Source: an uncultured cyanobacterium
GTDB lineage: Bacteria > Cyanobacteriota > Cyanobacteriia > Cyanobacteriales > FACHB-T130
DNA: 64,000 nt
NCBI GenBank assembly: GCA_936920195.1
Contig: CAKZHE010000071.1
Coordinates: 1 to 64,000 of the forward strand
Direction of reading: 5' to 3'
Position 1 is the stretch's first letter. Each line of letters starts with the position of its first letter. Shown here in pieces: positions 1-64,000 of the stretch. The position numbers were made by a program, and so were the translations under genes. The notes below the pieces were generated by a model that had not been told where the DNA came from, ran no database searches, and saw nothing but the letters and a program-made list of their open reading frames with translations.

Positions 1-29
1 TATAATTTCAACCTTAAAACAATTAACAA

Positions 30-2438
30 TTACTTAATAAATAATATTAAACACAATACAACAAATTTAACATAATCCAATTCCCAATTCCCAATTCCCT
101 TTTCCCTTTTCCCTTTTCCCTGTTCCCTGTTCCCTGTTCCCTTTAATTCCCTGTTCCCTTTAATTCCCTGTTCCCTATTAGGATAAACAATTCGTTGATG
201 ATTCGATTGTTGCCAAACTTTGACAAATACATCAGCAATTATTTTTAAATCCTCGCGGGTTAATCCAGAATCTACCAATTGCTTTTCTTGCCAGCGCGAT
301 CGCAGCAGTTTATTAATCATTGTTAACGCCTCTTCTGCGGTGGCATCCTTGAGCGATCGCAATGCCGCTTCACAACCATCTGCTAACATCACAATCCCCG
401 TTTCTCGCGATTGGGGAATTGGTCCCACGTAGCGAAAATCCTCTTCTCGTAGGGGTTGGGGAGCTTGTTCTCCTAACTGTTGAGCTTGATGATAAAAATA
501 AGCAATTAAAATTGTGCCTTGATGTTCCGGAATAAAGGCTTGAATTGCTTTGGGCAATCGATGCTTGCGAGCCATTACTAAACCTTCACTGACGTGCTTT
601 TTAATAATTTCGGCACTCACCCAAGGATTATTAATTTCGTCGTGTTTGTTTACCTTGCCCATTTGGTTTTCAATAAATCCCAACGGATCGTGCATTTTGC
701 CAATATCGTGATATAAAGTGCCTGCTCGCACTAATTCCACGTTACAGCCTAGAGCTTTAGCCGCTGCTTCGGCTAGAGTAGCCACAAATAAAGTATGTTG
801 AAAAGTGCCGGGAGTTTTGGCAGCTAACTCCTTTAGTAACGGGCAATTCGGATTAGATAATTCGGCTAATCGCACCGGAGTAATTAAATCAAACAGGTTT
901 TCTAAATAGGGACTCAAACCGATGGCAACCACAGTCCAAGATAAACCAGCCAAACCATAAAAAGCAGCTTCTTGTAAAATACTGTACCAGGCCATTGTTG
1001 TAGCACCGCCAAAGATTAAACTCCCGACTAAGTAGGCGACAGTTTGGGTTAATCCCACAGCTACACCCAAGACGGCTAATTCTTCGCGCGATCGCATTTT
1101 TCCGGCCATCAAAGCGCTAACTATTCCCCCCGCTGCTCCCACTAGCCAATATTCCCAACCTGCACCCATACCAATTGTATCTAAACCCACTAGCATCCCC
1201 AAAGTCATTGTTGCCAAGCCAGAACCATAAAAACTGCTGACTAATACTCCAATGGCAGGTAAATTAGTATAGGGAGTTCCGGTACTGGCTAACAGGGGCG
1301 TACTCATCACCAGCAATAATACTAATAAATTATCTCGGTGGCGGAGGGAAGGATTAGCCCCCCGCCCAGTTTGATTAACGCGATTTTCTACTACCAAAAA
1401 CAATCCTACAACGGCGCTGACTAAGCTGCCAAAACCTAGCAATCCTAGCCAGTTAAATCCTCGCCGACTTAAGCCAAAATAATCCAGTAAAATAAAGTCT
1501 CGGTGGGAAATTTTTTGTCCGTACAGAATAATTACTTCCCCTTTTTTAATGGTGACAATTTCTGTAGCGATCGCTTTGGCAGCTTGTTCGGCTCTCTTTT
1601 TAGTTTCCTCTCGATCCTCAATTAAATTTGGTTTCAGAACATCTAGCAATATTTCCACTGCTAAGGGTTGAGCCGGGGGGGGAACTAAAGAAAGAACTTG
1701 CAATTTTATCGCATCTTCTAAAAGCGGTGTTGGCAATCCGGCGGGAATGCCTTGGGCTAACATTCTTTGGGCAGCTTGCTGAATTCCCTTCCGGGTTTCT
1801 TGCCAAGCTTCATCAGACAATTCAAATAAAGAACTTTCGTAATGGCTGCTTTGATTAACTGCTAGATAGTCAGCCAGTTTTGCCCTGGCTTGGGCATAAT
1901 TTCGACGGGCTAAAATGATTGTTTCGACTAAATTGGCAAACTCTGCCGCCGAGTTTTGTTGACGATAAGTGCGGATTTGTTTGAAAGCTAGATCAAAAGC
2001 ACCATTAAGATTGTTTGTAGATAGTGGAGTCAGAGTTTTAATTTGTTCCCACTCAGTTTCTGGGCAATCGCGCAGATAAATCTGACTAGATAGGGATAGA
2101 TTTGATTCTTCAGTAAAAGGAAATTCCCCCGCTTGCGATCGCAGTTCATTTCCTTGAGTTAAGGATTGGTCTAAATTTTTCCAAATTTTAGCATTTAAAT
2201 CCCGGTCAATGGTTAATACTGGAATGAAGTCTCGCTGGGCTGCCTTGCGCTTTTCTTCGGTGGTTTTAGGATCGGGAACGCTGGCATCAAAGGGGGCGAT
2301 AATGGTTTCGGGAGCTTGAATGTCAATGGTGAGGGCAGGCTGATTGTAGAAGCGATGCCCCATGCTGCTAGTTAAGGAAATTATAGCTAGCATTCCCATG
2401 ACTGGGCGACGATGTTTTTTAGTGGGGTATGAGTGCAT
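30..2438 (-). CDS. 7TM-HD membrane phosphohydrolase (PgpH/YqfF type)
   Basis: An 802-residue membrane protein. Residues about 1-320 form an extracytoplasmic region after one N-terminal hydrophobic segment. Several membrane helices follow (about 325-520), then a cytoplasmic HD domain with the HD pair at H577-D578 (motif YHDIGKM). This order is that of 7TM-HD proteins such as PgpH, which hydrolyse cyclic di-AMP in Firmicutes; the same substrate is only inferred here. The ATG at 2438 is chosen because a basic stretch and a hydrophobic helix follow it. The last roughly 50 residues are Asn/Arg/Glu/Gly/Lys-rich and are encoded by a short tandem repeat, so the native C-terminus has probably been replaced or extended. 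It is transcribed convergently to the left edge of the window. Confidence 0.85.
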   Translation of the reverse strand: MHSYPTKKHRRPVMGMLAIISLTSSMGHRFYNQPALTIDIQAPETIIAPFDASVPDPKTTEEKRKAAQRDFIPVLTIDRDLNAKIWKNLDQSLTQGNELRSQAGEFPFTEESNLSLSSQIYLRDCPETEWEQIKTLTPLSTNNLNGAFDLAFKQIRTYRQQNSAAEFANLVETIILARRNYAQARAKLADYLAVNQSSHYESSLFELSDEAWQETRKGIQQAAQRMLAQGIPAGLPTPLLEDAIKLQVLSLVPPPAQPLAVEILLDVLKPNLIEDREETKKRAEQAAKAIATEIVTIKKGEVIILYGQKISHRDFILLDYFGLSRRGFNWLGLLGFGSLVSAVVGLFLVVENRVNQTGRGANPSLRHRDNLLVLLLVMSTPLLASTGTPYTNLPAIGVLVSSFYGSGLATMTLGMLVGLDTIGMGAGWEYWLVGAAGGIVSALMAGKMRSREELAVLGVAVGLTQTVAYLVGSLIFGGATTMAWYSILQEAAFYGLAGLSWTVVAIGLSPYLENLFDLITPVRLAELSNPNCPLLKELAAKTPGTFQHTLFVATLAEAAAKALGCNVELVRAGTLYHDIGKMHDPLGFIENQMGKVNKHDEINNPWVSAEIIKKHVSEGLVMARKHRLPKAIQAFIPEHQGTILIAYFYHQAQQLGEQAPQPLREEDFRYVGPIPQSRETGIVMLADGCEAALRSLKDATAEEALTMINKLLRSRWQEKQLVDSGLTREDLKIIADVFVKVWQQSNHQRIVYPNREQGIKGNRELKGTGNREQGKGKREKGIGNWELDYVKFVVLCLILFIK
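78..178. repeat. STRR-type short tandem repeats
   Basis: Imperfect 7-8 bp repeats of the AATTCCC / TTTTCCC / TTCCCTG kind, the short tandemly repeated repetitive sequences known from filamentous cyanobacteria. On the minus strand they are translated as the tail of the 7TM-HD protein. Similar tracts lie near 26050, 40050 and 43140. Confidence 0.85.
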
Positions 2439-2504
2439 CCTAATAGATATAACTCAGATCAATGGCTTGGCGATCGCCTTTGGCGCTGGGCTTCGCCCAA
2501 TCGC

Positions 2505-3353
2505 TTAACTGCGGGGTTGAATTACTCTTGGTGCAGCGATCGCTAAACTTTCTCCCCATTCTGCTCTATTGGTCAAATTAGCACCCGACCAAACTGCTAA
2601 TAGGTTTTCTGCTAAAAATTTTAACTTTTGACTGTCTGCTATTGTTCGCTGCTGCACCACTGGAATACCAGCACTCCCATTATAAGCCCCAGATAAAGCC
2701 CCTACCACCACTCCCAGAGATGAATCAATCCCTATTTGTTGCTTAATCCTCCCTAGGCAAAGGCGAAAATCCTCTGGCATACTCAGAAAAAAGTAAAAGG
2801 CGAGGGCAATGTTGGCGTTACTAGAATTAGTTTTTGGGCAAAGTTGATTTATGGTTCTTTCTAATCCTATTGGCTCTACTAATAACCTTTGAACTTGAGC
2901 TAATTGCTGTCGAAAATCGGCAGAATCGCTGGCAGTAGTCGCCAAATAGTTGCAGACTTGGGGAATGAGATTGGGGTGGGGCAATTTTTCTTTTAAAGCT
3001 TGAGCGATCGCATAACCTATTGCTAACATTCCCATAGTCGTTTCTGGCGGTTGTTGCCAAAATTGAGCAGCTTGGTGCAATTTTTTTCCCAGCGTCAATT
3101 CATCTTCGTGGAAAAATAACATGATGGGCAAACTAACAATCACCGCCGTGCTAGAACTAAAAACACTATCTCTAGATTGATTGGCAACCCCAATCGAATC
3201 TGCCCAATGTTCTAAATCCAGTTTGCCACAACTAATCAAACTTTCAATTCCCAGAACTGCCCATTCCAAATCTTGAGTAGATTTAGGATCTCTGGCGGCA
3301 ATTGCCGCCCCGAATAAAGTACCTTTAAATCGACTTAAAAGTGAATAGCGCAT
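2505..3353 (-). CDS. ADP-ribosylglycohydrolase-fold protein
   Basis: 282 residues, all-helical in appearance. The N-terminal segment RFKGTLFGAAIA and the segment GVVVGALSGAYNGSAGIP (about 214-231) match conserved glycine-rich helices of the DraG/ADP-ribosylglycohydrolase family. The acidic metal-binding clusters of active DraG enzymes are not obvious: I see no GD-x-x-G or TDDT motif. It may therefore be a degenerate, non-catalytic member. This form is seen as a conserved hypothetical in cyanobacteria. It lies 151 bp downstream of the 7TM-HD gene's start on the same strand, so it could be upstream in one transcript. The function is not known. Confidence 0.6.
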   Translation of the reverse strand: MRYSLLSRFKGTLFGAAIAARDPKSTQDLEWAVLGIESLISCGKLDLEHWADSIGVANQSRDSVFSSSTAVIVSLPIMLFFHEDELTLGKKLHQAAQFWQQPPETTMGMLAIGYAIAQALKEKLPHPNLIPQVCNYLATTASDSADFRQQLAQVQRLLVEPIGLERTINQLCPKTNSSNANIALAFYFFLSMPEDFRLCLGRIKQQIGIDSSLGVVVGALSGAYNGSAGIPVVQQRTIADSQKLKFLAENLLAVWSGANLTNRAEWGESLAIAAPRVIQPRS

Positions 3354-3401
3354 AGGAGTTTTTGATTGTACAATTTAAAGTAGATATTTGAGCGCATTAT
3401 T

Positions 3402-4268
3402 ATGTATACGCCAGAATCGCAGCCTACTCCCACAGTAGTTCTGCCAACTATGTACGATCTTCCCAGTGAAAACCCGGAGGAACCCGGTTTGCCTGATATC
3501 TTTCATCTCTGGCAACCTCGTCTTTTGGATGATACTTGTCGCCCCCCCAATTATCCCCCAGAACGAGTATTTCTTGCCAGCGACTTGAATATTTACTACG
3601 ATTTGCAGCATCTCAATTGGTACAAGCGCCCAGATTGGTTTGTGGTGCTAGGAGTACCAAGATTTTACGAACAAAAAGATTTGCGGTTAAGTTATGTGAT
3701 TTGGCAAGAAAAAGTTAGTCCTTTAGTAATAGTGGAGTTGCTTTCAGAAGGCACAGAAGATGAAGATTTAGGAGAAACAACTGCCACAGTTAATCAGCCG
3801 CCCACCAAATGGGAAGTTTACGAGCAAATCTTGCAAGTTCCCTATTATTTTGTCTTTAGTCGCTACACCAACAAGCTGAGATTTTTTCGGCTAGTCAGGA
3901 ATCGCTACTCGGAGCAAATGTTAACTGAGCCGCGAGTGTGGATACCCGAATTGAAATTAGGTTTGGGATTATGGGTTGGAGCTTATAAAGATTGCAATCG
4001 CCCTTGGTTGCGCTGGTATGATGTTGATGGTAATTGGGTACTTAATTTAGAGGAAAGTCAAGAAAAGGAGCGTCTAGCAAAAGAAGCCGCATTAATCGAA
4101 AAGGAAACAGCATTAATTGAAAAGGAAAGAGAGCGACTAGAAAAGGAAAGAGAGCGACTAGAAAAGGAAAGGGAAAGGGTAGAAAAAGAAGCTGCCTTAG
4201 CCAAAGCTGCTCTTTTAGCCGAAAAACTCAGGGAAATGGGTATCGATCCCGATCAATTTTCAGTTTGA
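3402..4268 (+). CDS. Uma2-family PD-(D/E)XK endonuclease with coiled-coil tail
   Basis: 288 residues. The core (about 50-220) has the Uma2/DUF820 pattern: a segment RPDWFVVLGVP, then LVIVELLSEGTE with the acidic catalytic strand, then YYFVFSRYTNKLRFFRL. Residues about 225-280 are a charged coiled coil with the repeat LEKERER, and the protein ends in GIDPDQFS. Uma2 proteins are restriction-endonuclease-like and very abundant in cyanobacteria; their cellular role is poorly known. The 3' end overlaps the convergent dnaE-C gene by 16 bp. A second Uma2 gene of the same build lies at 32228-33109. Confidence 0.85.
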   Translation: MYTPESQPTPTVVLPTMYDLPSENPEEPGLPDIFHLWQPRLLDDTCRPPNYPPERVFLASDLNIYYDLQHLNWYKRPDWFVVLGVPRFYEQKDLRLSYVIWQEKVSPLVIVELLSEGTEDEDLGETTATVNQPPTKWEVYEQILQVPYYFVFSRYTNKLRFFRLVRNRYSEQMLTEPRVWIPELKLGLGLWVGAYKDCNRPWLRWYDVDGNWVLNLEESQEKERLAKEAALIEKETALIEKERERLEKERERLEKERERVEKEAALAKAALLAEKLREMGIDPDQFSV

Positions 4269-5647
4269 ATATAGGCAGAAAATCCTGCGTTTTTAATGGC
4301 TTCCACAGCGGCTTGGTAATTTTGTACCCAAAATTCCTTGCCAAACTCTACCGTCATTTGCTGTCGTTCGTCTGCTACAATTGCCATAACCGGAACATTA
4401 GCGATCGCGCTAGCGCGATCGCCTGATTGTTCTTTCAAAACAGCTTGTAGTTGGCGCATCAAATTTTCATTTTGCGCCCATTGGGGAGTTAATTGTAAAA
4501 CTACTAAATAATGGGTTTCGAGATCTTCGCTGCTCTCTTCATCATTATCTGCGACTGGGGTAATTGATTCTGCCGCTGCTAGCTGTTCTCTGGTGAGGAT
4601 TTTAATCTCTTCAACAATAATTTGCAAGCGATCGTCCTGCTTATCTACTTTACCTGTAATGATACTCGGTTGATCGGCAGTCAGAAATTCTTTCACAGTT
4701 TCATAGGTTTTCGGAAAAACTACAGCAGAAGCTCTCCCGCTCAGATCTTCTAGTTGCAGAATTGCCATAGAATCGCCTTTTTTCGTCACCACCTGCTTAA
4801 TTTCTACCAACATTGCCCCCACACTAATTTTTGCTTTCGATTTCTGTTCCTCCAATTGACTCAAATTAATAATTTCCAAACCCAAATTCTGGGCTACCTT
4901 CTCCATAAATTTTAAAGGATGTTCTGAAACATAAAAGCCCAATAATTCCTTTTCAAATAGTAACTTCTCCTGGGGAGCAAAATCCTTCACCTCTGGCAAC
5001 TTCGGAGCCGGAGTTCTCACCGCAGCCAAATCGAAAAGCGTGGGTTGATTATCAACTTCTTTACTTTTTTGTACCCAGCTAATTACCGAAGGTAAATATT
5101 CAACTAATTGCTGGCGATTGGGCGAGATTTTATCAAAAGCGCCACTTTTTACCAAAGCTTCTAAAGCGCGACTATTGACAGCACGGAGATCGACGCGATC
5201 GCACAATTCCGCCAAAGAAGTAAAATTACCATCCTGGCGGCGAGCTTTCAAAATACATTCAATTGCCCCTTCCCCCACATTCTTAATTGCCGAAAGTCCA
5301 AATAAAATCTTGCCATCATCCGGAGTAAAATGTATTTCCGAACGATTAATATCCGGTCCCTCCACCGGAATCTTCGGAACCATATTCTGGCAATTAGTGA
5401 TATATTTCTGTACCTTATCCTGATCGCCGCTATTTGCCGTTAGCAGCGCCGCCATATATTCCACCGGATAATTAGCTTTTAAATAGGCAGTTTGGTAAGT
5501 GACATAGGCGTAGGCAGTAGAATGGGATTTATTAAAGCAATTAGAAGCCACTAATCCATTCTCTAGAATGAAGTTATGATCGCGCTCAACGCCGATGTCA
5601 TAAACTTTTTCAATTCCCAACAATTTTTTGCTAACAATTTTAACCAC
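4253..5647 (-). CDS. dnaE-C: DNA polymerase III alpha subunit, C-terminal half, with Int-C of the DnaE split intein
   Basis: 464 residues. The first 36 are the C-terminal intein fragment (motif VERDHNF, terminal Asn36). The C-extein follows, beginning CFNKSHSTAYAY with Cys37 as the +1 nucleophile (TGC at 5539-5537). The remaining 428 residues carry the polymerase C-terminal region, including an OB-fold-like segment (about 270-350). The GTG at 5647 is chosen because it aligns with the usual Int-C start and has GAGGAG at 5661-5656, 8 nt upstream. After trans-splicing the product joins dnaE-N to give about 1204 residues, normal for DnaE. dnaE-N lies only 175 bp upstream on the same strand, which is the odd feature here. 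Confidence 0.97.
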   Translation of the reverse strand: MVKIVSKKLLGIEKVYDIGVERDHNFILENGLVASNCFNKSHSTAYAYVTYQTAYLKANYPVEYMAALLTANSGDQDKVQKYITNCQNMVPKIPVEGPDINRSEIHFTPDDGKILFGLSAIKNVGEGAIECILKARRQDGNFTSLAELCDRVDLRAVNSRALEALVKSGAFDKISPNRQQLVEYLPSVISWVQKSKEVDNQPTLFDLAAVRTPAPKLPEVKDFAPQEKLLFEKELLGFYVSEHPLKFMEKVAQNLGLEIINLSQLEEQKSKAKISVGAMLVEIKQVVTKKGDSMAILQLEDLSGRASAVVFPKTYETVKEFLTADQPSIITGKVDKQDDRLQIIVEEIKILTREQLAAAESITPVADNDEESSEDLETHYLVVLQLTPQWAQNENLMRQLQAVLKEQSGDRASAIANVPVMAIVADERQQMTVEFGKEFWVQNYQAAVEAIKNAGFSAYIQTEN

Positions 5648-5699
5648 GTCGATAACTCCTCAAAATTTCCTGCTTTTTTCTTCATTTAGTTTCCTATAC

Positions 5700-5788
5700 A
5701 GGACTTACGCAACGCCTCTATCAGTAGGGTGTGTTAGCGCAGCGTAACGCACCATCAACTCTATATCTAGAGTGACTGCGTAAGTCCT
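5700..5788. mobile_element. MITE-like palindromic element between dnaE-N and dnaE-C
   Basis: An 89 bp element bounded by perfect 12 bp terminal inverted repeats (AGGACTTACGCA / TGCGTAAGTCCT), with no coding capacity. It fills about half the gap between the two dnaE halves. A 116 bp relative with identical ends lies at 42904-43019, a shorter 57 bp one at 58351-58407, and a single end near 9255. The shared ends with different interiors fit a non-autonomous transposon family (inference). Confidence 0.8.
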
Positions 5789-5822
5789 ACTATAGTCAAG
5801 CTGAGATTTCATTTTAGATCCG

Positions 5823-8453
5823 TTAATCAAATTTTGTTTGTTTTAAATTTAACTCTTTTTCAAAAATCTCTTCGATTGGCAACATCTTGCCATCATCTGT
5901 CATAAACTTATGGTCTTTTGTAGCTCGAATTATTGAGCCATCCTCAAGACAATATTCAAAAACCTCCTGTTCCCCGCGTTCGTGCCATTGGGCAATTGGT
6001 TGAGTATAAACATAACCATTACTATCAACACTGTAAACTGTACACTCAATTCTCTCCTCAACAATTTTGCCAATGGGCATTAAACCATATTCCAGGGTCA
6101 GGATTTGGGTACTATAGCTTAAACAGTATTCTGCGAATAAAACCATTTGTTCAAACAATGTTTCGGCAACTTTCTTCGTTACCCCATTTTTAGTTGCCCC
6201 TTCAATAAAAGTTTCCCGTTGCTTCTGCATTTCCTCAGCTTTCTTTTTTCCCATGGCCCGCCTCAGTAAATCCGCTTGCCCCAAGGAATAACCCGCTAAA
6301 TCCTGAGCAATTTTCATAATTTGCTCTTGATAAACCAACACTCCATAGGTTTCTTTGAGAATTGGTTCTAAAATTGGATGTTCGTAAACAGGATCTTCTA
6401 TTCCATGTTTGCGATTGATAAATTTCGGAATTAGTCCTGCATCTAAAGGTCCTGGTCGATAAAGAGCTAAAATAGAAGAAATATCTTCAATGCAGGATGG
6501 CTTGAGTTTTTCTACTACATCTTTCATCCCCGAAGATTCTAGCTGAAATATGCCTTCTAGATCGCCTTTGGCTAAAACTTTATAAGTTTTTTCCACCTCT
6601 TGATTGATTTTCTTAATTTCGCCCTTGGCTAATATTTTCTGTGCCTTTCTTTCTCCCAGGGTGATTTGATCGGGATCGATTTTAATATTTTGGGTTTGTT
6701 GAACCAAATCAATGGCATTCTGCACCATCGTCAGATTTTTCAAACCTAAAAAATCCATCTTTAACAAACCCAGAGATTCCAAATCCTCCATAAAATACTG
6801 AGTAATCACCGAACCATCATTATTCTTTTGCAGCGGCACAATTTCATCTAAAGGTTCCGCCGAAATTACTACCCCTGCCGCATGAACGCCAAAGGTTTTA
6901 TTTGTGCCTTCAATCCGCATTGCCATATCCAACCAGCGGCGCACAATGGGATCTTGATCGTATTTTTCTTTAAATTCCGGTGCGGGAGTTTGATCGGAAA
7001 CCATCACTTTCAACTTAGTTGGTTTCCCGCGCATAACCGGAATCATTTTTGCCATTTTGTCCGCATCGCCGTAGGGAATTTTTAACACCCTGGCAACGTC
7101 TTTTAAAACTGATTTGGAAGTTAAACGGTTAAAAGTAATAATTTGGGCAACTCGTTCTGTGCCGTATTTTTCGGTCACATACTGAATGACTTCATCTCGT
7201 CTTTCAATGCAGAAGTCCGTATCAATATCCGGCATGGACTTGCGTTCTGGATTCAAAAACCGCTCAAACAGCAAGCCATGATGGACAGGATCAATATTAG
7301 TAATCCCCATAGTATAGGCCACTAGGGAACCCGCCGCACTGCCTCGACCGGGACCAACGGGAATGTTATGATCTCTAGCGTATTTAATGTAATCCCAAAC
7401 CACTAAAAAGTAAGTTGAAAATCCCATCCGCTCAATCATCTTCAATTCGTAATCTAAGCGCTGTTGATAAACGGGATCGATTTCGCTAAAAGACTGACAT
7501 TTCAACTTTTCCATCAGTCCTTTACGAGCAATTTCTTGGACGTAGGTATCGGCGTTATGGGTGGGGGGAATGGGATGATAATCGGGAATGCGCGGCTCGC
7601 CGAGGATTTTATAACGTTCAATTTTATCAGCAACTTCTAAAGTGTTGGCGATCGCTTCCTGAATCACTTCATCCTCCAGGTGATCTCGAAACAGTTGCGC
7701 CATTTCCTCGGCAGACTTCAAATATTCCGTGCCGCTGTAACGCATCCGCTTTTGCTCTTCAATCAATTGTCCAGTTTGAATGCACAATAAAGCATCGTGA
7801 GCTTCTACATCGGAACAGGAGGTGAAGTGGGAATCGTTGGTAGCAATAACTTTAATTGCTAACTCTTGGGCAATCTTGACAATTTCCACATTAACCATTC
7901 TGTCCTCGGCATAACCGTGGTCTTGAATTTCTAGATAATAATCATCTTTAAAGACTTTTTTGTACCATTGAGCGCATTCCCTGGCTTCGGCAAATTTCGC
8001 TTGCAAAATCAATTGGGGAACTTTCCCGGCTCGACAACCGCTAGTCACAATTAAACCTTCGTGGTATTTTTCCAATAATTCTTGATTAATGCAAGGACGG
8101 GAAAATAGTCCTTTCCCTTGTACGCCCTGAAGATGGGAAATAGTAGTTAATTTTACCAAGTTTTTATAGCCTTGATTATTTTTAGCTAAAACCACTTGAT
8201 GATATTTGCGGCGGCGACGTTCTTGGATGGTAATATCGCCATCCACCACATACATTTCGTTGCCAATAATCGGCTTAATGGTTTTATCGCGACAAATCTT
8301 AATTAACTCAATTGCCCCATACATGACACCATGATCGGTAAGGGCGATCGCAGGCATTCCTAATTCCATTGCCCGTTGAATTAAATCGGGCAATTGGCTC
8401 GCACCATCCAGTAAGCTGTAATCGCTGTGAGTATGAAGGCCAACAAAAGACAT
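5823..8453 (-). CDS. dnaE-N: DNA polymerase III alpha subunit, N-terminal half, with Int-N of the DnaE split intein
   Basis: 876 residues. It starts with the PHP domain ([17 protein letters not shown]) and continues through the polymerase palm (PDIDTDFC carries catalytic aspartates) and fingers. The N-extein ends ...FAEY776. Int-N is residues 777-876, starting with Cys777 (TGT at 6125-6123). It has the block-B TKDH motif and a variable tail ending QTKFD, 100 residues in all, about the length of other cyanobacterial DnaE Int-N fragments. Without splicing to dnaE-C no complete replicase would form. The ATG at 8453 is directly followed by the PHP motif. A GGAGTT-type ribosome site may lie in CTCCTATG's complement just upstream. 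Confidence 0.97.
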
Positions 8454-8559
8454 AGGAGTTTTAAATTAGTTGTTAGTACACCTGGAGGGTGGGCAATGCC
8501 AGCCAAGGCTAACATCAATTGCTCCGATTTTCATGGGCATTGCCCGCCCTACTACTATA

Positions 8560-8597
8560 GCGTAACGCACCGTTAATTGGTACGCGGTGCGTTACGC
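8560..8597. repeat. Inverted repeat, core of the GCGTTACGC repeat family
   Basis: Arms GCGTAACGCACCG and CGGTGCGTTACGC (13 bp, perfect) around a 12 bp loop. The same GCGTAACGCACC core is found inside the element at 5700-5788, and its reverse in 42904-43019. It lies just upstream of, and partly within, the remnant at 8587. Confidence 0.7.
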
Positions 8598-9159
8598 TGC
8601 CGCGATCGCTATCATACAACTCTTTGTCCGCATCGCAGTATCTGTCGCCACAGCAGGATCTCTTCTGAGCCTAGGAAAAACAGATGAGAGTGCAGCAGCG
8701 ATCGCAGGTTTGTGGTATTTTGGTATAGAATCATTAAAAAATAAAACTGATTTTAAAAGCTCTAATTATGTTGTTGGGATATTTGTGCTTGGGAAAAAGG
8801 AGATTGGTGAGGATTTTATCAAAGCAATTATTAGCGACATGAAAAGTTGTATTGTAATTGATGATATTGGTGAAGGTTTAGATTATGAAAGGTCTGCGGC
8901 AATCATTAAAGTTCTGATTGAAAAAGCTCAAACAGGATTAGTCCAATTGATTATGACTACTAATGATGAATTTATTATGAATGGTGTTCCTTTGGAATAT
9001 TGGTCGGTTATTGAACGAAAGCCTGGTAGTGCAAAATTACACAATATGGCTAACTCAGCCGATAAATTTAAGCAGTTTCAGTTTATTGGACTAAATAACT
9101 TTGATTTCTTCACCAGTGAGTTTGTCTTGCAAGAAGAACTTGATATAGAGGAAGAATAG
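8587..9159 (+). pseudogene. AAA/ABC-type ATPase fragment (C-terminal part only)
   Basis: The open frame encodes 190 residues, but only the part from about residue 40 looks like a real protein. CIVIDDIGEGLDYERSA (about 98-114) reads as a Walker B strand. LIMTTNDEFIMNGVPLEYW follows, then a C-terminal strand-rich end, as in standalone AAA-15-like ATPases. No Walker A motif is present, and the first residues are encoded by the inverted repeat and a HIP1 site. I read it as the 3' remnant of a larger ATPase gene whose front was lost. It could still be expressed from the GTG at 8587 or an internal start. The AT-rich codon use from about 8720 differs from that of dnaE. Confidence 0.6.
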
Positions 9160-9205
9160 CAGATGAGCTAAAATAGATAGTCGTTTAAGCAACTATCCTA
9201 GGAAT

Positions 9206-9232
9206 AGGGGCAACCACGGGGGGATTGCCCCT
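9206..9232. repeat. Palindromic repeat, GGGGCAACC/GGTTGCCCC family
   Basis: The sequence AGGGGCAACCACGGGGGGATTGCCCCT forms a hairpin. The reverse-orientation copy is at 10401-10428 and again at 24670-24697. A single end of the GCGTAAGTCC element follows at about 9255. The 280 bp gap between 9160 and 9440 holds only these repeats. Confidence 0.75.
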
Positions 9233-9325
9233 ACAAAACACTATATGTAGAGGGGTTGCGTAAGTCCCGTCAAAGTTACCCACCAAAATAAGTAGGTAGT
9301 CATAAATAAAAGACTATAAGCAAAA

Positions 9326-9378
9326 GTTTGTAGTTGGGCTTTAGCCCTAATCCGGAGGGCTAAAGCCCAACTACAAAC
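9326..9378. repeat. Palindromic repeat, GTAGTTGGGCTTTAGCCCT family
   Basis: Long near-perfect hairpin: arms GTTTGTAGTTGGGCTTTAGCC and its complement around a short CTAATCCGGAG centre. Further copies lie at 10275-10326 and 33211-33265. All three are intergenic. They may act as transcription barriers or be non-autonomous mobile repeats. Confidence 0.85.
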
Positions 9379-9440
9379 GTCCTTTTATTTTTTACTTTAA
9401 TTCTGACCGCCTACTTACATTTTGAGCAAAATTGGCAAGC

Positions 9441-10130
9441 TTATTTGGTTTTCTTGCTATCCACTGGGAAAAAGAGTTTAGTTTCTGGGGAATAACGCCA
9501 AGAAATTTTCTCTGGATCTCGCCGCCGACTCCAATCAGAAAAATAGGACTCAGAGCGACGTTTCAAAACGGTACTAGAGTGAACTCCTAGCCGTCTCGCC
9601 AATTCCGATTGAATTAGCGCTTGGGGATATTTTTGCTTGTTAACAGATTGTTCGGCTAATTCCTCAGAATTTGGATCGGGATTTGCTCCCCAGGGGTCAG
9701 GTATTGCTAATGTAGTTGCAGGAGATGCGATCGCTTGCTCGCTATCATCAAAAATTCCGCCCAAAGTCTTCGCGGTGATAAAGTAGTAAACCGAGCCTTT
9801 TTCTTCAACTTCTTGCTGTTGCGCTCCAAACTCCTTAGCCTTATTCTCCAAAAACAGTTTAGCTGCTCCTCCGGTCAAATTTGCCTTCATTGCCAAATCC
9901 AACGTGGTTACAGAACCGCGATTTTCTTGAATCAGTTCGTGAAAAAAGGGATTAACTTGCTGACTCAACTGTTGCCATTGATAACCTTGCCACACCCGCC
10001 AACCGCCGCCTACCACTGCTAGACCAAGAATAACAGGCCAAGCCGTAAACAGCAGGGCAATGACTAGGGCAACCGGGAAAATGACTACCAGGCAGCTGCT
10101 GGCGTTGATATCTATTGCTTTTGCCGTCAT
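9441..10130 (-). CDS. Conserved cyanobacterial membrane protein, function unknown
   Basis: 229 residues. One hydrophobic hairpin or long membrane segment is seen at about 12-45 (VIFPVALVIALLFTAWPVILG). A soluble region follows in which about 55-125 looks like a winged-helix-type small domain (FFHELIQENRGSVTTLDLAMKA). After an acidic Pro/Asp-rich linker, a second helix-turn-helix-like stretch appears near 170-190 (SELARRLGVHSSTVLKRR) and the tail is basic. It may anchor a DNA-binding-like domain at the membrane; this is inference from pattern only. It stands alone, with repeats on both sides. Confidence 0.65.
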   Translation of the reverse strand: MTAKAIDINASSCLVVIFPVALVIALLFTAWPVILGLAVVGGGWRVWQGYQWQQLSQQVNPFFHELIQENRGSVTTLDLAMKANLTGGAAKLFLENKAKEFGAQQQEVEEKGSVYYFITAKTLGGIFDDSEQAIASPATTLAIPDPWGANPDPNSEELAEQSVNKQKYPQALIQSELARRLGVHSSTVLKRRSESYFSDWSRRRDPEKISWRYSPETKLFFPVDSKKTK

Positions 10131-10274
10131 GTTGCTCCGAAGTGAACTTGCTTTTGCGCGGATGCTGTAAAAATTGCTTTAGTTATAGCCGATAGAATTC
10201 ATTTTGGCAAAGATTTTCCCAATCGGCAAAAGTATTTTTGCTAAATTTGCCTACGAGTTGCTCCCGCAATGGAA

Positions 10275-10326
10275 GTTTGTAGTTGGGCTTTAGCCCTAAA
10301 TCCAGAGGGCTAAAGCCCAACTACGA
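10275..10326. repeat. Palindromic repeat, GTAGTTGGGCTTTAGCCCT family (second copy)
   Basis: Near-identical arms to the copy at 9326-9378, with centre CTAAATCCAGAG. It lies within the 469 bp gap between 10131 and 10599, which also holds a GTTGGGTTTCC...AACCCAACC repeat (about 10358-10390) and the GGGGCAATCC hairpin. No gene was seen in this gap. Confidence 0.8.
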
Positions 10327-10400
10327 GCTTTTTTCTCCTAACAAAACACTTATAAACGTTGGGTTTCCACTGTCGTTTCAACCCAACCTACGATTCGCTG

Positions 10401-10428
10401 TAGGGGCAATCCCCCCGTGGTTGCCCCT
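10401..10428. repeat. Palindromic repeat, GGGGCAATCC/GGTTGCCCC family (second copy)
   Basis: Inverse orientation of the copy at 9206-9232. It can form a stem of about 9 bp with a CCCCGT loop. Between it and clpB lie a HIP1 doublet and a possible -10 box (TATACT, 10556-10561). Confidence 0.65.
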
Positions 10429-10599
10429 TTAATTTGCAGTAGGCAAAGGGGGATTGTCTCCATTCTTTGTGTCTTTGTGGTGTCAGAATATTTTCATAAC
10501 ACCTAGCAGCGATCGCGCGATGGATTTTGCCTGAGACTAGACCCACGAAGCTTGTTATACTGGCAATACTATTTCATTGCCATCCAGAATCTCAAATAA

Positions 10600-13311
10600 A
10601 TGCAGCCAACTGACTCTAGCAAATTCACTGAAACAGCCTGGGATGCCATTGTCCAGTCGCAAGACGTGGCTCGTCGCTTCAAAAATCAGCAGCTAGAGGT
10701 AGAGCATTTAGCGATCGCCATTCTAGAACAGCAAGGGTTAGCCACAACTATCTTGACCAAAGCTGGTGCTGATGTGCCAGGAATTTTGAAGCAGCTAGAA
10801 TCCTTTATCCGCCGCCAGCCGAAAGTCTTTAACCAACGACAACCCCAAGTGGAAGATAATCAACTTTACTTGGGACGGAATTTGGATACTATGCTGGATA
10901 CTGCCGATTCAGCACGGCAAGCTTGGCAAGATGGGTTCATTGCCGTGGAGCATTTACTGATTGCTTTTGCCGAGGATGAACGGATTGGCAGGCAATTGCT
11001 GAAAAGCTTTGAACTGGATACCAGGAAGCTAGAAGTCTTTATTAAAGCAGTTCGTGGTAGCCAAAAAGTGAGCGATCGCAATGCGGAATCCCGCTATGCG
11101 GCTCTAGAAAAATATGGGCGGGATTTGACGGAACAAGCTAAAGCTGGTAAACTCGATCCCGTCATTGGCAGGGATGAAGAGATCCGCCGCGTGGTGCAGG
11201 TGCTTTCCCGCCGCAGTAAAAATAATCCCGTGTTGATTGGCGAACCGGGAGTCGGGAAAACAGCGATCGCGGAAGGTTTAGCTCAACGGATTATTAATGG
11301 GGATGTTCCCGAATCTTTGAAAAATCGCAGTTTAATTTCCCTGGATATGGGCAGTTTAATTGCCGGAGCCAAATATCGCGGGGAATTTGAAGAACGTCTG
11401 CGCTCGGTTTTGCGAGAAGTTACCCATTCCGAAGGGCAAATTGTTCTCTTCATCGATGAAATGCACACTGTTGTCGGTGCGGGAGCCAGCCAACAGGGTT
11501 CGATGGATGCGGGAAACTTGCTCAAACCGATGTTGGCGCGGGGAGAAGTTCGTTGTATTGGCGCGACTACGGTGGAGGAATACCGCAAGCACATCGAAAA
11601 AGATGCCGCGCTAGAAAGGCGTTTTCAACAAGTTTATGTTAGCCAGCCCAGTGTAGAAGATACTATTTCTATTCTTCGGGGACTGAAAGGACGCTACGAA
11701 GTTCACCACGGCGTGAAAATTACCGATTCCGCTTTAGTTGCCGCTGCCACATTATCAAACCGCTATATTTCCGATCGTTTTTTACCCGATAAAGCCATCG
11801 ATTTAGTGGATGAAGCCGCCGCCAAATTGAAAATGGCAATTACTTCCAAACCGCCAGAATTGGAAACAATCGATCGTCGCTTGCATCAACTAAAGATGGA
11901 AAAAGTCTCTTTGGAAGGCGAGCAACAGCAGGGCAATACTTGGGAAAGATTAGATCGGATTGAAAAGGAAATTGCCATTCTGCAAGAACAGCACGACAAA
12001 TTAAATTCCCAGTGGGAAACGGAAAAGCATTTACTGGATGAAATCAACGCTATCAAGGAACAGGAAAACCAAGTTAGATTGCAAATTGAGCAGGCAGAAC
12101 GGGAAGCAATCCGCGACAACTTTTTAGCTAAAGTAGCAGAATTGCGTTATGGACGCTTGCCTAATTTGGAAAAAGAAAGGGAAGTAAAGGAAGCCAAATT
12201 ATTAGAAATTCAATCTCTTGGTTCTTCCTTACTCCGCGAACAAGTCATCGAAGCTGATATTGCCGAAATTGTGGCGAAGTGGACAGGAATCCCGGTTAAT
12301 CGCCTGTTGGAAACAGAACGGCAAAAACTACTGCAATTGGAATCCCATTTGCATAAAAAGGTAGTTGGACAGCAGGAAGCCGTGGAAGCCGTAGCAGCGG
12401 CGATTCGGCGCGCTAGAGCCGGGATGAAAGATCCCGGAAGACCGATTGGTTCTTTCCTGTTTATGGGGCCAACAGGAGTCGGTAAAACAGAGTTGGCAAG
12501 AGCCTTAGCCCAGTTCCTGTTTGACAGCGACACCGCCCTAGTCCGGATTGATATGTCCGAGTACATGGAAAAACACGCTGTTTCTCGGTTAGTAGGCGCA
12601 CCTCCCGGTTATGTGGGTTACGAGGAGGGGGGACAACTATCCGAAGCCGTGCGCCGCCATCCCTACTCAGTGGTGTTGTTAGATGAAGTAGAAAAAGCCC
12701 ATCCAGATATCTTTAATATTTTGTTGCAAGTCCTGGATGATGGCAGAATTACCGATTCCCAAGGCCGAACTGTGGACTTCCGCAATGCGGTAATTGTGAT
12801 GACCAGTAATATCGGCAGCGAATATATTTTGAATGTCGCTGGGGATGATTCCGACTATGAGAAAATGCAGAAACGAGTTACCGAAGCCCTGCGATCGCAT
12901 TTCCGTCCCGAATTCCTCAACCGTGTAGACGACTTGATTATTTTCCACACCCTGAAAATGTCAGAATTGCGGGAAATTGTCGGCATTCAAGTCAAGAGAG
13001 TTGAGCAAATGTTGGCAGACCGAAAACTATTTATTAGTTTATCACCATCTGCTCAAAATTACTTAGCCGAAGTTGGTTTTGACCCGGTTTATGGAGCGCG
13101 ACCTTTAAAGCGAGCCATTCAGCGGGAATTGCAAAATCCCCTAGCTACCAAAATTTTAGAAAATACCTTTGTTGAAGGTGATACAATTTTGGTAGATTGT
13201 ATTGATAATGCTTTAGTTTTCCAGAAAAAATGCGTGAATGATGAAGGAGCGATCGCGCGATCGCTAAATTTTGCCCTTTCCGCCAGCCAAGTTGTTTCTC
13301 CTGAAGTTTAA
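10600..13311 (+). CDS. clpB: ATP-dependent disaggregase ClpB
   Basis: 903 residues, full length for ClpB (Hsp100). The N-terminal Clp repeat domain spans about 1-145. NBD1 has Walker A GEPGVGKT at 214-221 and Walker [11 protein letters not shown] long coiled middle domain lies at about 405-530 and is diagnostic for ClpB against ClpC/ClpA. NBD2 has Walker A GPTGVGKT at 623-630 and [13 protein letters not shown], and a small C-terminal domain follows. With DnaK/DnaJ it would resolubilise aggregated proteins in the cytoplasm. Cyanobacteria often carry two clpB genes; which paralogue this is cannot be decided here. The start [14 protein letters not shown] matches family N-termini. The last codons run over a double HIP1 site (about 13248-13264). 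Confidence 0.97.
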
Positions 13312-13340
13312 TTACTCGTTACTCGTTCCTATGCTCTGCC

Positions 13341-13523
13341 TAGGCTGTTGACTTTGCGAGTTTTCGAGCAATTTTATTCATGCAATAACTGTGTCTGATA
13401 TTCCCCAACTGGTTCCCAGGCTCTGCCTGGGAACCGATATCTAGAGGCTCTGCCTCGCATGAGCGCCAAGCGAGGCAGAGCCTCTCAATGGCATTCCCAG
13501 GCTCTGCCTGGGAACGAGTAAAC
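13341..13523. repeat. Composite palindromic repeat (TAGGCTGTTGACTTTG...GGCTCTGCCTGGGAACGAG)
   Basis: About 180 bp starting TAGGCTGTTGACTTTGCGAG and containing nested hairpins TTCCCAGGCTCTGCCTGGGAA and GAGGCTCTGCCTC...GAGGCAGAGCCTC. A related element, with its last hairpin inverted, lies at 29478-29667, and an isolated hairpin at 26684-26710. It occupies most of the 326 bp gap between clpB and clpP; a short AACAGGGAACAGGGAGCAGGG tandem tract follows near 13571. Confidence 0.8.
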
Positions 13524-13638
13524 AGATCGGAAACTGCATGAACAGAAAACCCCTACAAAGGCACAAAGTCAAACAGGGAACAGGGAGCAGGGAAAAAACT
13601 GAGTATCGCCCTAGAAATTAAAGAGCGATACCCATGGC

Positions 13639-14247
13639 CTAAACTGCTTCCACTAAAGGACGAACAGCCGTAGGACGACGATTAATTACTTGGTCAATTA
13701 ATCCGTACTCCTTGGACTCTTCAGCAGACATAAAAAAGTCCCGTTCCGTATCTTGTTCAATCCGTTCTATGGGTTGACCAGTATGCAGCGCCAACAAATC
13801 GTTCAGGTGCTTCTTGTGATAGAGGATTTCCCGCGCCTGAATTTCAATATCAGTCGCTTGTCCTTGCGCTCCCCCTAAAGGTTGGTGAATCATAATCCGA
13901 GAATGAGGCAGACTCATCCGCTTGCCTTTGGCTCCGGCACTGAGTAGGAATGCTCCCATACTGGCAGCTAATCCGACACAAATGGTCGAAACATCTGGGC
14001 GAATTTGATTCATGGTGTCAAAAATTCCCATCCCTGCCGTAACCGAACCTCCGGGAGAGTTGATGTATAGATAAACGTCTTTTTCTGAGTCTTCGGCCTC
14101 TAGAAACAGCAGTTGAGCGACAATTAAATTGGCAATGTCGGAATCAACCTGCTGTCCTAGGAAAATAATCCGTTCCCGCAACAGGCGAGAGTAAATATCA
14201 AAGGCGCGTTCGCCGCGACCAGATTGTTCAATAACGGTAGGAATCAT
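13639..14247 (-). CDS. clpP: ATP-dependent Clp protease proteolytic subunit
   Basis: 202 residues. The ClpP fold and catalytic triad are intact: Ser96 (GLAASMGAF), His121 (MIHQPLGG) and Asp170 (TERDFFM). [11 protein letters not shown] forms the oxyanion-side loop. It assembles into the barrel protease that works with ClpC or ClpX in the cytoplasm. Cyanobacteria have several ClpP paralogues and a ClpR; with its Ser/His/Asp present this is an active ClpP, not ClpR. No clpX or tig is adjacent. The ATG at 14247 gives the family N-terminus [20 protein letters not shown], so no processed leader is needed. Confidence 0.95.
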
Positions 14248-14369
14248 GGTAGGTCTGTTTACTCTCTGCGTTTTCTAAATTGTAGCGATATTCCTAGTGC
14301 ATCCCGGCAGAAGTAACTGACCACCCCAAGGGGTGGTAAAAACGATAAACAGTTGACACCTTGTGCCGG

Positions 14370-14930
14370 TTAGGAATCAAGCGGACCTAGCAACAAGCGT
14401 CCAATCGATTGCGGGTCTTCGTTGAAGTAGTATTCGCGGATAGCCTCCACCATTTCATCGGTGGTGATATAGCCGCTGCCATCCTTATCGATTAGGCGGA
14501 AAGCCACACGTGTATCGGCCTTTGGCACGTTGATCAACGTATGCATCCAAAGTTCATATTCCTCTAAACTTTGACGACCATCGCCATCGACATCGACGAT
14601 TTCCATGACCGCCTCGCAAAACGGACGATAGCCTTGCTCAAAGTTTTCAGGGGTTACAAGCATACTGTTGGCAAATGCATTCTTGTATTCGGCTTCGCTG
14701 ATACGACCATCTGCATTGGCATCGGCAGTGGTGACAAGACGCTGCCAAAGTTGCATGGTGAGGTCATATAACCGCTGTCGCGCTGCGGAATCAGGTCCAT
14801 GACCAAATGCCTCGCACATCCTGGCAACAGCCTGCTCGAAATCGGTTTTCTCGACGTAGCCATTGCCATCAAAGTCGTATCCTTTAAAACGTCGAGCCAG
14901 CTTTTTATTGAGAAATGGTGAAATGTTCAT
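14370..14930 (-). CDS. Calerythrin-like protein with four EF-hands
   Basis: 186 residues from the ATG at 14930. An upstream in-frame start at 14975 would overlap the next gene and adds an unrelated leader. Four 12-residue EF-hand loops are visible: DFDGNGYVEKTD, DANADGRISEAE, DVDGDGRQSLEE and DKDGSGYITTDE. All have acids or Asn at positions 1, 3 and 5, Gly at 6 and an acid at 12. The layout of two pairs separated by a longer linker resembles the calerythrin/sarcoplasmic calcium-binding group known from actinobacteria. It is predicted to be a cytosolic calcium buffer or sensor, since no signal peptide is seen. The gene looks richer in GC than its neighbours, which may reflect transfer. Confidence 0.85.
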   Translation of the reverse strand: MNISPFLNKKLARRFKGYDFDGNGYVEKTDFEQAVARMCEAFGHGPDSAARQRLYDLTMQLWQRLVTTADANADGRISEAEYKNAFANSMLVTPENFEQGYRPFCEAVMEIVDVDGDGRQSLEEYELWMHTLINVPKADTRVAFRLIDKDGSGYITTDEMVEAIREYYFNEDPQSIGRLLLGPLDS

Positions 14931-14949
14931 AAGAGATATTCTCGATGCA

Positions 14950-15471
14950 CTAGCGTCCCAAAAATCGACTGGCAAGGTTCATGGCATCGCCAATGTTTAA
15001 ATTGCCGTCACCATCGGCATCTAAGAAGGAGGTTAGCAGGGGATTTGCGCCTTGAGGATTGTCAGTGCTGGCTCCTGATTGCAGCAAATTGAGGACGATG
15101 GGGATGAGAACAGGAAGGATTTGTTGAATGATAGCGGGATCTAAGCCTGTTTTTTCGCCAATGGCTTGCTCGATTTCAACAGCTTGGCTAGAAGATAGCA
15201 GAGCGGTAACGGCTTCCTGACTGGGAACGAGGCTGCTATATTGATTGACGAGGGATTGGACTTGTTCCGAGCCACTTTCGTTCTGGGTATTCTGTAAAGA
15301 TGAACGGACGTAGCCGCTGACAATGGATAGGATTGTTTGTACGGTTCCAGAATCGATATTATGGTTGGCGCTCAACTGCTGCAAAATTCCGAAAATGCTG
15401 GCTAGTTGATCGACATTGGCTAATTGGTTGGGATTGTTAACTGCGCCCATGAATTGCTCTAGAAGTCCCAT
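14950..15471 (-). CDS. DUF937-like helical protein with C-terminal EF-hand/dockerin-type loop
   Basis: 173 residues. The ATG at 15471 is chosen because AGGAG lies about 10 nt upstream; the earlier TTG at 15489 would use that Shine-Dalgarno as codons. The N-terminal 130 residues are Gln/Ser/Leu-rich helices (LLEQFMGAVNNPNQLANVDQ; ILPVLIPIVLNLLQSG) of the kind seen in DUF937/YidB-like proteins. The final 25 residues hold one calcium loop, DADGDGNLNIGD, followed by a helix. It is 19 bp upstream of the four-EF-hand gene on the same strand, so both are likely co-transcribed. Its role is unknown; shared calcium binding is inferred from motifs. Confidence 0.7.
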   Translation of the reverse strand: MGLLEQFMGAVNNPNQLANVDQLASIFGILQQLSANHNIDSGTVQTILSIVSGYVRSSLQNTQNESGSEQVQSLVNQYSSLVPSQEAVTALLSSSQAVEIEQAIGEKTGLDPAIIQQILPVLIPIVLNLLQSGASTDNPQGANPLLTSFLDADGDGNLNIGDAMNLASRFLGR

Positions 15472-15598
15472 ACTGCGATCGCTCCTCAACTGTGTAATCC
15501 AATTTTAAGCGATTCGGTGGGAATATATTGCGATCGCATGGCAGTGCTAGGCTGGGTTTAGTTGCCCACATCCATCTAGCCATAATTCTAAGTTGAAA

Positions 15599-17149
15599 AT
15601 GTCTCTGCCACGTCTATTAACGCTAATTATTGGCCTCAGTACGATTTTGGGGTTGATGCTGTGGCTGGTTAATTCCCTATTTCGGCTTTATATTCAAATT
15701 TCTTTCACTGCCCCATTTCTGGCAAATTTGCTGCTGCTGCTGTTGATTGCTTTGTTGGGAATGCTGATTTGGGCATTTTTATATTACACCGGAGTGTTTG
15801 GGCGATCGCCTAAACCCCAACGACGGCAACCCAAAATCCCGGAAGCGAAGACGGAGGCAGCGGAGGAAAATCTTAAGGCGGTGCGCCAACAAGTAACGCA
15901 AATTCAAGATGAGGTTTCTCGGCAGGCACTTTTAGAGCGATCGCGTGAAATTGAGTCTAACCTGACAAGGGGAGAATTGCTAGTTGTCGTTTTTGGCACG
16001 GGTTCGGCGGGAAAAACTTCTTTGGTAAATGCTTTAATTGGGCGAATGGTGGGGCGAGTGGATGCGGCGATGGGAACAACGGAGGTGGGAGAAACCTTTG
16101 TTTTGAAGTTGAAGGGATTGCAGCGCCAAATTTTGATGACGGATACGCCGGGAATTTTGGAGGCGGGAGTTGCCGGGAGTCAAAGGGAACAGTTGGCGCG
16201 GCAGTTGGCAACCCAAGCAGATTTGTTATTGTTTGTGGTGGATAGCGATTTACGAAAGTCGGAATACGATCCTTTGCGGGTATTGGCAGAAATTGGCAAG
16301 CGATCGCTTTTGGTTTTAAATAAAACTGACCTTTATTCCGAATCTGACCGCGAAACTATTTTAGCTCGGTTGCGGGAAAGAGTGCGGGGATTTATTTCTT
16401 CTTTGGATGTGGTGGCGATCGCGGCTAATCCCCAACCTGTTTTACTAGAAGGTGGCGAAACTTTTCAAGCTGAACCGGATGTCATGCCTTTGATTCGCCG
16501 GATGGCAGCGGTACTGCGAGCGGAAGGGGAAGATTTGTTGGCAGATAATATTTTACTCCAATCCCAGCGGCTAGGAGAAGAAGCGCGGCGATTGTTAGAT
16601 CATCAGCGCCGCCGCCAAGCAGAGAAAATAGTCGAACGCTTTCAATGGATTGGCGCAGGAGTAATTGCGGTAACTCCTTTACCTGTGGTTGATTTGCTGG
16701 CAACGGCGGCTGTCAATGCTCAAATGGTGGTGGAAATTGGCAGAATCTATGGTTGCGAATTGAATGCCGAGCGGGGGAGGGAATTGGCGCTTTCGTTGGG
16801 GAAGACGCTGGCTAGTTTAGGGATTGTCAAAGGGGCAATTGAGTTACTTTCAACGGCGTTGCAATTAAATGTGGCAACCTATTTAGTCGGGAGAGCGGTG
16901 CAGGGAGTGACAGCCGCCTATTTAACCCGAATTGCTGGCAAGAGTTTTATTGAGTATTTCCGCCAAGACCAAGATTGGGGGGATGGGGGAATTGCCGAAG
17001 TGGTGCAACAACAGTTTAAGTTGAATCAAAAGGATGAGTTTGTCAAGAGCTTTGTCAAAGATGCGATCGCGCGAGTCGTCAAGCCTCTGGAAATTCTGCC
17101 TGCGGAACCCCAGCCAGAAGAACTAGATTCTAGCGAAGAATGGCGGTAA
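15599..17149 (+). CDS. Membrane-anchored GTPase with DUF697-type C-terminus
   Basis: 516 residues from the ATG at 15599 (a TTG two codons earlier is also possible). Two hydrophobic helices (about 5-65) precede a linker. An Era/Der-like G domain follows: P-loop GTGSAGKTS at 133-141, DTPGILE for G3 and LNKTDLYSE for G4. The C-terminal third (about 330-460) is helical with amphipathic membrane-like stretches (GAGVIAVTPLPVVDLLATAA) as in DUF697/YcjF-like proteins. Such cyanobacterial GTPases are conserved but uncharacterised; roles in thylakoid or envelope membrane biology are speculative. A paralogue without the N-terminal helices lies at 45225-46676. Confidence 0.85.
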   Translation: MSLPRLLTLIIGLSTILGLMLWLVNSLFRLYIQISFTAPFLANLLLLLLIALLGMLIWAFLYYTGVFGRSPKPQRRQPKIPEAKTEAAEENLKAVRQQVTQIQDEVSRQALLERSREIESNLTRGELLVVVFGTGSAGKTSLVNALIGRMVGRVDAAMGTTEVGETFVLKLKGLQRQILMTDTPGILEAGVAGSQREQLARQLATQADLLLFVVDSDLRKSEYDPLRVLAEIGKRSLLVLNKTDLYSESDRETILARLRERVRGFISSLDVVAIAANPQPVLLEGGETFQAEPDVMPLIRRMAAVLRAEGEDLLADNILLQSQRLGEEARRLLDHQRRRQAEKIVERFQWIGAGVIAVTPLPVVDLLATAAVNAQMVVEIGRIYGCELNAERGRELALSLGKTLASLGIVKGAIELLSTALQLNVATYLVGRAVQGVTAAYLTRIAGKSFIEYFRQDQDWGDGGIAEVVQQQFKLNQKDEFVKSFVKDAIARVVKPLEILPAEPQPEELDSSEEWR

Positions 17150-17228
17150 TCCCAGCGGGGATCAAAAGTTATGGAGAGTATTTATCACCATTGCTGAATA
17201 ATTTTATTATGGTCGATCGGAATATAAA

Positions 17229-18149
17229 ATGCTTGAAATTGAGCCAGACAGCGTAGCTCTTAGTTTATGGTCACCTCCATACTTTGTCGGGAAAAAATAT
17301 GAAAAAGAGGAAACATTTGAATCTTGGCAAGCAATGTTGAAAAAGGTTGTTTATAACCATGCTATAGTTTTAAAACCAGGTGGTTTTTTAGTAATAAATA
17401 TTGCCGATATTTTATGCTTCAAAGATAAAAATATGCCTAGAATACAAGCCCTAAATACTTCTAATCAAAAATGTAAAGTAACAAAAGAAATGATCTTAGA
17501 AGCTTGTGAAAAATATCCTGAATATAATCGTTATCAACTAGCAAAATTACTGGGTTGTAGCGAACAAACGATTGATAGAAGATTAAACGGCAATAACATT
17601 CGTGGTGGCAAATACCAGATTCAAACTAGAGTTAAGTTAGTAGGACATTATCTTGAACAGTACGCTCAGGATGTCGGAATTTATTTATATGACAAGCGAG
17701 TTTGGGTAAAAGATCCATCTTGGGTAAATAGCCAGTGGACAAGCAACACATTGAAAGCAGTCAGTGAATACGAAGACTTGTACATCTTTTGGAAACCAGG
17801 AGAGTATGTGATTGATAGAGATAAACTTTCAGCCCAAGAATGGAAGGAATGGGGAGCAAGAGCTATTTGGTATATTAATAGCGTCAGGGCAAATGACGAT
17901 CATGAAGCAAAATTTCCAGAGGAACTCGCTACGCGAATTATTCGCTTATTTAGTGCCAAAGATGACTTAGTAATAGATCCATTTATGGGTAGTGGAACTA
18001 CTGCCGTTGCTGCTATTAAAATGAATCGGCAATACATAGGCATAGAAAAAGAATATTGTTATGTAAAATTAGCTGAAGACAGGTTAAAAACCCTAACACC
18101 TGTTCAGCTAGAGCTAAATCTTCTTGGGAGATGCCAATTTTTTTCCTGA
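17229..18149 (+). CDS. Site-specific DNA methyltransferase (N4-cytosine/N6-adenine, beta class), probably 5'-shortened
   Basis: 306 residues. Motif IV SPPYF (about 16-20) comes before motif I DPFMGSGTT (about 250-258), the beta-class order of amino-methyltransferases that use S-adenosylmethionine. The region between holds a helix-turn-helix-like stretch (YQLAKLLGCSEQTIDRRLNG, about 103-122), probably part of target recognition. The frame upstream of the ATG reads FYYGRSEYK to a stop at 17197-17199. This looks like family N-terminal sequence (usually a strand followed by G-x-S/D), so the true start may have been lost or be non-canonical. No restriction enzyme gene is beside it; a clipped XRE regulator overlaps its 3' end, suggesting a decayed R-M system. 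Target sequence unknown. Confidence 0.85.
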   Translation: MLEIEPDSVALSLWSPPYFVGKKYEKEETFESWQAMLKKVVYNHAIVLKPGGFLVINIADILCFKDKNMPRIQALNTSNQKCKVTKEMILEACEKYPEYNRYQLAKLLGCSEQTIDRRLNGNNIRGGKYQIQTRVKLVGHYLEQYAQDVGIYLYDKRVWVKDPSWVNSQWTSNTLKAVSEYEDLYIFWKPGEYVIDRDKLSAQEWKEWGARAIWYINSVRANDDHEAKFPEELATRIIRLFSAKDDLVIDPFMGSGTTAVAAIKMNRQYIGIEKEYCYVKLAEDRLKTLTPVQLELNLLGRCQFFS

Positions 18150-18204
18150 GTTTTCTGAGATTTGATGCAACAACTTGATTAAGCCCTGAAAATTTTTTAA
18201 CCAT
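18118..18204 (-). pseudogene. XRE-family regulator remnant, N-terminal helix-turn-helix only
   Basis: On the minus strand an ATG at 18204 opens a frame whose first about 29 residues read as a phage-repressor-type helix-turn-helix start: ASNLRKLRKKIGISQEDLAL. After that the frame runs antisense into the methyltransferase 3' end and no longer resembles a regulator. C-proteins of restriction-modification systems have such domains. I infer that a deletion removed the rest of this gene, and perhaps a restriction gene, and abutted it to the methyltransferase. Confidence 0.55.
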
Positions 18205-18309
18205 CCAATATAGGTTGGATTGTATAGTTCGGTGTTTCTTTAAAGAAAGTCTATCGAAATGCTATCTTTATATCTACAGACTATATATAGCAAGATGTGC
18301 TGAAACTTT

Positions 18310-19143
18310 ATGGTTGCTTTCCTTCACCCCTGGCTGCGCCTTGCCCTAATTTTTGCCCTGACTGCTACCCTTGCCACAGGTTGCCAACTAATCAATCGGC
18401 AGCCGGAATTTAAGACGATTCCCGGCAATCATCTTTCCCTGGGCAATCCTAGTCAAGCTAATCCCTCCAACCCCAATAATCTATTAATGCTCAAGCCCCA
18501 ATTTGCTTTATCCTATAATGGCAGTCAGGGAACGCCTAATTGGGTAGCTTGGGAATTGAATCAATCTTGGTTTGGCAATGCTGAACGGCAAAACGATTTT
18601 CATCCAGATCAAGATCTGCCGGAAAATATTTATCGGGTGACTCCCAAGGATTATAATGGCACTGGTTACGATCGCGGTCATGTTGCCCCCTCTGCTGACC
18701 GCACTCGCAACCTAGCAGACAATTCTGCCACGTTTGCAATGTCGAATATGATGCCCCAATCCCCCGGTTTGAATAGAGGAGTTTGGGGAGATTTAGAGGA
18801 GTATTGCCGACAACTAGCGCGGCAAGGCAAAGAACTTTATATTGTGGCTGGACCAGTCGGCAAAAAAGGCAGTATTGCCAATGGTAAGGTAACAGTACCC
18901 CAAGCTAGTTGGAAAGCGATCGCCGTCTTAGACAAACCAGGAGCGCCACTTACCAGCAACACTAGAATTATCGCCGTATTGATGCCCAATCAAGATCGTT
19001 TGACCAAGTGGACTGATTACCGGGTATCCGTGGACAAAATTGAAGCGGCGACGGGTTATGACTTAATGCCGAATGTGCCGAAAGGAATTCAAAACGCCAT
19101 TGAAAGCAAAACTGACAGCGAAACCATTACTCGTCAGCGCTAA
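18310..19143 (+). CDS. nucA: Sugar-nonspecific DNA/RNA endonuclease NucA
   Basis: 277 residues. The N-terminus is a hydrophobic secretion signal ending in LATGC (Cys near 25), a possible lipobox although the -3 Ala is not ideal. The nuclease core has the catalytic motif DRGHVAPSADR with general-base His124. It continues with ATFAMSNMMPQSP, GVWGDLEEYCR and ELYIVAGP, all typical of the NucA/Serratia nuclease (beta-beta-alpha metal) family. It acts outside the cytoplasm on DNA and RNA with Mg or Mn. It is convergent with nuiA, whose product would block it; only 8 bp separate the two genes. An AT-rich region precedes the ATG. Confidence 0.95.
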   Translation: MVAFLHPWLRLALIFALTATLATGCQLINRQPEFKTIPGNHLSLGNPSQANPSNPNNLLMLKPQFALSYNGSQGTPNWVAWELNQSWFGNAERQNDFHPDQDLPENIYRVTPKDYNGTGYDRGHVAPSADRTRNLADNSATFAMSNMMPQSPGLNRGVWGDLEEYCRQLARQGKELYIVAGPVGKKGSIANGKVTVPQASWKAIAVLDKPGAPLTSNTRIIAVLMPNQDRLTKWTDYRVSVDKIEAATGYDLMPNVPKGIQNAIESKTDSETITRQR

Positions 19144-19151
19144 AATCAAAG

Positions 19152-19559
19152 CTAGGTTTCTACTACTTTCGTTTTCAATCCCCCCCAGTTGCCCCTAGGG
19201 GTTCTCCCTGCAATCCAAATATCAATTTCTCGTTTGCCCACTCGATAAACCTGAAGTTGAGAGAGATTTTCTTTGAGTGCCGCTACTAATGCCTGATATC
19301 TTTTGACAACTTGGGTATCTTCTTCGTCGTGCCATTCCTCCTCACGTAATGCTAAGGCAAAAAATTGATCTGCCGATATTACTTCCACGGGGGTTTGGGG
19401 GGGATAGTTGGCTAACTGTCGCACCAATTCAGGTGTTAGGGATTCTGGGGTGATAGATTGCCATAAAAAGGTTTCAAAAGGAGCATCAGACTCGCTGATA
19501 TATAGCAAGCCTGCCGACAAGTGCTGGAGTTCTACTAGGAGTTGGAGGCTGTCAGTCAT
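19152..19559 (-). CDS. nuiA: Nuclease A inhibitor NuiA
   Basis: 135 residues, the length of NuiA. The pattern fits the family throughout: SAGLLYISESDAPFETFLW at the front, ISADQFFALALREEEWHDEEDTQ in the middle, and QVYRVGKREIDIWIAGRTP with the terminal motif TKVVET at the end. NuiA binds NucA tightly and places its C-terminal residues in the nuclease active site, so the intact Glu-Thr tail is meaningful. It is cytosolic (no signal peptide), so it would protect the cell from unexported nuclease. It is convergent with nucA and divergent from the PrsW-like gene. Its ATG (19559-19557) and that gene's ATG (19558-19560) share the palindrome CATG. Confidence 0.92.
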   Translation of the reverse strand: MTDSLQLLVELQHLSAGLLYISESDAPFETFLWQSITPESLTPELVRQLANYPPQTPVEVISADQFFALALREEEWHDEEDTQVVKRYQALVAALKENLSQLQVYRVGKREIDIWIAGRTPRGNWGGLKTKVVET

Positions 19560-20622
19560 GGATAGGATAAGAAGAATTTTTGCAAAAATCTGGTTATACT
19601 GGCAAAATTCTGAAAGTTCTAATCAAAATCTTAAGCGATCGCTTGTCCCAAACCTCATGGATAGAATTCTGATTACTGCCATCTTCGTAGGTATTCCTAC
19701 TTTAGCTTACGCCAAGTTAGTGAACAATATTGACCGTTTTGAAAAAGAACCCACCCTTTACCTGATTGGGGCATTTTTGTGGGGAGCATTGCCAGCCGCG
19801 ATCGCTGCTCTGATTCTACAATTAATTTTAGAAATTCCCGTCGCAGCTTTTTTTGGCACTGAAAGCATTGGGGGGCAGTTAGTCAGTACGGCGGTGAATG
19901 CCCCTGTCACCGAAGAAATTTTCAAAGGTTGTGCAGTGGCAATTATCTATTTTACCCGCCGCCAAGAATTTGATGGTTGGGTAGATGGTTTAGTTTATGG
20001 AGCAATGGCGGGGTTGGGATTTGCCTATGTGGAGAATATTGTTTATTTGGTTAATCTGACGAACAATTGGGGCGATTGGACTTCTTTATACTTCTTTCGG
20101 GTGATTATTTTTGGCTTCATGCACGGTTTTTGGACAGCTTTAACTGGGATTGGTTTTGGTTTGGCGCGCAATATGGGCAATCCCATTGCCAAAGTTATCG
20201 TCATCGCTGGCGGGCTAACTTTAGCAATTTTAGGTCACTTAATTCATAATGGGGCAATTGTTTTAATGCAGCGCAACAGCGCCACGGTTTTCGTAGCTTT
20301 AGGCAACTACAGTTTCCTCGCTTTGGTGATGATTTCATTGAGTGTTTGGGCGGCTCACCACGAACGGAAAATTTTGGAAACTTATTTGCAAGATGAAGTT
20401 CCCGAAATCATTTCAGCAGAAGATTATGCTGGGTTGTGCAATCACCGCAATCATACTTTAGCCAGATTTCGATTTGCCCCTAAACAACAAAGAGCTTTTA
20501 TTCAAGCTGCCGCTGAATTAGCCCAAAAGAAGTTGCAGTTGATCAAAATGGGCGAAGAAGGGGGAAATAGTGCCGAAATTGTCCGGTTGCGGGCAGTGTT
20601 AAAGGAGTTAAAATCAAATTGA
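19558..20622 (+). CDS. PrsW-like intramembrane metalloprotease
   Basis: 354 residues from the ATG at 19558, which has GGAG about 11 nt upstream. An alternative ATG at 19657 would avoid overlap with nuiA. Seven or eight membrane helices are visible. The PrsW signature is present: APVTEEIFKG (glutamate pair in a helix), then MHGFWTAL and GHLIHNGA, histidines positioned to bind the catalytic zinc. In Bacillus, PrsW cleaves an anti-sigma factor; the target here is unknown. The cytoplasmic tail (about 270-354) is helical and charged. The divergent overlap with nuiA means that each gene's ribosome site lies inside the other. Confidence 0.85.
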   Translation: MDRIRRIFAKIWLYWQNSESSNQNLKRSLVPNLMDRILITAIFVGIPTLAYAKLVNNIDRFEKEPTLYLIGAFLWGALPAAIAALILQLILEIPVAAFFGTESIGGQLVSTAVNAPVTEEIFKGCAVAIIYFTRRQEFDGWVDGLVYGAMAGLGFAYVENIVYLVNLTNNWGDWTSLYFFRVIIFGFMHGFWTALTGIGFGLARNMGNPIAKVIVIAGGLTLAILGHLIHNGAIVLMQRNSATVFVALGNYSFLALVMISLSVWAAHHERKILETYLQDEVPEIISAEDYAGLCNHRNHTLARFRFAPKQQRAFIQAAAELAQKKLQLIKMGEEGGNSAEIVRLRAVLKELKSN

Positions 20623-20937
20623 TCAATTATATAGCATTTCTAAATGATTTGCCCTTACCCCCAACCTCTCTCCCTGGGAGGAATTGGCAGTAAGTGCAAA
20701 AATATCTCGATCTCGATCTAGCCTAAATACCCTCCTAGGGGATTGCATTGATTAGAAAAAAGTTGTCTACTATAAGATGTGGATTTGAACCAGCGGATTT
20801 GCTAGGAAAAACATCATAGTGCGATCGCTGATTCAGCCATAACTTATCCTCTACGAGACTGATTCATGGTGCTAAGTCGAATTTCTGCGGAATTATTGTC
20901 TAGGGATTGGTATTGCCTAATACATTCCTATCTAGCC
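20623..20937. other. Intergenic region before the cbi operon, no gene seen
   Basis: About 315 bp, AT-rich, with a HIP1 site and a CTCTCCCTGGGAG small palindrome near 20670. I looked for a cobalamin riboswitch (B12 box GCCACTG) because a cobalt-type transporter follows, and did not see one. The possible in-frame leader from 20866 is not conserved-looking and is left out. Confidence 0.5.
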
Positions 20938-21603
20938 ATGCACATTCCTGATGGGTTTTTGAACCTACCAGTAATTATAATGACGTGGATTATTACTATT
21001 GGCTTGATTGCCGTAGCTTTGAACAAAGTAGAAGCTGAATACCAAGATAGAACAGTTTCTTTGATGGGAGTTTGTGCGGCTTTTATTTTTGCTGCCCAAA
21101 TGATTAATTTTCCGATTCCTGGCGGTACATCAGGTCACTTATTAGGGGGAACTTTAGCAGGGGTATTACTTGGGCCTTGGGCGGGAACGTTGGTTATGTC
21201 AACCGTATTTATCGTTCAAGGGGTGGTATTTCAAGATGGTGGAATTACTGTCATGGGAGCAAATATTTTTAATATGGGTTTAATTGGTACTTTTGGGGGT
21301 TATTATCTTTTTAGTGCCATTCGCAATCAAGTAGGCAAAAACAAGTTATCGGGAATGGTTACTGGTACGGCGATCGCCGCTTGGTTTAGTGTCGTAATTG
21401 CTGCTACAGCTTGTGCAATTGAGTTAGGATTATCAGGCACTGTTCCTTTACCAATTGCATTGGCGGCGATGACTGGTTGGCATATATTAATTGGGATTGG
21501 TGAAGCCTTAATTTCCACCGTTACAGTGACTTTCATTTGGCGGACTCGACCAGATTTATTTTATCATCCCCCCGTCAAATCAAAATCTAGAATCCAAAAT
21601 TGA
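20938..21603 (+). CDS. cbiM: ECF-type cobalt/nickel transporter substrate-capture protein CbiM/NikM
   Basis: 221 residues. The start at 20938 is decisive: it gives MHIPDGFL, and in CbiM/NikM the free amino end and His2 are metal ligands. About six membrane helices follow, with conserved MINFPIPGGTSGHLLGG (further ligand His) and FQDGGITVMGANIFNMG. It captures Co2+ or Ni2+ in the cytoplasmic membrane and works with the downstream CbiN-like, CbiQ and CbiO proteins. It is first in a four-gene operon with gaps of 9 to about 31 bp. Which metal is transported cannot be told from sequence by eye. Confidence 0.93.
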   Translation: MHIPDGFLNLPVIIMTWIITIGLIAVALNKVEAEYQDRTVSLMGVCAAFIFAAQMINFPIPGGTSGHLLGGTLAGVLLGPWAGTLVMSTVFIVQGVVFQDGGITVMGANIFNMGLIGTFGGYYLFSAIRNQVGKNKLSGMVTGTAIAAWFSVVIAATACAIELGLSGTVPLPIALAAMTGWHILIGIGEALISTVTVTFIWRTRPDLFYHPPVKSKSRIQN

Positions 21604-21612
21604 TTCACATTT

Positions 21613-21966
21613 ATGAGTAGCAATTCCTCACAACCGCGCAACCGGGTAATAGTTTTAACTGGCTTAGGCATAGCTTTGGTAATTGCCACCTTTCTCTCTC
21701 CCTTTGCTAGTAAAAATCCCGATGGACTAGATCGAGTTTCCGAAGATCTAAAATTTGATAAGCAAGCTCTGGAAGAACCGCCTGCCCAAAAATTGCCCTT
21801 CTATCAAGTTTTTGAAGAATATGCCCTTCGAGGCGTGCCAGAGTCAATGGCTACTCCCCTAGCCGGATTAATTGGCACATTAGCAACCTTTGGGCTAGCT
21901 TGGGGAGTTGGTAAATTAGCGGTTCGCAATTCACCTGCACCAAAAGATGAATCTCCTTTAGAATAA
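21613..21966 (+). CDS. cbiN: PDGLE-domain (CbiN-like) subunit of the cobalt/nickel transporter
   Basis: 117 residues with two membrane helices (about 12-30 and 80-100). PDGLDRVSEDLKF (about 36-48) is the PDGLE motif found in CbiN/NikN-type subunits. An extracytoplasmic loop with YALRGVPES joins the helices. It is required with CbiM for metal capture in related systems. Its ATG is 9 bp after the cbiM stop, and it precedes cbiQ in the same operon. The name cbiN is by position and motif; nikN would be equally apt if the metal is nickel. Confidence 0.85.
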   Translation: MSSNSSQPRNRVIVLTGLGIALVIATFLSPFASKNPDGLDRVSEDLKFDKQALEEPPAQKLPFYQVFEEYALRGVPESMATPLAGLIGTLATFGLAWGVGKLAVRNSPAPKDESPLE

Positions 21967-21997
21967 CAAAGCGAATCTTGAGGAGAAATTTAAGTTG

Positions 21998-22774
21998 ATG
22001 GTGCTATTGCATATTGGGGCATTCCATTTAGACATTGACAGCCAACACCAAACATTCTGGCATAGTTTGACCCCCCAGACGCGCCTGCTCTGCGCGATGT
22101 TATTGCTGCTGGCGATTGTAGTCACTCCCAATGGTCATTGGTTGACTTGGGGAGTTTATGCGATCGCCATTCTAGCAGTTTTACTCGTCAGTAAAATCAC
22201 CTTAGTGGTGCTAATTCAACGATTGGCTGTGGAATTTGGATTTGTGGGCGTTATTTTGCTGGGGACATTATTTCGGGAGGGGGGAGAGGTGCTTTGGGAG
22301 TGGGGAGTGTTAAAAGTTACCACCACAGGATTAACTATTTTAGGCAGTGTCACTCTCAAATCTTTATTATCCTTAATTTTATTAAATATATTAACCTTGA
22401 CCACTTCAATTCCGGCTCTGTTACAAGCGCTAGTAATCTTAAAAATGCCCCCGTTGCTAGTAGCCATTTTAGCCTCCATGTATCGCTACATTGATGTATT
22501 AATTGCCGAGTTTAATTCTATGTATCGAGCAGCGGTTTCTCGGAATTTGCTTAATCATCGACGGTGGCAGCGATTGGTATTAGGAAATGCCATTGGGTCA
22601 CTTTTTATTCGTACCTACGAGCGTGGCGAACGAGTGCATCAGGCAATGCTGGCGCGGGGCTACCAAGGTTTACCACCAATCCAGAAATTACCAACCGTTA
22701 GACAGCGCGATGTTGTAATATTAACTTTAACTTTACTTTTTGCTCTCTTCGGTCAAATAATATACTTTATTTGA
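21998..22774 (+). CDS. cbiQ: ECF transporter transmembrane component CbiQ
   Basis: 258 residues from the ATG at 21998 (a TTG directly before it is possible; GAGGAG lies upstream near 21980). Four or five helices plus the coupling region seen in CbiQ/EcfT: FIRTYERGERVHQAMLARGYQG, whose Ala-Arg-Gly motif contacts the ATPase. It transmits ATP-driven motion from CbiO to CbiM. The gene ends 21 bp before cbiO. Confidence 0.93.
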   Translation: MVLLHIGAFHLDIDSQHQTFWHSLTPQTRLLCAMLLLLAIVVTPNGHWLTWGVYAIAILAVLLVSKITLVVLIQRLAVEFGFVGVILLGTLFREGGEVLWEWGVLKVTTTGLTILGSVTLKSLLSLILLNILTLTTSIPALLQALVILKMPPLLVAILASMYRYIDVLIAEFNSMYRAAVSRNLLNHRRWQRLVLGNAIGSLFIRTYERGERVHQAMLARGYQGLPPIQKLPTVRQRDVVILTLTLLFALFGQIIYFI

Positions 22775-22795
22775 CACTTTTACTCAGCAATTTTC

Positions 22796-23569
22796 ATGCA
22801 CCATAATCCGATTTTAATTGAAAATCTCAGCTATACTTATCCCGATGGTATTCAAGCTCTAAAAGGGGTTGATTTAAAGATTGCGGCGAATGAACGAGTT
22901 GCCCTAGTTGGGGCAAATGGTTCTGGTAAATCTACGCTCCTCCATCACTTGAATGGAATTTTGCTGCCGCAAGCAGGCAAAATATCAATTGGAGAATATC
23001 CGATGGAGCGCAAGTATCTGAAGGATATTCGTAATTTTGTGGGGTTGGTATTTCAAAATCCTGACGATCAATTATTTATGCCGACTGTTTGGGAAGATAT
23101 TGCTTTTGGCTGCATGAATCAGGGTTTGGCAGGGGAGGAATTAAACCAGCGCTGCTATCAATCTTTGTTGGCTGTAGGACTAGAACCCAATGAATTTAGG
23201 CAACGCAATACCAATAATTTATCTGGGGGCGAAAAGAAACGAGTGGCGATCGCTGGCGTACTGGCAATGTCCCCCCAAATTTTAGTTTTTGATGAACCCT
23301 CAGCCCAATTAGACCCCTATTCTCGCCGTCAACTAATTCATCTCCTTCAAAGTTTACCACTAACTCAACTTATTGCTACCCATGACTTAGATTTAGTCTT
23401 AGAATTATGTCAGCGCACGATTGTTCTCAGTCAAGGCAAAGTTGTTTATGATGGTTCAACAGAAAAGGTTCTGGGTGATAGGGAGTTTCTGGAATACCAT
23501 CATTTAGAGCTACCACTCAGTTATAGTCGCCCTTATTGTTTGGTGGCAGATGCCCCAAACCAGTTATAG
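22796..23569 (+). CDS. cbiO: ECF transporter ATP-binding protein CbiO
   Basis: 257 residues. Walker A GANGSGKST (about 42-50), Q-loop VFQNPDDQLF, signature LSGGEKKRVA, Walker B ILVFDEPSAQLD and switch ATHDLDLVLEL are all intact, so it should be active. The first residues MHHNPILIENLSYTYPDG are standard for the family. It supplies energy for cobalt/nickel uptake and is last in cbiMNQO. The Q-loop form QNPDDQ is typical of ECF-type ATPases. Confidence 0.95.
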   Translation: MHHNPILIENLSYTYPDGIQALKGVDLKIAANERVALVGANGSGKSTLLHHLNGILLPQAGKISIGEYPMERKYLKDIRNFVGLVFQNPDDQLFMPTVWEDIAFGCMNQGLAGEELNQRCYQSLLAVGLEPNEFRQRNTNNLSGGEKKRVAIAGVLAMSPQILVFDEPSAQLDPYSRRQLIHLLQSLPLTQLIATHDLDLVLELCQRTIVLSQGKVVYDGSTEKVLGDREFLEYHHLELPLSYSRPYCLVADAPNQL

Positions 23570-23656
23570 CTCGTATCGGTGAACGCATAGCTTGGCGGGT
23601 AGATGCCCCTACGGAATTGCAAAATAGCAAAACCCAACCTAGAATTGATACTTTGA

Positions 23657-24505
23657 TCAATTTTGTTCAGTTTGGGCGATTGTTGCTGCCACTTCCGCCA
23701 CAGGTAATTCTAAAACTGCCGCAATTTGTTCTGTCGCTAATCCTAGATTAGCCATTCTCAGAATGGCAGTTTTTTCTCGCTGTTTAGCTTCAGCTTGAGC
23801 CTCGATTTTACCTTCGATTTTACCTTCGATTTTACCTTCGGCTTTACCTTCGGTAAAAACATCTTGATAAAATCTGGTTTGTTTTAAGTCGCTGAGATTA
23901 AACATGGCAGCAATTTCCTCTCTGTTTTTTTGGGGTAGTTTGTAGACAATGATGGTTTCTAGCAGGTTAATAAAGCTTGCTCTGACGGTGCTATTGGCAA
24001 TTTCGGTTTGGGCTTGTCTGGCTAAGTCTCTAGCCAAATCTAGCGCAGTGTTTTCTGACTCAATTATAAGTTGTAGTAGTTTGATGGGTAGAGAGCCTGT
24101 GGCTGGGGGAGTGAGTTCATTGAGGTAAATGCGGGTGATGTTGGGAAGTTGCAGGATTGGCTGAAAGTGCAGGGAATTTTCTCTTTCGGTTTGGCGATTG
24201 GGGTAAATTACGACTAATTGCCAGGGGTGGGGTGGTTGGTATTGTCGGAGATAGATGAAGAGTTCGGCAAATAGGCGATAGTAGAGATTGGGATCTGGTT
24301 GAAATTGGACTTCGAGGATATAGAAAGGTAGTTGAGGATTGTTAATGGTAGGGAGAAATAAACCATCGAGACGAAAGGCTAATTGCTTGATTTCTTGGGA
24401 GGTGAATTGGTATTGGTTGGGTGTGTCGTCGGAGATGCCGAGGAGGGCAAAGAAGACAAAGGGGAATTCTTGAAAGATATTGTAAAATATGCTATCGGTT
24501 TTCAT
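23657..24505 (-). CDS. DUF2887 / Rpn-family PD-(D/E)XK nuclease-like protein
   Basis: 282 residues. The nuclease core shows FRLDGLFLP (catalytic Asp) and PFYILEVQFQPD (Glu-x-Gln), the PD-(D/E)XK pattern of the DUF2887/Rpn group, which is often annotated as a recombination-promoting nuclease or putative transposase. Residues about 215-245 are GKAEGKIEGKIEGKIEAQAE, a short repeated helix (11 bp-step repeat in DNA, 23805-23855). The C-terminus is a small helical domain. Such genes are multi-copy in cyanobacteria; function in the host is unproven. It is convergent with cbiO. Confidence 0.85.
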   Translation of the reverse strand: MKTDSIFYNIFQEFPFVFFALLGISDDTPNQYQFTSQEIKQLAFRLDGLFLPTINNPQLPFYILEVQFQPDPNLYYRLFAELFIYLRQYQPPHPWQLVVIYPNRQTERENSLHFQPILQLPNITRIYLNELTPPATGSLPIKLLQLIIESENTALDLARDLARQAQTEIANSTVRASFINLLETIIVYKLPQKNREEIAAMFNLSDLKQTRFYQDVFTEGKAEGKIEGKIEGKIEAQAEAKQREKTAILRMANLGLATEQIAAVLELPVAEVAATIAQTEQN

Positions 24506-24617
24506 AGATTAGTAATGGAATATGAATATTATGCCCAGTTGATTAACCTTGATATCTGGGGCTGCTAAACCCACTCCTACAAATTTGATATATTTTACCA
24601 TACCTGTCAGAGCAGCA

Positions 24618-24661
24618 CAACTCATTCAGACGCACTATATAGCGCGTCTAAATGAGTTGTG
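24618..24661. repeat. Inverted repeat ACAACTCATTCAGACGC
   Basis: Arms ACAACTCATTCAGACGC and GCGTCTAAATGAGTTGT around ACTATATAGC. A partial copy (GATTCAGACGCACTATATA) recurs at about 24747-24766, just before the SafE/UreH-like gene. Between them is the GGGGCAATCC hairpin (24670-24697) and a GTAGGGGTAG...CTACCCCTAC pair. Confidence 0.7.
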
Positions 24662-24669
24662 CAATTCCG

Positions 24670-24697
24670 TAGGGGCAATCCCCCCGTGGTTGCCCCG
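24670..24697. repeat. Palindromic repeat, GGGGCAATCC/GGTTGCCCC family (third copy)
   Basis: Same sequence as 10401-10428. It lies in the 274 bp gap before the SafE/UreH-like gene. No gene is seen in the gap; the open frame from 24549 runs across these repeats and is not used. Confidence 0.75.
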
Positions 24698-24779
24698 ATG
24701 TGTAGGGGTAGGCACGGGGGCGCTACCCCTACAGATTTACATAAATGATTCAGACGCACTATATAAGGGTTTTATTTTT

Positions 24780-26006
24780 ATGGTAGAGCTATTGCTAATG
24801 GCAGCGTTAGGATTTCTGGGCAGTTTTGGTCACTGTTTAGGAATGTGTGGACCTTTAACCGTGGCATTCTCGTTATCTAAGAACCAGCCAAATTCCGCAG
24901 CGGCTGGGTGGCATTCCCTCCGATTTCACTTTTTGCTGAACTTAGGCAGAATTATCAGTTATGCCTTGGTTGGCACTGCCATTGGGGGATTGGGTTCGGT
25001 GTTGATTGCAGGGGGACAAATGGCAGGCGCGGGCAGTTTTTTTCGGCAGGGAATGACGATATTTACTGGCTGTCTGTTGATTTGGTTTGGGTTGGTGCAA
25101 CTGCAACCGAAATTTTTACCCCAGATTCCGCTGTTACACCCTTTGCTCAAAGGTTCCTGGCATCAACAACTGAGTGGAGCGATGGTGAAACTTTCCTTTC
25201 AGCAGCGCTGGTGGACTCCGGCTAGTTTAGGGCTGGTTTGGGGTTTAATTCCCTGTGGGTTTCTCTATGCAGCGCAGATTAAAGCGGCTCAAACGGGTAG
25301 TTGGGTAATGGGCGGGATGACCATGCTGGCTTTTGGATTGGGAACGCTGCCCAGTATGCTAGTGGTAGGAACTTCTATATCGCGGTTAAGTAGCGATCGC
25401 CGCAGTCAATTATTTCGCTTAGGTGGCTGGCTAATCTTAATTGTCGGCATTTTGACGCTCTTGCGGACGGGGGGAATGCCAGATTATACCGGGTATGCAG
25501 CCTTAATCTGCTTGCTGTTGGCTCTGATTGCCCGTCCCCTCAGCCGTCTGTGGAGTCAATTGTTGCCATACCGCCGGGTGATTGGAGTTGGCGCTTTTGT
25601 GTTGGTTTTAGCTCACACCGCTTGGGCGCTAGAACACTCTTTTAACTGGAATCTGCAAGGCATACTATTTTTGTTGCCTGCCAATCAAATCGGCTTGTGG
25701 GCGGGAATCCTGGCAGCGGGATTGGTGGCTCCGGCAGCCTTTACGAGTTATAATCGCATCCAAAATTACTTAGGGAAGTATTGGCGACAAATCCATTTAT
25801 TGACCGTTCCCGCTTTGCTGTTGTCGGCAATTCATATTGTGGTAATGAAAGTGCAGAATTTTGACTTTGGTCACTGGACGCTAGAAAATAAAGTGCGATC
25901 GCTGATCCTAGCAATCTTAGTATTAGGAACCCTATTAATCAGAAGTCGCTGGATTTGGTCATGGTTTAATTTAGAGCAGTTTTATGTTGAACCGTTTAAG
26001 CGCTAA
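24780..26006 (+). CDS. SafE/UreH-domain membrane protein (DsbD/TauE-like)
   Basis: 408 residues from the ATG at 24780, giving MVELLLMAALGFLGSFGHCLGMCGP. The HCLGMCGP motif in the first helix is the hallmark of the SafE/UreH transmembrane group related to DsbD and CcdA. About ten helices follow; the C-terminal half adds three or four more, with histidines in LAHTAWALEHSFNW and LLSAIHIVVMK. Members are linked to metal (copper or nickel) or thiol transport across the inner membrane. The next gene, for an exported protein, starts inside the last 23 bp, so the two are probably coupled. The longer frame from 24549 translates repeats and is rejected. Confidence 0.8.
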   Translation: MVELLLMAALGFLGSFGHCLGMCGPLTVAFSLSKNQPNSAAAGWHSLRFHFLLNLGRIISYALVGTAIGGLGSVLIAGGQMAGAGSFFRQGMTIFTGCLLIWFGLVQLQPKFLPQIPLLHPLLKGSWHQQLSGAMVKLSFQQRWWTPASLGLVWGLIPCGFLYAAQIKAAQTGSWVMGGMTMLAFGLGTLPSMLVVGTSISRLSSDRRSQLFRLGGWLILIVGILTLLRTGGMPDYTGYAALICLLLALIARPLSRLWSQLLPYRRVIGVGAFVLVLAHTAWALEHSFNWNLQGILFLLPANQIGLWAGILAAGLVAPAAFTSYNRIQNYLGKYWRQIHLLTVPALLLSAIHIVVMKVQNFDFGHWTLENKVRSLILAILVLGTLLIRSRWIWSWFNLEQFYVEPFKR

Positions 26007-26571
26007 TCAAGTTTTTTTAAACTCAATTCCCCGAATGATCGTTATAGGGATTTTCCTGTTCCCTGTTCCCTATTCCCTGTTTTCTTCTAATCCCGCCTTA
26101 GCTCATCAAGTAGAAGTGGCGGGAAATGTTGCCGGAATTTGGCATATTGAACCAGATCATAATCCTAAAGCGGGAGAACCTGCCCAAGTTTGGATTGCCC
26201 TAACTCGCCAAGGGGGTAAAATTGTGCCTTTAGAACAGGGCAATTGTCAGCTAGCAGTCTACTCTGAACCGCGTCAAGCCAAGGCGCTACCAGTATTGCA
26301 ACCGACATTGAAAGCAGTGGCGGTGGAACAATATCAAGGAATTCCAGGGGCAGAGGTGATTTTTCCCCAGGCAGGCAGCTATGAATTGGAGTTGGATTGT
26401 CAACCGAAAACCAAAGGTGATTTTAAAGCCTTTCAAATGAAATATACCGTTGCAGTTGCACCGGGAACTGCCAAACAAGTAAGTGCTACTAGCAATGAAT
26501 GGGGAATTTCTGGAGGAGTTAGCGCCATCTTCGAGAAATCCTACAGCCATTCGGGATCGAAAAGTTTTTAA
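25984..26571 (+). CDS. Exported protein with FixH/YtkA-like beta domain, partner of the SafE/UreH-like protein
   Basis: 195 residues. Signal peptide about 1-41, cut near ALAHQ. The mature part has VAGNVAGIWHIEPDHNPKAG and EVIFPQAGSYELELD, reminiscent of immunoglobulin-like FixH/YtkA/CopC-type periplasmic domains. The conserved H-x-E-P-D-H cluster could bind metal (inference). It overlaps the previous gene by 23 bp. The signal peptide's hydrophobic segment FLFPVPYSLFSS is encoded by a short tandem repeat. The last about 20 residues after WGISGG look unrelated and may come from a disrupted 3' end. Confidence 0.65.
   Translation: MLNRLSANQVFLNSIPRMIVIGIFLFPVPYSLFSSNPALAHQVEVAGNVAGIWHIEPDHNPKAGEPAQVWIALTRQGGKIVPLEQGNCQLAVYSEPRQAKALPVLQPTLKAVAVEQYQGIPGAEVIFPQAGSYELELDCQPKTKGDFKAFQMKYTVAVAPGTAKQVSATSNEWGISGGVSAIFEKSYSHSGSKSF
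26052..26091. repeat. STRR tract inside a signal-peptide coding region
   Basis: TTCCTG/TTCCCTG/TTCCCTA units in frame with the gene at 25984. The same heptamers are intergenic elsewhere in the window. Confidence 0.75.
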
Positions 26572-26683
26572 TGACCGTCAGACCATAAGAGTTTATGCCT
26601 TTGGTGCAAGCCGATCCGCGAGAATTGATATAGTCAAAAAGACTATGGGACTTTTTATGAAATGTGGGAGCAGTTTTCAATAG

Positions 26684-26710
26684 GCATTCCCAGGCAGAGC
26701 CTGGGAACGA
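26684..26710. repeat. Isolated TTCCCAGGCAGAGCCTGGGAA hairpin
   Basis: Single hairpin of the family found in the composite repeats at 13341-13523 and 29478-29667, followed by GAACGAGGAACGAGG. It sits just beyond the 3' end of the topoisomerase gene, where it could act as a terminator. Confidence 0.65.
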
Positions 26711-26728
26711 GGAACGAGGAAATTTTCA

Positions 26729-29272
26729 CTACAAAAGGCTCAAAACAGTTTCATCGCTATGGAGTTGGGGCAAGCGATCGCCTATACTATCTTTACTGCC
26801 AAAATCCACTGCTTCGGCAGGTAAACGTAGCAATCTTTGGGAACTGGTGAGCAGGGCAATTTCGGAATTTTCTGCCACCGCGATCATCCCTGCCAAAATA
26901 TCAACTTTGTGGTTGAATCTCATCGCCTGAGTACCAAGATCGCCGCGATTTCCTAAGCGCATGGAATTCACCGATAAGCGCTTGGCATAACCAAATTGGG
27001 AAACTAATAATAGACTATCATCGGGTTGGAGAATGGCACAACCCACTAAATGCTGTTTTCCTCCTAATGGTAGCGCGGGCAAACCTTGGGCGGCTCGCCC
27101 CATCACAGGTAATTGCAAATCATTAATTTCAAACCGCAATAATCGTCCGCCAGAAGTAGCTAAAACCAGTTGCTGACGCTTTTTCCCCAACAGAGCATAT
27201 TGCAAGCGTTCATCGTCTTTGCATTTGACTAATGTTAAACCCCGATTGGTCAGGCTAGTTAGTTCTAACAAGGGCAACCGTTTAATTTTACCTAATTGAG
27301 TCAATAAAATTAAATCGGCTTGGTCTAAGTTTTCTGGCAACCAGAATTGCGCCACAATCGGTTCAGCCGCTTCTTGGATAGAATTAGGCAACAAAGTAAT
27401 TAGGGGCGTACCTTTGGAAGTGGCGGGAGTGGGAGGAATATCGGCAACTTTCAGGGGATAGGCTTTGCCACTACCGACAAAGATAACTACTTCGGAGTTG
27501 GTGGTAGTATCGGCGGTTTTTAAAACTAAATCCTCATGGCTTTTGCCATTATTGGCTTTGGTTTTCGCCTGGAGATTTTTGGTTTTTGAAAACCTTCTAG
27601 CATAACCTTTGTGGGTAAATTCCACAATGACTTCTTCTTCCACCGGAGGCGGAGTTAAAAGCAATGGTTCGGCTGGAGAAGCTGAAGGTTTAACTTTTTC
27701 CTGACGGCGTTCAGTTGGTTCTGCAACTTTGGCTTCTGTGGGAACAGATTTAGGTTTTTCCCGCGTTGCTTTGACTTTTACTAATCGAGTGCGCCGGGGA
27801 TCGTTGTATTTGCGTTTGAGCGATCGCAAGTCTTTTTTTAATACTTTCAATAACTCCGTGCGATCGCCTAATAAAACCCGCCATTTAGCAATTTGTTCGC
27901 TTAACTGATTAAACTCTTCTTGTAAATGTTGTCTTTCCAATCCTGTCAACCGTCGCAGAGGCATAGCTAAGATGGCATCGGCTTGACGATCGCTAAAATT
28001 AAATCTTTCTTGAAATCTGGTTTTAGCCGTCGTGCCATCGGGAGCAGTTCTAAGCACTTCAATGATCCCATCCAATTGATTCAGCGCTAATAATAAACCT
28101 TCCACAATATGAATGCGCCGCTCTGCCTGAGCTAACTCATAACTATACAGACGAGTTAAAGTTTGTTCGCGAAAGTTCAAAAACTCCTGCAAAATCTCCC
28201 TAATCGTTAATTGCCGGGGCAAGCCATTTACCAAAGCTAGTAAAATTGCCCCGAAATTAGTTTGCAGAGCAGTTTGCCTGTATAATTGTTCCAGAATTTC
28301 CTGGGGATTGATATCTCGCTTTAATTCAATGACGACTCGGATACCATCGCGATCGCTTTCATCCCGCAAATCGGAAATGCCCTCAATTTTCCCCTGATTC
28401 ACTAATTCGGCAATCTTCTCAATCCAAGCCGACTTATTCACCTGAAAAGGCAATTCCGTCACCACAATTGCCGAACGGCGGTGCTTACCTTTCACCACTG
28501 GCACATCTTCAATGGTGGCAACCCCGCGAATGGGAATGCTCCCCCGCCCCGTCGAATATGCTTCCTTAATCCCAGTCATTTCCAAGATTTCCCCCCCCGT
28601 AGGAAAATCGGGACCAGGAATCAATTCCCACAACTTTTCATCTGGTAAATCGGGACGATCGATTAAAGCAATTAAACCATCGACAATTTCCCCTAAATTG
28701 TGAGGAGGAATATTGGTTGCCATCCCCACCGCAATCCCGGAACAGCCATTCAGTAATAAAATCGGCAGTTGGGCAGGTAATACCGTCGGCTCCTGTTGAG
28801 AATTATCAAAATTGCCAATAAAATCAACCGTCGCTTCCCCAATTTCGCTTAACAAAACTTCATGGCTGAGGGGAGCCAAACGGGTTTCCGTGTAACGCAT
28901 CGCCGCTGGCGGGTCATTATCCACCGACCCAAAATTACCATGTCCCGCCAACAGGGGATAGCGGCTAGAAAATTCCTGCACCATCCGCACCAAGGCATCG
29001 TAAACCGATTGGTCCCCGTGGGGGTGATATTTCCCTAAAACGTCTCCCACCACCCGCGCACATTTACGATAGGGACGATCTGGAGTCAATCCCAATTCGT
29101 GCATCGCATAGGCAATTCGCCTGTGGACTGGTTTTAAGCCATCGCGCACGTCTGGCAAGGCTCGCCCGACGATCACGCTCATGGCATATTCCAGATAGGA
29201 CTGCTGCATCTCCGCATGGAGAGCGGTGGGAATAACTTGTCCTGTTGCCAACAGGTTTAACTGTTTTGCCAT
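26729..29272 (-). CDS. parC: Type IIA topoisomerase subunit A, ParC-like (annotatable as GyrA)
   Basis: 847 residues from the ATG at 29272 ([15 protein letters not shown]); the longer frame to 29404 adds a leader not typical of the family. The breakage-reunion domain is complete: [35 protein letters not shown] and catalytic Tyr127 in [12 protein letters not shown] coiled tower follows, then a Pro/Glu/Lys-rich linker (about 510-560) and a beta-propeller of weak blades. I see no GyrA box (QRRGGKG), which favours ParC (topoisomerase IV) or a GyrA-like paralogue without wrapping ability. Position 88 is Gln where Ser or Thr is usual in the quinolone pocket. The partner subunit B gene is not in the window. 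Confidence 0.88.
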
Positions 29273-29477
29273 GAGTCTAGTGACCTTAACTGATAAGCTT
29301 TTGACTGAAGTAGAGTAGCGAGCGAGGGGTTCATTGGGAGGAATGTTAGCACTCAAACCACTATTTTGGCTGCGATCCCATGCAGAACTTAGGAACGAAA
29401 ACAAAGTTGCGTCAGCTTTTGGGGCTTCGGTATCTCCCTTAAGTTAGTACATTAGCACTATTTGGCGAGATGGAGTC

Positions 29478-29667
29478 TAGGCTGTTCACTTTGTGAGTTT
29501 TTCGGCGATTTTGTTCATGCAATAACCATGTTTAAACTGGTTTGAACTGGTTGAACTGGTTCCTAGGCTCTGCCTGGGAACCGAGATCGAGAGGCTCTGC
29601 CTCGCTTGGTTATCATTCGAGGCAGAGCCTCTCATGGGCATTCCCAGGCAGAGCCTGGGAACGAGTA
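29478..29667. repeat. Composite palindromic repeat (second copy)
   Basis: Begins TAGGCTGTTCACTTTGTGAG and ends GGCAGAGCCTGGGAACGAG. It has the same order of hairpins as 13341-13523, but with the last hairpin's inner part in opposite orientation and an extra GAACTGGTT repeat near 29540. ACGAGTAAA trinucleotide-like tandem units follow. It fills the 588 bp between the topoisomerase and argZ together with AT-rich sequence; no gene was seen. Confidence 0.8.
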
Positions 29668-29860
29668 AAAAACGAGTAAAACGAGTAAAACGCGGAAAGT
29701 AAACAGTCTAGGTAGTAGCAAGTCTAGTCTAAAATTTTGTGTATAATAGAATGTTGGCCTGTACTAAGCCTGCTGTCTCCCCAGAATCAGCACCTTGAGT
29801 TCGTGTTCTGCCAAAGGCAACGCTAAGTATTTCTCATCTACCTTCCATCCCAGAACTGTT

Positions 29861-31978
29861 ATGACCGATTCTATTCGCTTTTTGATGTGCGCTCCAGACC
29901 ACTATGACGTGGATTATGTGATTAATCCGTGGATGGAGGGCAACATTCACAAATCATCCCGCGATCGCGCTGTGGAACAATGGCAGAAGTTACACTACAT
30001 CATCAAAGACCGCGCGATTGTGGACTTGGTAGCCCCAGAAAAGGGTTGGCCTGATATGGTATTTACTGCCAATGCTGGTTTAGTATTGGGCAAAACGGTG
30101 GTTCTCAGTCGCTTCTACCACAAAGAACGGCAAGGGGAAGAACCATTCTTTCAAAAGTGGTTTGAGGATCAGGGCTATACTGTTTATACTCTCCCCAAGG
30201 ATCTACCCTTTGAAGGGGCTGGGGATGCGCTACTCGACCGCGAAGGTCGATGGTTGTGGGCGGGATACGGTTTTCGGTCAGAATTGGATTCCCATGCCTA
30301 TTTAGCCAAGTGGTTAGATATTGAAGTCATGTCCCTGCGGTTGATGGACGAGCGCTTCTATCATTTGGATACTTGTTTTTGTCCCCTCAGCGGCGGCTAT
30401 TTGCTCTATTATCCTCCGGCTTTTGATTCCTACTCCAATCGATTGATTGAAATGCGGGTAGCATCAGAAAAGCGGATTGCGATCGCGGAAGCCGATGCGG
30501 TCAACTTTGCTTGTAATGCTGTTAATATTGGCAACATTGTCATTCTGAATAAGGCCAGCAGCGGGTTAAAACAGCGGTTGAAAGAGGCTGGATTTGAAGT
30601 TATTGAAACTCCTTTAACGGAATTTCTGAAAGCTGGCGGTGCAGCTAAATGTTTGACGTTGCGAGTAACGGAACCTCTGATTGGCGAACGTCACGCCAAT
30701 GCTCCGGTAGAAAGTCGGACGGTGCAATTAGAAGGTCACTTACTTGATTCTGGCTTAATTAATCGCGCTCTAGATCGGATTTTGGAAGCGGGGGGTAGTT
30801 TCCAAGTCCTGAATTTCCAACTGGGAGAACAGAAACAAAGCACTTCTAAAGCAGATGTGAAAGTGTCGGCTCCTTCCCATGAAGTTATGGAGGCAATTCT
30901 CTCCCAATTGATTGATTTGGGAGCCGTGAATTTACCCCAGGATGAACGGGATGCCAAGTTGGAGCCAGTGGTTTTAAATGGAGTTGCGCCGGGTGATTTC
31001 TATGTGACCACGATTTATCCCACAGAAGTGCGGTTAAATGGGCAATGGGTGCGAATTAAGAATCAACGAATGGATGGAGCGATCGCCGTCAGTCAAACTC
31101 CGGAAGGTATAGTAGCTCGTTGTAAGCTGCTGCGGGATTTACAAGTGGGCGAGCAGGTAGTTGTAGACGTGCAAGGGATTCGCACAGTTAGAAAGACGGA
31201 ATCCCGCGAACACCGCAATGCTCAGGAATTCAGCTTTATGTCCGCTGGGGTATCCAGCGAGCGGCGAGTAGAATTGGTGGTGGAACAAGTAGCTTGGGAA
31301 CTGCGCCAAATTCGCGATCGCGGTGGCAAAGTGGTAGTAACGGCAGGTCCGGTCGTCATTCATACTGGTGGTGGTCAACACCTGGCGCAACTGATTCGGG
31401 AAGGCTATGTGCAAGCTTTGTTGGGCGGGAATGCGATCGCCGTTCACGACATGGAACAATCTATGTTGGGGACTTCCCTAGGAGTAGATATGAAACGCGG
31501 TGTCGCCGTGCGCGGTGGACACAGACACCATCTGAAGGTGATTAATACCGTCCGTCGTTATGGCAGTATTGCGAAAACTGTGGAAGCTGGGATTGTGCAA
31601 GGGGGTGTTTTATACGAATGCGTCCGGGCTGGGATACCCTTTTCTTTAGCAGGTTCCATTCGCGATGATGGTCCATTGCCAGATACCCAAATGGATTTAA
31701 TTAAGGCTCAGGAAGAATATTCTCAGTTAATCCAAGGAGCCAACATGATTCTGATGTTGTCTTCCATGCTGCACTCGATTGGGGTGGGTAATATGACGGC
31801 TTCCGGGGTAAAAATGGTTTGCGTAGACATTAACCCGGCGGTGGTGACAAAATTAAGCGATCGCGGTTCAGTAGAATCTGTAGGTGTAGTTACAGATGTG
31901 GGTTTATTCCTCAGTTTGTTAATTCAGCAATTGGATAAACTCACCAGTCGCTACCAGATTGCCCAAGTTGGGGAATAG
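29861..31978 (+). CDS. argZ: Arginine dihydrolase ArgZ/AgrE with C-terminal ornithine-cyclodeaminase-type domain
   Basis: 705 residues from the ATG at 29861, matching the length of cyanobacterial ArgZ/AgrE. The N-terminal guanidine-group hydrolase domain has FLMCAPDHYDV, GWPDMVFTANAG and FEGAGDALLD. The nucleophile is Cys264 in GGAAKCLTLRV. A linker and a C-terminal domain (TIGR00300/LOR-SDH-like, about 290-705) follow, with nucleotide-binding glycines in VVTAGPVVIHTGGGQ. The family converts arginine to ornithine, CO2 and ammonia, and in Anabaena the C-terminal domain makes proline from ornithine. It works in arginine/cyanophycin nitrogen turnover in the cytoplasm. The upstream frame from 29795 is not used because it lacks family sequence. 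Confidence 0.93.
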   Translation: MTDSIRFLMCAPDHYDVDYVINPWMEGNIHKSSRDRAVEQWQKLHYIIKDRAIVDLVAPEKGWPDMVFTANAGLVLGKTVVLSRFYHKERQGEEPFFQKWFEDQGYTVYTLPKDLPFEGAGDALLDREGRWLWAGYGFRSELDSHAYLAKWLDIEVMSLRLMDERFYHLDTCFCPLSGGYLLYYPPAFDSYSNRLIEMRVASEKRIAIAEADAVNFACNAVNIGNIVILNKASSGLKQRLKEAGFEVIETPLTEFLKAGGAAKCLTLRVTEPLIGERHANAPVESRTVQLEGHLLDSGLINRALDRILEAGGSFQVLNFQLGEQKQSTSKADVKVSAPSHEVMEAILSQLIDLGAVNLPQDERDAKLEPVVLNGVAPGDFYVTTIYPTEVRLNGQWVRIKNQRMDGAIAVSQTPEGIVARCKLLRDLQVGEQVVVDVQGIRTVRKTESREHRNAQEFSFMSAGVSSERRVELVVEQVAWELRQIRDRGGKVVVTAGPVVIHTGGGQHLAQLIREGYVQALLGGNAIAVHDMEQSMLGTSLGVDMKRGVAVRGGHRHHLKVINTVRRYGSIAKTVEAGIVQGGVLYECVRAGIPFSLAGSIRDDGPLPDTQMDLIKAQEEYSQLIQGANMILMLSSMLHSIGVGNMTASGVKMVCVDINPAVVTKLSDRGSVESVGVVTDVGLFLSLLIQQLDKLTSRYQIAQVGE

Positions 31979-32159
31979 GAAATTAGGGGATAAATTAATT
32001 AGTTTATTCCCTATTCTTCCCAATTGCGATAATGCTATTCAAGAATTAACCGCACCGCCCCCGTCAATAGATACTCAATCCGTCAGTATTTGGCAGTGGC
32101 TAAAAATCCAGTGGCATCGTTGTTGGCAATGGTGGTTGCGGCACTTCTGGCAGCGGTAA
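31959..32159 (+). CDS. Possible small Trp-rich protein, doubtful
   Basis: An ATG inside the end of argZ opens a 66-codon frame ending in a Trp-rich stretch (WQWLKIQWHRCWQWWLRHFWQR is the C-terminal part, about residues 45-66). I do not recognise it. The Trp-rich end does not look random, but the start overlapping argZ and the lack of a ribosome site weaken it. It may be the tail of a decayed gene. Confidence 0.25.
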   Translation: MPKLGNRKLGDKLISLFPILPNCDNAIQELTAPPPSIDTQSVSIWQWLKIQWHRCWQWWLRHFWQR

Positions 32160-32227
32160 TTTAGTCAATTGTAGGTTTGGTTGAGCGATCGCGGAGCGTG
32201 CCGCAGGCGTAACCCAACAAAGCACAA

Positions 32228-33109
32228 TCAACCATCTAGATCGTCAGGGTTAATTCCCAGAATTCTCAGCCTTTCGGCAAGTCGTTGGGCTTTTTGTTCG
32301 GCTGCCTGTTTCGCTAACCGCTCTTGAGTAGCGATCGCTTCTGCCTCTTGTTTGGCTAAACGTTCTTGAGTGGCGATCGCTTCTGCCTCTTGTTTCGCCA
32401 ATCGTTCTTGCTGGGCAATCAGGCGCTCTTGGGTGGCAATCAGACGTTCTTGGGTGGCGATCGCTTCTGCATTCATCGCTCTTTCCTTCGCCGTCAAATA
32501 GCGATTTCCTGACTCATCATACCAATAGAGCCATTCCCGCTCCCAACCAATATGTTCGCCATTTTCATATCCCAGTGCCAATTCAATTTCTGGCAACCAA
32601 ACTCGATTATTTTCACTTGGTAACAGTTCATATTTTTCTTCTATTAACCGATACACTTCCAATCTTTGTCTATTTTTAAACCGCCCTCTTCTGCCAGTCA
32701 AGGGATTGTAAATCGCATAATACAGAATCCCTAACGTTTGATAATCGGCTAACTTCTTCTGATATTCGCTGTTATATGTTTCCGAAACTACTTCCAAAAA
32801 CAAAATCGGCATAATATCATTTTCTGCCCACCGCAAATAGCTCAACCTGCCTTTTTCTCCAGTATTATGTTTCACTCCCACTGCCAAAAATCCATCGGGA
32901 ACTATTGCTGCTTCATCTGGGTTGTAATAAACCCCCATATCCACCCCAAAGTACCAATCATTCCGATTTGCCCAAATTAAGGCTAATAAACTGAGGAGAA
33001 GATTGGGAATGTCATTTTGTAACTGATTATCCACTGGCGTTTCGTCAGATGATGGCAATTCTTCAGCGGTGGGCAGAAGGCGATTTTTGTTGTAGGTGAG
33101 GTTAACCAT
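32228..33109 (-). CDS. Uma2-family PD-(D/E)XK endonuclease with repeated coiled-coil tail
   Basis: 293 residues from the ATG at 33109. Core motifs: VPDGFLAVGV (Asp), IMPILFLEVVSE (Glu strand) and LADYQTLGILYYAIYNP. WLPEIELALGYENGEHIGWE closes the fold. Residues about 205-275 form a coiled coil made of ATQERLAKQEAEAI units, and the DNA units carry HIP1 sites. The tail ends GINPDDLDG, parallel to GIDPDQFSV in the first Uma2 protein. Function unknown beyond nuclease-fold membership. Confidence 0.85.
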   Translation of the reverse strand: MVNLTYNKNRLLPTAEELPSSDETPVDNQLQNDIPNLLLSLLALIWANRNDWYFGVDMGVYYNPDEAAIVPDGFLAVGVKHNTGEKGRLSYLRWAENDIMPILFLEVVSETYNSEYQKKLADYQTLGILYYAIYNPLTGRRGRFKNRQRLEVYRLIEEKYELLPSENNRVWLPEIELALGYENGEHIGWEREWLYWYDESGNRYLTAKERAMNAEAIATQERLIATQERLIAQQERLAKQEAEAIATQERLAKQEAEAIATQERLAKQAAEQKAQRLAERLRILGINPDDLDG

Positions 33110-33210
33110 AGCTTGTACAAGCAAGGTATTGGAATCAGACTGATGCTAGTAAAATTATACCATCTGCCAAATAAAACCAATGTCTATTTCAATACAGTTC
33201 AGCTAACTAA

Positions 33211-33265
33211 GTTCGTAGTTGGGCTTCAGCCCTAATCCGGAGAGGGCTAAAGCCCAACTACGAAC
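33211..33265. repeat. Palindromic repeat, GTAGTTGGGCTTTAGCCCT family (third copy)
   Basis: Arms GTTCGTAGTTGGGCTTCAGCC and GGCTAAAGCCCAACTACGAAC. It lies between the Uma2 and DUF1574 genes, near the end of both possible transcripts. Confidence 0.8.
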
Positions 33266-33336
33266 TTTTGCGTTCTTTTATTTATGACCACCTACTTACT
33301 GAATTGAATTGTGACTTAACTGAACCGTATTGATGT

Positions 33337-36300
33337 CTATTTTACCGAATTAGGCCAAGTAATAGTTGGGTCTTTGGCTAGTTGATTTGATACTTCATAC
33401 GCACCATAGCGATTGAGGTGACTGGGATCGGAAAAGAAATTGTTTTTACTAGGCCATAACTGACTCAAATCTCGAAAAACCAAGCCTTTATTTCGGGAAA
33501 TTTGCTGCATATTGCGCTGAAATTGACTTTCATATTTCATTCGCACTGGGTCTAAATATTCCTTGGTCAGCGGCATATTGACAAATACTAAGTTGACTTT
33601 ATTGGTTTGTAAAAACTGCAAGGTTGAGGCCAAAGCAATATCCTGTTTTCCCACCATATCAAAGGATTCATAATCGCTGTCATAATCTCCCGTCACTTTG
33701 GCATACTGTTGATAGTAGTTGGGAGGATTGAATTGCATGGATAGGGGAAAAAAGCCATTTAATTCAATTTCTTCTTCACCAGTCAAATCTTCCTGCTGGG
33801 GTGAGGGCAGGGTAGATGGACTAGGTTCAGCTACTGAAGTTGGCGATGTCCAGTTGGTAAATTGTTCCCGCAATAAGGTTTGAAATTGATGACGTTCGGG
33901 ATAGGCGAGGGAAATGGCAGCAATCAATTGATTTAACTTGCTATTAACAGCTTGATAGCTAATTGTTCCGGTAACAGGTGGGTCTTTTTTAACAGGTACA
34001 GATTTGGCTTTGGTAGCGGTGGGGTGAAAAGTTCCGGCGAGCAAGAGTTTATAACCGGGAGAAGCGGCGATCGCATTATAAGTTAAATCTACGCGACTGC
34101 TGTTAAAGGCTCGCGCTCCATCTGCCCAAATGATTAGTTTAGGCATTTGGGCAGGGGTTAAAATTCGCCGCAGCAATAAATCTACTACTTGGGCGGTAGC
34201 GCCATTAATCCCAAAGTTAAATATTTGGGGTTGGTGATATCCTTGGACTGCCAAAGCGGTTTGTAAGGCGGTAGGATCGATCCCCCGCATGGCACGGGAA
34301 CTACCAACAATTAATACATCTGGCGGACCGCTAGTGTTGCAAATGTGTTGATAGAGGGCAAGTTTTTGATCTAATAATGGATTATTAAACGAAAAATCGG
34401 GCGATCGCTGCCATTTACGATCAAATCCTTTAATTTGGCTGCCTGTGTCAGATACCTTACTACCGCTTTCTTTGGTAAACCGCGAGGCATTAAAAACCTT
34501 ACTGCGAGGGTTTTTCGTTTTTTCCAAAGAGATTTTCGGCAGTTCTGCTGGGGGTAAATCGGCAGTGGGGGGAAGTAGGTTCAGATCGACTTTGCTCTCT
34601 GGAATTTGGGGACGCAATAAATAATGGATTAACCAATCCGCTTGCACGACTAACAATAATCCCACAATTCCCCAAACCACAGCAACTTTCATGCTCTGAG
34701 ATTGTCGCCCAGACTTTCTAACTGGTTGGGCAGAAGATCTCAAGGCTAAGTCTCTAATTTCAGTTGCCGGGACAAATAAATGGGAAGCACATAACCATTG
34801 CTGCCACGTCTTACCTACCCCAGCAAGTAACTGACGAACAGCGTCTGGACGTTCTGGAATGATTTCCGCTATTTGTAGTAAATCTTCGGGAGACTCTACT
34901 GGCAATTCCCGTTCTTGCCAAGTATCCGTAGGGGCAAATTCTGGGGTAGTTTCTACTACGGGACTGCGACTGACAAAATCCAGTCCATACTTCCATAAAG
35001 GGGCCGATTGTCCGCTGCACCGCCCATAAATTCGCACCCCAGCCACTGCTGGTAGGTGAAGTTGCTGGAGAAATCGAGCAATGCGGCTGCCAACTTGATT
35101 TTTGGGGGGACAAACTAGGGCATCTGTCATCACGTGCAGGAGATCCTGCTTGCGAGAAATCTGAATCCGAATGCCCCCAGTCGTTAATCGCCAATCTAAA
35201 TCGGGATTGAGCAGGCGCTGAAGTAAAAATATTAAGGCTGATTGATCTCCCTGTTGGGCTAATTCTAAGGCAGGTACGGCGAGATCGGGATGAACGGCGG
35301 CGGGCAAGTTTAACCAATCAATCCACAAGGGTTTTTGTTGATGGGAAATCGCCCCGTAAATGGTGGCAGCTTGGATACCTTGGGGAGCTAGGGATTGTAA
35401 TAGCTTGGTAATGACAGGCATTGCCAAGGACTTTTGGGGACTCTCCCCGCGATTGGTAGAGTGGCAAAAGAGATGCAATGTGGCATCTTTGAGGGAGGCG
35501 GCGACTTCTATTCCCGCCTCCTCTAGGGCTTGGTTCAATAATCGCGCGATCGCCTGCACGTCGCCCCATCTACCCCAATCTTGCAACATTTCCCCGGTGG
35601 GAGTCAAATCCACCCGCAACAGCCATTCTGGAGCCGCTTCTCCGGTGACTTGGCTCTTAATTGCCGCATCCCGAAACCCGGTTAATTGGAGATCTCGCAA
35701 TCTTTGGGCAATGGGTTCGGCGAGTAGGGAGGGGTCAGGACTATAATCAGAATCGCAGATTGCCCAGAGGCGGCGTTCTGGGGGATGGGAACTATCCTGA
35801 GCGGGGAAAGTTTGGATAAAGACTTTGACGCTCACGCCCAAAGGACTGAGGGTTTCGCTCAGATAGCGGGCGATCGCTTCTGGTGCGCCGGAACGGGCTA
35901 AACTTTGACTGGAAACTACTAAAGCTTCTTCAGCGGTGACAGTATCAGCTTCTGTTGGGGGCGAACTGGGAAGCGGTGCGTTAGGATTAGGATATAGATC
36001 TGTCGGAGCAGTTGTTTCTAGGTTTTGGGGAGAGGGAAGTTCCGCGATCGCCCTTAGCGCTGGGCTTCGCCCAATCGCGCTTGTGTCCACAGGATGTTCT
36101 AATCCCTTAATCTGCTTGTCCAACTGGTGCAGATAAATCGACTTAATCCATTCCGCCTGCGGCTTGCCCGCAATCCGATTGTAGAGAAATACCTGATAAA
36201 TGGGACGTTCGGGATTGGCAAAAAATGCCTTAGTTTCTCGATCTGCCCCCTTTAGTGCTTGAATAAACTTGGTGACAATGGCTTCAGATTCTAGACACCG

Positions 36301-36447
36301 GGAGCTTTCTAAGAGAATGTGTAGTTCATTGCCCCGCCACCGAGTTTGCAGGCGCACGCCCACCATCCCCATTGCCTGATAGATCCACTGAGCAATTGAG
36401 GATTGACGACCTGAAGGGGGGCGCTGATTGACATCCAACATTACCAA
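33337..36447 (-). CDS. DUF1574 protein with SGNH-hydrolase-like C-terminal domain
   Basis: 1036 residues. The N-terminal about 580 residues are a cytoplasmic-looking region with internally repetitive alpha-beta units (VRLQTRWRGNELHILLE is one; IRIQISRKQDLLHVMTDA another). One membrane helix follows (about 590-615, VAVVWGIVGLLLVVQADWL). Then comes an extracytoplasmic domain with an SGNH-like first block DVLIVGSSRAMRGIDP (710-725) and a last block DPSHLNRYGA (1007-1016) supplying Asp and His. This is the DUF1574 arrangement, related to DltD/AlgX-type acyl-transfer partners. An envelope polysaccharide or acylation role is possible but unproven. It is divergent from the small gene at 36604. Confidence 0.8.
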   Translation of the reverse strand: MVMLDVNQRPPSGRQSSIAQWIYQAMGMVGVRLQTRWRGNELHILLESSRCLESEAIVTKFIQALKGADRETKAFFANPERPIYQVFLYNRIAGKPQAEWIKSIYLHQLDKQIKGLEHPVDTSAIGRSPALRAIAELPSPQNLETTAPTDLYPNPNAPLPSSPPTEADTVTAEEALVVSSQSLARSGAPEAIARYLSETLSPLGVSVKVFIQTFPAQDSSHPPERRLWAICDSDYSPDPSLLAEPIAQRLRDLQLTGFRDAAIKSQVTGEAAPEWLLRVDLTPTGEMLQDWGRWGDVQAIARLLNQALEEAGIEVAASLKDATLHLFCHSTNRGESPQKSLAMPVITKLLQSLAPQGIQAATIYGAISHQQKPLWIDWLNLPAAVHPDLAVPALELAQQGDQSALIFLLQRLLNPDLDWRLTTGGIRIQISRKQDLLHVMTDALVCPPKNQVGSRIARFLQQLHLPAVAGVRIYGRCSGQSAPLWKYGLDFVSRSPVVETTPEFAPTDTWQERELPVESPEDLLQIAEIIPERPDAVRQLLAGVGKTWQQWLCASHLFVPATEIRDLALRSSAQPVRKSGRQSQSMKVAVVWGIVGLLLVVQADWLIHYLLRPQIPESKVDLNLLPPTADLPPAELPKISLEKTKNPRSKVFNASRFTKESGSKVSDTGSQIKGFDRKWQRSPDFSFNNPLLDQKLALYQHICNTSGPPDVLIVGSSRAMRGIDPTALQTALAVQGYHQPQIFNFGINGATAQVVDLLLRRILTPAQMPKLIIWADGARAFNSSRVDLTYNAIAASPGYKLLLAGTFHPTATKAKSVPVKKDPPVTGTISYQAVNSKLNQLIAAISLAYPERHQFQTLLREQFTNWTSPTSVAEPSPSTLPSPQQEDLTGEEEIELNGFFPLSMQFNPPNYYQQYAKVTGDYDSDYESFDMVGKQDIALASTLQFLQTNKVNLVFVNMPLTKEYLDPVRMKYESQFQRNMQQISRNKGLVFRDLSQLWPSKNNFFSDPSHLNRYGAYEVSNQLAKDPTITWPNSVK

Positions 36448-36603
36448 CCTGTCACCTAATTTGTTGTTCGTTGTCTGTGCTTGTTGCTATTCTGACTTTA
36501 ATTGCGAAAATTTGAAAGGCCAAGCCCTTTTCCTGTTTGCTTGTAAACTTTCTGTACAACCCCTATCCAATTCCGGATTGAATCTATAAAGTGGTTAAAA
36601 ATT

Positions 36604-36771
36604 ATGCCCCAGTTTTGGTTAAGTCTTAGCACCGCGCCCTTACTCCTAGGCATTCTGAGCGAGAAAGCTCTGGCTCAATGGCTGCAAACCGCAGGTGAAG
36701 CTAGTGAAGAAATATTACGAGGCGATCGCCTGCCGATTCTCCCCTTTCCCCATTCTTCCACCCCTAAATAG
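36604..36771 (+). CDS. Small exported or membrane protein, 55 residues
   Basis: An ATG at 36604 opens a 55-codon frame ending TAG at 36771. The first 25 residues are hydrophobic and end LSEKALAQ, like a signal peptide with Ala-x-Ala cleavage. A short mature part follows, EASEEILRGDRLPILPFP. The sensible composition and the GDRLPILPFP ending suggest a real small cyanobacterial protein, although I cannot name it. It lies in the 498 bp gap between the DUF1574 gene and ppc. No clear ribosome site is visible. Confidence 0.5.
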   Translation: MPQFWLSLSTAPLLLGILSEKALAQWLQTAGEASEEILRGDRLPILPFPHSSTPK

Positions 36772-36945
36772 CAATTTTCTGGCCTAAAGGGATGGAAAAC
36801 AGCCAAAATAACCGCCATAATGATGCAGTGCAGACAAGATGATAACAGAATTCTGCCCTTTTAGGTGTTTGCCGCAAGCGACTTCCTGGGAAAATCAAGC
36901 ATAAAATAATCGGATGATCTTTTGTTGTTGAGCTAACAGGTTAAT

Positions 36946-39900
36946 ATGACTTCCCTACTCCACTCTTCCGATCAGGTGACAGTTCTATCTACATCCGACC
37001 TGTTTTTGCGCCATCGTCTTAAGGTGGTGGAGGATCTATGGGAATCTGTTCTCCAACAGGAATGCGGTCAAGAATTAGTCGATCTCCTCAAGAACCTACG
37101 CTCGATGTGTTCCCCAGAGGGACAAGCGACGGATTTTCCCGAAAAATCCTCGGTGCCTAAGCTGATTGAAAAACTTGACCTCAATGCCGCAATTCGGGCA
37201 TCGCGAGCCTTTGCGCTCTACTTCCAGCTAATTAATATTGTTGAACAGCACTACGAGCAGCGGGCGCAACAACTATCCCGGCGAGTGACTGATATTAACA
37301 GAGAAGTCAGAGCGATCGCCCCGGAAAAATCCGAATCCCGCAAGCATCAAAATGGTAGTGCTGGCGAACAACGTCCCGAATCATCTCCCGGCGCAGAATT
37401 ACTCGAAAAAAGCTGGCAGCAAGATCCCAACGCCCAACGAGATTCCGGCACTTTTAACTGGTTGTTTGCCCATTTACAGCGCCAAAATGTGCCGCCGCAG
37501 CAAATCCAGCGATTAATTGAAAATTTAGATATTCGCCTCGTCTTTACCGCCCACCCCACGGAAATTGTTCGGCACACCATCCGGGACAAACAGCGGCGGA
37601 TTGCTCATCTCTTGGAACAGCTAGACCTGGCAGAGGAGGCATTTCGCGCCCTGGGAATGATGTCTTCCTGGGAATCCGAATCCTTGACAGAGCAACTAAC
37701 GGAAGAAATTCGCCTCTGGTGGCGGACTGATGAACTGCATCAATTTAAACCAACGGTATTGGATGAAGTTGACTACACCCTGCATTACTTCCAAGAAGTA
37801 TTATTTGATGCGATTCCGCAACTTTATCGCCGCCTAAAACAATCTTTGCAATTATCTTTTCCCTGGTTGCAACCACCGAAAAATAACTTTTGTCAATTCG
37901 GTTCCTGGGTAGGTTCAGATCGGGATGGCAATCCATCGGTTACACCCCAAATTACCTGGGAAACTGCTTGCTATCAGCGGGATTTGGTCTTGGAAAAATA
38001 CCTGCACTCTGTCCGCCAACTAACAAGTTTACTAAGTTTGAGCTTGCACTGGAGTGCAGTTTTACCAGATTTACTGGAATCTCTAGAACAAGACCGCTCC
38101 CAAATGCCTAACGTTTACGATGATTTGTCGATTCGCTATCGCCAGGAACCCTATCGGCTAAAATTAGCTTATGTGGTGGCGCGGTTGGAAAATACTCGCG
38201 ATCGCAATCGTCGTCTTTATAAAGGGGAACAATTACAACAAGATATTCCGGAAAAAAATCAACTCAGTATTTATAGATCTGGGGCAGATTTCTTGAAGGA
38301 GTTGCAGCTAATTCAGCGGAATTTGAAAGAAACGGGTTTAACTTGTAGCGACCTGGAAAATTTAATCTGTCAAGTGGAAATTTACGGGTTCAATTTAGCC
38401 CATTTAGATATCCGCCAAGAAAGTTCCCGCCACTCCGATACCATCAACGAAATAGTTGAATATCTGCAAATTCTTCCCGAACCCTATAAAGAGTTATCGG
38501 AAGCGCAGCGGACGTTATGGTTGGCAACAGAATTGCAGACGAGACGGCCTTTAATTCCCTCAGAATTGCCATTTTCGGAAAAAGCCAAAGAAACTATTGA
38601 AACTTTCCGAATGATGCGGCAATTACAGCACGAGTTTGGGCCAGAAATTTGCCAAACCTATGTAATTAGCATGAGCAATGAAGCCAGCGACATTCTAGAA
38701 GTGTTGCTGCTGGCAAAGGAAGCAGGATTGTACGATCCGGCGACGGGCATTGGAAGCTTAAAAGTTGTCCCTCTATTTGAAACCGTGGAAGACTTAAAAC
38801 GCGCTCCCTCGGTGATGCGATCGCTGTTTGAATTGCCGTTATATCGAGCTTGTTTAGCTGGGGGTTATGAACAGTTCCAAGCAGCCCAAACCAATCAAGA
38901 AGGCAAAGCTGCTGATTTGCCCTTTTTCCCCGATGCTTCCTCGTTACAAGAAGTGATGTTGGGCTATTCTGACAGTAACAAAGATTCTGGTTTCCTCAGC
39001 AGTAATTGGGAAATTCACAAAGCCCAAAAAGCCCTGCAACAAATTGCCGAACAATACGGTGTGTGCTTGCGAATTTTCCACGGACGGGGGGGTTCTGTGG
39101 GACGGGGCGGCGGTCCAGCTTATGAGGCGATTTTAGCGCAACCTGGTCGGAGTATTAATGGCAAAATTAAGATTACTGAGCAAGGGGAGGTCTTAGCCTC
39201 CAAATATTCCCTGCCCGAATTAGCACTTTATCATTTGGAAACCGTTACTTCGGCAGTAATTAAGGCCAGTTTGCTGCGGACAGGATTTGATGATATTGAG
39301 CCTTGGAATGACATTATGGAAGAGTTGGCAGTGCGATCGCGCCAACACTACCGAGCATTGATTTACGAACAACCAGATTTCCTCGATTTCTTCCATAGCG
39401 TTACCCCAATTGAAGAAATTAGCCAATTGCAAATTAGTTCTCGTCCTTCCCGACGGGGTGGTAAAAAGGACTTTAGTAGTTTGCGAGCTATTCCTTGGGT
39501 ATTTAGCTGGACGCAAAATCGCATTTTGTTACCAGCTTGGTACGGTGTAGGAACGGCATTGCAGGACTTTCTACAAGAGGAACCAGAGGAACATTTGAAA
39601 TTACTGCGCTACTTTTATTTCAAATGGCCTTTCTTCAAGATGGCAATTTCTAAGGTAGAAATGACTCTGGCGAAAGTGGATTTGCAAATTGCCCAACACT
39701 ACTTGCGGGAATTGTCATCACCAGAAGATTGCGATCGCTTTACCGCTTTATACGATCAAATTGCCCAAGAATTTTATCTTACCTGCGATTTAGTTCTATC
39801 GATTAGCGGCGATAAAAAACTCTTGGATAGCGATCCAGTTCTCCAACGTTCTGTACAGTTAAGAAATGGCACAATTGTTCCCCTAGGCTTCCTGCAAGTC

Positions 39901-40041
39901 TCCCTGTTAAAGCGGTTGCGCCAACACAGCAATATGAGTGCTTCTGGTGTTGTCCATTCCCGTTATAGCAAAGGGGAATTGTTGCGCGGGGCATTATTAA
40001 CTATCAATGGGATTGCCGCTGGAATGCGGAATACGGGTTGA
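36946..40041 (+). CDS. ppc: Phosphoenolpyruvate carboxylase
   Basis: 1031 residues, the length of cyanobacterial PEPC. Catalytic and binding motifs are intact: [16 protein letters not shown] (catalytic His), [29 protein letters not shown] (second catalytic-His region [14 protein letters not shown] follows) and the invariant C-terminus GMRNTG. It fixes bicarbonate onto phosphoenolpyruvate to give oxaloacetate, feeding amino-acid synthesis. A cyanobacterial insertion rich in Ser/Glu (about 125-165) precedes the first catalytic region. The ATG at 36946 follows an AT-rich leader with no strong ribosome site. Confidence 0.98.
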
Positions 40042-40107
40042 TGAAAAAAGGGAATAGGGAATAGGGAGCAGAGCATTTAGATCTGCTGTCTATGCTTACT
40101 GCCTGGA

Positions 40108-40144
40108 GGTAACAATTCAAGATTTTGAATTTTGAATTGTTACC
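40108..40144. terminator. Inverted repeat after ppc, possible terminator
   Basis: Perfect 13 bp arms GGTAACAATTCAA / TTGAATTGTTACC with an 11 bp loop. No T-run follows, so it is more a hairpin than a classical intrinsic terminator. A STRR-like GGGAATAGGGAATAGGGAG tract lies just before it (40050-40070). Confidence 0.45.
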
Positions 40145-40163
40145 ATAATCCAAAACGTTGCCG

Positions 40164-40229
40164 AAGGTAAGAACCGATGAAAGCGATCTGGAAGTTGACT
40201 TGAGGAACTTACAAATTACCGGACGCTGA
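40164..40229 (+). pseudogene. UPF0175 antitoxin remnant, C-terminal end
   Basis: The reading frame KVRTDESDLEVDLRNLQITGR ends in TGA at 40227-40229, overlapping the next ATG as TGATG. The DLE-x-DLRNL ending and this coupling are typical of UPF0175 antitoxin genes in front of DUF3368 toxin genes. The rest of the antitoxin is missing. Split reading: KVRTDESDLE is residues 1-10 of the remnant. Confidence 0.5.
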
Positions 40230-40582
40230 TGATAATTGTTAGTAATACTTCACCAATAACCAATCTATCGGCTATAGGGCAACTTCACCTATTACAACAA
40301 CTTTATGGAGAAATAATTATACCGTCGGCTGTTTTTCAAGAATTAACCCAATGGGGAGATTCTATACCAGGAGCCAAAGAAGTAAAAGCATCTAATTGGA
40401 TTCAAGTAAACCCCTTTACCAATATTCATTTAGTTCAAGAATTGATGACGGAATTCTATCAACGGATTCAGCAGCAACCAGATAAAGCCCAAGGTTTACG
40501 ACAGGCGATGTTGATGACGATGAAAAAACATCCCCAACCAATATATTGGACAGCTTTTACTTTAATTGGCAAATCGCAGTAA
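40229..40582 (+). pseudogene. Chimera: DUF3368 PIN-toxin N-terminus fused to a CHAT-domain C-terminus
   Basis: 117 codons in one frame. Residues 1 to about 72 read as the start of a DUF3368 VapC-like PIN protein (MIIVSNTSPITNLSAIGQL, then IIIPSAVFQELTQWG and ASNWIQVNP). From about residue 73 the sequence is the end of a cyanobacterial CHAT protein: QPDKAQGLRQAMLMTMK and HPQPIYWTAFTLIGKS. The PIN part lacks its second half with the other catalytic acids, so no toxin activity is expected. I infer a deletion that joined a toxin-antitoxin locus to the tail of a CHAT gene. The junction is near 40445. Confidence 0.7.
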
Positions 40583-40616
40583 CTGGATAAAATAGGAGAA
40601 ATACCAAAATTGAAAA

Positions 40617-41138
40617 ATGAATAAGTTGTTTGCTCAGAAACGGATGCTGATTTGCACTTTTAGCGCCTTGACATCAGGGTTATTTGGTTTTTATGTCGGC
40701 GGACAAATCAGTGCGATCGCTCGCTCCCAACAATGTCAAAATCAAGCTTGGTTATTCCGAGATGCTTGCAAAACCTTGACTACCCCCGGTGCTTTTTGGC
40801 AAGGCAGTACCACTGGTTTGTGGGTAGGCACAATTCTCGGCGCTTTTATTGGTGGTACTTTCACTCGCCGTCTTGTCAAAGCAGAGGAGGAAACTCTGAT
40901 TCTATCTTTGGATGACCGCGAAACCCTCCGTCGTCTGTTATTATTAATCGTAGCTAAGGTGAGTATTGCCGAACTTCAACCAGCCGTGAAAGATGCAGAA
41001 TTGCTCTCTTTATTGGCAACAGCCAACCAACCCGAATTAACTGCTAAAGAAGTCCAACAATTGCTATTAAAATTGGGGTTTTCCCAACAGACAATTCTCC
41101 AAGCCGAGCAAGAATTAGCCACTACAGTAGAGGAATAG
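40617..41138 (+). CDS. Conserved cyanobacterial membrane protein, function unknown
   Basis: 173 residues. Two membrane helices (about 12-32 and 60-80, the second GLWVGTILGAFIGGTF) with a Cys-containing loop between them (QQCQNQ, RDACKTL), so a disulphide is possible if the loop is extracytoplasmic. The cytoplasmic C-terminal half is helical and Leu/Glu-rich. I do not recognise a family with known role. It is 9 bp upstream of the ABC ATPase gene, so the two are probably co-transcribed. Confidence 0.7.
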   Translation: MNKLFAQKRMLICTFSALTSGLFGFYVGGQISAIARSQQCQNQAWLFRDACKTLTTPGAFWQGSTTGLWVGTILGAFIGGTFTRRLVKAEEETLILSLDDRETLRRLLLLIVAKVSIAELQPAVKDAELLSLLATANQPELTAKEVQQLLLKLGFSQQTILQAEQELATTVEE

Positions 41139-41147
41139 CCCCTGATA

Positions 41148-42806
41148 ATGACTGCTCTTTTCCAAGTTGACAATTTACGAGTTGCCTATCCTCACAGTCG
41201 TCCTTCGGCAGGTAATTCTGGTTGGGCAGTAGATGGCGTTTCTTTTGTGCTGCAACCAGGGGAAAAATTAGGTTTGGTGGGGGAATCAGGATGTGGTAAA
41301 TCAACTTTAGGGCGGGCAGCAATGCGGTTGTTACCACCCACTACTGAGATTACTGGACAAGTGAATTGGTTGGGAGAATCGGTATTTGATTTAACTTCGG
41401 CAGGGTTGCGAAAGTTTCGCGGGGAAGCAGTGGCGCTGATTTTTCAAGATCCCATGACAAGGTTAGATCCATTAATGACAATTGGAGAGCATTGTATTGA
41501 AACTCTGCAAGCTCATCAACCGCAACTTTCTCGCCAGCAAGCGAAACAAAAAGCGATTGAAACTTTGGAAATTGTCAAAATTCCGGCTAGTCGATGGGCG
41601 CAATATCCCCATGAGTTTAGCGGAGGAATGCGGCAAAGAGTAGCGATCGCCCTAGCTTTATTGCTCAATCCTAAAATGATTGTAGCCGATGAACCGACAA
41701 CCAGTTTGGATGTGACTGTATCAGCGCAAATTTTGCAGGAGTTGACGCGGTTGTGCCGGGAAAGAGAAATGGCATTGTTGCTGATTTCTCACGATTTGGC
41801 AATGATTGGGGAATACTGCGATCGCATTGCCGTCATGTACCAAGGTAAGATGGTGGAAACTGGAGCGGCGCAAACAATTTTACAACAACCCCAGCACGAA
41901 TATACGCGATCGCTTTTGGAAGCGGCTCTACATATTCAGGCAGTCAGTTCTTCGGAAGAAGATTCCCCGTTAGAAATTCCCAGTTCTCAACCTCCCCTAT
42001 TACAGTTAACTGAGTTGCAGCAGCACTACAATTTAGAACGCAACTTTTTAGCGAAATTATTTGATAAGTCTGATACCACGATTAAAGCCGTTGACGGGAT
42101 TAATTTAGAACTAGCGACAGGGGAAATTCTCGGTTTAGTGGGTGAATCGGGATGTGGCAAAAGTACCCTATCGCGCACTATCTTACAATTGATTCGGCCT
42201 ACCAGTGGCAAAGTAGAATTTTTGGGACAGGATTTAACTCAATTATCTCGACAAACCTTGCGCTCCTACCGTCGGGAAATGCAGATGGTATTTCAAGATC
42301 CCCACGCTTGTTTAAACCCATTGATGAGGGTGGGAGAAAGCATTGCCGATCCTTTATTTATTCACAATTTGGCTACGCCTGAAGAGGCTAAAAAACAAGT
42401 TTTATCCATGTTAGAACGAGTGGGTTTAACACCAACCGAAGAGTATTATCAAAGGTTTCCCTCAGATTTATCAGGAGGACAACAACAACGGGTAGCGATC
42501 GCGCGAGCTTTAATTACTCGTCCCAAATTGTTGATTTGCGACGAACCTGTGAGTATGCTAGATGCTAGCGTGCAATCTCAAGTTTTGGAATTAATGTTGG
42601 AATTAAAACAGGAATTTAATCTGACATATTTATTCATTACCCATGATTTGTGGGTAGCGAGATTTTTCTGCGATCGCATTGCGGTAATGAATGCAGGTAA
42701 AATTGTGGAAATTGGGGCAACGCGAGACATTTTCACCAATCCGCAACATCCCTATACCCAAACTTTGTTAAAAGCGGCTCCCTTGTTAGCTTCCCAAAAG
42801 CTCTAA
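41148..42806 (+). CDS. Fused dipeptide/oligopeptide-type ABC transporter ATPase (DppD-DppF-like)
   Basis: 552 residues with two complete ATPase domains. Domain 1: Walker A GESGCGKST (about 43-51), signature FSGGMRQRV and Walker B MIVADEPTTSLD. Domain 2: Walker A GESGCGKST (about 343), signature LSGGQQQRV and LLICDEPVSMLD. Each domain ends with the peptide-transporter C-terminal stretch (QQPQHEYTRSLLEAA; NPQHPYTQTLLKAAPL). Both nucleotide sites look active. It would power import of peptides, nickel or glutathione-like solutes; permease and binding-protein genes are not in the window. Confidence 0.92.
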   Translation: MTALFQVDNLRVAYPHSRPSAGNSGWAVDGVSFVLQPGEKLGLVGESGCGKSTLGRAAMRLLPPTTEITGQVNWLGESVFDLTSAGLRKFRGEAVALIFQDPMTRLDPLMTIGEHCIETLQAHQPQLSRQQAKQKAIETLEIVKIPASRWAQYPHEFSGGMRQRVAIALALLLNPKMIVADEPTTSLDVTVSAQILQELTRLCREREMALLLISHDLAMIGEYCDRIAVMYQGKMVETGAAQTILQQPQHEYTRSLLEAALHIQAVSSSEEDSPLEIPSSQPPLLQLTELQQHYNLERNFLAKLFDKSDTTIKAVDGINLELATGEILGLVGESGCGKSTLSRTILQLIRPTSGKVEFLGQDLTQLSRQTLRSYRREMQMVFQDPHACLNPLMRVGESIADPLFIHNLATPEEAKKQVLSMLERVGLTPTEEYYQRFPSDLSGGQQQRVAIARALITRPKLLICDEPVSMLDASVQSQVLELMLELKQEFNLTYLFITHDLWVARFFCDRIAVMNAGKIVEIGATRDIFTNPQHPYTQTLLKAAPLLASQKL

Positions 42807-42903
42807 TTCCTGATTACAAATTGTAGGTTGGGTTGTAACGACAGTGGAAACCCAACAATGAAGTTCAAAATTCAAAGTTCAAAATACAATTTTTAACTTT
42901 GAC

Positions 42904-43019
42904 AGGACTTACGCATTTACTCCGCATATAGCGTTGATGGTGCGTTACGCTGTCGCTTTAGCGTTAGCCATGCCGATAGGCTATACACACCCTACTAATA
43001 GAGGCATTGCGTAAGTCCT
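42904..43019. mobile_element. MITE-like palindromic element (116 bp copy)
   Basis: Terminal inverted repeats AGGACTTACGCA / TGCGTAAGTCCT are identical to those of the element between the dnaE halves. The interior has GCGTTGATGGTGCGTTACGC and CACACCCTACTAATAGAGG, the reverse complement of parts of the 5700-5788 interior, so it lies in the opposite orientation. The 364 bp gap 42807-43170 otherwise holds GTTGGGTTG/CAACCCAACC repeats and a STRR tract. Confidence 0.8.
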
Positions 43020-43170
43020 GTTTGAATTGATAATTTTGAATTTTGAATTGATCAGTGGTTTGTTGGGTTTTGCTGTCGCGCAACCCAACCTACGATTATA
43101 ATCAAGTTATTGATTTTTCATTCCTAAGTTTCGATGCGGATTTCCCTATTCCCTGTTTCTTTTCAATTCT

Positions 43171-44067
43171 ATGTTCCCTAGTTTCCTACCTCCGGCTGTT
43201 AAAGAATTAACCGAACCCACATCAATTGCGTTGGCAGAAGAAATTGCTATTCAGCCGATGATAACGCCTCTCCGCCACCAACCCATTCCCACCACTTATG
43301 TCCATCAAGGGAGTGGAGGCACACCAATCCTGTTAATTCATGGTTTTGATAGTTCGGTGATGGAATTTCGCCGCCTTTTGCCTCTATTAGCAGCCAAAAA
43401 TGAAGTTTGGGCAGTGGATTTATGGGGATTTGGATTTACGGAAAGATCGCCAGAAACTCCTGTAAATCCCGATACGATTAAAACCCATTTATATTCCTTT
43501 TGGAAAACCTTGATTGCTCAACCAGTAATTCTGGTGGGAACTTCTATGGGAGGCGCAGTAGCAATTGATTTTTGTTTGACTTATCCAGAAGCAGTGGAAA
43601 AGTTAGTTTTAATTGATAGTGCTGGCTTGGCAAAAGGGACAGCAATTAGTAAGTTTATGTTTCCACCTTTAGATTATTGGGCGGCAGAATTTTTACGCAA
43701 TCCCAAAGTGCGCGATCGCATCGTTCAAACCAGTTTTAAAAACCCCAATTTGCTCTCTGCCGATGCCCAACTTTGCAGCAACTTACACCTAGAATTACCC
43801 CATTGGCATCAAGCCATTATTTCCTTTACCAAAAGTGGCGGTTATGGCTCTTTTCGCAGCCAATTGTCAGCCATTCAACAGCCGACATTGATTTTATGGG
43901 GAGATTCCGACCGAATTTTGGGCATTAAAGATGCCGAGCAGTTTAAAATGGCGATCGCCAATAGTCAACTAATTTGGATTGCCAATTGCGGACATTTACC
44001 ACATTTAGAGCAACCGGAGACTGTTGCCCAACATATATTGCATATATCTATGATAGTATCGCTGTAG
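43171..44067 (+). CDS. Alpha/beta hydrolase
   Basis: 298 residues. Oxyanion segment LIHGFDSSVMEF, nucleophile elbow VGTSMGGAVAID (Ser about 128), acid GDSDRILG and catalytic His in NCGHLPHLEQPE give a complete triad. A lid of helices lies between (about 160-220). The family is broad: esterases, epoxide hydrolases and chlorophyll-linked hydrolases. The substrate is unknown. The start MFPSFLPPAVKELTEP is supported by family-like sequence, although its first codons continue a STRR tract. Confidence 0.88.
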   Translation: MFPSFLPPAVKELTEPTSIALAEEIAIQPMITPLRHQPIPTTYVHQGSGGTPILLIHGFDSSVMEFRRLLPLLAAKNEVWAVDLWGFGFTERSPETPVNPDTIKTHLYSFWKTLIAQPVILVGTSMGGAVAIDFCLTYPEAVEKLVLIDSAGLAKGTAISKFMFPPLDYWAAEFLRNPKVRDRIVQTSFKNPNLLSADAQLCSNLHLELPHWHQAIISFTKSGGYGSFRSQLSAIQQPTLILWGDSDRILGIKDAEQFKMAIANSQLIWIANCGHLPHLEQPETVAQHILHISMIVSL

Positions 44068-44122
44068 GATGAGAGAGCGCTGTTGGCGATCGCTTTTGGT
44101 GATGATGAGAGCGATCGCTTGA

Positions 44123-44377
44123 TTAGGTTTTATTTTGTTGATGGTTCACGTAAGTGCGAAGAACGTTATTAATTATTGATTGATACCCTTTGCCTTGGCT
44201 TTTAAACCAGTCTAAAACATCACTATCCAAGCGAATAGACACAGCTTTTTTAGTTATCGGTGTTACCATTTTTGCGGTTTGCCAGAAGTTATCATCTAAT
44301 TCGGGGATATCGGAGGTATCAATAGCAGAATCAGGAATATTTTGGATTTCTTCAAGTCGTTTGCGCGAGATACTCAT
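44123..44377 (-). CDS. brnA: BrnA antitoxin
   Basis: 84 residues. The C-terminal ribbon-helix-helix has AVSIRLDSDVLDWFKSQG and YQSIINNVLRTYV, typical for BrnA. The N-terminal part (about 1-40) is the toxin-neutralising extension. It overlaps brnT by 26 bp and is downstream of it, the usual BrnT-BrnA order. It binds BrnT and represses their shared promoter in known systems. Confidence 0.88.
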   Translation of the reverse strand: MSISRKRLEEIQNIPDSAIDTSDIPELDDNFWQTAKMVTPITKKAVSIRLDSDVLDWFKSQGKGYQSIINNVLRTYVNHQQNKT

Positions 44378-44636
44378 AGTATTTCATCCTTTCTTTAGGT
44401 GTGGCTTTTCGGGCAGAAATAATGCGAATCGTGCCGTTTCTTTCTGTATGGGCTACAGTGACAATCACGAAATCTTGTATTGCTCCGATGCTGATTTCTC
44501 TAATTTCGTCATAGTCGAATCTTTCATCAATGGAAGTAAAGACTACTCCAAAGAAGATTTCTTGGGCTTCTTCAAAGCTAATGCCGTGTTTTTGCTGGTT
44601 TTGGCGGTTTTTGTTTTCGTCCCATTCAAATTCCAT
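44352..44636 (-). CDS. brnT: BrnT toxin (ribonuclease)
   Basis: 94 residues from the ATG at 44636. MEFEWDENKNRQNQQKHGIS is the family N-terminus, and IRIISARKATPKERMKYYE holds the conserved catalytic-region residues. BrnT is a RelE-fold ribonuclease that halts translation. A longer frame to 44777 runs antisense through the HNH gene and is rejected. It begins 7 bp beyond the truncated HNH gene. Confidence 0.9.
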   Translation of the reverse strand: MEFEWDENKNRQNQQKHGISFEEAQEIFFGVVFTSIDERFDYDEIREISIGAIQDFVIVTVAHTERNGTIRIISARKATPKERMKYYEYLAQTT

Positions 44637-44643
44637 TGAGATT

Positions 44644-44940
44644 TCAATACATTTTGTATATATAATGAGCATTCCATCTCTGTTGGCGAGGATTGAAAAT
44701 ATAGACAAGCTCACCCGTTTCTGAATCCTCAAGTTTCTGCCGTGCGCCCTTCCGAAGCGAACAAGAAACACAAGCAAGGGCTAAATTTTCTGCGCTGGTT
44801 TCGCCACCTGCAACGACAGGAATAATGTGGTCGATGTGAAACGTGGCGACTTGACCGATCTGAGATATGCCACAATATTCACAGCGATTATTGGCTCGTT
44901 GAATCACCCATCGACGGAGCGCGGCGGTAATTTTTGTCAT
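44644..44940 (-). CDS. HNH endonuclease, C-terminally truncated
   Basis: 98 residues. Zinc knuckle CEYC (about 20-23), HIDHIIPVVAGG (HNH first His and Asp-His) and ENLALACVSCSLRKG (Asn and second Cys pair) are complete, so the nuclease core may be active. Family members continue past FNPRQQRW-x-x-H for about 25-30 more residues; here the frame stops at HYIYKMY. The brnTA operon starts right after, so its insertion or a deletion probably removed the end. It is 6 bp downstream of the 67-aa gene. Confidence 0.8.
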   Translation of the reverse strand: MTKITAALRRWVIQRANNRCEYCGISQIGQVATFHIDHIIPVVAGGETSAENLALACVSCSLRKGARQKLEDSETGELVYIFNPRQQRWNAHYIYKMY

Positions 44941-44946
44941 TGATGA

Positions 44947-45150
44947 TTACTGAGTTATCCGTGTTGAACGTAACTGTAACAACGATAAAAATTCTACCAA
45001 TTCTACCAATCCCTCGGCTTCCTGTTGTTCGGCTTGAGATAGAGTATAACCCTCGTCCTGAAGATCCAAGAGAGATTGCAAACGGGCTTGAACTGCTGGC
45101 GACAGTTGAAAGCGAGTGAGTTCCAGGGGGATTTCGACAATTTCTGGCAT
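44947..45150 (-). CDS. Small conserved cyanobacterial protein paired with HNH genes
   Basis: 67 residues, helical and acidic (SPAVQARLQSLLDLQDEG; LSQAEQQEAEGLVELVEFLS). Such proteins commonly precede HNH genes in cyanobacteria, an impression from family knowledge. The pair has the look of a two-gene module, and the small protein might be an accessory or inhibitor. No motif of known function is seen. Confidence 0.65.
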   Translation of the reverse strand: MPEIVEIPLELTRFQLSPAVQARLQSLLDLQDEGYTLSQAEQQEAEGLVELVEFLSLLQLRSTRITQ

Positions 45151-45224
45151 ATATTATAGTTAGCCTTACTCTGTAATTCTGTGATTCTATTTTAGTAGTT
45201 TCAGGAGCGGGAAATATTCATAAG

Positions 45225-46676
45225 TTATGGTTGTAACTCCTGGCGCAAGCGATAAAGAATCGTGTTTGGTTCCACTTGACTTAAAATCTCTTTAATCACC
45301 GCATTGGCTCCTAATTCCCCCCAGGTACAACCCTGCTCCAAATATACTTGGGCGGCTCGCCCGACGGTATAAGCTCCATAACCGGAAATGGCTCCTTGGG
45401 CGATCGCTGTCCCAGCATAAGCAGTAAGATTGGTGGGATTGTCTCCGGTGGCGACGGCGGCGGCACTTTTGCCAAAACCTAAAAGGATACTGCTACTTAA
45501 TTCCCCTAGGAGTAAACCCCCAGCACTAAGGACAATAGTTTTCCAAAGCTTCCCCACCTCATAACCCGTCATCGGCAAGCCGTAGAGCCGCGCCAAGGAG
45601 CGAATCAGCACCAAATCGGCGAGGGATGCTGCCAAAATATCCACAATGGCGATGGGATTGAGAGCCACTGCCAAGGCTTTATATTTGGCAAACTGCCAAA
45701 TCAGCGCTTCGGCTTCCGCTTGGTGGAGGGTGACAGTTTTTTGAGCGATGCTGGCTTCCGCTTCCCTAGCTTGGACTAAAGCATTTAAAGCTAACAGCGA
45801 TCGCCCTTCCCGATTTAACAATTCCCAAATCTTTTCTTGCAACTCTCCTACTTGGGGTGGTAGTTGCTCCCATTCATAGCTTACCTTACCATCCGCCCAT
45901 TCTACTCGCACTTCTATCGGGGCAGGTTCCGCCGCCACCAGCACAATCTCAGCCGCCGAAAAGAGGGGGTTAGCCGCCAAATTTTCCCTACCTTCCGCTT
46001 TTTCCCGACTGCCGAGTTGTTGCAATTGTTGATAAATCGCTTGACGATCCTGTTCGGGATAGAGGTCAATTTTATTAAAGACCAAAATCATCGGTTTTTG
46101 CGCCCGTCGCAACTCGCACAAGGCGCGGTACTCGGTACGGGTGATGTCGCCAGCAATCACAAACAGAATTAAATCCGCTTGTCGTGCCACTTCCTGCGCC
46201 ATTTCCGCTCGCACTTGTCCATGAATTTCATCCAATCCCGGCGTGTCAATTAACTCAATCTGCACGGGATGACGATCTTCTGGAGAGTCGGCGGGAGCAA
46301 CGGTCCAGCGCACGGAGCGGGGCCATTGGGTGACACCGTTTAAAGGACCAGTCGGCAGGACTTTTTCCCCCAACAAAGCGTTTAAAACGGCGGATTTGCC
46401 CCGACTGACTAACCCAAAGGTGGCAATCCGAATTACCCCCCGATCGAGTTTTTCTAAAACTGAGTTTAAAATATCTAGTTCCGGTTTGAGCGTTCCAATG
46501 CTTTTTGTCCCTGTTTTTGCCGACTTTAAAGGCGAATAGCGACGCTCGCCCCAGTGTCCATACCAGGATAGCGTTTGGCGGAGACTGGCGATCGCGCGGT
46601 TAAAATGGGCTTCTTGCTGGCGGTGGCGCTCCCAACCAGCAGTTAACCAATTGGGGGTGGAGGGTGGATGGCTCAA
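45225..46676 (-). CDS. Dynamin/Era-like GTPase with DUF697-type C-terminus
   Basis: 483 residues. G domain: P-loop FGLVSRGKSAVLNAL (about 90-104), DTPGLDEIHG (G3) and LVFNKIDLYPE (G4). The C-terminal half is helical with membrane-like segments (IVLSAGGLLLGELSSSILLG and AGTAIAQGAISGYGAYTV). It is paralogous to the gene at 15599-17149 but has no N-terminal membrane hairpin; a 70-residue basic helical leader takes its place. The function is unknown. Confidence 0.85.
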   Translation of the reverse strand: MSHPPSTPNWLTAGWERHRQQEAHFNRAIASLRQTLSWYGHWGERRYSPLKSAKTGTKSIGTLKPELDILNSVLEKLDRGVIRIATFGLVSRGKSAVLNALLGEKVLPTGPLNGVTQWPRSVRWTVAPADSPEDRHPVQIELIDTPGLDEIHGQVRAEMAQEVARQADLILFVIAGDITRTEYRALCELRRAQKPMILVFNKIDLYPEQDRQAIYQQLQQLGSREKAEGRENLAANPLFSAAEIVLVAAEPAPIEVRVEWADGKVSYEWEQLPPQVGELQEKIWELLNREGRSLLALNALVQAREAEASIAQKTVTLHQAEAEALIWQFAKYKALAVALNPIAIVDILAASLADLVLIRSLARLYGLPMTGYEVGKLWKTIVLSAGGLLLGELSSSILLGFGKSAAAVATGDNPTNLTAYAGTAIAQGAISGYGAYTVGRAAQVYLEQGCTWGELGANAVIKEILSQVEPNTILYRLRQELQP

Positions 46677-46749
46677 GGTTAGACTAAGTAATGGCAGGGA
46701 ATGAATCTATTATCTAAAATTTATTGAGTGCGATCGCAAGGAGTCCTCA

Positions 46750-48309
46750 GTGTCATTGATTGAAAACTTCGATGAAGTCCTGCTCCACCAGTTTATGCGT
46801 TTAGTTGCCCAGCGGACAGGTTTGCACATTCGCCACCAGGATAGGGAAGGCTTTGCCAAAAAAATCTGGTCTAGAAGTAAATTACTGAAATTTTCCCTGG
46901 AAACCTATTATCAGTTTTTAGAAACCAATTCTCCCAAAACTGAACAGGAATGGCAAGAACTTGCCCCCTTAATTACTACCGGAGAAAGTTATTTATTTCG
47001 CGATCGCGGACAGTTTACCATTTTGCGCGATCGCCTCTTACCAGAATTAATTGCCAAACATCGCAATATTCGGAGTTTGCGAATTTGGAGCGCTGGTTGT
47101 TCTACCGGAGAAGAACCCTATTCCATTGCCATTGTTCTCAAAGAATTAATTCCTGACATTGACAAATGGAATATTTTTATTTTAGGCACAGACATCAATC
47201 CCGAAGCCATTAATAAAGCTCAACAGGGGATTTATAATGCTTGGTCATTTCGGCTAGTAGATCCAGAAATTCAAAAGCGGCATTTCCATGCCGGGAAAGA
47301 AGAATGGCAACTTGATCAAAAGATTCGCAAAATGGTCACATTCCGTTGCGGTAACTTAGTCAAAGACCCTTTTGATAGTCAGAGTTCCGATATTTATGGA
47401 CTGGATTTGATTATTTGTCGGAATGTCTTTGTTTACTTTGAAACCCAGGCGATCGCCCAAGTATTGAAAAAATTTTACCATGTCCTCAAACCCGGAGGTT
47501 ATTTCATTGCTGGTCATGCCGAAATTCACGGACAACACCTTAGTGCTTGGCAGCACAGAGTTTTTCCCGAATCAGTTGTTTATCAGCGGGGCGAAAATTC
47601 CCTAGCAAGTAATGGCAATCATGGCGAAGTTTATCAATCCCCAGTTTTAGATTGGCAATCTCAACCCGCCCCGACAAAAATCAAGTTATCTGCCACTTCA
47701 GTAGCATCTCCCCCAGTTAATAGCATTTCCTTGCCAGAAACCAAAATTAATTCCGGACTTAATTGGCGAGCAATTCCTGTTCCTGAGCCAACCCCCGCCG
47801 CTCAACCAAACCTCCAATTAATTTGGCAAGAAGCACAAACCCTGTTTCAAAAAAAACAATATACTCAAGCACTGCAAAAAACTGACCAATTATTAGAATG
47901 TCATCCCCAGCATTTTGATGCTTGCTATCTCAAAGCTCAATTGCACGCTAACTTAGGAGAATACGACCAAGCCGTGCAATCTTGCCAGCAGGGAATTCAA
48001 CTCAATTCCCTAGCAGCCGAACCCCATTACTTACTGGCACATATTGCCGAAGAGCAAGGGAATATCGAAGCCGCTAAACAGCTATTTAAAAGAGCAATTT
48101 ATTTAGATTCCAGCCATGTTTTGGCTTACTTGCATCTGGGCTTTATCTACGAAAATGAAGCAGATAAATCTAGAGCCGAAAGAATGCGAATCACTGCTTT
48201 GAAAATTTTGCAGACATTGCCACCAGAATTTTCTATCGATCGCCAAGCCAATTTGACAGCAGGCGAATTAATAGTACAGGTTAAAAAACTTTTAAAAGCT
48301 GGGGTTTAA
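46750..48309 (+). CDS. cheR: CheR-type methyltransferase with C-terminal TPR repeats
   Basis: 519 residues from the GTG at 46750 (AAGGAG about 7 nt upstream). The CheR all-alpha N-domain (about 5-75) is followed by the S-adenosylmethionine domain: TTGESYLFRD, IWSAGCSTGEEPYSIA (glycine motif), ILGTDINPEAI and DLIICRNVFVYF. After a Pro/Ser-rich linker, three or four TPR units occupy about 355-490. It would methylate chemoreceptor glutamates; the TPR part may bind receptors or partners. The CheW gene begins 5 bp later. Confidence 0.92.
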   Translation: MSLIENFDEVLLHQFMRLVAQRTGLHIRHQDREGFAKKIWSRSKLLKFSLETYYQFLETNSPKTEQEWQELAPLITTGESYLFRDRGQFTILRDRLLPELIAKHRNIRSLRIWSAGCSTGEEPYSIAIVLKELIPDIDKWNIFILGTDINPEAINKAQQGIYNAWSFRLVDPEIQKRHFHAGKEEWQLDQKIRKMVTFRCGNLVKDPFDSQSSDIYGLDLIICRNVFVYFETQAIAQVLKKFYHVLKPGGYFIAGHAEIHGQHLSAWQHRVFPESVVYQRGENSLASNGNHGEVYQSPVLDWQSQPAPTKIKLSATSVASPPVNSISLPETKINSGLNWRAIPVPEPTPAAQPNLQLIWQEAQTLFQKKQYTQALQKTDQLLECHPQHFDACYLKAQLHANLGEYDQAVQSCQQGIQLNSLAAEPHYLLAHIAEEQGNIEAAKQLFKRAIYLDSSHVLAYLHLGFIYENEADKSRAERMRITALKILQTLPPEFSIDRQANLTAGELIVQVKKLLKAGV

Positions 48310-48314
48310 AGCCA

Positions 48315-49367
48315 ATGGAATTTCAACCATACTTAATTTTTAGGTTAGGCACTTCTATTTATGGCTTAGATGCCCTAGCTGTGCAAGAAATTTTCTTTTT
48401 ACCAGAATTAATCCCCATTGTTGAAGCTCCCCAGGATATTGTGGGGATGATTAATCTGCGGGGGGAAATTCTGCCTGTGATGGATCTCAACCGCCGTTTA
48501 GGACAACCCCATCAAGAATATTCTCTGACCGATAGTATCATTGTGTTAGAGAAAAAAGGTTGGCGAATTGGCATCGCAGTGCAACAGGTTGATGAAGTCC
48601 AAAATATTGACTTGAATGACATCAAAACCGATCTTTCTTATGGCAGAAATGCCAGAAATCAACAGGCAGAAAAATCGGCAACTCAGCAATATTTTTTAGC
48701 TGGAGTGGCGAAATTAGAAGATAATTTGATTTTGTTGCTAGACTGCGATCGCCTACTCCAAGATTCCGCTCCAGTTTCTGACTTAGTGGCAGATAGCATT
48801 ACTGACAGTCATAAAGCTGCTAATTCCAATCTATTTTCCCATATTACCCCTGAAGAAAGAGCTATTTTTCGAGAACGGGCTAAAAACCTAATACTTTCGA
48901 CCGAAACTCAAGATTTTGCTGGTTTAATTCCCCTAGCAGTAATTGGTTTAAATGGCGAATATTTTGGCCTAGATCTCAAAAATGTTCGCGAATTTACTGA
49001 CATTCGCAAAGTTACTCCCATTCCCTGTTGTCCTCCCCATATTGTCGGTAATATGAACCTGCGGGGGGAAATTGTCACCTTAGTTGATATTCGCCGCGCT
49101 TTGAATTTAGAACCCAAAAATGCCAGCAATTCCTCGAAAGCAATGGTGATCAAAATTGACGAATTAGTCGCTGGGATTACCGTTGATGAAGTCCTAGATG
49201 TGATGTATGTCAATCCCTCAGAAATTAAGTCCGTACCGACAGCCATTCATGCGTTCGCAGACGAGTATTTACGAGGAACAGCACCCTATCGAGAAAAAAT
49301 GATGGGCATCCTAGATTTGCCAGAAATTTTAACTACTGGACAAATGAATGTGAATGAAGAAATTTAA
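48315..49367 (+). CDS. cheW: Tandem-CheW scaffold protein
   Basis: 350 residues with two CheW domains. The first (about 4-155) has VEAPQDIVGMINLRGEILPVMD; the second (about 200-345) has PCCPPHIVGNMNLRGEIVTLVD. It links receptors to a CheA-type kinase. Two domains in one chain could bridge two receptors or two pathways. The methylase CheR is its upstream operon partner; the receptor and kinase genes are not in the window. Confidence 0.92.
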   Translation: MEFQPYLIFRLGTSIYGLDALAVQEIFFLPELIPIVEAPQDIVGMINLRGEILPVMDLNRRLGQPHQEYSLTDSIIVLEKKGWRIGIAVQQVDEVQNIDLNDIKTDLSYGRNARNQQAEKSATQQYFLAGVAKLEDNLILLLDCDRLLQDSAPVSDLVADSITDSHKAANSNLFSHITPEERAIFRERAKNLILSTETQDFAGLIPLAVIGLNGEYFGLDLKNVREFTDIRKVTPIPCCPPHIVGNMNLRGEIVTLVDIRRALNLEPKNASNSSKAMVIKIDELVAGITVDEVLDVMYVNPSEIKSVPTAIHAFADEYLRGTAPYREKMMGILDLPEILTTGQMNVNEEI

Positions 49368-49455
49368 ATGCAATGTTTAAAATGGCTAATTAATAAATCG
49401 GCGTTGCTCAATCATTCCGTTATCAAGCAACGCCTGAAATTCAATATCAGACAGC

Positions 49456-49740
49456 TTACTTTTTAATGAGCCGCGCCTCCTTAATCATGGCTACCAGGGT
49501 ATGATGTGCGTCCTCGGCATTAGCCAGGGTATGATTGAATAACACCCGTAGGGGCAGAGGCGTACCATCAACTTGCGCTTGCAAATTCATCCCCTCTGCA
49601 TCAATGGAGAGCATTTTGGCAGCAGTGGCAGCCGGAGCATTACCAAAGGCTTGGGCGTAAATCAAAACTGCATCTGCATGATCTTCATTCATGTGTTTGC
49701 AGATGCGATCGCTGATTTCTGTAGTAAACTCTTCTGACAT
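49456..49740 (-). CDS. DUF2470-domain protein
   Basis: 94 residues from the ATG at 49740, with GAGGAG close upstream (complement of CTCCTC at about 49749). DRICKHMNEDHADAVLIYAQ is the DUF2470 signature. This domain is the C-terminal part of HugZ-type haem-utilisation proteins; the H-M-N-E-D-H cluster could touch haem. Standalone cyanobacterial copies have no fixed role that I know of. Confidence 0.85.
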   Translation of the reverse strand: MSEEFTTEISDRICKHMNEDHADAVLIYAQAFGNAPAATAAKMLSIDAEGMNLQAQVDGTPLPLRVLFNHTLANAEDAHHTLVAMIKEARLIKK

Positions 49741-49928
49741 GATGGCACTCCTCAGTTTTTCCATTTAGCAATTCACTATGGCATGAATGGTGCAATCGTG
49801 GCGGCAATGTTGAAAAGCACACCTTTAGGGACGAATGCCATTCGCCCCTACTAGAATATATTCTATTTTCGTACCTCATCTATTTGAGAACTGCTATAGA
49901 TCAATATTGATTTAAGATAATTGGGACT

Positions 49929-50156
49929 TTAGGTCAGTCCCGCTGATGATTTAGATTCCTGCTGTTGGAGAGCTAGACGTTCGGCTCGCTGGCGATGTAA
50001 AATCCCTAGAGGACTGTTCTGATAATCTTCCTCCAATTTAGCATTTAGCTTGTCTAAATCAGCAATCAGCACATCCCATCGCTGGCAAATTTCCTTCAAT
50101 TTGGCAATGTGACGCGCTCTAGTTTCAGCATCAGGGATTTTGGGTTGTTCGATCAT
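49929..50156 (-). CDS. Small helical cyanobacterial protein, function unknown
   Basis: 75 residues, coiled-coil-like (AKLKEICQRWDVLIADLDKL; NAKLEEDYQNSPLGILHRQR). There is no signal peptide and no known motif. Conserved-hypothetical appearance; stands alone between the DUF2470 gene and the export pair. Confidence 0.6.
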   Translation of the reverse strand: MIEQPKIPDAETRARHIAKLKEICQRWDVLIADLDKLNAKLEEDYQNSPLGILHRQRAERLALQQQESKSSAGLT

Positions 50157-50281
50157 GACAAATTAAAGTCTCTCTTAATTTCTCTAACCGTGGCATCTGT
50201 TGCCCCTTGTCCTCAATAATCCCAATGCGGAATTTGCTCAAACGGCTTATCACCAAAGTCTACTATGGCAAATCTTCAGGA

Positions 50282-51568
50282 TTAAGCACTCCGCAAAGCT
50301 ACAATGGGATCGAGTTTAGCAGCTTGACGGGCGGGAACAACGCCAAAAAATAACCCAATGCCTCCAGAAACCCCCACTGCCATCAAAATTGCAATCGGAG
50401 AAATGCCAGCTTTGAGGGGAGTGACAGCACTGATTAAGAAAATGCCACTAATTCCTAATAAAGTTCCCACCAAGCCGCCAGCCGCCGAGAGAATAATCGC
50501 TTCAATTAGAAATTGAATCAGGATGTCTTTTTCCTGAGCGCCGATGGCTTTGCGAAGACCAATTTCCTGAGTTCGTTCGGTGACAGAAACCAGCATAATA
50601 TTCATTACTCCAATGCCGCCGACTAAGAGGGAAATTGCGGCGATCGCTGCTAACATTAAAGTCAAGGCTCCGGTAATTGTCCCGACAATTTGCAGAATAT
50701 CTTTTTGATTGCGGACAGTAAAATCGTCTTCCCCAGTAATTTTGTGCCGCAAGCGCAATAAATTGGCAATTTGAAATTCAGCGGCGGCTAAACTTTCCGT
50801 ATCCTTTGCCGAAACGGAAATAAAGGAAACTTCTAAACCGTAGGGAGACGTTCTGCCCATAATCCGGTTGCCCATAGTCGTAATCGGTAGAAAAACGGTA
50901 TCATCTTGATTGCTCCCCAAGAATGATCCTTTGGGTTCCATCACCCCAATCACCGAAAAACTGACATTTTTAATTCTGATTTTTTTACCAATGGGATTGG
51001 TATCTCCAAAAAATTTGGTAACTAAATCAGGTCCTAAAACCGCCACTTGATTGTTGCTCTTAATATCCAGTTCGCTAAAAAATCTCCCTTTGGCAATATC
51101 AAAGCTGCGGACAGTTAAGAATTCTGGAGTTGTGCCAATTAACTGCGTATTACTATTTTTATTGCTATAAGTCACCGCTTGACGAGTTTGGATTTGGGGA
51201 GCCACTTCTTTCAGAGAAGGGACTTGAGTTGCCAGAGCTTTAGCATCTTCTAAAACTAGGGTTTTGGGAACATCTCGATTTCTTTGAGCGTTCTGATTGC
51301 CCGGAATCACAAATAACACATTTGGGCCTAGGGATTCAAATTGTTCGGAAGCTAGTTTTTGCGCCCCTTGTCCCAAACCTACCATCGCAATAACAGAGGC
51401 ATTACCAATAATAATCCCCAACATGGTGAGACTACTTCTCATTTTATTGGCGACTAAGGTTTTCGCCGCCATTTTGACACTTTCAGATAGGGATAAGCCC
51501 GATCCTAGGGGCAGGGGGGGGAGCGTTAGTTGCTGGGGCGGAGGAGGGAGAGTTGAGGATTTCTTCAT
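50282..51568 (-). CDS. MacB/FtsX-type ABC transporter permease
   Basis: 428 residues. One N-terminal helix (about 45-65, RSSLTMLGIIIGNASVIAMV), a large periplasmic MacB domain (about 75-290), then three helices with IGLRKAIGAQEKDILIQFL and the end PARQAAKLDPIVALRSA. No ATPase domain is fused, unlike MacB itself, so it needs a separate ATPase, not seen here. Its ATG overlaps the stop of the upstream membrane-fusion gene as TAATG. Confidence 0.9.
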   Translation of the reverse strand: MKKSSTLPPPPQQLTLPPLPLGSGLSLSESVKMAAKTLVANKMRSSLTMLGIIIGNASVIAMVGLGQGAQKLASEQFESLGPNVLFVIPGNQNAQRNRDVPKTLVLEDAKALATQVPSLKEVAPQIQTRQAVTYSNKNSNTQLIGTTPEFLTVRSFDIAKGRFFSELDIKSNNQVAVLGPDLVTKFFGDTNPIGKKIRIKNVSFSVIGVMEPKGSFLGSNQDDTVFLPITTMGNRIMGRTSPYGLEVSFISVSAKDTESLAAAEFQIANLLRLRHKITGEDDFTVRNQKDILQIVGTITGALTLMLAAIAAISLLVGGIGVMNIMLVSVTERTQEIGLRKAIGAQEKDILIQFLIEAIILSAAGGLVGTLLGISGIFLISAVTPLKAGISPIAILMAVGVSGGIGLFFGVVPARQAAKLDPIVALRSA

Positions 51569-53001
51569 TAGCTACCTTCTTTGGGTTTCTGGTCTTTGGG
51601 TAAGTCAATAAAGACGCGATCGCCTTCATTTAAACCGTCTAAAACTTGAGTTTGATCTTGCACGCTGGAACCAATAGTTACAGCCTTAAATTTAGGTTGA
51701 TTATCGCTATCGACAATCATCACCCCAGTCTTGCCCTTTTCGGTGACAATAGCGACAGTAGGAACTACTAAAGCATTATCTACTTCTTTGCCCAAAAAGG
51801 TTAAATCTACGTTCATTCCCGATCGTAAATCTTTGCCATCATCTAAAGATACCCGGACTTGAAAAGAAGTCACGCTTTGGTCAACCACAGCTTCCGGCGA
51901 GACTAACCGAACTTTGCCCGGAAAGTCTTTATCGGGATAGGCATCAGCCACAATTTTTACTGGTTGCCCAGGGATAATTTGCCCAATATCTACTTCCGGA
52001 ACTTTAGCCAGAACTTCTAAACCTTTGGCGATCGCTACAATGGAAGTGGAAGTTGCCGAAGCCGTACTAGAAGCCGTAGTTGTGGGGGTAACAAATGCGC
52101 CCTCGCTAGAATATTTCTGAGTCACAACTCCCGAAAAAGGAGCGCGAATAATCGTATTTTCCAACTGTTCTTGAATTACTTGCACTTGCCCTTGCGCCGC
52201 CACCACCGCCGCTCGCAATTGGGCAATTTGTTCCGAGCGAGTGCCATTTTGCAACTGTCGGAGAGATTGCCGCGCCTCTTCCGCCGCTGCTCGCAGTTGG
52301 GCAACCTGTTCGATTCGCCCTCCCTGTTGAGCTTGGCGCAACCGCTGTTGCGCTTCCCGCAAATTGGCTTCGGCGGTATTGTTATCGGCTTTTGCTTCCG
52401 CCAATTTATCCAAAGTTACCGCTCCCTGTTTCGTCAGAGATTCATAATCTCTCAGCCGTTCTTGACTCAATCGCACTCGCCCAAGGGCCGAATCCACCTG
52501 CGCTTGGGCTTGGGCAATCTCCTCTGGACGGCCTCTCTGTGCCTCGGCAAGACGGGCTTGGGCTTGGGCGAGGCGAGCGCTGGCTTGGGCAATTTCCTCT
52601 GGACGGCTGCCATTAGCGGCCTCAGCCAGACGCGCCTGAGCTTGGGCAACATTGGCTCTAGCTTGAATTAGTTGGGCTTCAATATCTGCATTATCCATTT
52701 GGGCAATTAACTGTCCCTGTTGGACGCGATCGCCCTGCTCAACGTACAATTTGGATAGGCGACCGGAGGTTTTGGGACTGAGGTTCACCGTCTGGACGGG
52801 AACTACCGTACCGCTGGCAGTAATCTGCAACTGCAAAGTTTGTGCCTTCACCTGGACGGTAAGTTTCTCTAAATTAACTGCTGGTTTAGAACGATTTAGG
52901 GCGAAGTAGGTCGTCCCACCAATCGCTAAAATGCTAGCAGCGATCGCCCCAATAATCCAGGGAGTAGGGTTTTTAACTTTACCGATAATTGGAAATTCCA
53001 T
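51568..53001 (-). CDS. MacA/HlyD-family periplasmic adaptor (membrane fusion protein)
   Basis: 477 residues from the ATG at 53001 (MEFPIIGKVKN). The longer frame to 53145 adds an atypical leader. One N-terminal helix (about 10-30), then a split lipoyl domain (SGRLSKLYVEQGDRVQQGQL and NTIIRAPFSGVVTQKYSSEG), enclosing a long alpha-helical hairpin (about 85-260) with repeated Ala/Gln units such as QAQARLAEA and RPEEIAQA. Beta-barrel and membrane-proximal domains follow. It links the inner-membrane permease to an outer-membrane channel. The hairpin's duplications are unusual in number. It is translationally coupled to the permease. Confidence 0.9.
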   Translation of the reverse strand: MEFPIIGKVKNPTPWIIGAIAASILAIGGTTYFALNRSKPAVNLEKLTVQVKAQTLQLQITASGTVVPVQTVNLSPKTSGRLSKLYVEQGDRVQQGQLIAQMDNADIEAQLIQARANVAQAQARLAEAANGSRPEEIAQASARLAQAQARLAEAQRGRPEEIAQAQAQVDSALGRVRLSQERLRDYESLTKQGAVTLDKLAEAKADNNTAEANLREAQQRLRQAQQGGRIEQVAQLRAAAEEARQSLRQLQNGTRSEQIAQLRAAVVAAQGQVQVIQEQLENTIIRAPFSGVVTQKYSSEGAFVTPTTTASSTASATSTSIVAIAKGLEVLAKVPEVDIGQIIPGQPVKIVADAYPDKDFPGKVRLVSPEAVVDQSVTSFQVRVSLDDGKDLRSGMNVDLTFLGKEVDNALVVPTVAIVTEKGKTGVMIVDSDNQPKFKAVTIGSSVQDQTQVLDGLNEGDRVFIDLPKDQKPKEGS

Positions 53002-53206
53002 CGATTCAGTCTTAAAATTTGAAGGGGCGACAACAAGGAAATTTTTTCGCGGGCAACCTAGGGTAACATCAGTAATGTCCGTGGTTCGGAAACTTTGTAT
53101 TCCCCCTGATTGAGCTATCTCGATCTTAATTATAGTTCGCTTCAAGATTATTGGTGTACCTCACCAAATCGAGAACCGCCATAATAGGCTGATAACAAGA
53201 TACCTT

Positions 53207-53890
53207 ATGAACCTGAAATTGTTTGACCAACCTGTTTTCCAGGCGATTTGGTTTCGCAAGGCGACAGCGATCGCTTTAATTAGTATGATCTCTGGTTGTG
53301 CGATCGCGCCTAAAACTGCGCCCCAAACTACATCACCTTCCCCAGATTCTTCCCCCCACTCAAATATGATGGATCATAGCAGCATGATGGACTTGGGTCC
53401 AGCCGATGCTGATTACGATCTCCGTTTCATTGATGCCATGATTCCTCACCATCAAGGAGCCGTCATCATGGCCAAAGATGTTTGGCAAAAATCCCCGCGA
53501 GCCGAACTGAAAAAACTGGCGACGGGAATTATCAGCGCCCAAAATCAAGAAATTACCCAGATGCAGCAATGGCGGCAATCATGGTATCCCAAAGCGCCAA
53601 ATAAACCTATGGCTTGGCATTCTCCCATGAATCAGATGATGGAAATGCCTCCTAATCAAGTTCAAGCAATGCGAATGGAAATGGATTTGGGAACTGCTGA
53701 TGCTAACTACGATCTGCGGTTTATTAATGCTATGATTCCCCACCATCAAGGGGCAATTGTGATGGCAAAGGATGTTTTACAAAAATCGCAGCGTCCAGAA
53801 ATACAGAAATTAGCCCAGGATATTCTCAGTTCTCAACAGGCAGAAATTGAACAAATGAAACAGTGGCGAAAATCTTGGTATAACAATTGA
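53207..53890 (+). CDS. Lipoprotein with two DUF305 domains
   Basis: 227 residues. The signal ends ISMISGCAIA, a lipobox, with Cys near 31. Two copies of the DUF305 unit follow: DADYDLRFIDAMIPHHQGAV (about 68-87) and DANYDLRFINAMIPHHQGAI (about 168-187), each followed by helices and a WR-x-SWY ending. The spacer between them is Met/Pro-rich. DUF305 proteins are ferritin-like helical proteins often near copper or mercury resistance genes; the Met and His richness suggests metal binding (inference). The duplication is internal to the gene. Confidence 0.85.
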   Translation: MNLKLFDQPVFQAIWFRKATAIALISMISGCAIAPKTAPQTTSPSPDSSPHSNMMDHSSMMDLGPADADYDLRFIDAMIPHHQGAVIMAKDVWQKSPRAELKKLATGIISAQNQEITQMQQWRQSWYPKAPNKPMAWHSPMNQMMEMPPNQVQAMRMEMDLGTADANYDLRFINAMIPHHQGAIVMAKDVLQKSQRPEIQKLAQDILSSQQAEIEQMKQWRKSWYNN

Positions 53891-54243
53891 CATACTCCCC
53901 TGAGAAAAGGCACAGGGATTCTAAGGTCGAACAGCAATTGCAGGCATTAGCCCGTCTGACATCACCTAACTTAGCGGTTGATGTCCCAACCGCACAAATA
54001 TTTCTAGCCGCGTTTTCATCCCGACCATTGACTGATTGACAGGATGGACAACGCCATTCTCTTACCGATAAATCTAAACTGGATAAAACATGACCGCAGT
54101 GCGAACAAGTTTTATGCGACGGTTAGTCACCTCCTCATATTTCCGAACCAGGTGTTTTCGGGCTTGTTCTCGATTGTTTGAGCCTATTTGTTTCTGAGAA
54201 TGTTGTTGACTGGCTTTCTTAATGGCCTTGGTAGTACCGTTTG
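53891..54243 (-). pseudogene. tnpB: Decayed IS200/IS605 TnpB gene with internal deletion
   Basis: On the minus strand, bases from about 54243 to 54117 translate as NGTTKAIKKASQQHSQKQIG followed by SNNREQARKHLVRKYEEV, TnpB middle-region helices. The frame then shifts near 54116, and the sequence continues with the zinc-finger end CSHCGHVLSSLDLSVREWRC and NGRDENAARNICAVGTST. The RuvC core between these parts is absent, so the nuclease is dead. The last bases before the DUF305 stop (GACATACTCCCCTGAGAAAAGG...) look like the right-end hairpin of the element. It follows the DUF305 gene directly. Confidence 0.75.
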
Positions 54244-54450
54244 TGGAGTGCTATACAAAGCGATCGCTTGACATTCAAGACAGTCGCTACCTATGATTCA
54301 CAACTACTATTTTGACTTCCCTTTGCGTCCTTTGCGCTCCCTTTGCGTCCTTTGCGTTAAAAAAAAATCATTGATAAGAGGATATTGGCTATCACGCTAT
54401 TGTCCCACCAACCCACCAGCAGCAGACAATGGACGTTAAAGTTGCCGTTT

Positions 54451-54521
54451 GAGCAATAACTACCCCTGTTGGACGCGATCGCCCTATTCAACCTACAATT
54501 TAGATAGGCGACTGGAGGTTT
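54451..54521 (-). pseudogene. HlyD-gene fragment
   Basis: A 71 bp stretch about 87% identical by eye to 52701-52772 of the adaptor gene, in the same relative strand. It covers the SKLYVEQGDRVQQGQLIAQ-coding segment with a 1 bp gap. It ends 2 bp before the next gene's ATG and so forms that gene's leader, including its GGAGG ribosome site. Source could be duplication of the local gene or the remnant of a paralogue. The rest of the gap 54244-54450 has CCTTTGCGTCCTTTGCG tandem units (about 54318-54358) and no gene. Confidence 0.7.
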
Positions 54522-54523
54522 GA

Positions 54524-54931
54524 ATGAGCGAGCTAAGTAATGTTGAAGTAGTTAAGCAAATCTATGCGGCCTTTGGACGGGGCGATATCTCTGGAATCGT
54601 CAATGCTCTAGCCGATGATGTGGAATGGGAAACTCCCGCTCCCGGCGGAGATATTCCTATCGGTGGTCGGTGTCGAGGTCGTCAAGAAGTAGAAGACTTC
54701 TTTGTTCGTCTGGGGCAGTATTCCGAAATGCACCATTTTGAGCCGCAAGACTTTATTGCTCAGGGTGATAAAGTTGTAGTCTTGGGGCGGTATCGGGAGT
54801 TTGCCAAAAATACAGGCCGGAGCTTTGAGCTTGATTGGGCGATGGCTTGGACTTTCCAGAATGGTAAAGTGACGAAATTCCGGGAATATTCAGATTCCCT
54901 CCCGATGGCGATCGCCTTTGGTGTTATTTAG
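54524..54931 (+). CDS. SnoaL-like/NTF2-fold protein
   Basis: 135 residues. NVEVVKQIYAAFGRGDISGI and ALADDVEWETPAPGG at the front and AWTFQNGKVTKFREYSDS at the end are classic for the SnoaL-like/ketosteroid-isomerase-related group. It has a cone-shaped pocket; the substrate cannot be told. GGAGG lies about 9 nt before the ATG and is supplied by the HlyD fragment. Confidence 0.85.
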   Translation: MSELSNVEVVKQIYAAFGRGDISGIVNALADDVEWETPAPGGDIPIGGRCRGRQEVEDFFVRLGQYSEMHHFEPQDFIAQGDKVVVLGRYREFAKNTGRSFELDWAMAWTFQNGKVTKFREYSDSLPMAIAFGVI

Positions 54932-54954
54932 CTATTAATTGTTGAGGCTGTACC

Positions 54955-55836
54955 GTGCCGAAATTGACTTCTGTATTATCTTTTGTTGTCCTTGGTCTAT
55001 TTAGCTTGCCAGCACCAGTTTTTGCCCAAGCGCTGATGCCCTATGCCCTGCAACCAGATGCCGCTGACTTGGAACAGCAGGGGTTGAGTTTAGCTCAAGA
55101 TGCTGTGCAATTGGCCCGCTTCCAGCAGGTGGAGATGGCACTATCGAGGGCGCAATTGGCCACCCAGCTAGCCCCGAAAAAGTTTGAAACTTGGTTTTTG
55201 CTGGGTAGTTTATATGTGCAAACCAAGGAAATTGATAAGGGAATTGAGAGTTTGCAAAAAGCTAAATCTTTAGCTCCCAATAACGAAGGCATTCTGTTTA
55301 CCTTGGGTTCGGCATATTTTCAAAAAAGCGATTATAATCAGGCCGTCACTTTAATTCAAACTGGGTTAAAAATTAAACCCGATGTGCCGGAAGCCCTGTT
55401 TGATTTGGGGAATGCTTATTTCCGCTTAGGCAGATTATCCGATGCGATCGCCCAATATGACAAAGCAGTAAAATCGGAAGCAAAATTCTGGCCTGCCATC
55501 AATAATACTGGTTTGGTCAAGTACGAACAGGGCGATGTAGATGGGGCGATCAAAGATTGGCGCAGCGCCCTACAACTGGGAAAAAATGAACCAGAACCAG
55601 AATTAGCCTTGGCAGTCGCTTTGTATGCTAAAGGCGACCAAGAACAAGGGTTAAGATTAGGGGAAGCTGCCCTGAAAAAGGATGCTCGCTACGGGGATTT
55701 GAAATTTTTGGAAGAAAATCTTTGGGGCGATCGCTTGCGGGCAGAAACCAAAAAATTCCTAGAAATTCCCCGAATTCAAGCGATTATTGCCGATGCCAAA
55801 GACCAACTGCCAGTCCAGAAAACCACGCCTCAATAG
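54955..55836 (+). CDS. Exported TPR-repeat protein
   Basis: 293 residues from the GTG at 54955. A signal peptide (about 1-25, ends PAPVFAQA) is followed by six or so TPR units (for example WFLLGSLYVQTKEIDKGIES, ALFDLGNAYFRLGRLSDAIA). It is conserved in cyanobacteria as a periplasmic or thylakoid-lumen TPR protein. It begins 23 bp after the NTF2-fold gene. A role in complex assembly is possible, but no partner is evident. Confidence 0.82.
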   Translation: MPKLTSVLSFVVLGLFSLPAPVFAQALMPYALQPDAADLEQQGLSLAQDAVQLARFQQVEMALSRAQLATQLAPKKFETWFLLGSLYVQTKEIDKGIESLQKAKSLAPNNEGILFTLGSAYFQKSDYNQAVTLIQTGLKIKPDVPEALFDLGNAYFRLGRLSDAIAQYDKAVKSEAKFWPAINNTGLVKYEQGDVDGAIKDWRSALQLGKNEPEPELALAVALYAKGDQEQGLRLGEAALKKDARYGDLKFLEENLWGDRLRAETKKFLEIPRIQAIIADAKDQLPVQKTTPQ

Positions 55837-55862
55837 TCGGGATTGGGGATTTTCCCCAATGA

Positions 55863-56261
55863 CTAATCCTTGGGCAGCAGCGACATAATTTTTTCGACAA
55901 ACTCCTGGTGGTCAACTACAGGTTTGGAGATATATTCGTCTGCCCCACTTTGCTTAAGGAAATTTTCGCGATCGCCTTCCATCGCATGGGCGGTAACTAA
56001 GATAATTGGTAAACTAGCCGTTTCGGGATTGCCCTTTAATAATTGGGTAATTTTAATCCCATCTACTCCTCGGCCTTCATAAACGCTATGGGCTAGAGAA
56101 ACATCCATCAAGATGATATCTGCTTCTTTGGCCTTGGCAATTTTAATCACTTCTTCGACATTTTCTGTATGCTTGACTCCTAAGCCCCCCCGCTTGCTTA
56201 AAATTTTGGAAAAAACCCGCGCATTGATCGGGTCATCTTCTACAATCAGAACAGTTTTCAT
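55863..56261 (-). CDS. Single-domain response regulator
   Basis: 132 residues, a receiver domain alone. Acidic pocket Asp9-Asp10, phospho-acceptor Asp53 (IILMDVSL), Thr90 and Lys113 (YISKP) are all present. After Asp53 there is a slightly long loop (AHSVYEGRGVDG). It probably passes phosphate between other components, like CheY- or DivK-type proteins. It is divergent from acs and convergent with the TPR gene. Confidence 0.9.
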   Translation of the reverse strand: MKTVLIVEDDPINARVFSKILSKRGGLGVKHTENVEEVIKIAKAKEADIILMDVSLAHSVYEGRGVDGIKITQLLKGNPETASLPIILVTAHAMEGDRENFLKQSGADEYISKPVVDHQEFVEKIMSLLPKD

Positions 56262-56372
56262 AAAGTCTTTCCCTTGGCTGGCTAATTGGGCAATTGAATC
56301 AAATCAAAATATCCACGGTTTAACATTTGTTGGTCAGCAGCCTCTTAACAGTTCAGTTTTGATCGTAATTCC

Positions 56373-58343
56373 ATGTCACAAGTCACAATCGAATCAATCC
56401 TACAAGAAAAACGGTTATTTCCGCCGTCGGCTGAATTTTCTCAAAGCGCTCATATCAAGAGTTTGGCAGAATATCAGCAAATTTGCGCCCGCGCCCAAGC
56501 TGACCCCCAGAAATTCTGGGCAGAACTAGCAGAACAAGAGTTGCACTGGTTCCAGAAGTGGACAACGGTGCTGGACTGGCAGCCACCCTTTGCTAAGTGG
56601 TTTGAGGGAGGCAAAATTAATATTTCCTACAACTGCCTAGACCGCCATTTAGCAACTTGGCGGAAAAATAAAGCGGCCTTGATTTGGGAAGGAGAACCAG
56701 GAGACTCTCGCACCCTAACTTATGCCCAACTCCATCGGGAAGTTTGCCAAATGGCAAATGTCCTGAAACAGCTAGGAGTACAAAAAGGCGATCGCGTCGG
56801 CATCTATTTGCCTATGATTCCAGAAGCCGCGATCGCTATGTTAGCCTGTGCCAGAATTGGCGCAGCCCATACCGTAGTTTTCGGGGGGTTCAGTGCGGAA
56901 GCTTTGCGCGATCGCCTAGTTGACGGACAAGCTAAATTAGTGATTACCGCTGATGGGGGTTGGCGTAAGGATACCGCCGTTCCTCTCAAAGCCCAAGTAG
57001 ATAAAGCCCTCGCCGATGGCAGCGTCCCCACCGTTAAAGATGTCCTAGTTGTCCGCCGCACTGCCCAACAAATCCAGATGGAACCGGGACGGGATCATTG
57101 GTGGCATGACCTCCAACAAGGGGTTTCTGCTAACTGTCCCGCCGAACCAATGGACAGCGAAGACCTGTTATTTATCCTTTACACCTCTGGTAGCACCGGA
57201 AAACCGAAAGGTGTAGTGCATACCACCGCTGGTTACAACCTCTATACCCACATTACTACCAAGTGGATTTTTGACCTGCAAGATACCGATGTTTATTGGT
57301 GTACTGCCGATATTGGTTGGATTACAGGTCACAGTTACATCGTTTATGGTCCCCTATCCAACGGCGCTACTACCTTGATGTATGAAGGTGCGCCTCGCCC
57401 CTCCAATCCCGGTTGTATGTGGGATGTGATTGAAAAACATGGGGTGAACATTTTCTACACCGCTCCCACCGCCATCAGAGCTTTTATCAAAATGGGCGAA
57501 CACTTGCCCAATGCTCGCAACCTCTCTTCCCTGCGTCTCCTGGGAACCGTCGGCGAACCGATTAACCCGGAAGCTTGGATGTGGTACTACCGGATTATTG
57601 GCGGCGAACGTTGTCCGATTGTGGATACTTGGTGGCAGACGGAAACTGGGGGGATTATGGTGACACCGTTACCAGGTGCGATCGCCACTAAACCTGGTTC
57701 CGCAACTCTACCTTTCCCTGGCATTATCGCCGATGTGGTCGATCTGGAGGGCAATAACGTCCCTGCCAACGAAGGCGGCTATTTGGCAGTCCGTCACCCT
57801 TGGCCTGGAATGATGCGGACAGTTTTTGGCGATCCCGATCGTTTTCGCCGCACCTATTGGGAGCATATCCCCCCCAAAGATGGTCAATACACCTACTTTG
57901 CTGGCGATGGAGCGCGGCGGGATGAAGATGGTTATTTCTGGGTGATGGGGCGCGTAGATGATGTAATTAACGTGGCGGGACATCGCCTCGGAACGATGGA
58001 AATTGAATCGGCTTTGGTTTCTCACCCGGCAGTGGCAGAAGCGGCGGTAGTGGGCAAACCCGACGACCTCAAGGGGGAAGAAATCGTGGCCTTTGTCACC
58101 TTAGAAGGAACCTTTGATCCCAGTGAAGAGTTAAATAAGGAACTGAAAAAGCACGTCGTTCAAGAAATTGGCGCGATCGCCCGTCCCGGTGAAATCCGAT
58201 TTACCGAAGCTTTACCCAAAACTCGTTCTGGGAAAATTATGCGCCGATTACTGCGATCGCTCGCCTCCGGACAAGAAGTTTCTGGGGATACTTCCACTTT
58301 AGAAGACCGCAGCGTGTTGGACAAACTCCGCGAAGGAACCTAA
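56373..58343 (+). CDS. acs: Acetyl-CoA synthetase
   Basis: 656 residues, full length. The ATP-binding loop [19 protein letters not shown], the core [10 protein letters not shown], the hinge region [20 protein letters not shown] and the C-terminal [14 protein letters not shown] are all intact. The lysine in SGK is the catalytic, acetylatable one. It makes acetyl-CoA from acetate, ATP and CoA in the cytosol. The ATG at 56373 fits the family start ([15 protein letters not shown]). Confidence 0.97.
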
Positions 58344-58350
58344 CGAAAAA

Positions 58351-58407
58351 AGGACTTACGCCAGCCTAAACAGAATGACAGCATCTCCTTAGTTTGGCGT
58401 AAGTCCC
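58351..58407. repeat. Short GGACTTACGCCA inverted repeat
   Basis: Arms AGGACTTACGCCA / TGGCGTAAGTCCC around 31 bp. Ends match the MITE-like elements at 5700 and 42904 except for two bases. Located between acs and the PIN toxin-antitoxin operon; it may also act as a terminator for acs. Confidence 0.7.
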
Positions 58408-58443
58408 AATCAAAATATTTTTATAGCTTTCCGCAGGTGAAAA

Positions 58444-58686
58444 ATGCCAACAATAACATTAACTAACGAGCAAGTCCTTGATTTGGTCAAACAATTACCA
58501 AATGACCAGCAAATAGAAATATTCAAATTTTTAATCTTTCAGCAGTGGGGAAAGTGGGAATCTCTGTCTAGTTATGGTGCCGATCGAGTCAGATTAACAG
58601 CCAGAGAGCGGGGTTATGACTGGGATGGCATGAATGAGGAAGAGCGGGAAACCTTAATTGATGAAATAGTGCATGAAAAATTGTGA
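58444..58686 (+). CDS. Antitoxin-like protein of a PIN toxin pair
   Basis: 80 residues. The N-terminal helix region LTNEQVLDLVKQLPNDQQIEIFKFL resembles antitoxins of cyanobacterial PIN modules (residues about 6-30). The acidic C-terminus (MNEEERETLIDEIVHEKL) would wrap the toxin. Its stop overlaps the toxin's GTG by 4 bp (GTGA). Specific family name not certain. Confidence 0.7.
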   Translation: MPTITLTNEQVLDLVKQLPNDQQIEIFKFLIFQQWGKWESLSSYGADRVRLTARERGYDWDGMNEEERETLIDEIVHEKL

Positions 58687-59090
58687 AATATATCGTTGTT
58701 TTCGATACCAATATTTTGCTCTCTGCTTTGTTTTCTCAAAACAGCAATCCATTTCGATGTTTAGCACTAGCAAAAATTGGAAAAATAGAATCCGTCACTT
58801 GCCAGGAAATATTGGATGAGTTTTCTGAAAAATTACTGCTCAAGTTCAAATTTTCTGAAGAAAAGACACAAATAGCTATTGAGGAGATAAGACAATTTTC
58901 TCGTCTAGTAGAAATTTCTAAACAACTTATGGTAGTTCCCGAAGATCCAGATGATGACATGATTGTAGAATGCGCTGTAGCTGGAAATGCCACTCATATT
59001 GTTACCGGAGATAAACATCTTCTATCTATGACAGCATATCAGAGTATTGCGATTGTAAAAGCAACCGATTTTATTGCCTTACTATCTTAA
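58683..59090 (+). CDS. PIN-domain ribonuclease toxin (COG1569 type)
   Basis: 135 residues from the GTG at 58683. PIN acids: Asp8 in VVFDTNILLSAL, the glutamate in SVTCQEILDEFSE and the cluster EDPDDDMIVECA. The last acid sits in IVTGDKHLL. All expected active-site residues are present. It probably cuts RNA when not bound by its antitoxin. It begins the AT-rich island that runs to 62528. Confidence 0.85.
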   Translation: MKYIVVFDTNILLSALFSQNSNPFRCLALAKIGKIESVTCQEILDEFSEKLLLKFKFSEEKTQIAIEEIRQFSRLVEISKQLMVVPEDPDDDMIVECAVAGNATHIVTGDKHLLSMTAYQSIAIVKATDFIALLS

Positions 59091-59101
59091 AAGCGATCAT
59101 T

Positions 59102-59299
59102 TTACAACTTAATATCCGTAAAAAAACGATATGAACCACTATCGTGGAGGCGCTTTTTTTGTTCAAGGTTTTCACCAGGCATAACATAAACTGGAAAATA
59201 CTTACTCGAACTACCATCATAAATTATAAGTAGATGAATGGCATTTCTTCTATTGCCTTCGACAACCCATTCACTAAATTCTTCTTGATTTTCTTTCAT
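59102..59299 (-). CDS. Small protein of unknown function beside a caspase-like gene
   Basis: 65 residues. It has HLLIIYDGSSSKYFPVYVMP, then GENLEQKKRLHDSGSYRF. The YDGSS...YFPVYVMPGE pattern resembles a small family that I have seen as hypothetical proteins, otherwise unnamed. It is 65 bp downstream of the caspase-like gene on the same strand, likely in one transcript. No signal or membrane segment. It could be a substrate, inhibitor or sensor for the protease; this is speculation. Confidence 0.6.
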   Translation of the reverse strand: MKENQEEFSEWVVEGNRRNAIHLLIIYDGSSSKYFPVYVMPGENLEQKKRLHDSGSYRFFTDIKL

Positions 59300-59364
59300 T
59301 GATACCTCTCCAAAGGTTTAAGATAGCTGATGACTATGATATTGTTCAATTCTATTTTCTTAAA

Positions 59365-60012
59365 TCACCATTTATAAAATTGAGACAAATGTTCTTGGCG
59401 TAGATTTTTCATGTATTCAGCCCAGTCTGACTTTACTTTGTGTCCAGACAACAAATCAAAATAAAAATTGTCAGAGGCCAATTTCATTCGGTTAACACAT
59501 TCTTCAACTGGAAAACCTTTAAACCATAAGTGATAGAACGTTGCATAAGCAATTGCCGCGTCTTTCCAAGAAACTTCAGATTTGTTACCAACCAAAGCCC
59601 AAAATGGTTGATCTTCGCCCTCATACATCGCCATTCGACAGCCAGAAGCACCAAAACAAGAAGACATACAGATTAAAAGCCCTCCTTGCATATCGTTTGT
59701 TAAGGGTGCAATTAATTTTTGTAATTCAGCCCATGAAAGAAATGTCTTATCGGTTAGCCCAACACCTTCTTGATTACCATGCAAACTGAGATGAAGTATT
59801 GGATATTTTTTATAGTAGTTGTACGCCTCTATAAGGCGGTTTAATAGCGCATACTTAAACGTCTCTTTATTTGTAGCCAAGTTATAACAATGAGGTATTT
59901 TAGCAAGCGTAAAAATTTCACCAAGGGATCGGCCTTCTGTACACCCGTCAAGCAGATCATTAGCAGATGGTGATTCAATAATATGAACAAAAAATTCTGG
60001 TTTGCTTATCAT
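59365..60012 (-). CDS. Small stand-alone caspase-like (CHAT-like) protease
   Basis: 215 residues. The clan CD dyad is visible: His78 at the end of a strand (PILHLSLHGNQEGVGL) and Cys119 after another strand (GGLLICMSSCFGASG). The front has FFVHIIESPSANDLLDGCTEG and the region after the Cys has FWALVGNKSEVSWKDAAIAY, consistent with a compact caspase fold with few additions. No pro-domain, TPR or effector domain is attached. It lies 51 bp downstream of a UPF0175 gene in place of the usual toxin. Role unknown; defence or programmed death is a possibility given the neighbours. Confidence 0.7.
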   Translation of the reverse strand: MISKPEFFVHIIESPSANDLLDGCTEGRSLGEIFTLAKIPHCYNLATNKETFKYALLNRLIEAYNYYKKYPILHLSLHGNQEGVGLTDKTFLSWAELQKLIAPLTNDMQGGLLICMSSCFGASGCRMAMYEGEDQPFWALVGNKSEVSWKDAAIAYATFYHLWFKGFPVEECVNRMKLASDNFYFDLLSGHKVKSDWAEYMKNLRQEHLSQFYKW

Positions 60013-60063
60013 ACTTGATTCAAGTTCCGGTTAAATACATACTATTTGAAACAATTAAATCTG

Positions 60064-60282
60064 TCATTCAAAGACTTCTGCTTCCAATTCTTTAGGAGAA
60101 TAACTAAATACAGGAACTTGGTATTGTCCTAAAATTTCTAAAAAAGCTCCCTTAGAAAATCCTGCCAACTTTGCAGCTTTACCCAAAGATATTTTACCTA
60201 TTTCATAAAATTTAATCGCCAGCAAAAGTTTGGCTTCGTTTTCTAATACACCAGGTGGTAGCTCAAGATTTAAAATTGTCAT
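60064..60282 (-). CDS. UPF0175 antitoxin-like protein
   Basis: 72 residues. LELPPGVLENEAKLLLAIKF and ISLGKAAKLAGFSKGAFLEI are hallmark UPF0175 helices; the second forms a helix-turn-helix. Such proteins normally precede a DUF3368 PIN toxin. Here the next gene on the strand is the caspase-like protease, and no PIN toxin follows. It may be orphaned or may have been recruited to a new partner. Confidence 0.85.
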   Translation of the reverse strand: MTILNLELPPGVLENEAKLLLAIKFYEIGKISLGKAAKLAGFSKGAFLEILGQYQVPVFSYSPKELEAEVFE

Positions 60283-60315
60283 AAAGTTGTTCTCCTTGAG
60301 TGATTAAGCGATCGT

Positions 60316-60678
60316 TCAGATTGGAATGGTAAACTGCTTGACAGAAAGAGTATTAAGAAAGTTTTCAGCTATGTTGGGAGACAAAGAACGAGTTAAAAGA
60401 GGATTCGCAAGCTCATAAACTAGATCGCGCAGTAAATCTTCATAGCCTTCTTCATAGCCAATATCTTCTCGGCATTCAATAGCATTTGCCCAATCCTCAA
60501 CTTCCGTTGATTGTAAATCCCCTTTTAGATATCTTTGCAAGATGATAGCAATTTGATCTCGTTTGAGAATAACTAGCTCTTGTTCGCTATCCCAGTCGAT
60601 TTGATGGAGATCGGGCAAAACCTTATTTAAAGGTCGATCGAATTGGACAAGTGATTGGAGCAAATTAATTCTACTCAT
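60316..60678 (-). CDS. Conserved helical protein, immunity-like partner of the 89-aa gene
   Basis: 120 residues. FDRPLNKVLPDLHQIDWDSE, LKRDQIAIILQRYLKGDLQS and VEDWANAIECREDIGYEEGY give an acidic helical protein of a conserved cyanobacterial/proteobacterial type I have seen beside toxin-tip genes. Its ATG overlaps the upstream gene's stop by 4 bp. The last about 10 codons recur as a remnant at 61070-61103. Immunity function is inferred from size, charge and coupling only. Confidence 0.6.
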   Translation of the reverse strand: MSRINLLQSLVQFDRPLNKVLPDLHQIDWDSEQELVILKRDQIAIILQRYLKGDLQSTEVEDWANAIECREDIGYEEGYEDLLRDLVYELANPLLTRSLSPNIAENFLNTLSVKQFTIPI

Positions 60679-60944
60679 GGGTATTTCTGTTTAATGTGAA
60701 CAATACTGCCATCAGGAGCGTATGTAGTTTTAGTATAACTAATTGTTTTGCCAGACGAATCAATTTGCTTTTCGTATCTGGCATAAGAACCAGAAATATT
60801 TCTGGCTGGCACATCAGCTTGAAAAACTTTAACTCCATCGGGAAGTTCATTGATTTTAACCTCTCCAGCATCTTTTGGAAGACTTTTTGTAAATCGACGA
60901 TAATTAGCCGCTTGCTCAGATGTCAGATTGTATATATCACTCAT
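60675..60944 (-). CDS. Small protein resembling the C-terminal tip of polymorphic toxins
   Basis: 89 residues. It ends with SGSYARYEKQIDSSGKTISY, then TKTTYAPDGSIVHIKQKYP. This strand-rich pattern (Gly-Ser-x-Ala-x-Tyr...Asp-x-x-Gly-x-Thr...Pro-Asp-Gly-x-Ile-Val-His) resembles the very end of Rhs- or haemagglutinin-type toxins that I recall, but here it is a free-standing gene. The N-terminal third is helical. Coupled by a 4 bp overlap to the helical protein at 60316-60678. No delivery domain is in the window. Confidence 0.55.
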   Translation of the reverse strand: MSDIYNLTSEQAANYRRFTKSLPKDAGEVKINELPDGVKVFQADVPARNISGSYARYEKQIDSSGKTISYTKTTYAPDGSIVHIKQKYP

Positions 60945-61069
60945 TCTGCAATTAAGTAGTTAAGTGAAATTATTCTCCGATTCTAGATAGTCGAAAGCCT
61001 TATTATATAATACCTAGCTGTACAATCGATTCTGCACATTTACCTAGATATATTATATTCTATCGGCTC

Positions 61070-61103
61070 GAAATTGTAAACTGCTTGTCAGAAAGAGTAT
61101 TAA
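61070..61103 (-). pseudogene. Remnant of a second copy of the immunity-like gene end
   Basis: 34 bp nearly identical (3-4 differences by eye) to 60323-60356, the last codons of the gene at 60316-60678 (NTLSVKQFTIP). The 355 bp between 60945 and 61299 otherwise is AT-rich; a doubtful GTG frame (61300-61100) rich in Gly/His overlaps the MazF-like stop and is not called. Confidence 0.55.
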
Positions 61104-61299
61104 CGGGACTTAAACAAAAAATATGAGCTAATTGAGTTATAATACTTGCTATGCAAGTATATAACGTTCAAAAATGAGCGATGAAAGAGACCACCCCCGC
61201 TGCCATGCCCCCCTGCTTTGACCGATGGTGTCAAAGATTTGACGATATCTTCGGTCATCTTGCCCAAAAACGGGAGTTGAATTAGTACATCTCGTTTCA

Positions 61300-61755
61300 C
61301 TATCGTATTCTCCTTTTTGGTCTTTCTAAAGCTTTTGACTTAGGAGTTTCTTCTGGTTCTTGATCGAGAAGTTCTTTCACTTTGTTAATAATTTCTGCTA
61401 ATTTCTCAGAGTTTAGCGTTCCTACTTTTCTCCTAATTAGACTCCTATGAACTGTAGTAATAACATTTGGTCTAGCAAAAGATGGTTCATAATCAATTTT
61501 CCCAGAGCTAAAATGTCCGTTGATTATCTTGATTTTATGCTCTCTATGCGGTTTTGTGGTAATTGCACAACAGACAAAGCTATCTACCTCTGATTTAAAT
61601 AAAAATAGCGCGGGGCGATCTTTTTCTTGTGGTTTGTTTGATGATTGATCGTTCTCAGATTCTTGATATTGTTGATCTTCTGTACTTTTTTTGTCAAACG
61701 GAAATGGAATGTAGACCACATCTCCTTTTTTTATATGTTCCACATCCTGCTTCAA
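61300..61755 (-). CDS. MazF/PemK-like toxin with an inserted loop
   Basis: 151 residues. KKGDVVYIPFPFDKKS at the front and KDRPALFLFKSEVDSFVCCAITTKP (about 45-69) fit the PemK/MazF barrel, a ribosome-independent mRNA interferase. Between them lies a Ser/Gln/Glu-rich insertion of about 25 residues (YQESENDQSSNKPQ) that is not typical. The later TVHRSLIRRKVGTL matches the barrel end, followed by a basic tail. It lies 8 bp after the coiled-coil gene, with no classical MazE-like antitoxin present. Confidence 0.75.
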   Translation of the reverse strand: MKQDVEHIKKGDVVYIPFPFDKKSTEDQQYQESENDQSSNKPQEKDRPALFLFKSEVDSFVCCAITTKPHREHKIKIINGHFSSGKIDYEPSFARPNVITTVHRSLIRRKVGTLNSEKLAEIINKVKELLDQEPEETPKSKALERPKRRIR

Positions 61756-61763
61756 TTTATATT

Positions 61764-62528
61764 TTACTTTTCCCAGGCATCTTTAAGGGACGATTGACTG
61801 ATTGCGAAAAAAGATTGAATAATTTCTTCATCTTCTTCCTCAGCTTCTTGCTGGGCTATTTCAATGATATTGAGTAGGAAGCCAGCAGCGTAACGCAATC
61901 TTCTTCTGAATTCTTCTCTTTTAAAATTAGATTCACGTTTTTGGCGACATTTGATAATTATTTCCTCACACATTATTGCTAATTCATCGAACACCTTTGT
62001 TGAAAAGAAAGGAAGATTATCTTCTATTTCTTCGCTAAAAGACTCAAGATTTTTTGCCCAATTTTCTAAATCTCTCCTGCTACTAGACTGATTTAATTTA
62101 CTAATGGTTGTTAAAGCATTAGCAGATTTCTGCATGATTTCTACGGATCTAAAATGAGAATTCAAGCCTGCTTTGATGCTTGTGAATATTTTACTTTCTA
62201 AAGTTTCTACAGAGAATGCGCTGTGATGTTCTTTAATTTTCGTCAAAACATCTTCAATCGCTTGCTGTTGTTGATAAAATTGGCGTTTCCTTGTGAATTC
62301 TTCAATTCGGTCAACAATAGACTGAATATGAGTTCTACTGTCTGCTGCTTCTGCTAATGGCGAATCAATTTGGTATGTTGTTTCTAGGCGATCGCAATGC
62401 TTGGCCTTGAGGGATTCTCTTAAGTATTCCTCTCGGTCATTTAGGTCATTAATTTCTTTTTTTACGTTGTTCAATCCTCTAATTAGGTCTTCTTCTAACG
62501 TATTCATGTTCATGGTTTTGTTAGACAT
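61764..62528 (-). CDS. Coiled-coil protein upstream of the MazF-like toxin, function unknown
   Basis: 254 residues, nearly all helical with coiled-coil heptads (EEDLIRGLNNVKKEINDLND; RIEEFTRKRQFYQQQQAIED) and charged C-terminus (QQEAEEEDEEIIQSFFAIS). I do not recognise it. It is the first gene of a two-gene operon with the toxin, so it could be the antitoxin, although it is far larger than MazE. Base composition is AT-rich, like the rest of the island. Confidence 0.65.
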   Translation of the reverse strand: MSNKTMNMNTLEEDLIRGLNNVKKEINDLNDREEYLRESLKAKHCDRLETTYQIDSPLAEAADSRTHIQSIVDRIEEFTRKRQFYQQQQAIEDVLTKIKEHHSAFSVETLESKIFTSIKAGLNSHFRSVEIMQKSANALTTISKLNQSSSRRDLENWAKNLESFSEEIEDNLPFFSTKVFDELAIMCEEIIIKCRQKRESNFKREEFRRRLRYAAGFLLNIIEIAQQEAEEEDEEIIQSFFAISQSSLKDAWEK

Positions 62529-62589
62529 ATCATTCTAGCATTTTATCAAAAGAAGCAATGATTGTCAAGTGTCAGGCTGTCTTATAATT

Positions 62590-64000
62590 TTATTTTTGAT
62601 GATAGCTGAAATCAGTCACAGGCGAACTATCAACGGAATGTCGAAATTTTCGACCAGGTGCTAGGGCGTAACTTTGGGCTAAGAGCCATAACCAAAAAGA
62701 CGGATAGTGGGATTCTATCCAATGTTGAACTAACTGAGTGCAGCTGGGCAACCACCAACCAAATAGCCAACTAAATAAGGCATAGAGGGCGAAGTTGAGA
62801 TAACTGCCGAGCCAGCGCAAAATATCTTTAGCCCCTGCCATATCCCAAATCCAGAGGAGGAGGGTGGGATTTTTGAAAGCGGCAGCGATCGCCAATCGAT
62901 TAAATGTCCCAAAAGTCACCCGATCTTTGATAAAATCGTCAGCAACTTGCAGCGATTGGTCTGCCAGCAAACCAAAAAAAGTATTCAGGGTGGAATTGAT
63001 TCTTTGGGGAGGTAAATAGCGCCCGGTGGGAACCATCATCCCCTTAGAAAACATCCAAGTTACGGAAACATTACTTTGATAAGCGCGAATTTGATTCAGA
63101 TGCTTGGCGCTGAGTAAATCATGTTTCAAAGCCGTATTTAACAAATCTGTTAATCGGGAGAGATTGCGAACTAGGGAACCAAACCCCGTAAATACTAACG
63201 GCGACTGGAGGGAAGCGGCATCTCCGAAGGCAATTAATCTGTCGAAAGCAATAGTGCGATCGCTCCCACTGACGCTAAAATGACCGGGAATATAACCGAA
63301 AGTAGCCTTTTTCCATTGCAGTTTTTCCAAGTCACAACGGCGATATTCCGGTAAAATCGTGAAAAAATCCTCATACATTTCCAACAGGGAGCCGGGATTA
63401 TCTGGGTGTACCTGATGGTAGTGAAATAAATAAATGGTAATTTCCTCTTCCGCCGCCGGAAACAATTCCCAAATTAATTGTCTGCCCCGCGAAATATCTC
63501 CATGACTGAAGAGAACATCGCCATAACGTTTATCCCACACTCCCGGCTCAAATCCGCTCTCAATTACCGCTCCCACCGTCGGACAAACGCTATCAAAAGT
63601 TCTGCCCCCATTCAATTGCCAAGCAATCGGAGAAGCGGTTCCCATTGCATCGACTAACAAGCGTCCAGAGGTTTGTTTAACTATGCCGCTGGGTAAGTGT
63701 TTGGCACTGACAATCGCGCTACCATCGCTAATATCAGCTTTGATAAATTCCGTTTCATCCCAAATTTCCCCCCCCGCCTGCAACAACTTTTCCCCACAAA
63801 TACGCAATAGCTTTTCGGCATCTAAACCGACATTAAGAACGGTGGGGGTATGCAGAACGGCTGATTTTAAATGAGGAGGATTGTTGCCATCAAAGAATTT
63901 ATGAAATCCATCTACATATTCCCGCGCAATGATGCTTTCAAACTCGGCAGGGGTAAATAAATTCAATTCAATCAGACTTTGAAATTCATCGCGAGAAATA
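62590..64000 (-). CDS. CruA/CruP-like FAD-dependent carotenoid enzyme (lycopene cyclase family), 5' end outside the window
   Basis: At least 469 codons; the frame is open through position 64000, continuing upstream of 63966 as ISRDEFQSLIELNLF, so the FAD-binding glycine motif at the true N-terminus is beyond the edge. Within the window: VGLDAEKLLRICGEKLLQAGG, LLVDAMGTASPIAWQL and the flavoprotein motif FGDAASLQSPLVFTGFGSL. The C-terminal half has hydrophobic segments (LYALFSWLFGWWLPSCT) as in CruA and CruP. These belong to carotenoid or quinone-linked metabolism on thylakoid membranes; CruA and CruP cannot be separated here. Confidence 0.8.
   Translation of the reverse strand, partial: ISRDEFQSLIELNLFTPAEFESIIAREYVDGFHKFFDGNNPPHLKSAVLHTPTVLNVGLDAEKLLRICGEKLLQAGGEIWDETEFIKADISDGSAIVSAKHLPSGIVKQTSGRLLVDAMGTASPIAWQLNGGRTFDSVCPTVGAVIESGFEPGVWDKRYGDVLFSHGDISRGRQLIWELFPAAEEEITIYLFHYHQVHPDNPGSLLEMYEDFFTILPEYRRCDLEKLQWKKATFGYIPGHFSVSGSDRTIAFDRLIAFGDAASLQSPLVFTGFGSLVRNLSRLTDLLNTALKHDLLSAKHLNQIRAYQSNVSVTWMFSKGMMVPTGRYLPPQRINSTLNTFFGLLADQSLQVADDFIKDRVTFGTFNRLAIAAAFKNPTLLLWIWDMAGAKDILRWLGSYLNFALYALFSWLFGWWLPSCTQLVQHWIESHYPSFWLWLLAQSYALAPGRKFRHSVDSSPVTDFSYHQK

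What the first reader, a model, noticed from the sequence alone, without database searches (positions are those of the whole stretch)
5648..5822. A MITE-like element sits exactly between the two intein halves
The gap is largely an 89 bp palindrome with 12 bp perfect terminal repeats found elsewhere in the window. A mobile repeat at this place could be a trace of what separated the halves (for example where an endonuclease domain was lost), or simply a later insertion into a tolerant spacer. It may also form an RNA hairpin in a dicistronic message and set the ratio of the two halves.
Basis: partly seen in the sequence, partly recalled or inferred. Interest (0 to 1): 0.55.

Follow-up and report, generated by a model that had tools for sequence, protein, structure and literature searches.

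The report
Endonuclease graveyard inside a split intein
The small mobile repeat between the two halves of a split replication-polymerase gene landed late in the ruins of a DNA-cutting "homing" gene, and intact relatives of that gene in other cyanobacteria suggest that this textbook split intein was, and in places may still be, a mobile element.

Summary
In detail: 5648-5822 is exactly the dnaE-N/dnaE-C spacer and holds an 89-bp MITE-like palindrome. The repeat is late and irrelevant to the split: it has a 5-bp target duplication, its 12-bp end occurs 440 times in this genome, and 35 of 36 distinct linked dnaE spacers lack it.

The spacer is the real find. In relatives it is filled by one ORF of about 259 aa, an HTH + double-LAGLIDADG homing endonuclease (HEN) under purifying selection. 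The window keeps only the HEN's first and last codons (RKKQEILRSYRRG*), with the MITE inside that remnant.

In one Microcoleus-type genus (29 genomes) 14 carry this intein (13 split, 1 re-fused) and 14 have dnaE uninterrupted at the site. Cassette and host trees conflict (AU p 2.6e-10). Across relatives, HEN-bearing, HEN-decayed, HEN-less, apparently re-fused and far-apart states occur. The split DnaE intein is thus best read as a mobile HEN-bearing cassette passing through a homing cycle. The window is a decayed copy in a family whose five other held genomes lack it. Distant HEN relatives sit in or beside group I introns at or near the same dnaE motif in two Bacillota megaplasmids. Nuclease activity is untested.

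The parts
5823..8453 (-). dnaE-N: DNA polymerase III alpha N-part plus intein N-half (IntN about 5826-6125)
   Evidence: ORF; NF007079 and TIGR01445
4253..5647 (-). dnaE-C: intein C-half (IntC about 5540-5647) plus C-part of DnaE; GTG start preceded by GAGGAG
   Evidence: ORF; TIGR01443; sequence
5699..5789 (.). MITE-like repeat, 12-bp terminal inverted repeats at 5700-5711 and 5777-5788 plus one base outside each
5694..5698 (.). target-site duplication of the MITE (CTATA), low-coordinate copy
5790..5794 (.). target-site duplication of the MITE (CTATA), high-coordinate copy
5790..5812 (-). 5' remnant of the lost homing-endonuclease gene (ATG ... LDY; compare HEN start MYLDYRKL)
   Evidence: 24-nt stretch (spanning the empty site) matches 19 of 24; best of 8000 random window segments 18
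5648..5693 (-). rest of the HEN remnant: continues the 5' end (GGAAACTAAA), then jumps to the HEN 3' end; HEN-frame peptide RKKQEILRSYRRG* runs 8 nt into dnaE-C
   Evidence: last 30 nt match 22 of 30; best of 105 controls with AGGAG at the same place 19
42904..43019 (.). second copy of the repeat family in the window (116 bp, 5-bp target duplication TTTGA)

Best explanation
The spacer between dnaE-N and dnaE-C is what remains of a free-standing LAGLIDADG homing-endonuclease gene (HEN) that originally lay between the intein halves. Order of events: (1) a three-gene cassette IntN - HEN - IntC occupied the dnaE motif EY|CFNKSH; (2) about 690 bp of the HEN were lost in this lineage, leaving its first and last codons, the latter probably kept because they hold the ribosome-binding site of dnaE-C; (3) a MITE-like repeat of a family that has multiplied in this genome inserted into the HEN remnant, duplicating CTATA. 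Steps 2 and 3 could be reversed. Shown by sequence: the remnants, the target duplication, the intact HEN in relatives, purifying selection on it, patchy presence within a genus and conflict of cassette and host trees. Inferred: that the HEN cuts intein-less dnaE and copies the whole cassette into it (homing); that this genome received the cassette horizontally; that the two halves here still splice in trans.
For: HEN in relatives: 16 distinct spacers of 747-782 bp hold one ORF, beginning beside or slightly inside the dnaE-N end and, in 15 of 16, ending 8 nt inside dnaE-C. Pfam LAGLIDADG_3 passes its cut-off in 3 of 3 tested. Foldseek's best PDB hits are LAGLIDADG enzymes, top E 8.9e-9 (best model mean pLDDT 72, the other four 35-52). 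dN/dS is 0.087-0.223, median 0.148, in the 30 of 120 pairs with dS<1. Window remnant: with position held, 5' piece 19 of 24 nt (0 of 8000 random window segments as good, best 18); 3' piece 22 of 30 nt (0 of 105 segments with AGGAG at the same place, best 19); in-frame RKKQEILRSYRRG*. MITE late: 5-bp duplication, flanks contiguous in HEN genes; 1 of 36 linked spacers has it. Mobility: in one genus of 29 genomes 14 have the intein and 14 an uninterrupted site; pairs of opposite state at 95.0-96.8 % dnaE identity, two of three supported in both trees; at least 5 changes forced by well-supported branches; cassette data reject the host tree (p-AU 2.6e-10) and host data the cassette tree (3.6e-48). 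The window intein falls in a clade (95/87, bootstrap not settled) with four cassettes of three other families, three with an intact HEN and one with a broken HEN, while the 5 other held family genomes lack the intein.
Against: No nuclease or splicing activity can be shown by sequence. Co-conversion of the flanks, expected after homing, is weak: only the last 60 nt before the site differ slightly (++ 0.885, +- 0.843, -- 0.826). Unrestricted local alignments of the remnants are only modestly better than shuffles (1 of 300 and 3 of 300 reach them), and the MITE itself, used as a control, stands at 8 of 300; the strong support comes from position-anchored tests whose query stretches were chosen after the match had been seen. 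Three of eight other HEN-less spacers (L042, L123, L132) gave no HEN trace. Intein state in the genus is not clustered on the tree (199 of 500 shuffles as low), so counts of gains and losses are uncertain. Presence in this genome but not in five family members could also be retention with losses elsewhere. No vector was found: IntN had no match in IMG/VR or plasmids; phage records were not searched for IntN.
Confidence: 0.86

Rival explanations
1. The MITE caused or fixed the split: its insertion into a contiguous intein separated the two halves.
For: It sits exactly in the spacer.
Against: 35 of 36 distinct linked split spacers lack it; its duplicated target lies inside HEN sequence, not intein sequence; each half has its own stop or start that relatives without the MITE share.
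Confidence: 0.01
2. The MITE hairpin now sets the ratio of dnaE-N to dnaE-C in a dicistronic transcript, replacing the tight HEN overlap that couples the genes in relatives.
For: Spacer RNA folds at -48.4 kcal/mol, 1 of 200 shuffles as low; in relatives the three ORFs abut or overlap, here they do not.
Against: Any copy of this palindrome should fold so, and there are hundreds of ends. No terminator-like or promoter-like site. No expression data.
Confidence: 0.1
3. The cassette was inherited vertically from a cyanobacterial ancestor and lost many times; the HEN is a relic and nothing moves today.
For: PMC5029880 (passages) treats the DnaE intein as gained once with convergent losses. The intein tree keeps some family groups together.
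Against: Cassette and host trees conflict strongly; IntN 95.5 % identical where dnaE is 86.1 % (G165-G263), HEN 93.3 % where dnaE is 87.3 % (G280-G006), and the reverse in G208-G178; precise loss that restores a whole essential gene is hard; HEN kept under selection.
Confidence: 0.12
4. The 3' 'remnant' is only a Shine-Dalgarno region that looks like the HEN end by convergence.
For: AGGAG and the first dnaE-C codons are under selection of their own; some dnaE-C genes far from dnaE-N also read GSYRRG* in that frame (L051, L052, L064).
Against: 22 of 30 positions match against at most 19 in 105 controls with AGGAG at the same place, and a separate 5' remnant exists.
Confidence: 0.03

Closest known systems
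Split DnaE inteins of cyanobacteria (Ssp/Npu DnaE type; Wu 1998 and Caspi 2003, seen only in reference lists, content recalled)
   Same: IntN about 100 aa, IntC 36 aa, insertion at EY|CFN of DnaE, two separate polypeptides.
   Different: [quoted passage not shown] Here and in relatives the halves are adjacent, and in relatives an endonuclease ORF lies between them.
'Fractured genes' of phage/metagenomic origin (Dassa et al. 2009; not held, content recalled)
   Same: Split intein with a free-standing endonuclease gene between the intein halves, as in L034-L036, L038-L041 and L043-L045.
   Different: Recalled cases are mainly viral with EDxHD (Vsr-like) endonucleases. Here it is a cyanobacterial dnaE with an HTH-LAGLIDADG enzyme, and the window copy has lost it.
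Homing cycle of inteins (as reviewed in PMC3229294, passages)
   Same: Empty site, HEN-bearing, HEN-decayed and HEN-less states, seen within one genus.
   Different: The element is a split intein, and extra exits seem to exist: re-fusion to one gene and separation of the two genes.
LAGLIDADG enzymes with group I introns in dnaE of two Bacillota megaplasmids (Brevibacillus CP139434, Jeotgalibacillus CP009417)
   Same: Homologous HTH-LAGLIDADG enzymes at or within a few nt of the same DnaE motif.
   Different: Associated with an RNA intron (one above, one below the Rfam cut-off), not with an intein; 33.6 % and 26.4 % identity.
Cyanobacterial MITEs (general kind)
   Same: Short, terminal inverted repeats, target duplication, many copies, no ORF.
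   Different: Parent insertion sequence not identified; a text search for the terminal sequence found one unrelated Vibrio paper (listing only).

Membership tests
MITE | terminal inverted repeats, under about 500 bp, no coding capacity | tested here: met
   89-bp core, 12-bp perfect ends; longest stop-free stretch of the 175-bp spacer is 38 codons in the three coding-strand frames scanned
MITE | target-site duplication | tested here: met
   5 bp in 13 of 21 copies, window CTATA
MITE | high copy number | tested here: met
   440 exact ends in own genome
MITE | autonomous partner with the same ends | not tested
DnaE-type split intein | IntN and IntC motifs on two separate ORFs at the DnaE site | tested here: met
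DnaE-type split intein | trans-splicing | not testable with these tools
   needs protein assay
Fractured gene (split intein with free-standing HEN between halves) | intact endonuclease ORF between the intein halves, window | tested here: not met
   only remnants; no HEN match in own genome
Fractured gene (split intein with free-standing HEN between halves) | intact endonuclease ORF between the intein halves, relatives | tested here: met
   16 distinct spacers with an ORF of 231-263 codons as called by the script, one of them (L032) truncated at its 3' end
LAGLIDADG homing endonuclease (relatives' ORF) | two LAGLIDADG helices with acidic residues, profile match | tested here: met
   PF14528 above cut-off, 2 stretches, 3 of 3 proteins; D82 and D173 invariant in 6 of 6; that these are the catalytic acids is recalled. 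L044 has FDCDG for FDGDG, the aspartates kept
LAGLIDADG homing endonuclease (relatives' ORF) | site-specific cleavage of the intein-less allele | not testable with these tools
   needs in vitro cleavage

The most novel reading that the evidence does not exclude
The cyanobacterial DnaE split intein was split by the insertion of a dnaE-cutting endonuclease gene, of a lineage that also accompanies group I introns at the same dnaE motif, into a contiguous intein. The resulting IntN-HEN-IntC cassette is a mobile split intein that still homes among filamentous cyanobacteria. HEN decay then leads to HEN-less adjacent halves (the window), to re-fused contiguous inteins, or to the far-apart gene pairs known from textbooks.
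Probability: 0.45. Interest if true: 0.88.

Novelty: new variant of a known kind. Interest (0 to 1): 0.72.

Why it matters
Split DnaE inteins are widely used tools of protein ligation. The two reviews whose passages I read explain them as a contiguous intein broken in its coding region or by genomic rearrangement, and one paper uses the intein as a once-gained phylogenetic marker. A linked, endonuclease-bearing, patchily distributed form supplies a missing intermediate and a testable cause of the split. It also points to a mobile element turning one essential gene into a three-gene operon and back, and offers new natural split inteins and a candidate sequence-specific nuclease aimed at a bacterial replicase gene. 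The MITE itself is ordinary.

Tried and rejected
MITE as cause of the split: rejected. A MITE-borne promoter or terminator: none found. HEN vectors: IMG/VR gives only distant LAGLIDADG relatives (7 loci, 25-33 %) and no IntN; plasmids give no IntN. HEN 5' remnants behind 67 dnaE-N loci (some genomes twice) without a linked dnaE-C in the stretch: none above noise apart from L166, which is the G263 cassette cut off by the locus end. Co-conversion scan: weak. G205 looked like a dislocation inside the HEN, but its contigs break within what looks like a group II intron with a maturase/HNH ORF, so it was dropped as evidence for unlinking (no intron family was searched there). L057 looked like a different intein at the same site, but it sits upstream near AMGKKK. 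PDB sequence search: only 2dch (E 0.0011) is relevant; the other nine hits, E 0.073 to 0.95, are taken as chance. Rfam finds nothing above its cut-offs in six HEN loci and the window, so the cyanobacterial cassette is not a group I intron by that test. Literature: nine searches listed no paper that I could see reporting a HEN between dnaE-N and dnaE-C; I read passages of seven papers and no whole text, and the library lacks most subscription journals.

Selection caveats: the linked loci were picked by hand from search listings that show only the best matches and from the best 80 of 190 named loci, so state counts are not frequencies. In the host tree G300 and G301 (intein-less) were not fetched, G293 gave no match, and G295 was left out because its dnaE-C was cut by the fetched stretch. 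The HEN set keeps ORFs with odd ends: L032 is truncated at the 3' end, and L032, L058, L093 and L110 were given a downstream ATG by my script, although L093 and L110 read through from the usual start. Whether the HEN insertion is older or younger than the split itself is not settled by any search.

Full report
What was claimed. The coordinates are exact. dnaE-N (8453-5823, minus strand) ends with an intein N-half and dnaE-C (5647-4253) begins with an intein C-half; 5648-5822 is the whole spacer. The repeat has 12-bp perfect ends. That 12-mer occurs 440 times in the genome against 0 for the reversed control, and 14-27 times in each of the five other held genomes of its family, so the repeat has multiplied here. 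Of 21 copies examined (20 fetched stretches, of which L196 gave no pair, plus two in the window), 13 have perfect 5-bp target duplications, where random pairing of flanks gives 0.67. This is an ordinary MITE-like element; its parent transposon was not sought further.

What lies in the same place in relatives. Family members first: the 5 other held genomes of the family match only the DnaE part of the query, in open frames of 1185-1240 codons, and their site is uninterrupted. In the listed rows of 291 genomes of the order (the lists are capped), at least 23 besides the window have the two halves on one strand within 10 kb, and two more have them in one frame; this is a hand count. In 10 of the first 20 fetched loci the distance from the dnaE-N stop to the dnaE-C start is 773-782 bp, and that stretch is one ORF of 257-260 codons. 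In 16 distinct spacers of 747-782 bp such an ORF is present, and in 15 of 16 its stop overlaps the dnaE-C start by 8 nt. The protein has a helix-turn-helix-like N-part (weak Pfam matches only) and two LAGLIDADG motifs. Pfam LAGLIDADG_3 passes its cut-off in 3 of 3 tested, and the predicted fold (best model mean pLDDT 72, the other four 35-52) matches LAGLIDADG enzymes best. dN/dS is 0.087-0.223 with median 0.148 in the 30 of 120 pairs with dS below 1, so the gene has been kept working. I call it HEN. In the order sample 21 of 291 genomes have a HEN match, remnants included; in a phylum sample 5 of 386, one of them a remnant. One member of another order (G510) has the same arrangement, its HEN shifting frame near the end.

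The window spacer is a HEN grave. Removing the MITE and one copy of CTATA leaves 79 bp. Its start reads ATG..LDYRKL, as HEN genes begin (MYLDYRKL), and its end reads, in the HEN frame and running into dnaE-C exactly as in relatives, RKKQEILRSYRRG*. Tested with position held, the 5' piece matches 19 of 24 nt (best of 8000 random window segments: 18) and the 3' piece 22 of 30 nt (best of 105 segments with AGGAG at the same place: 19); the stretches were chosen after the match had been seen. Without the position constraint the alignments are only moderately better than shuffles (1 of 300 and 3 of 300), and the MITE alone, as a control, stands at 8 of 300. The MITE's duplicated target lies within the HEN's first codons, so it inserted into the HEN or its remnant. 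Of 36 distinct linked spacers up to 4 kb only the window's has this element. Three HEN-less spacers of the Microcoleus-type genus (L042, L132, L154) hold other palindromic sequences, as expected of a tolerant place.

Decay takes many routes. Besides intact HENs I saw: HENs broken by stops or shifts (L072, L069, L160); a HEN split by an IS630-like element carrying a further IS66-like ORF (G263; these IS names are my reading of the ORFs, no library was searched); and short spacers. Of eight short spacers other than the window's, five keep a HEN end, at least the 3' end (Limnofasciculus L047, Okeania L068 and L149, L154, Lyngbya L115), and three show none (L042, L123, L132). Six distinct contiguous inteins, at three places of the intein tree, each lie beside HEN-bearing split ones. 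In one of them, L118, the place of the former start codon ATG reads ACG in an otherwise similar ribosome-binding context, so I read them as re-fused; the other direction, contiguous as ancestral, is not excluded for the rest. In Planktothrix-type genomes G125, G189 and G272 the two genes lie apart, yet the HEN 3' end still precedes dnaE-C (positions), which ties the far-apart form to the cassette. Behind 67 dnaE-N loci with no linked dnaE-C in the stretch no HEN 5' end was detectable, apart from the cut-off G263 cassette.

Is it mobile? In one Microcoleus-type genus (29 genomes; record titles vary) 14 carry the intein, 14 have dnaE uninterrupted at the site (one of these, G301, also holds a second contig with an intein piece) and 1 gave no match. 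Of the 14, seven have an intact HEN, one a decayed HEN, one an IS-split HEN, four short spacers without an intact HEN and one is re-fused. Pairs of opposite state share 95.0-96.8 % of dnaE; G263/G037 and G280/G290 are sisters in both trees, G165/G109 only in the FastTree tree. The host tree of 25 genomes needs 7 changes of state (8 with the outgroup), at least 5 forced by supported branches, though the state is not clustered beyond chance (199 of 500 shuffles as low). For the eight strains with a full-length HEN region, cassette data reject the host tree (p-AU 2.6e-10) and host data reject the cassette tree (3.6e-48). Cassettes can be more alike than the essential gene around them (IntN 95.5 % against dnaE 86.1 %, G165-G263) or less (IntN 89.3 % against 96.5 %, G208-G178). 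Flank co-conversion is weak. The window's intein sits in a clade (95/87, bootstrap not settled) with four cassettes of three other families, three with intact and one with broken HEN. Horizontal arrival followed by HEN loss is therefore the likelier history, with retention the alternative.

Where the HEN may come from. The best plasmid match (Brevibacillus megaplasmid, 33.6 %) lies between two pieces of dnaE. In 5 of 5 contexts read (the two best plasmid records of 8 and the three best-ranked phage records of 142, counting LW81 once) the enzyme lies between DNA polymerase pieces. In Brevibacillus the break is about 5 nt downstream of the cyanobacterial intein site by my reading of the exon ends, with a weak group I intron match (34.9 bits, below the cut-off of 50, E 1.5e-5). 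In Jeotgalibacillus a group I intron passes the cut-off (63.4 bits) at the same motif. In Lactococcus phage LW81 the break is a few codons upstream with no Rfam match. In the other two the break is elsewhere in dnaE. The cyanobacterial cassettes have no group I intron match in six loci tested. This suggests, but does not prove, that a dnaE-cutting enzyme moved between an RNA intron and an intein, and that its insertion split the intein. Only phages, plasmids, IMG/VR and cyanobacterial genomes were searched for HEN relatives, so in-frame intein relatives elsewhere may exist.

Against the literature. [quoted passage not shown] PMC5874633 (passages) speaks of genomic arrangements that split a contiguous intein; PMC5029880 (passages) treats the intein as gained once and lost convergently. 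PMC3229294 (passages) sets out the homing cycle. PMC6390638 (passages) reports a contiguous DnaE intein in Desulfonema. PMC9403480 and PMC4031507 (passages) added nothing on a linked form. Dassa 2009 on fractured genes and Caspi 2003 were not held; what I say of them is recalled. The arrangement in relatives has the shape of a fractured gene; the window itself no longer meets the defining feature.

Verdict. The given observation is true and, taken alone, ordinary: a late repeat insertion. What it landed in is not: the grave of a homing endonuclease in a split intein that relatives show to be a likely mobile cassette.

Noticed in passing
L280 end and L281 1-892 (genome G205): The HEN of this genome is interrupted at about residue 100 by what looks like a group II intron (maturase/HNH ORF at the contig start): an intron in an endonuclease gene inside a split intein inside dnaE. 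Two contigs, so the join is inferred.
   Followed up: partly
L216 (genome G263), spacer of 3305 bp: HEN split by an insertion flanked by TA with two IS630-like ORFs and a 484-aa IS66-like ORF nested inside; names from reading the ORFs, not from a search.
   Followed up: partly
L057 and L290: A different intein in genome G138 (near AMGKKK of DnaE) and the endonuclease insertion of Alicyclobacillus phage MMB025 (at AIG|KKQ) lie within a few residues of each other: perhaps a second dnaE hot spot.
   Followed up: no
L021, L037, L049, L054, L055, L056, L118: Contiguous DnaE inteins that look re-fused from split ones; L118 keeps the old ribosome-binding region as codons, L021 and L054 read CATGTTAAA where split relatives read ATGGTTAAA.
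   Followed up: partly
window 42904-43019 and genome-wide: The repeat family has 440 exact ends in this genome against 14-27 in each of five family members: a burst whose parent transposon is unknown.
   Followed up: partly
L042, L132, L154 spacers: HEN-less spacers of Microcoleus-type genomes carry other palindromic sequences (GGTGCGTCGCCAT and GTGCGCACTGCGCACCCTA types); whether they are repeats in those genomes was not tested.
   Followed up: no
G301 contigs C393 and C553 (L170, L181): One assembly holds both an intein-less dnaE and an intein-bearing piece with HEN: a mixed population or contamination.
   Followed up: no
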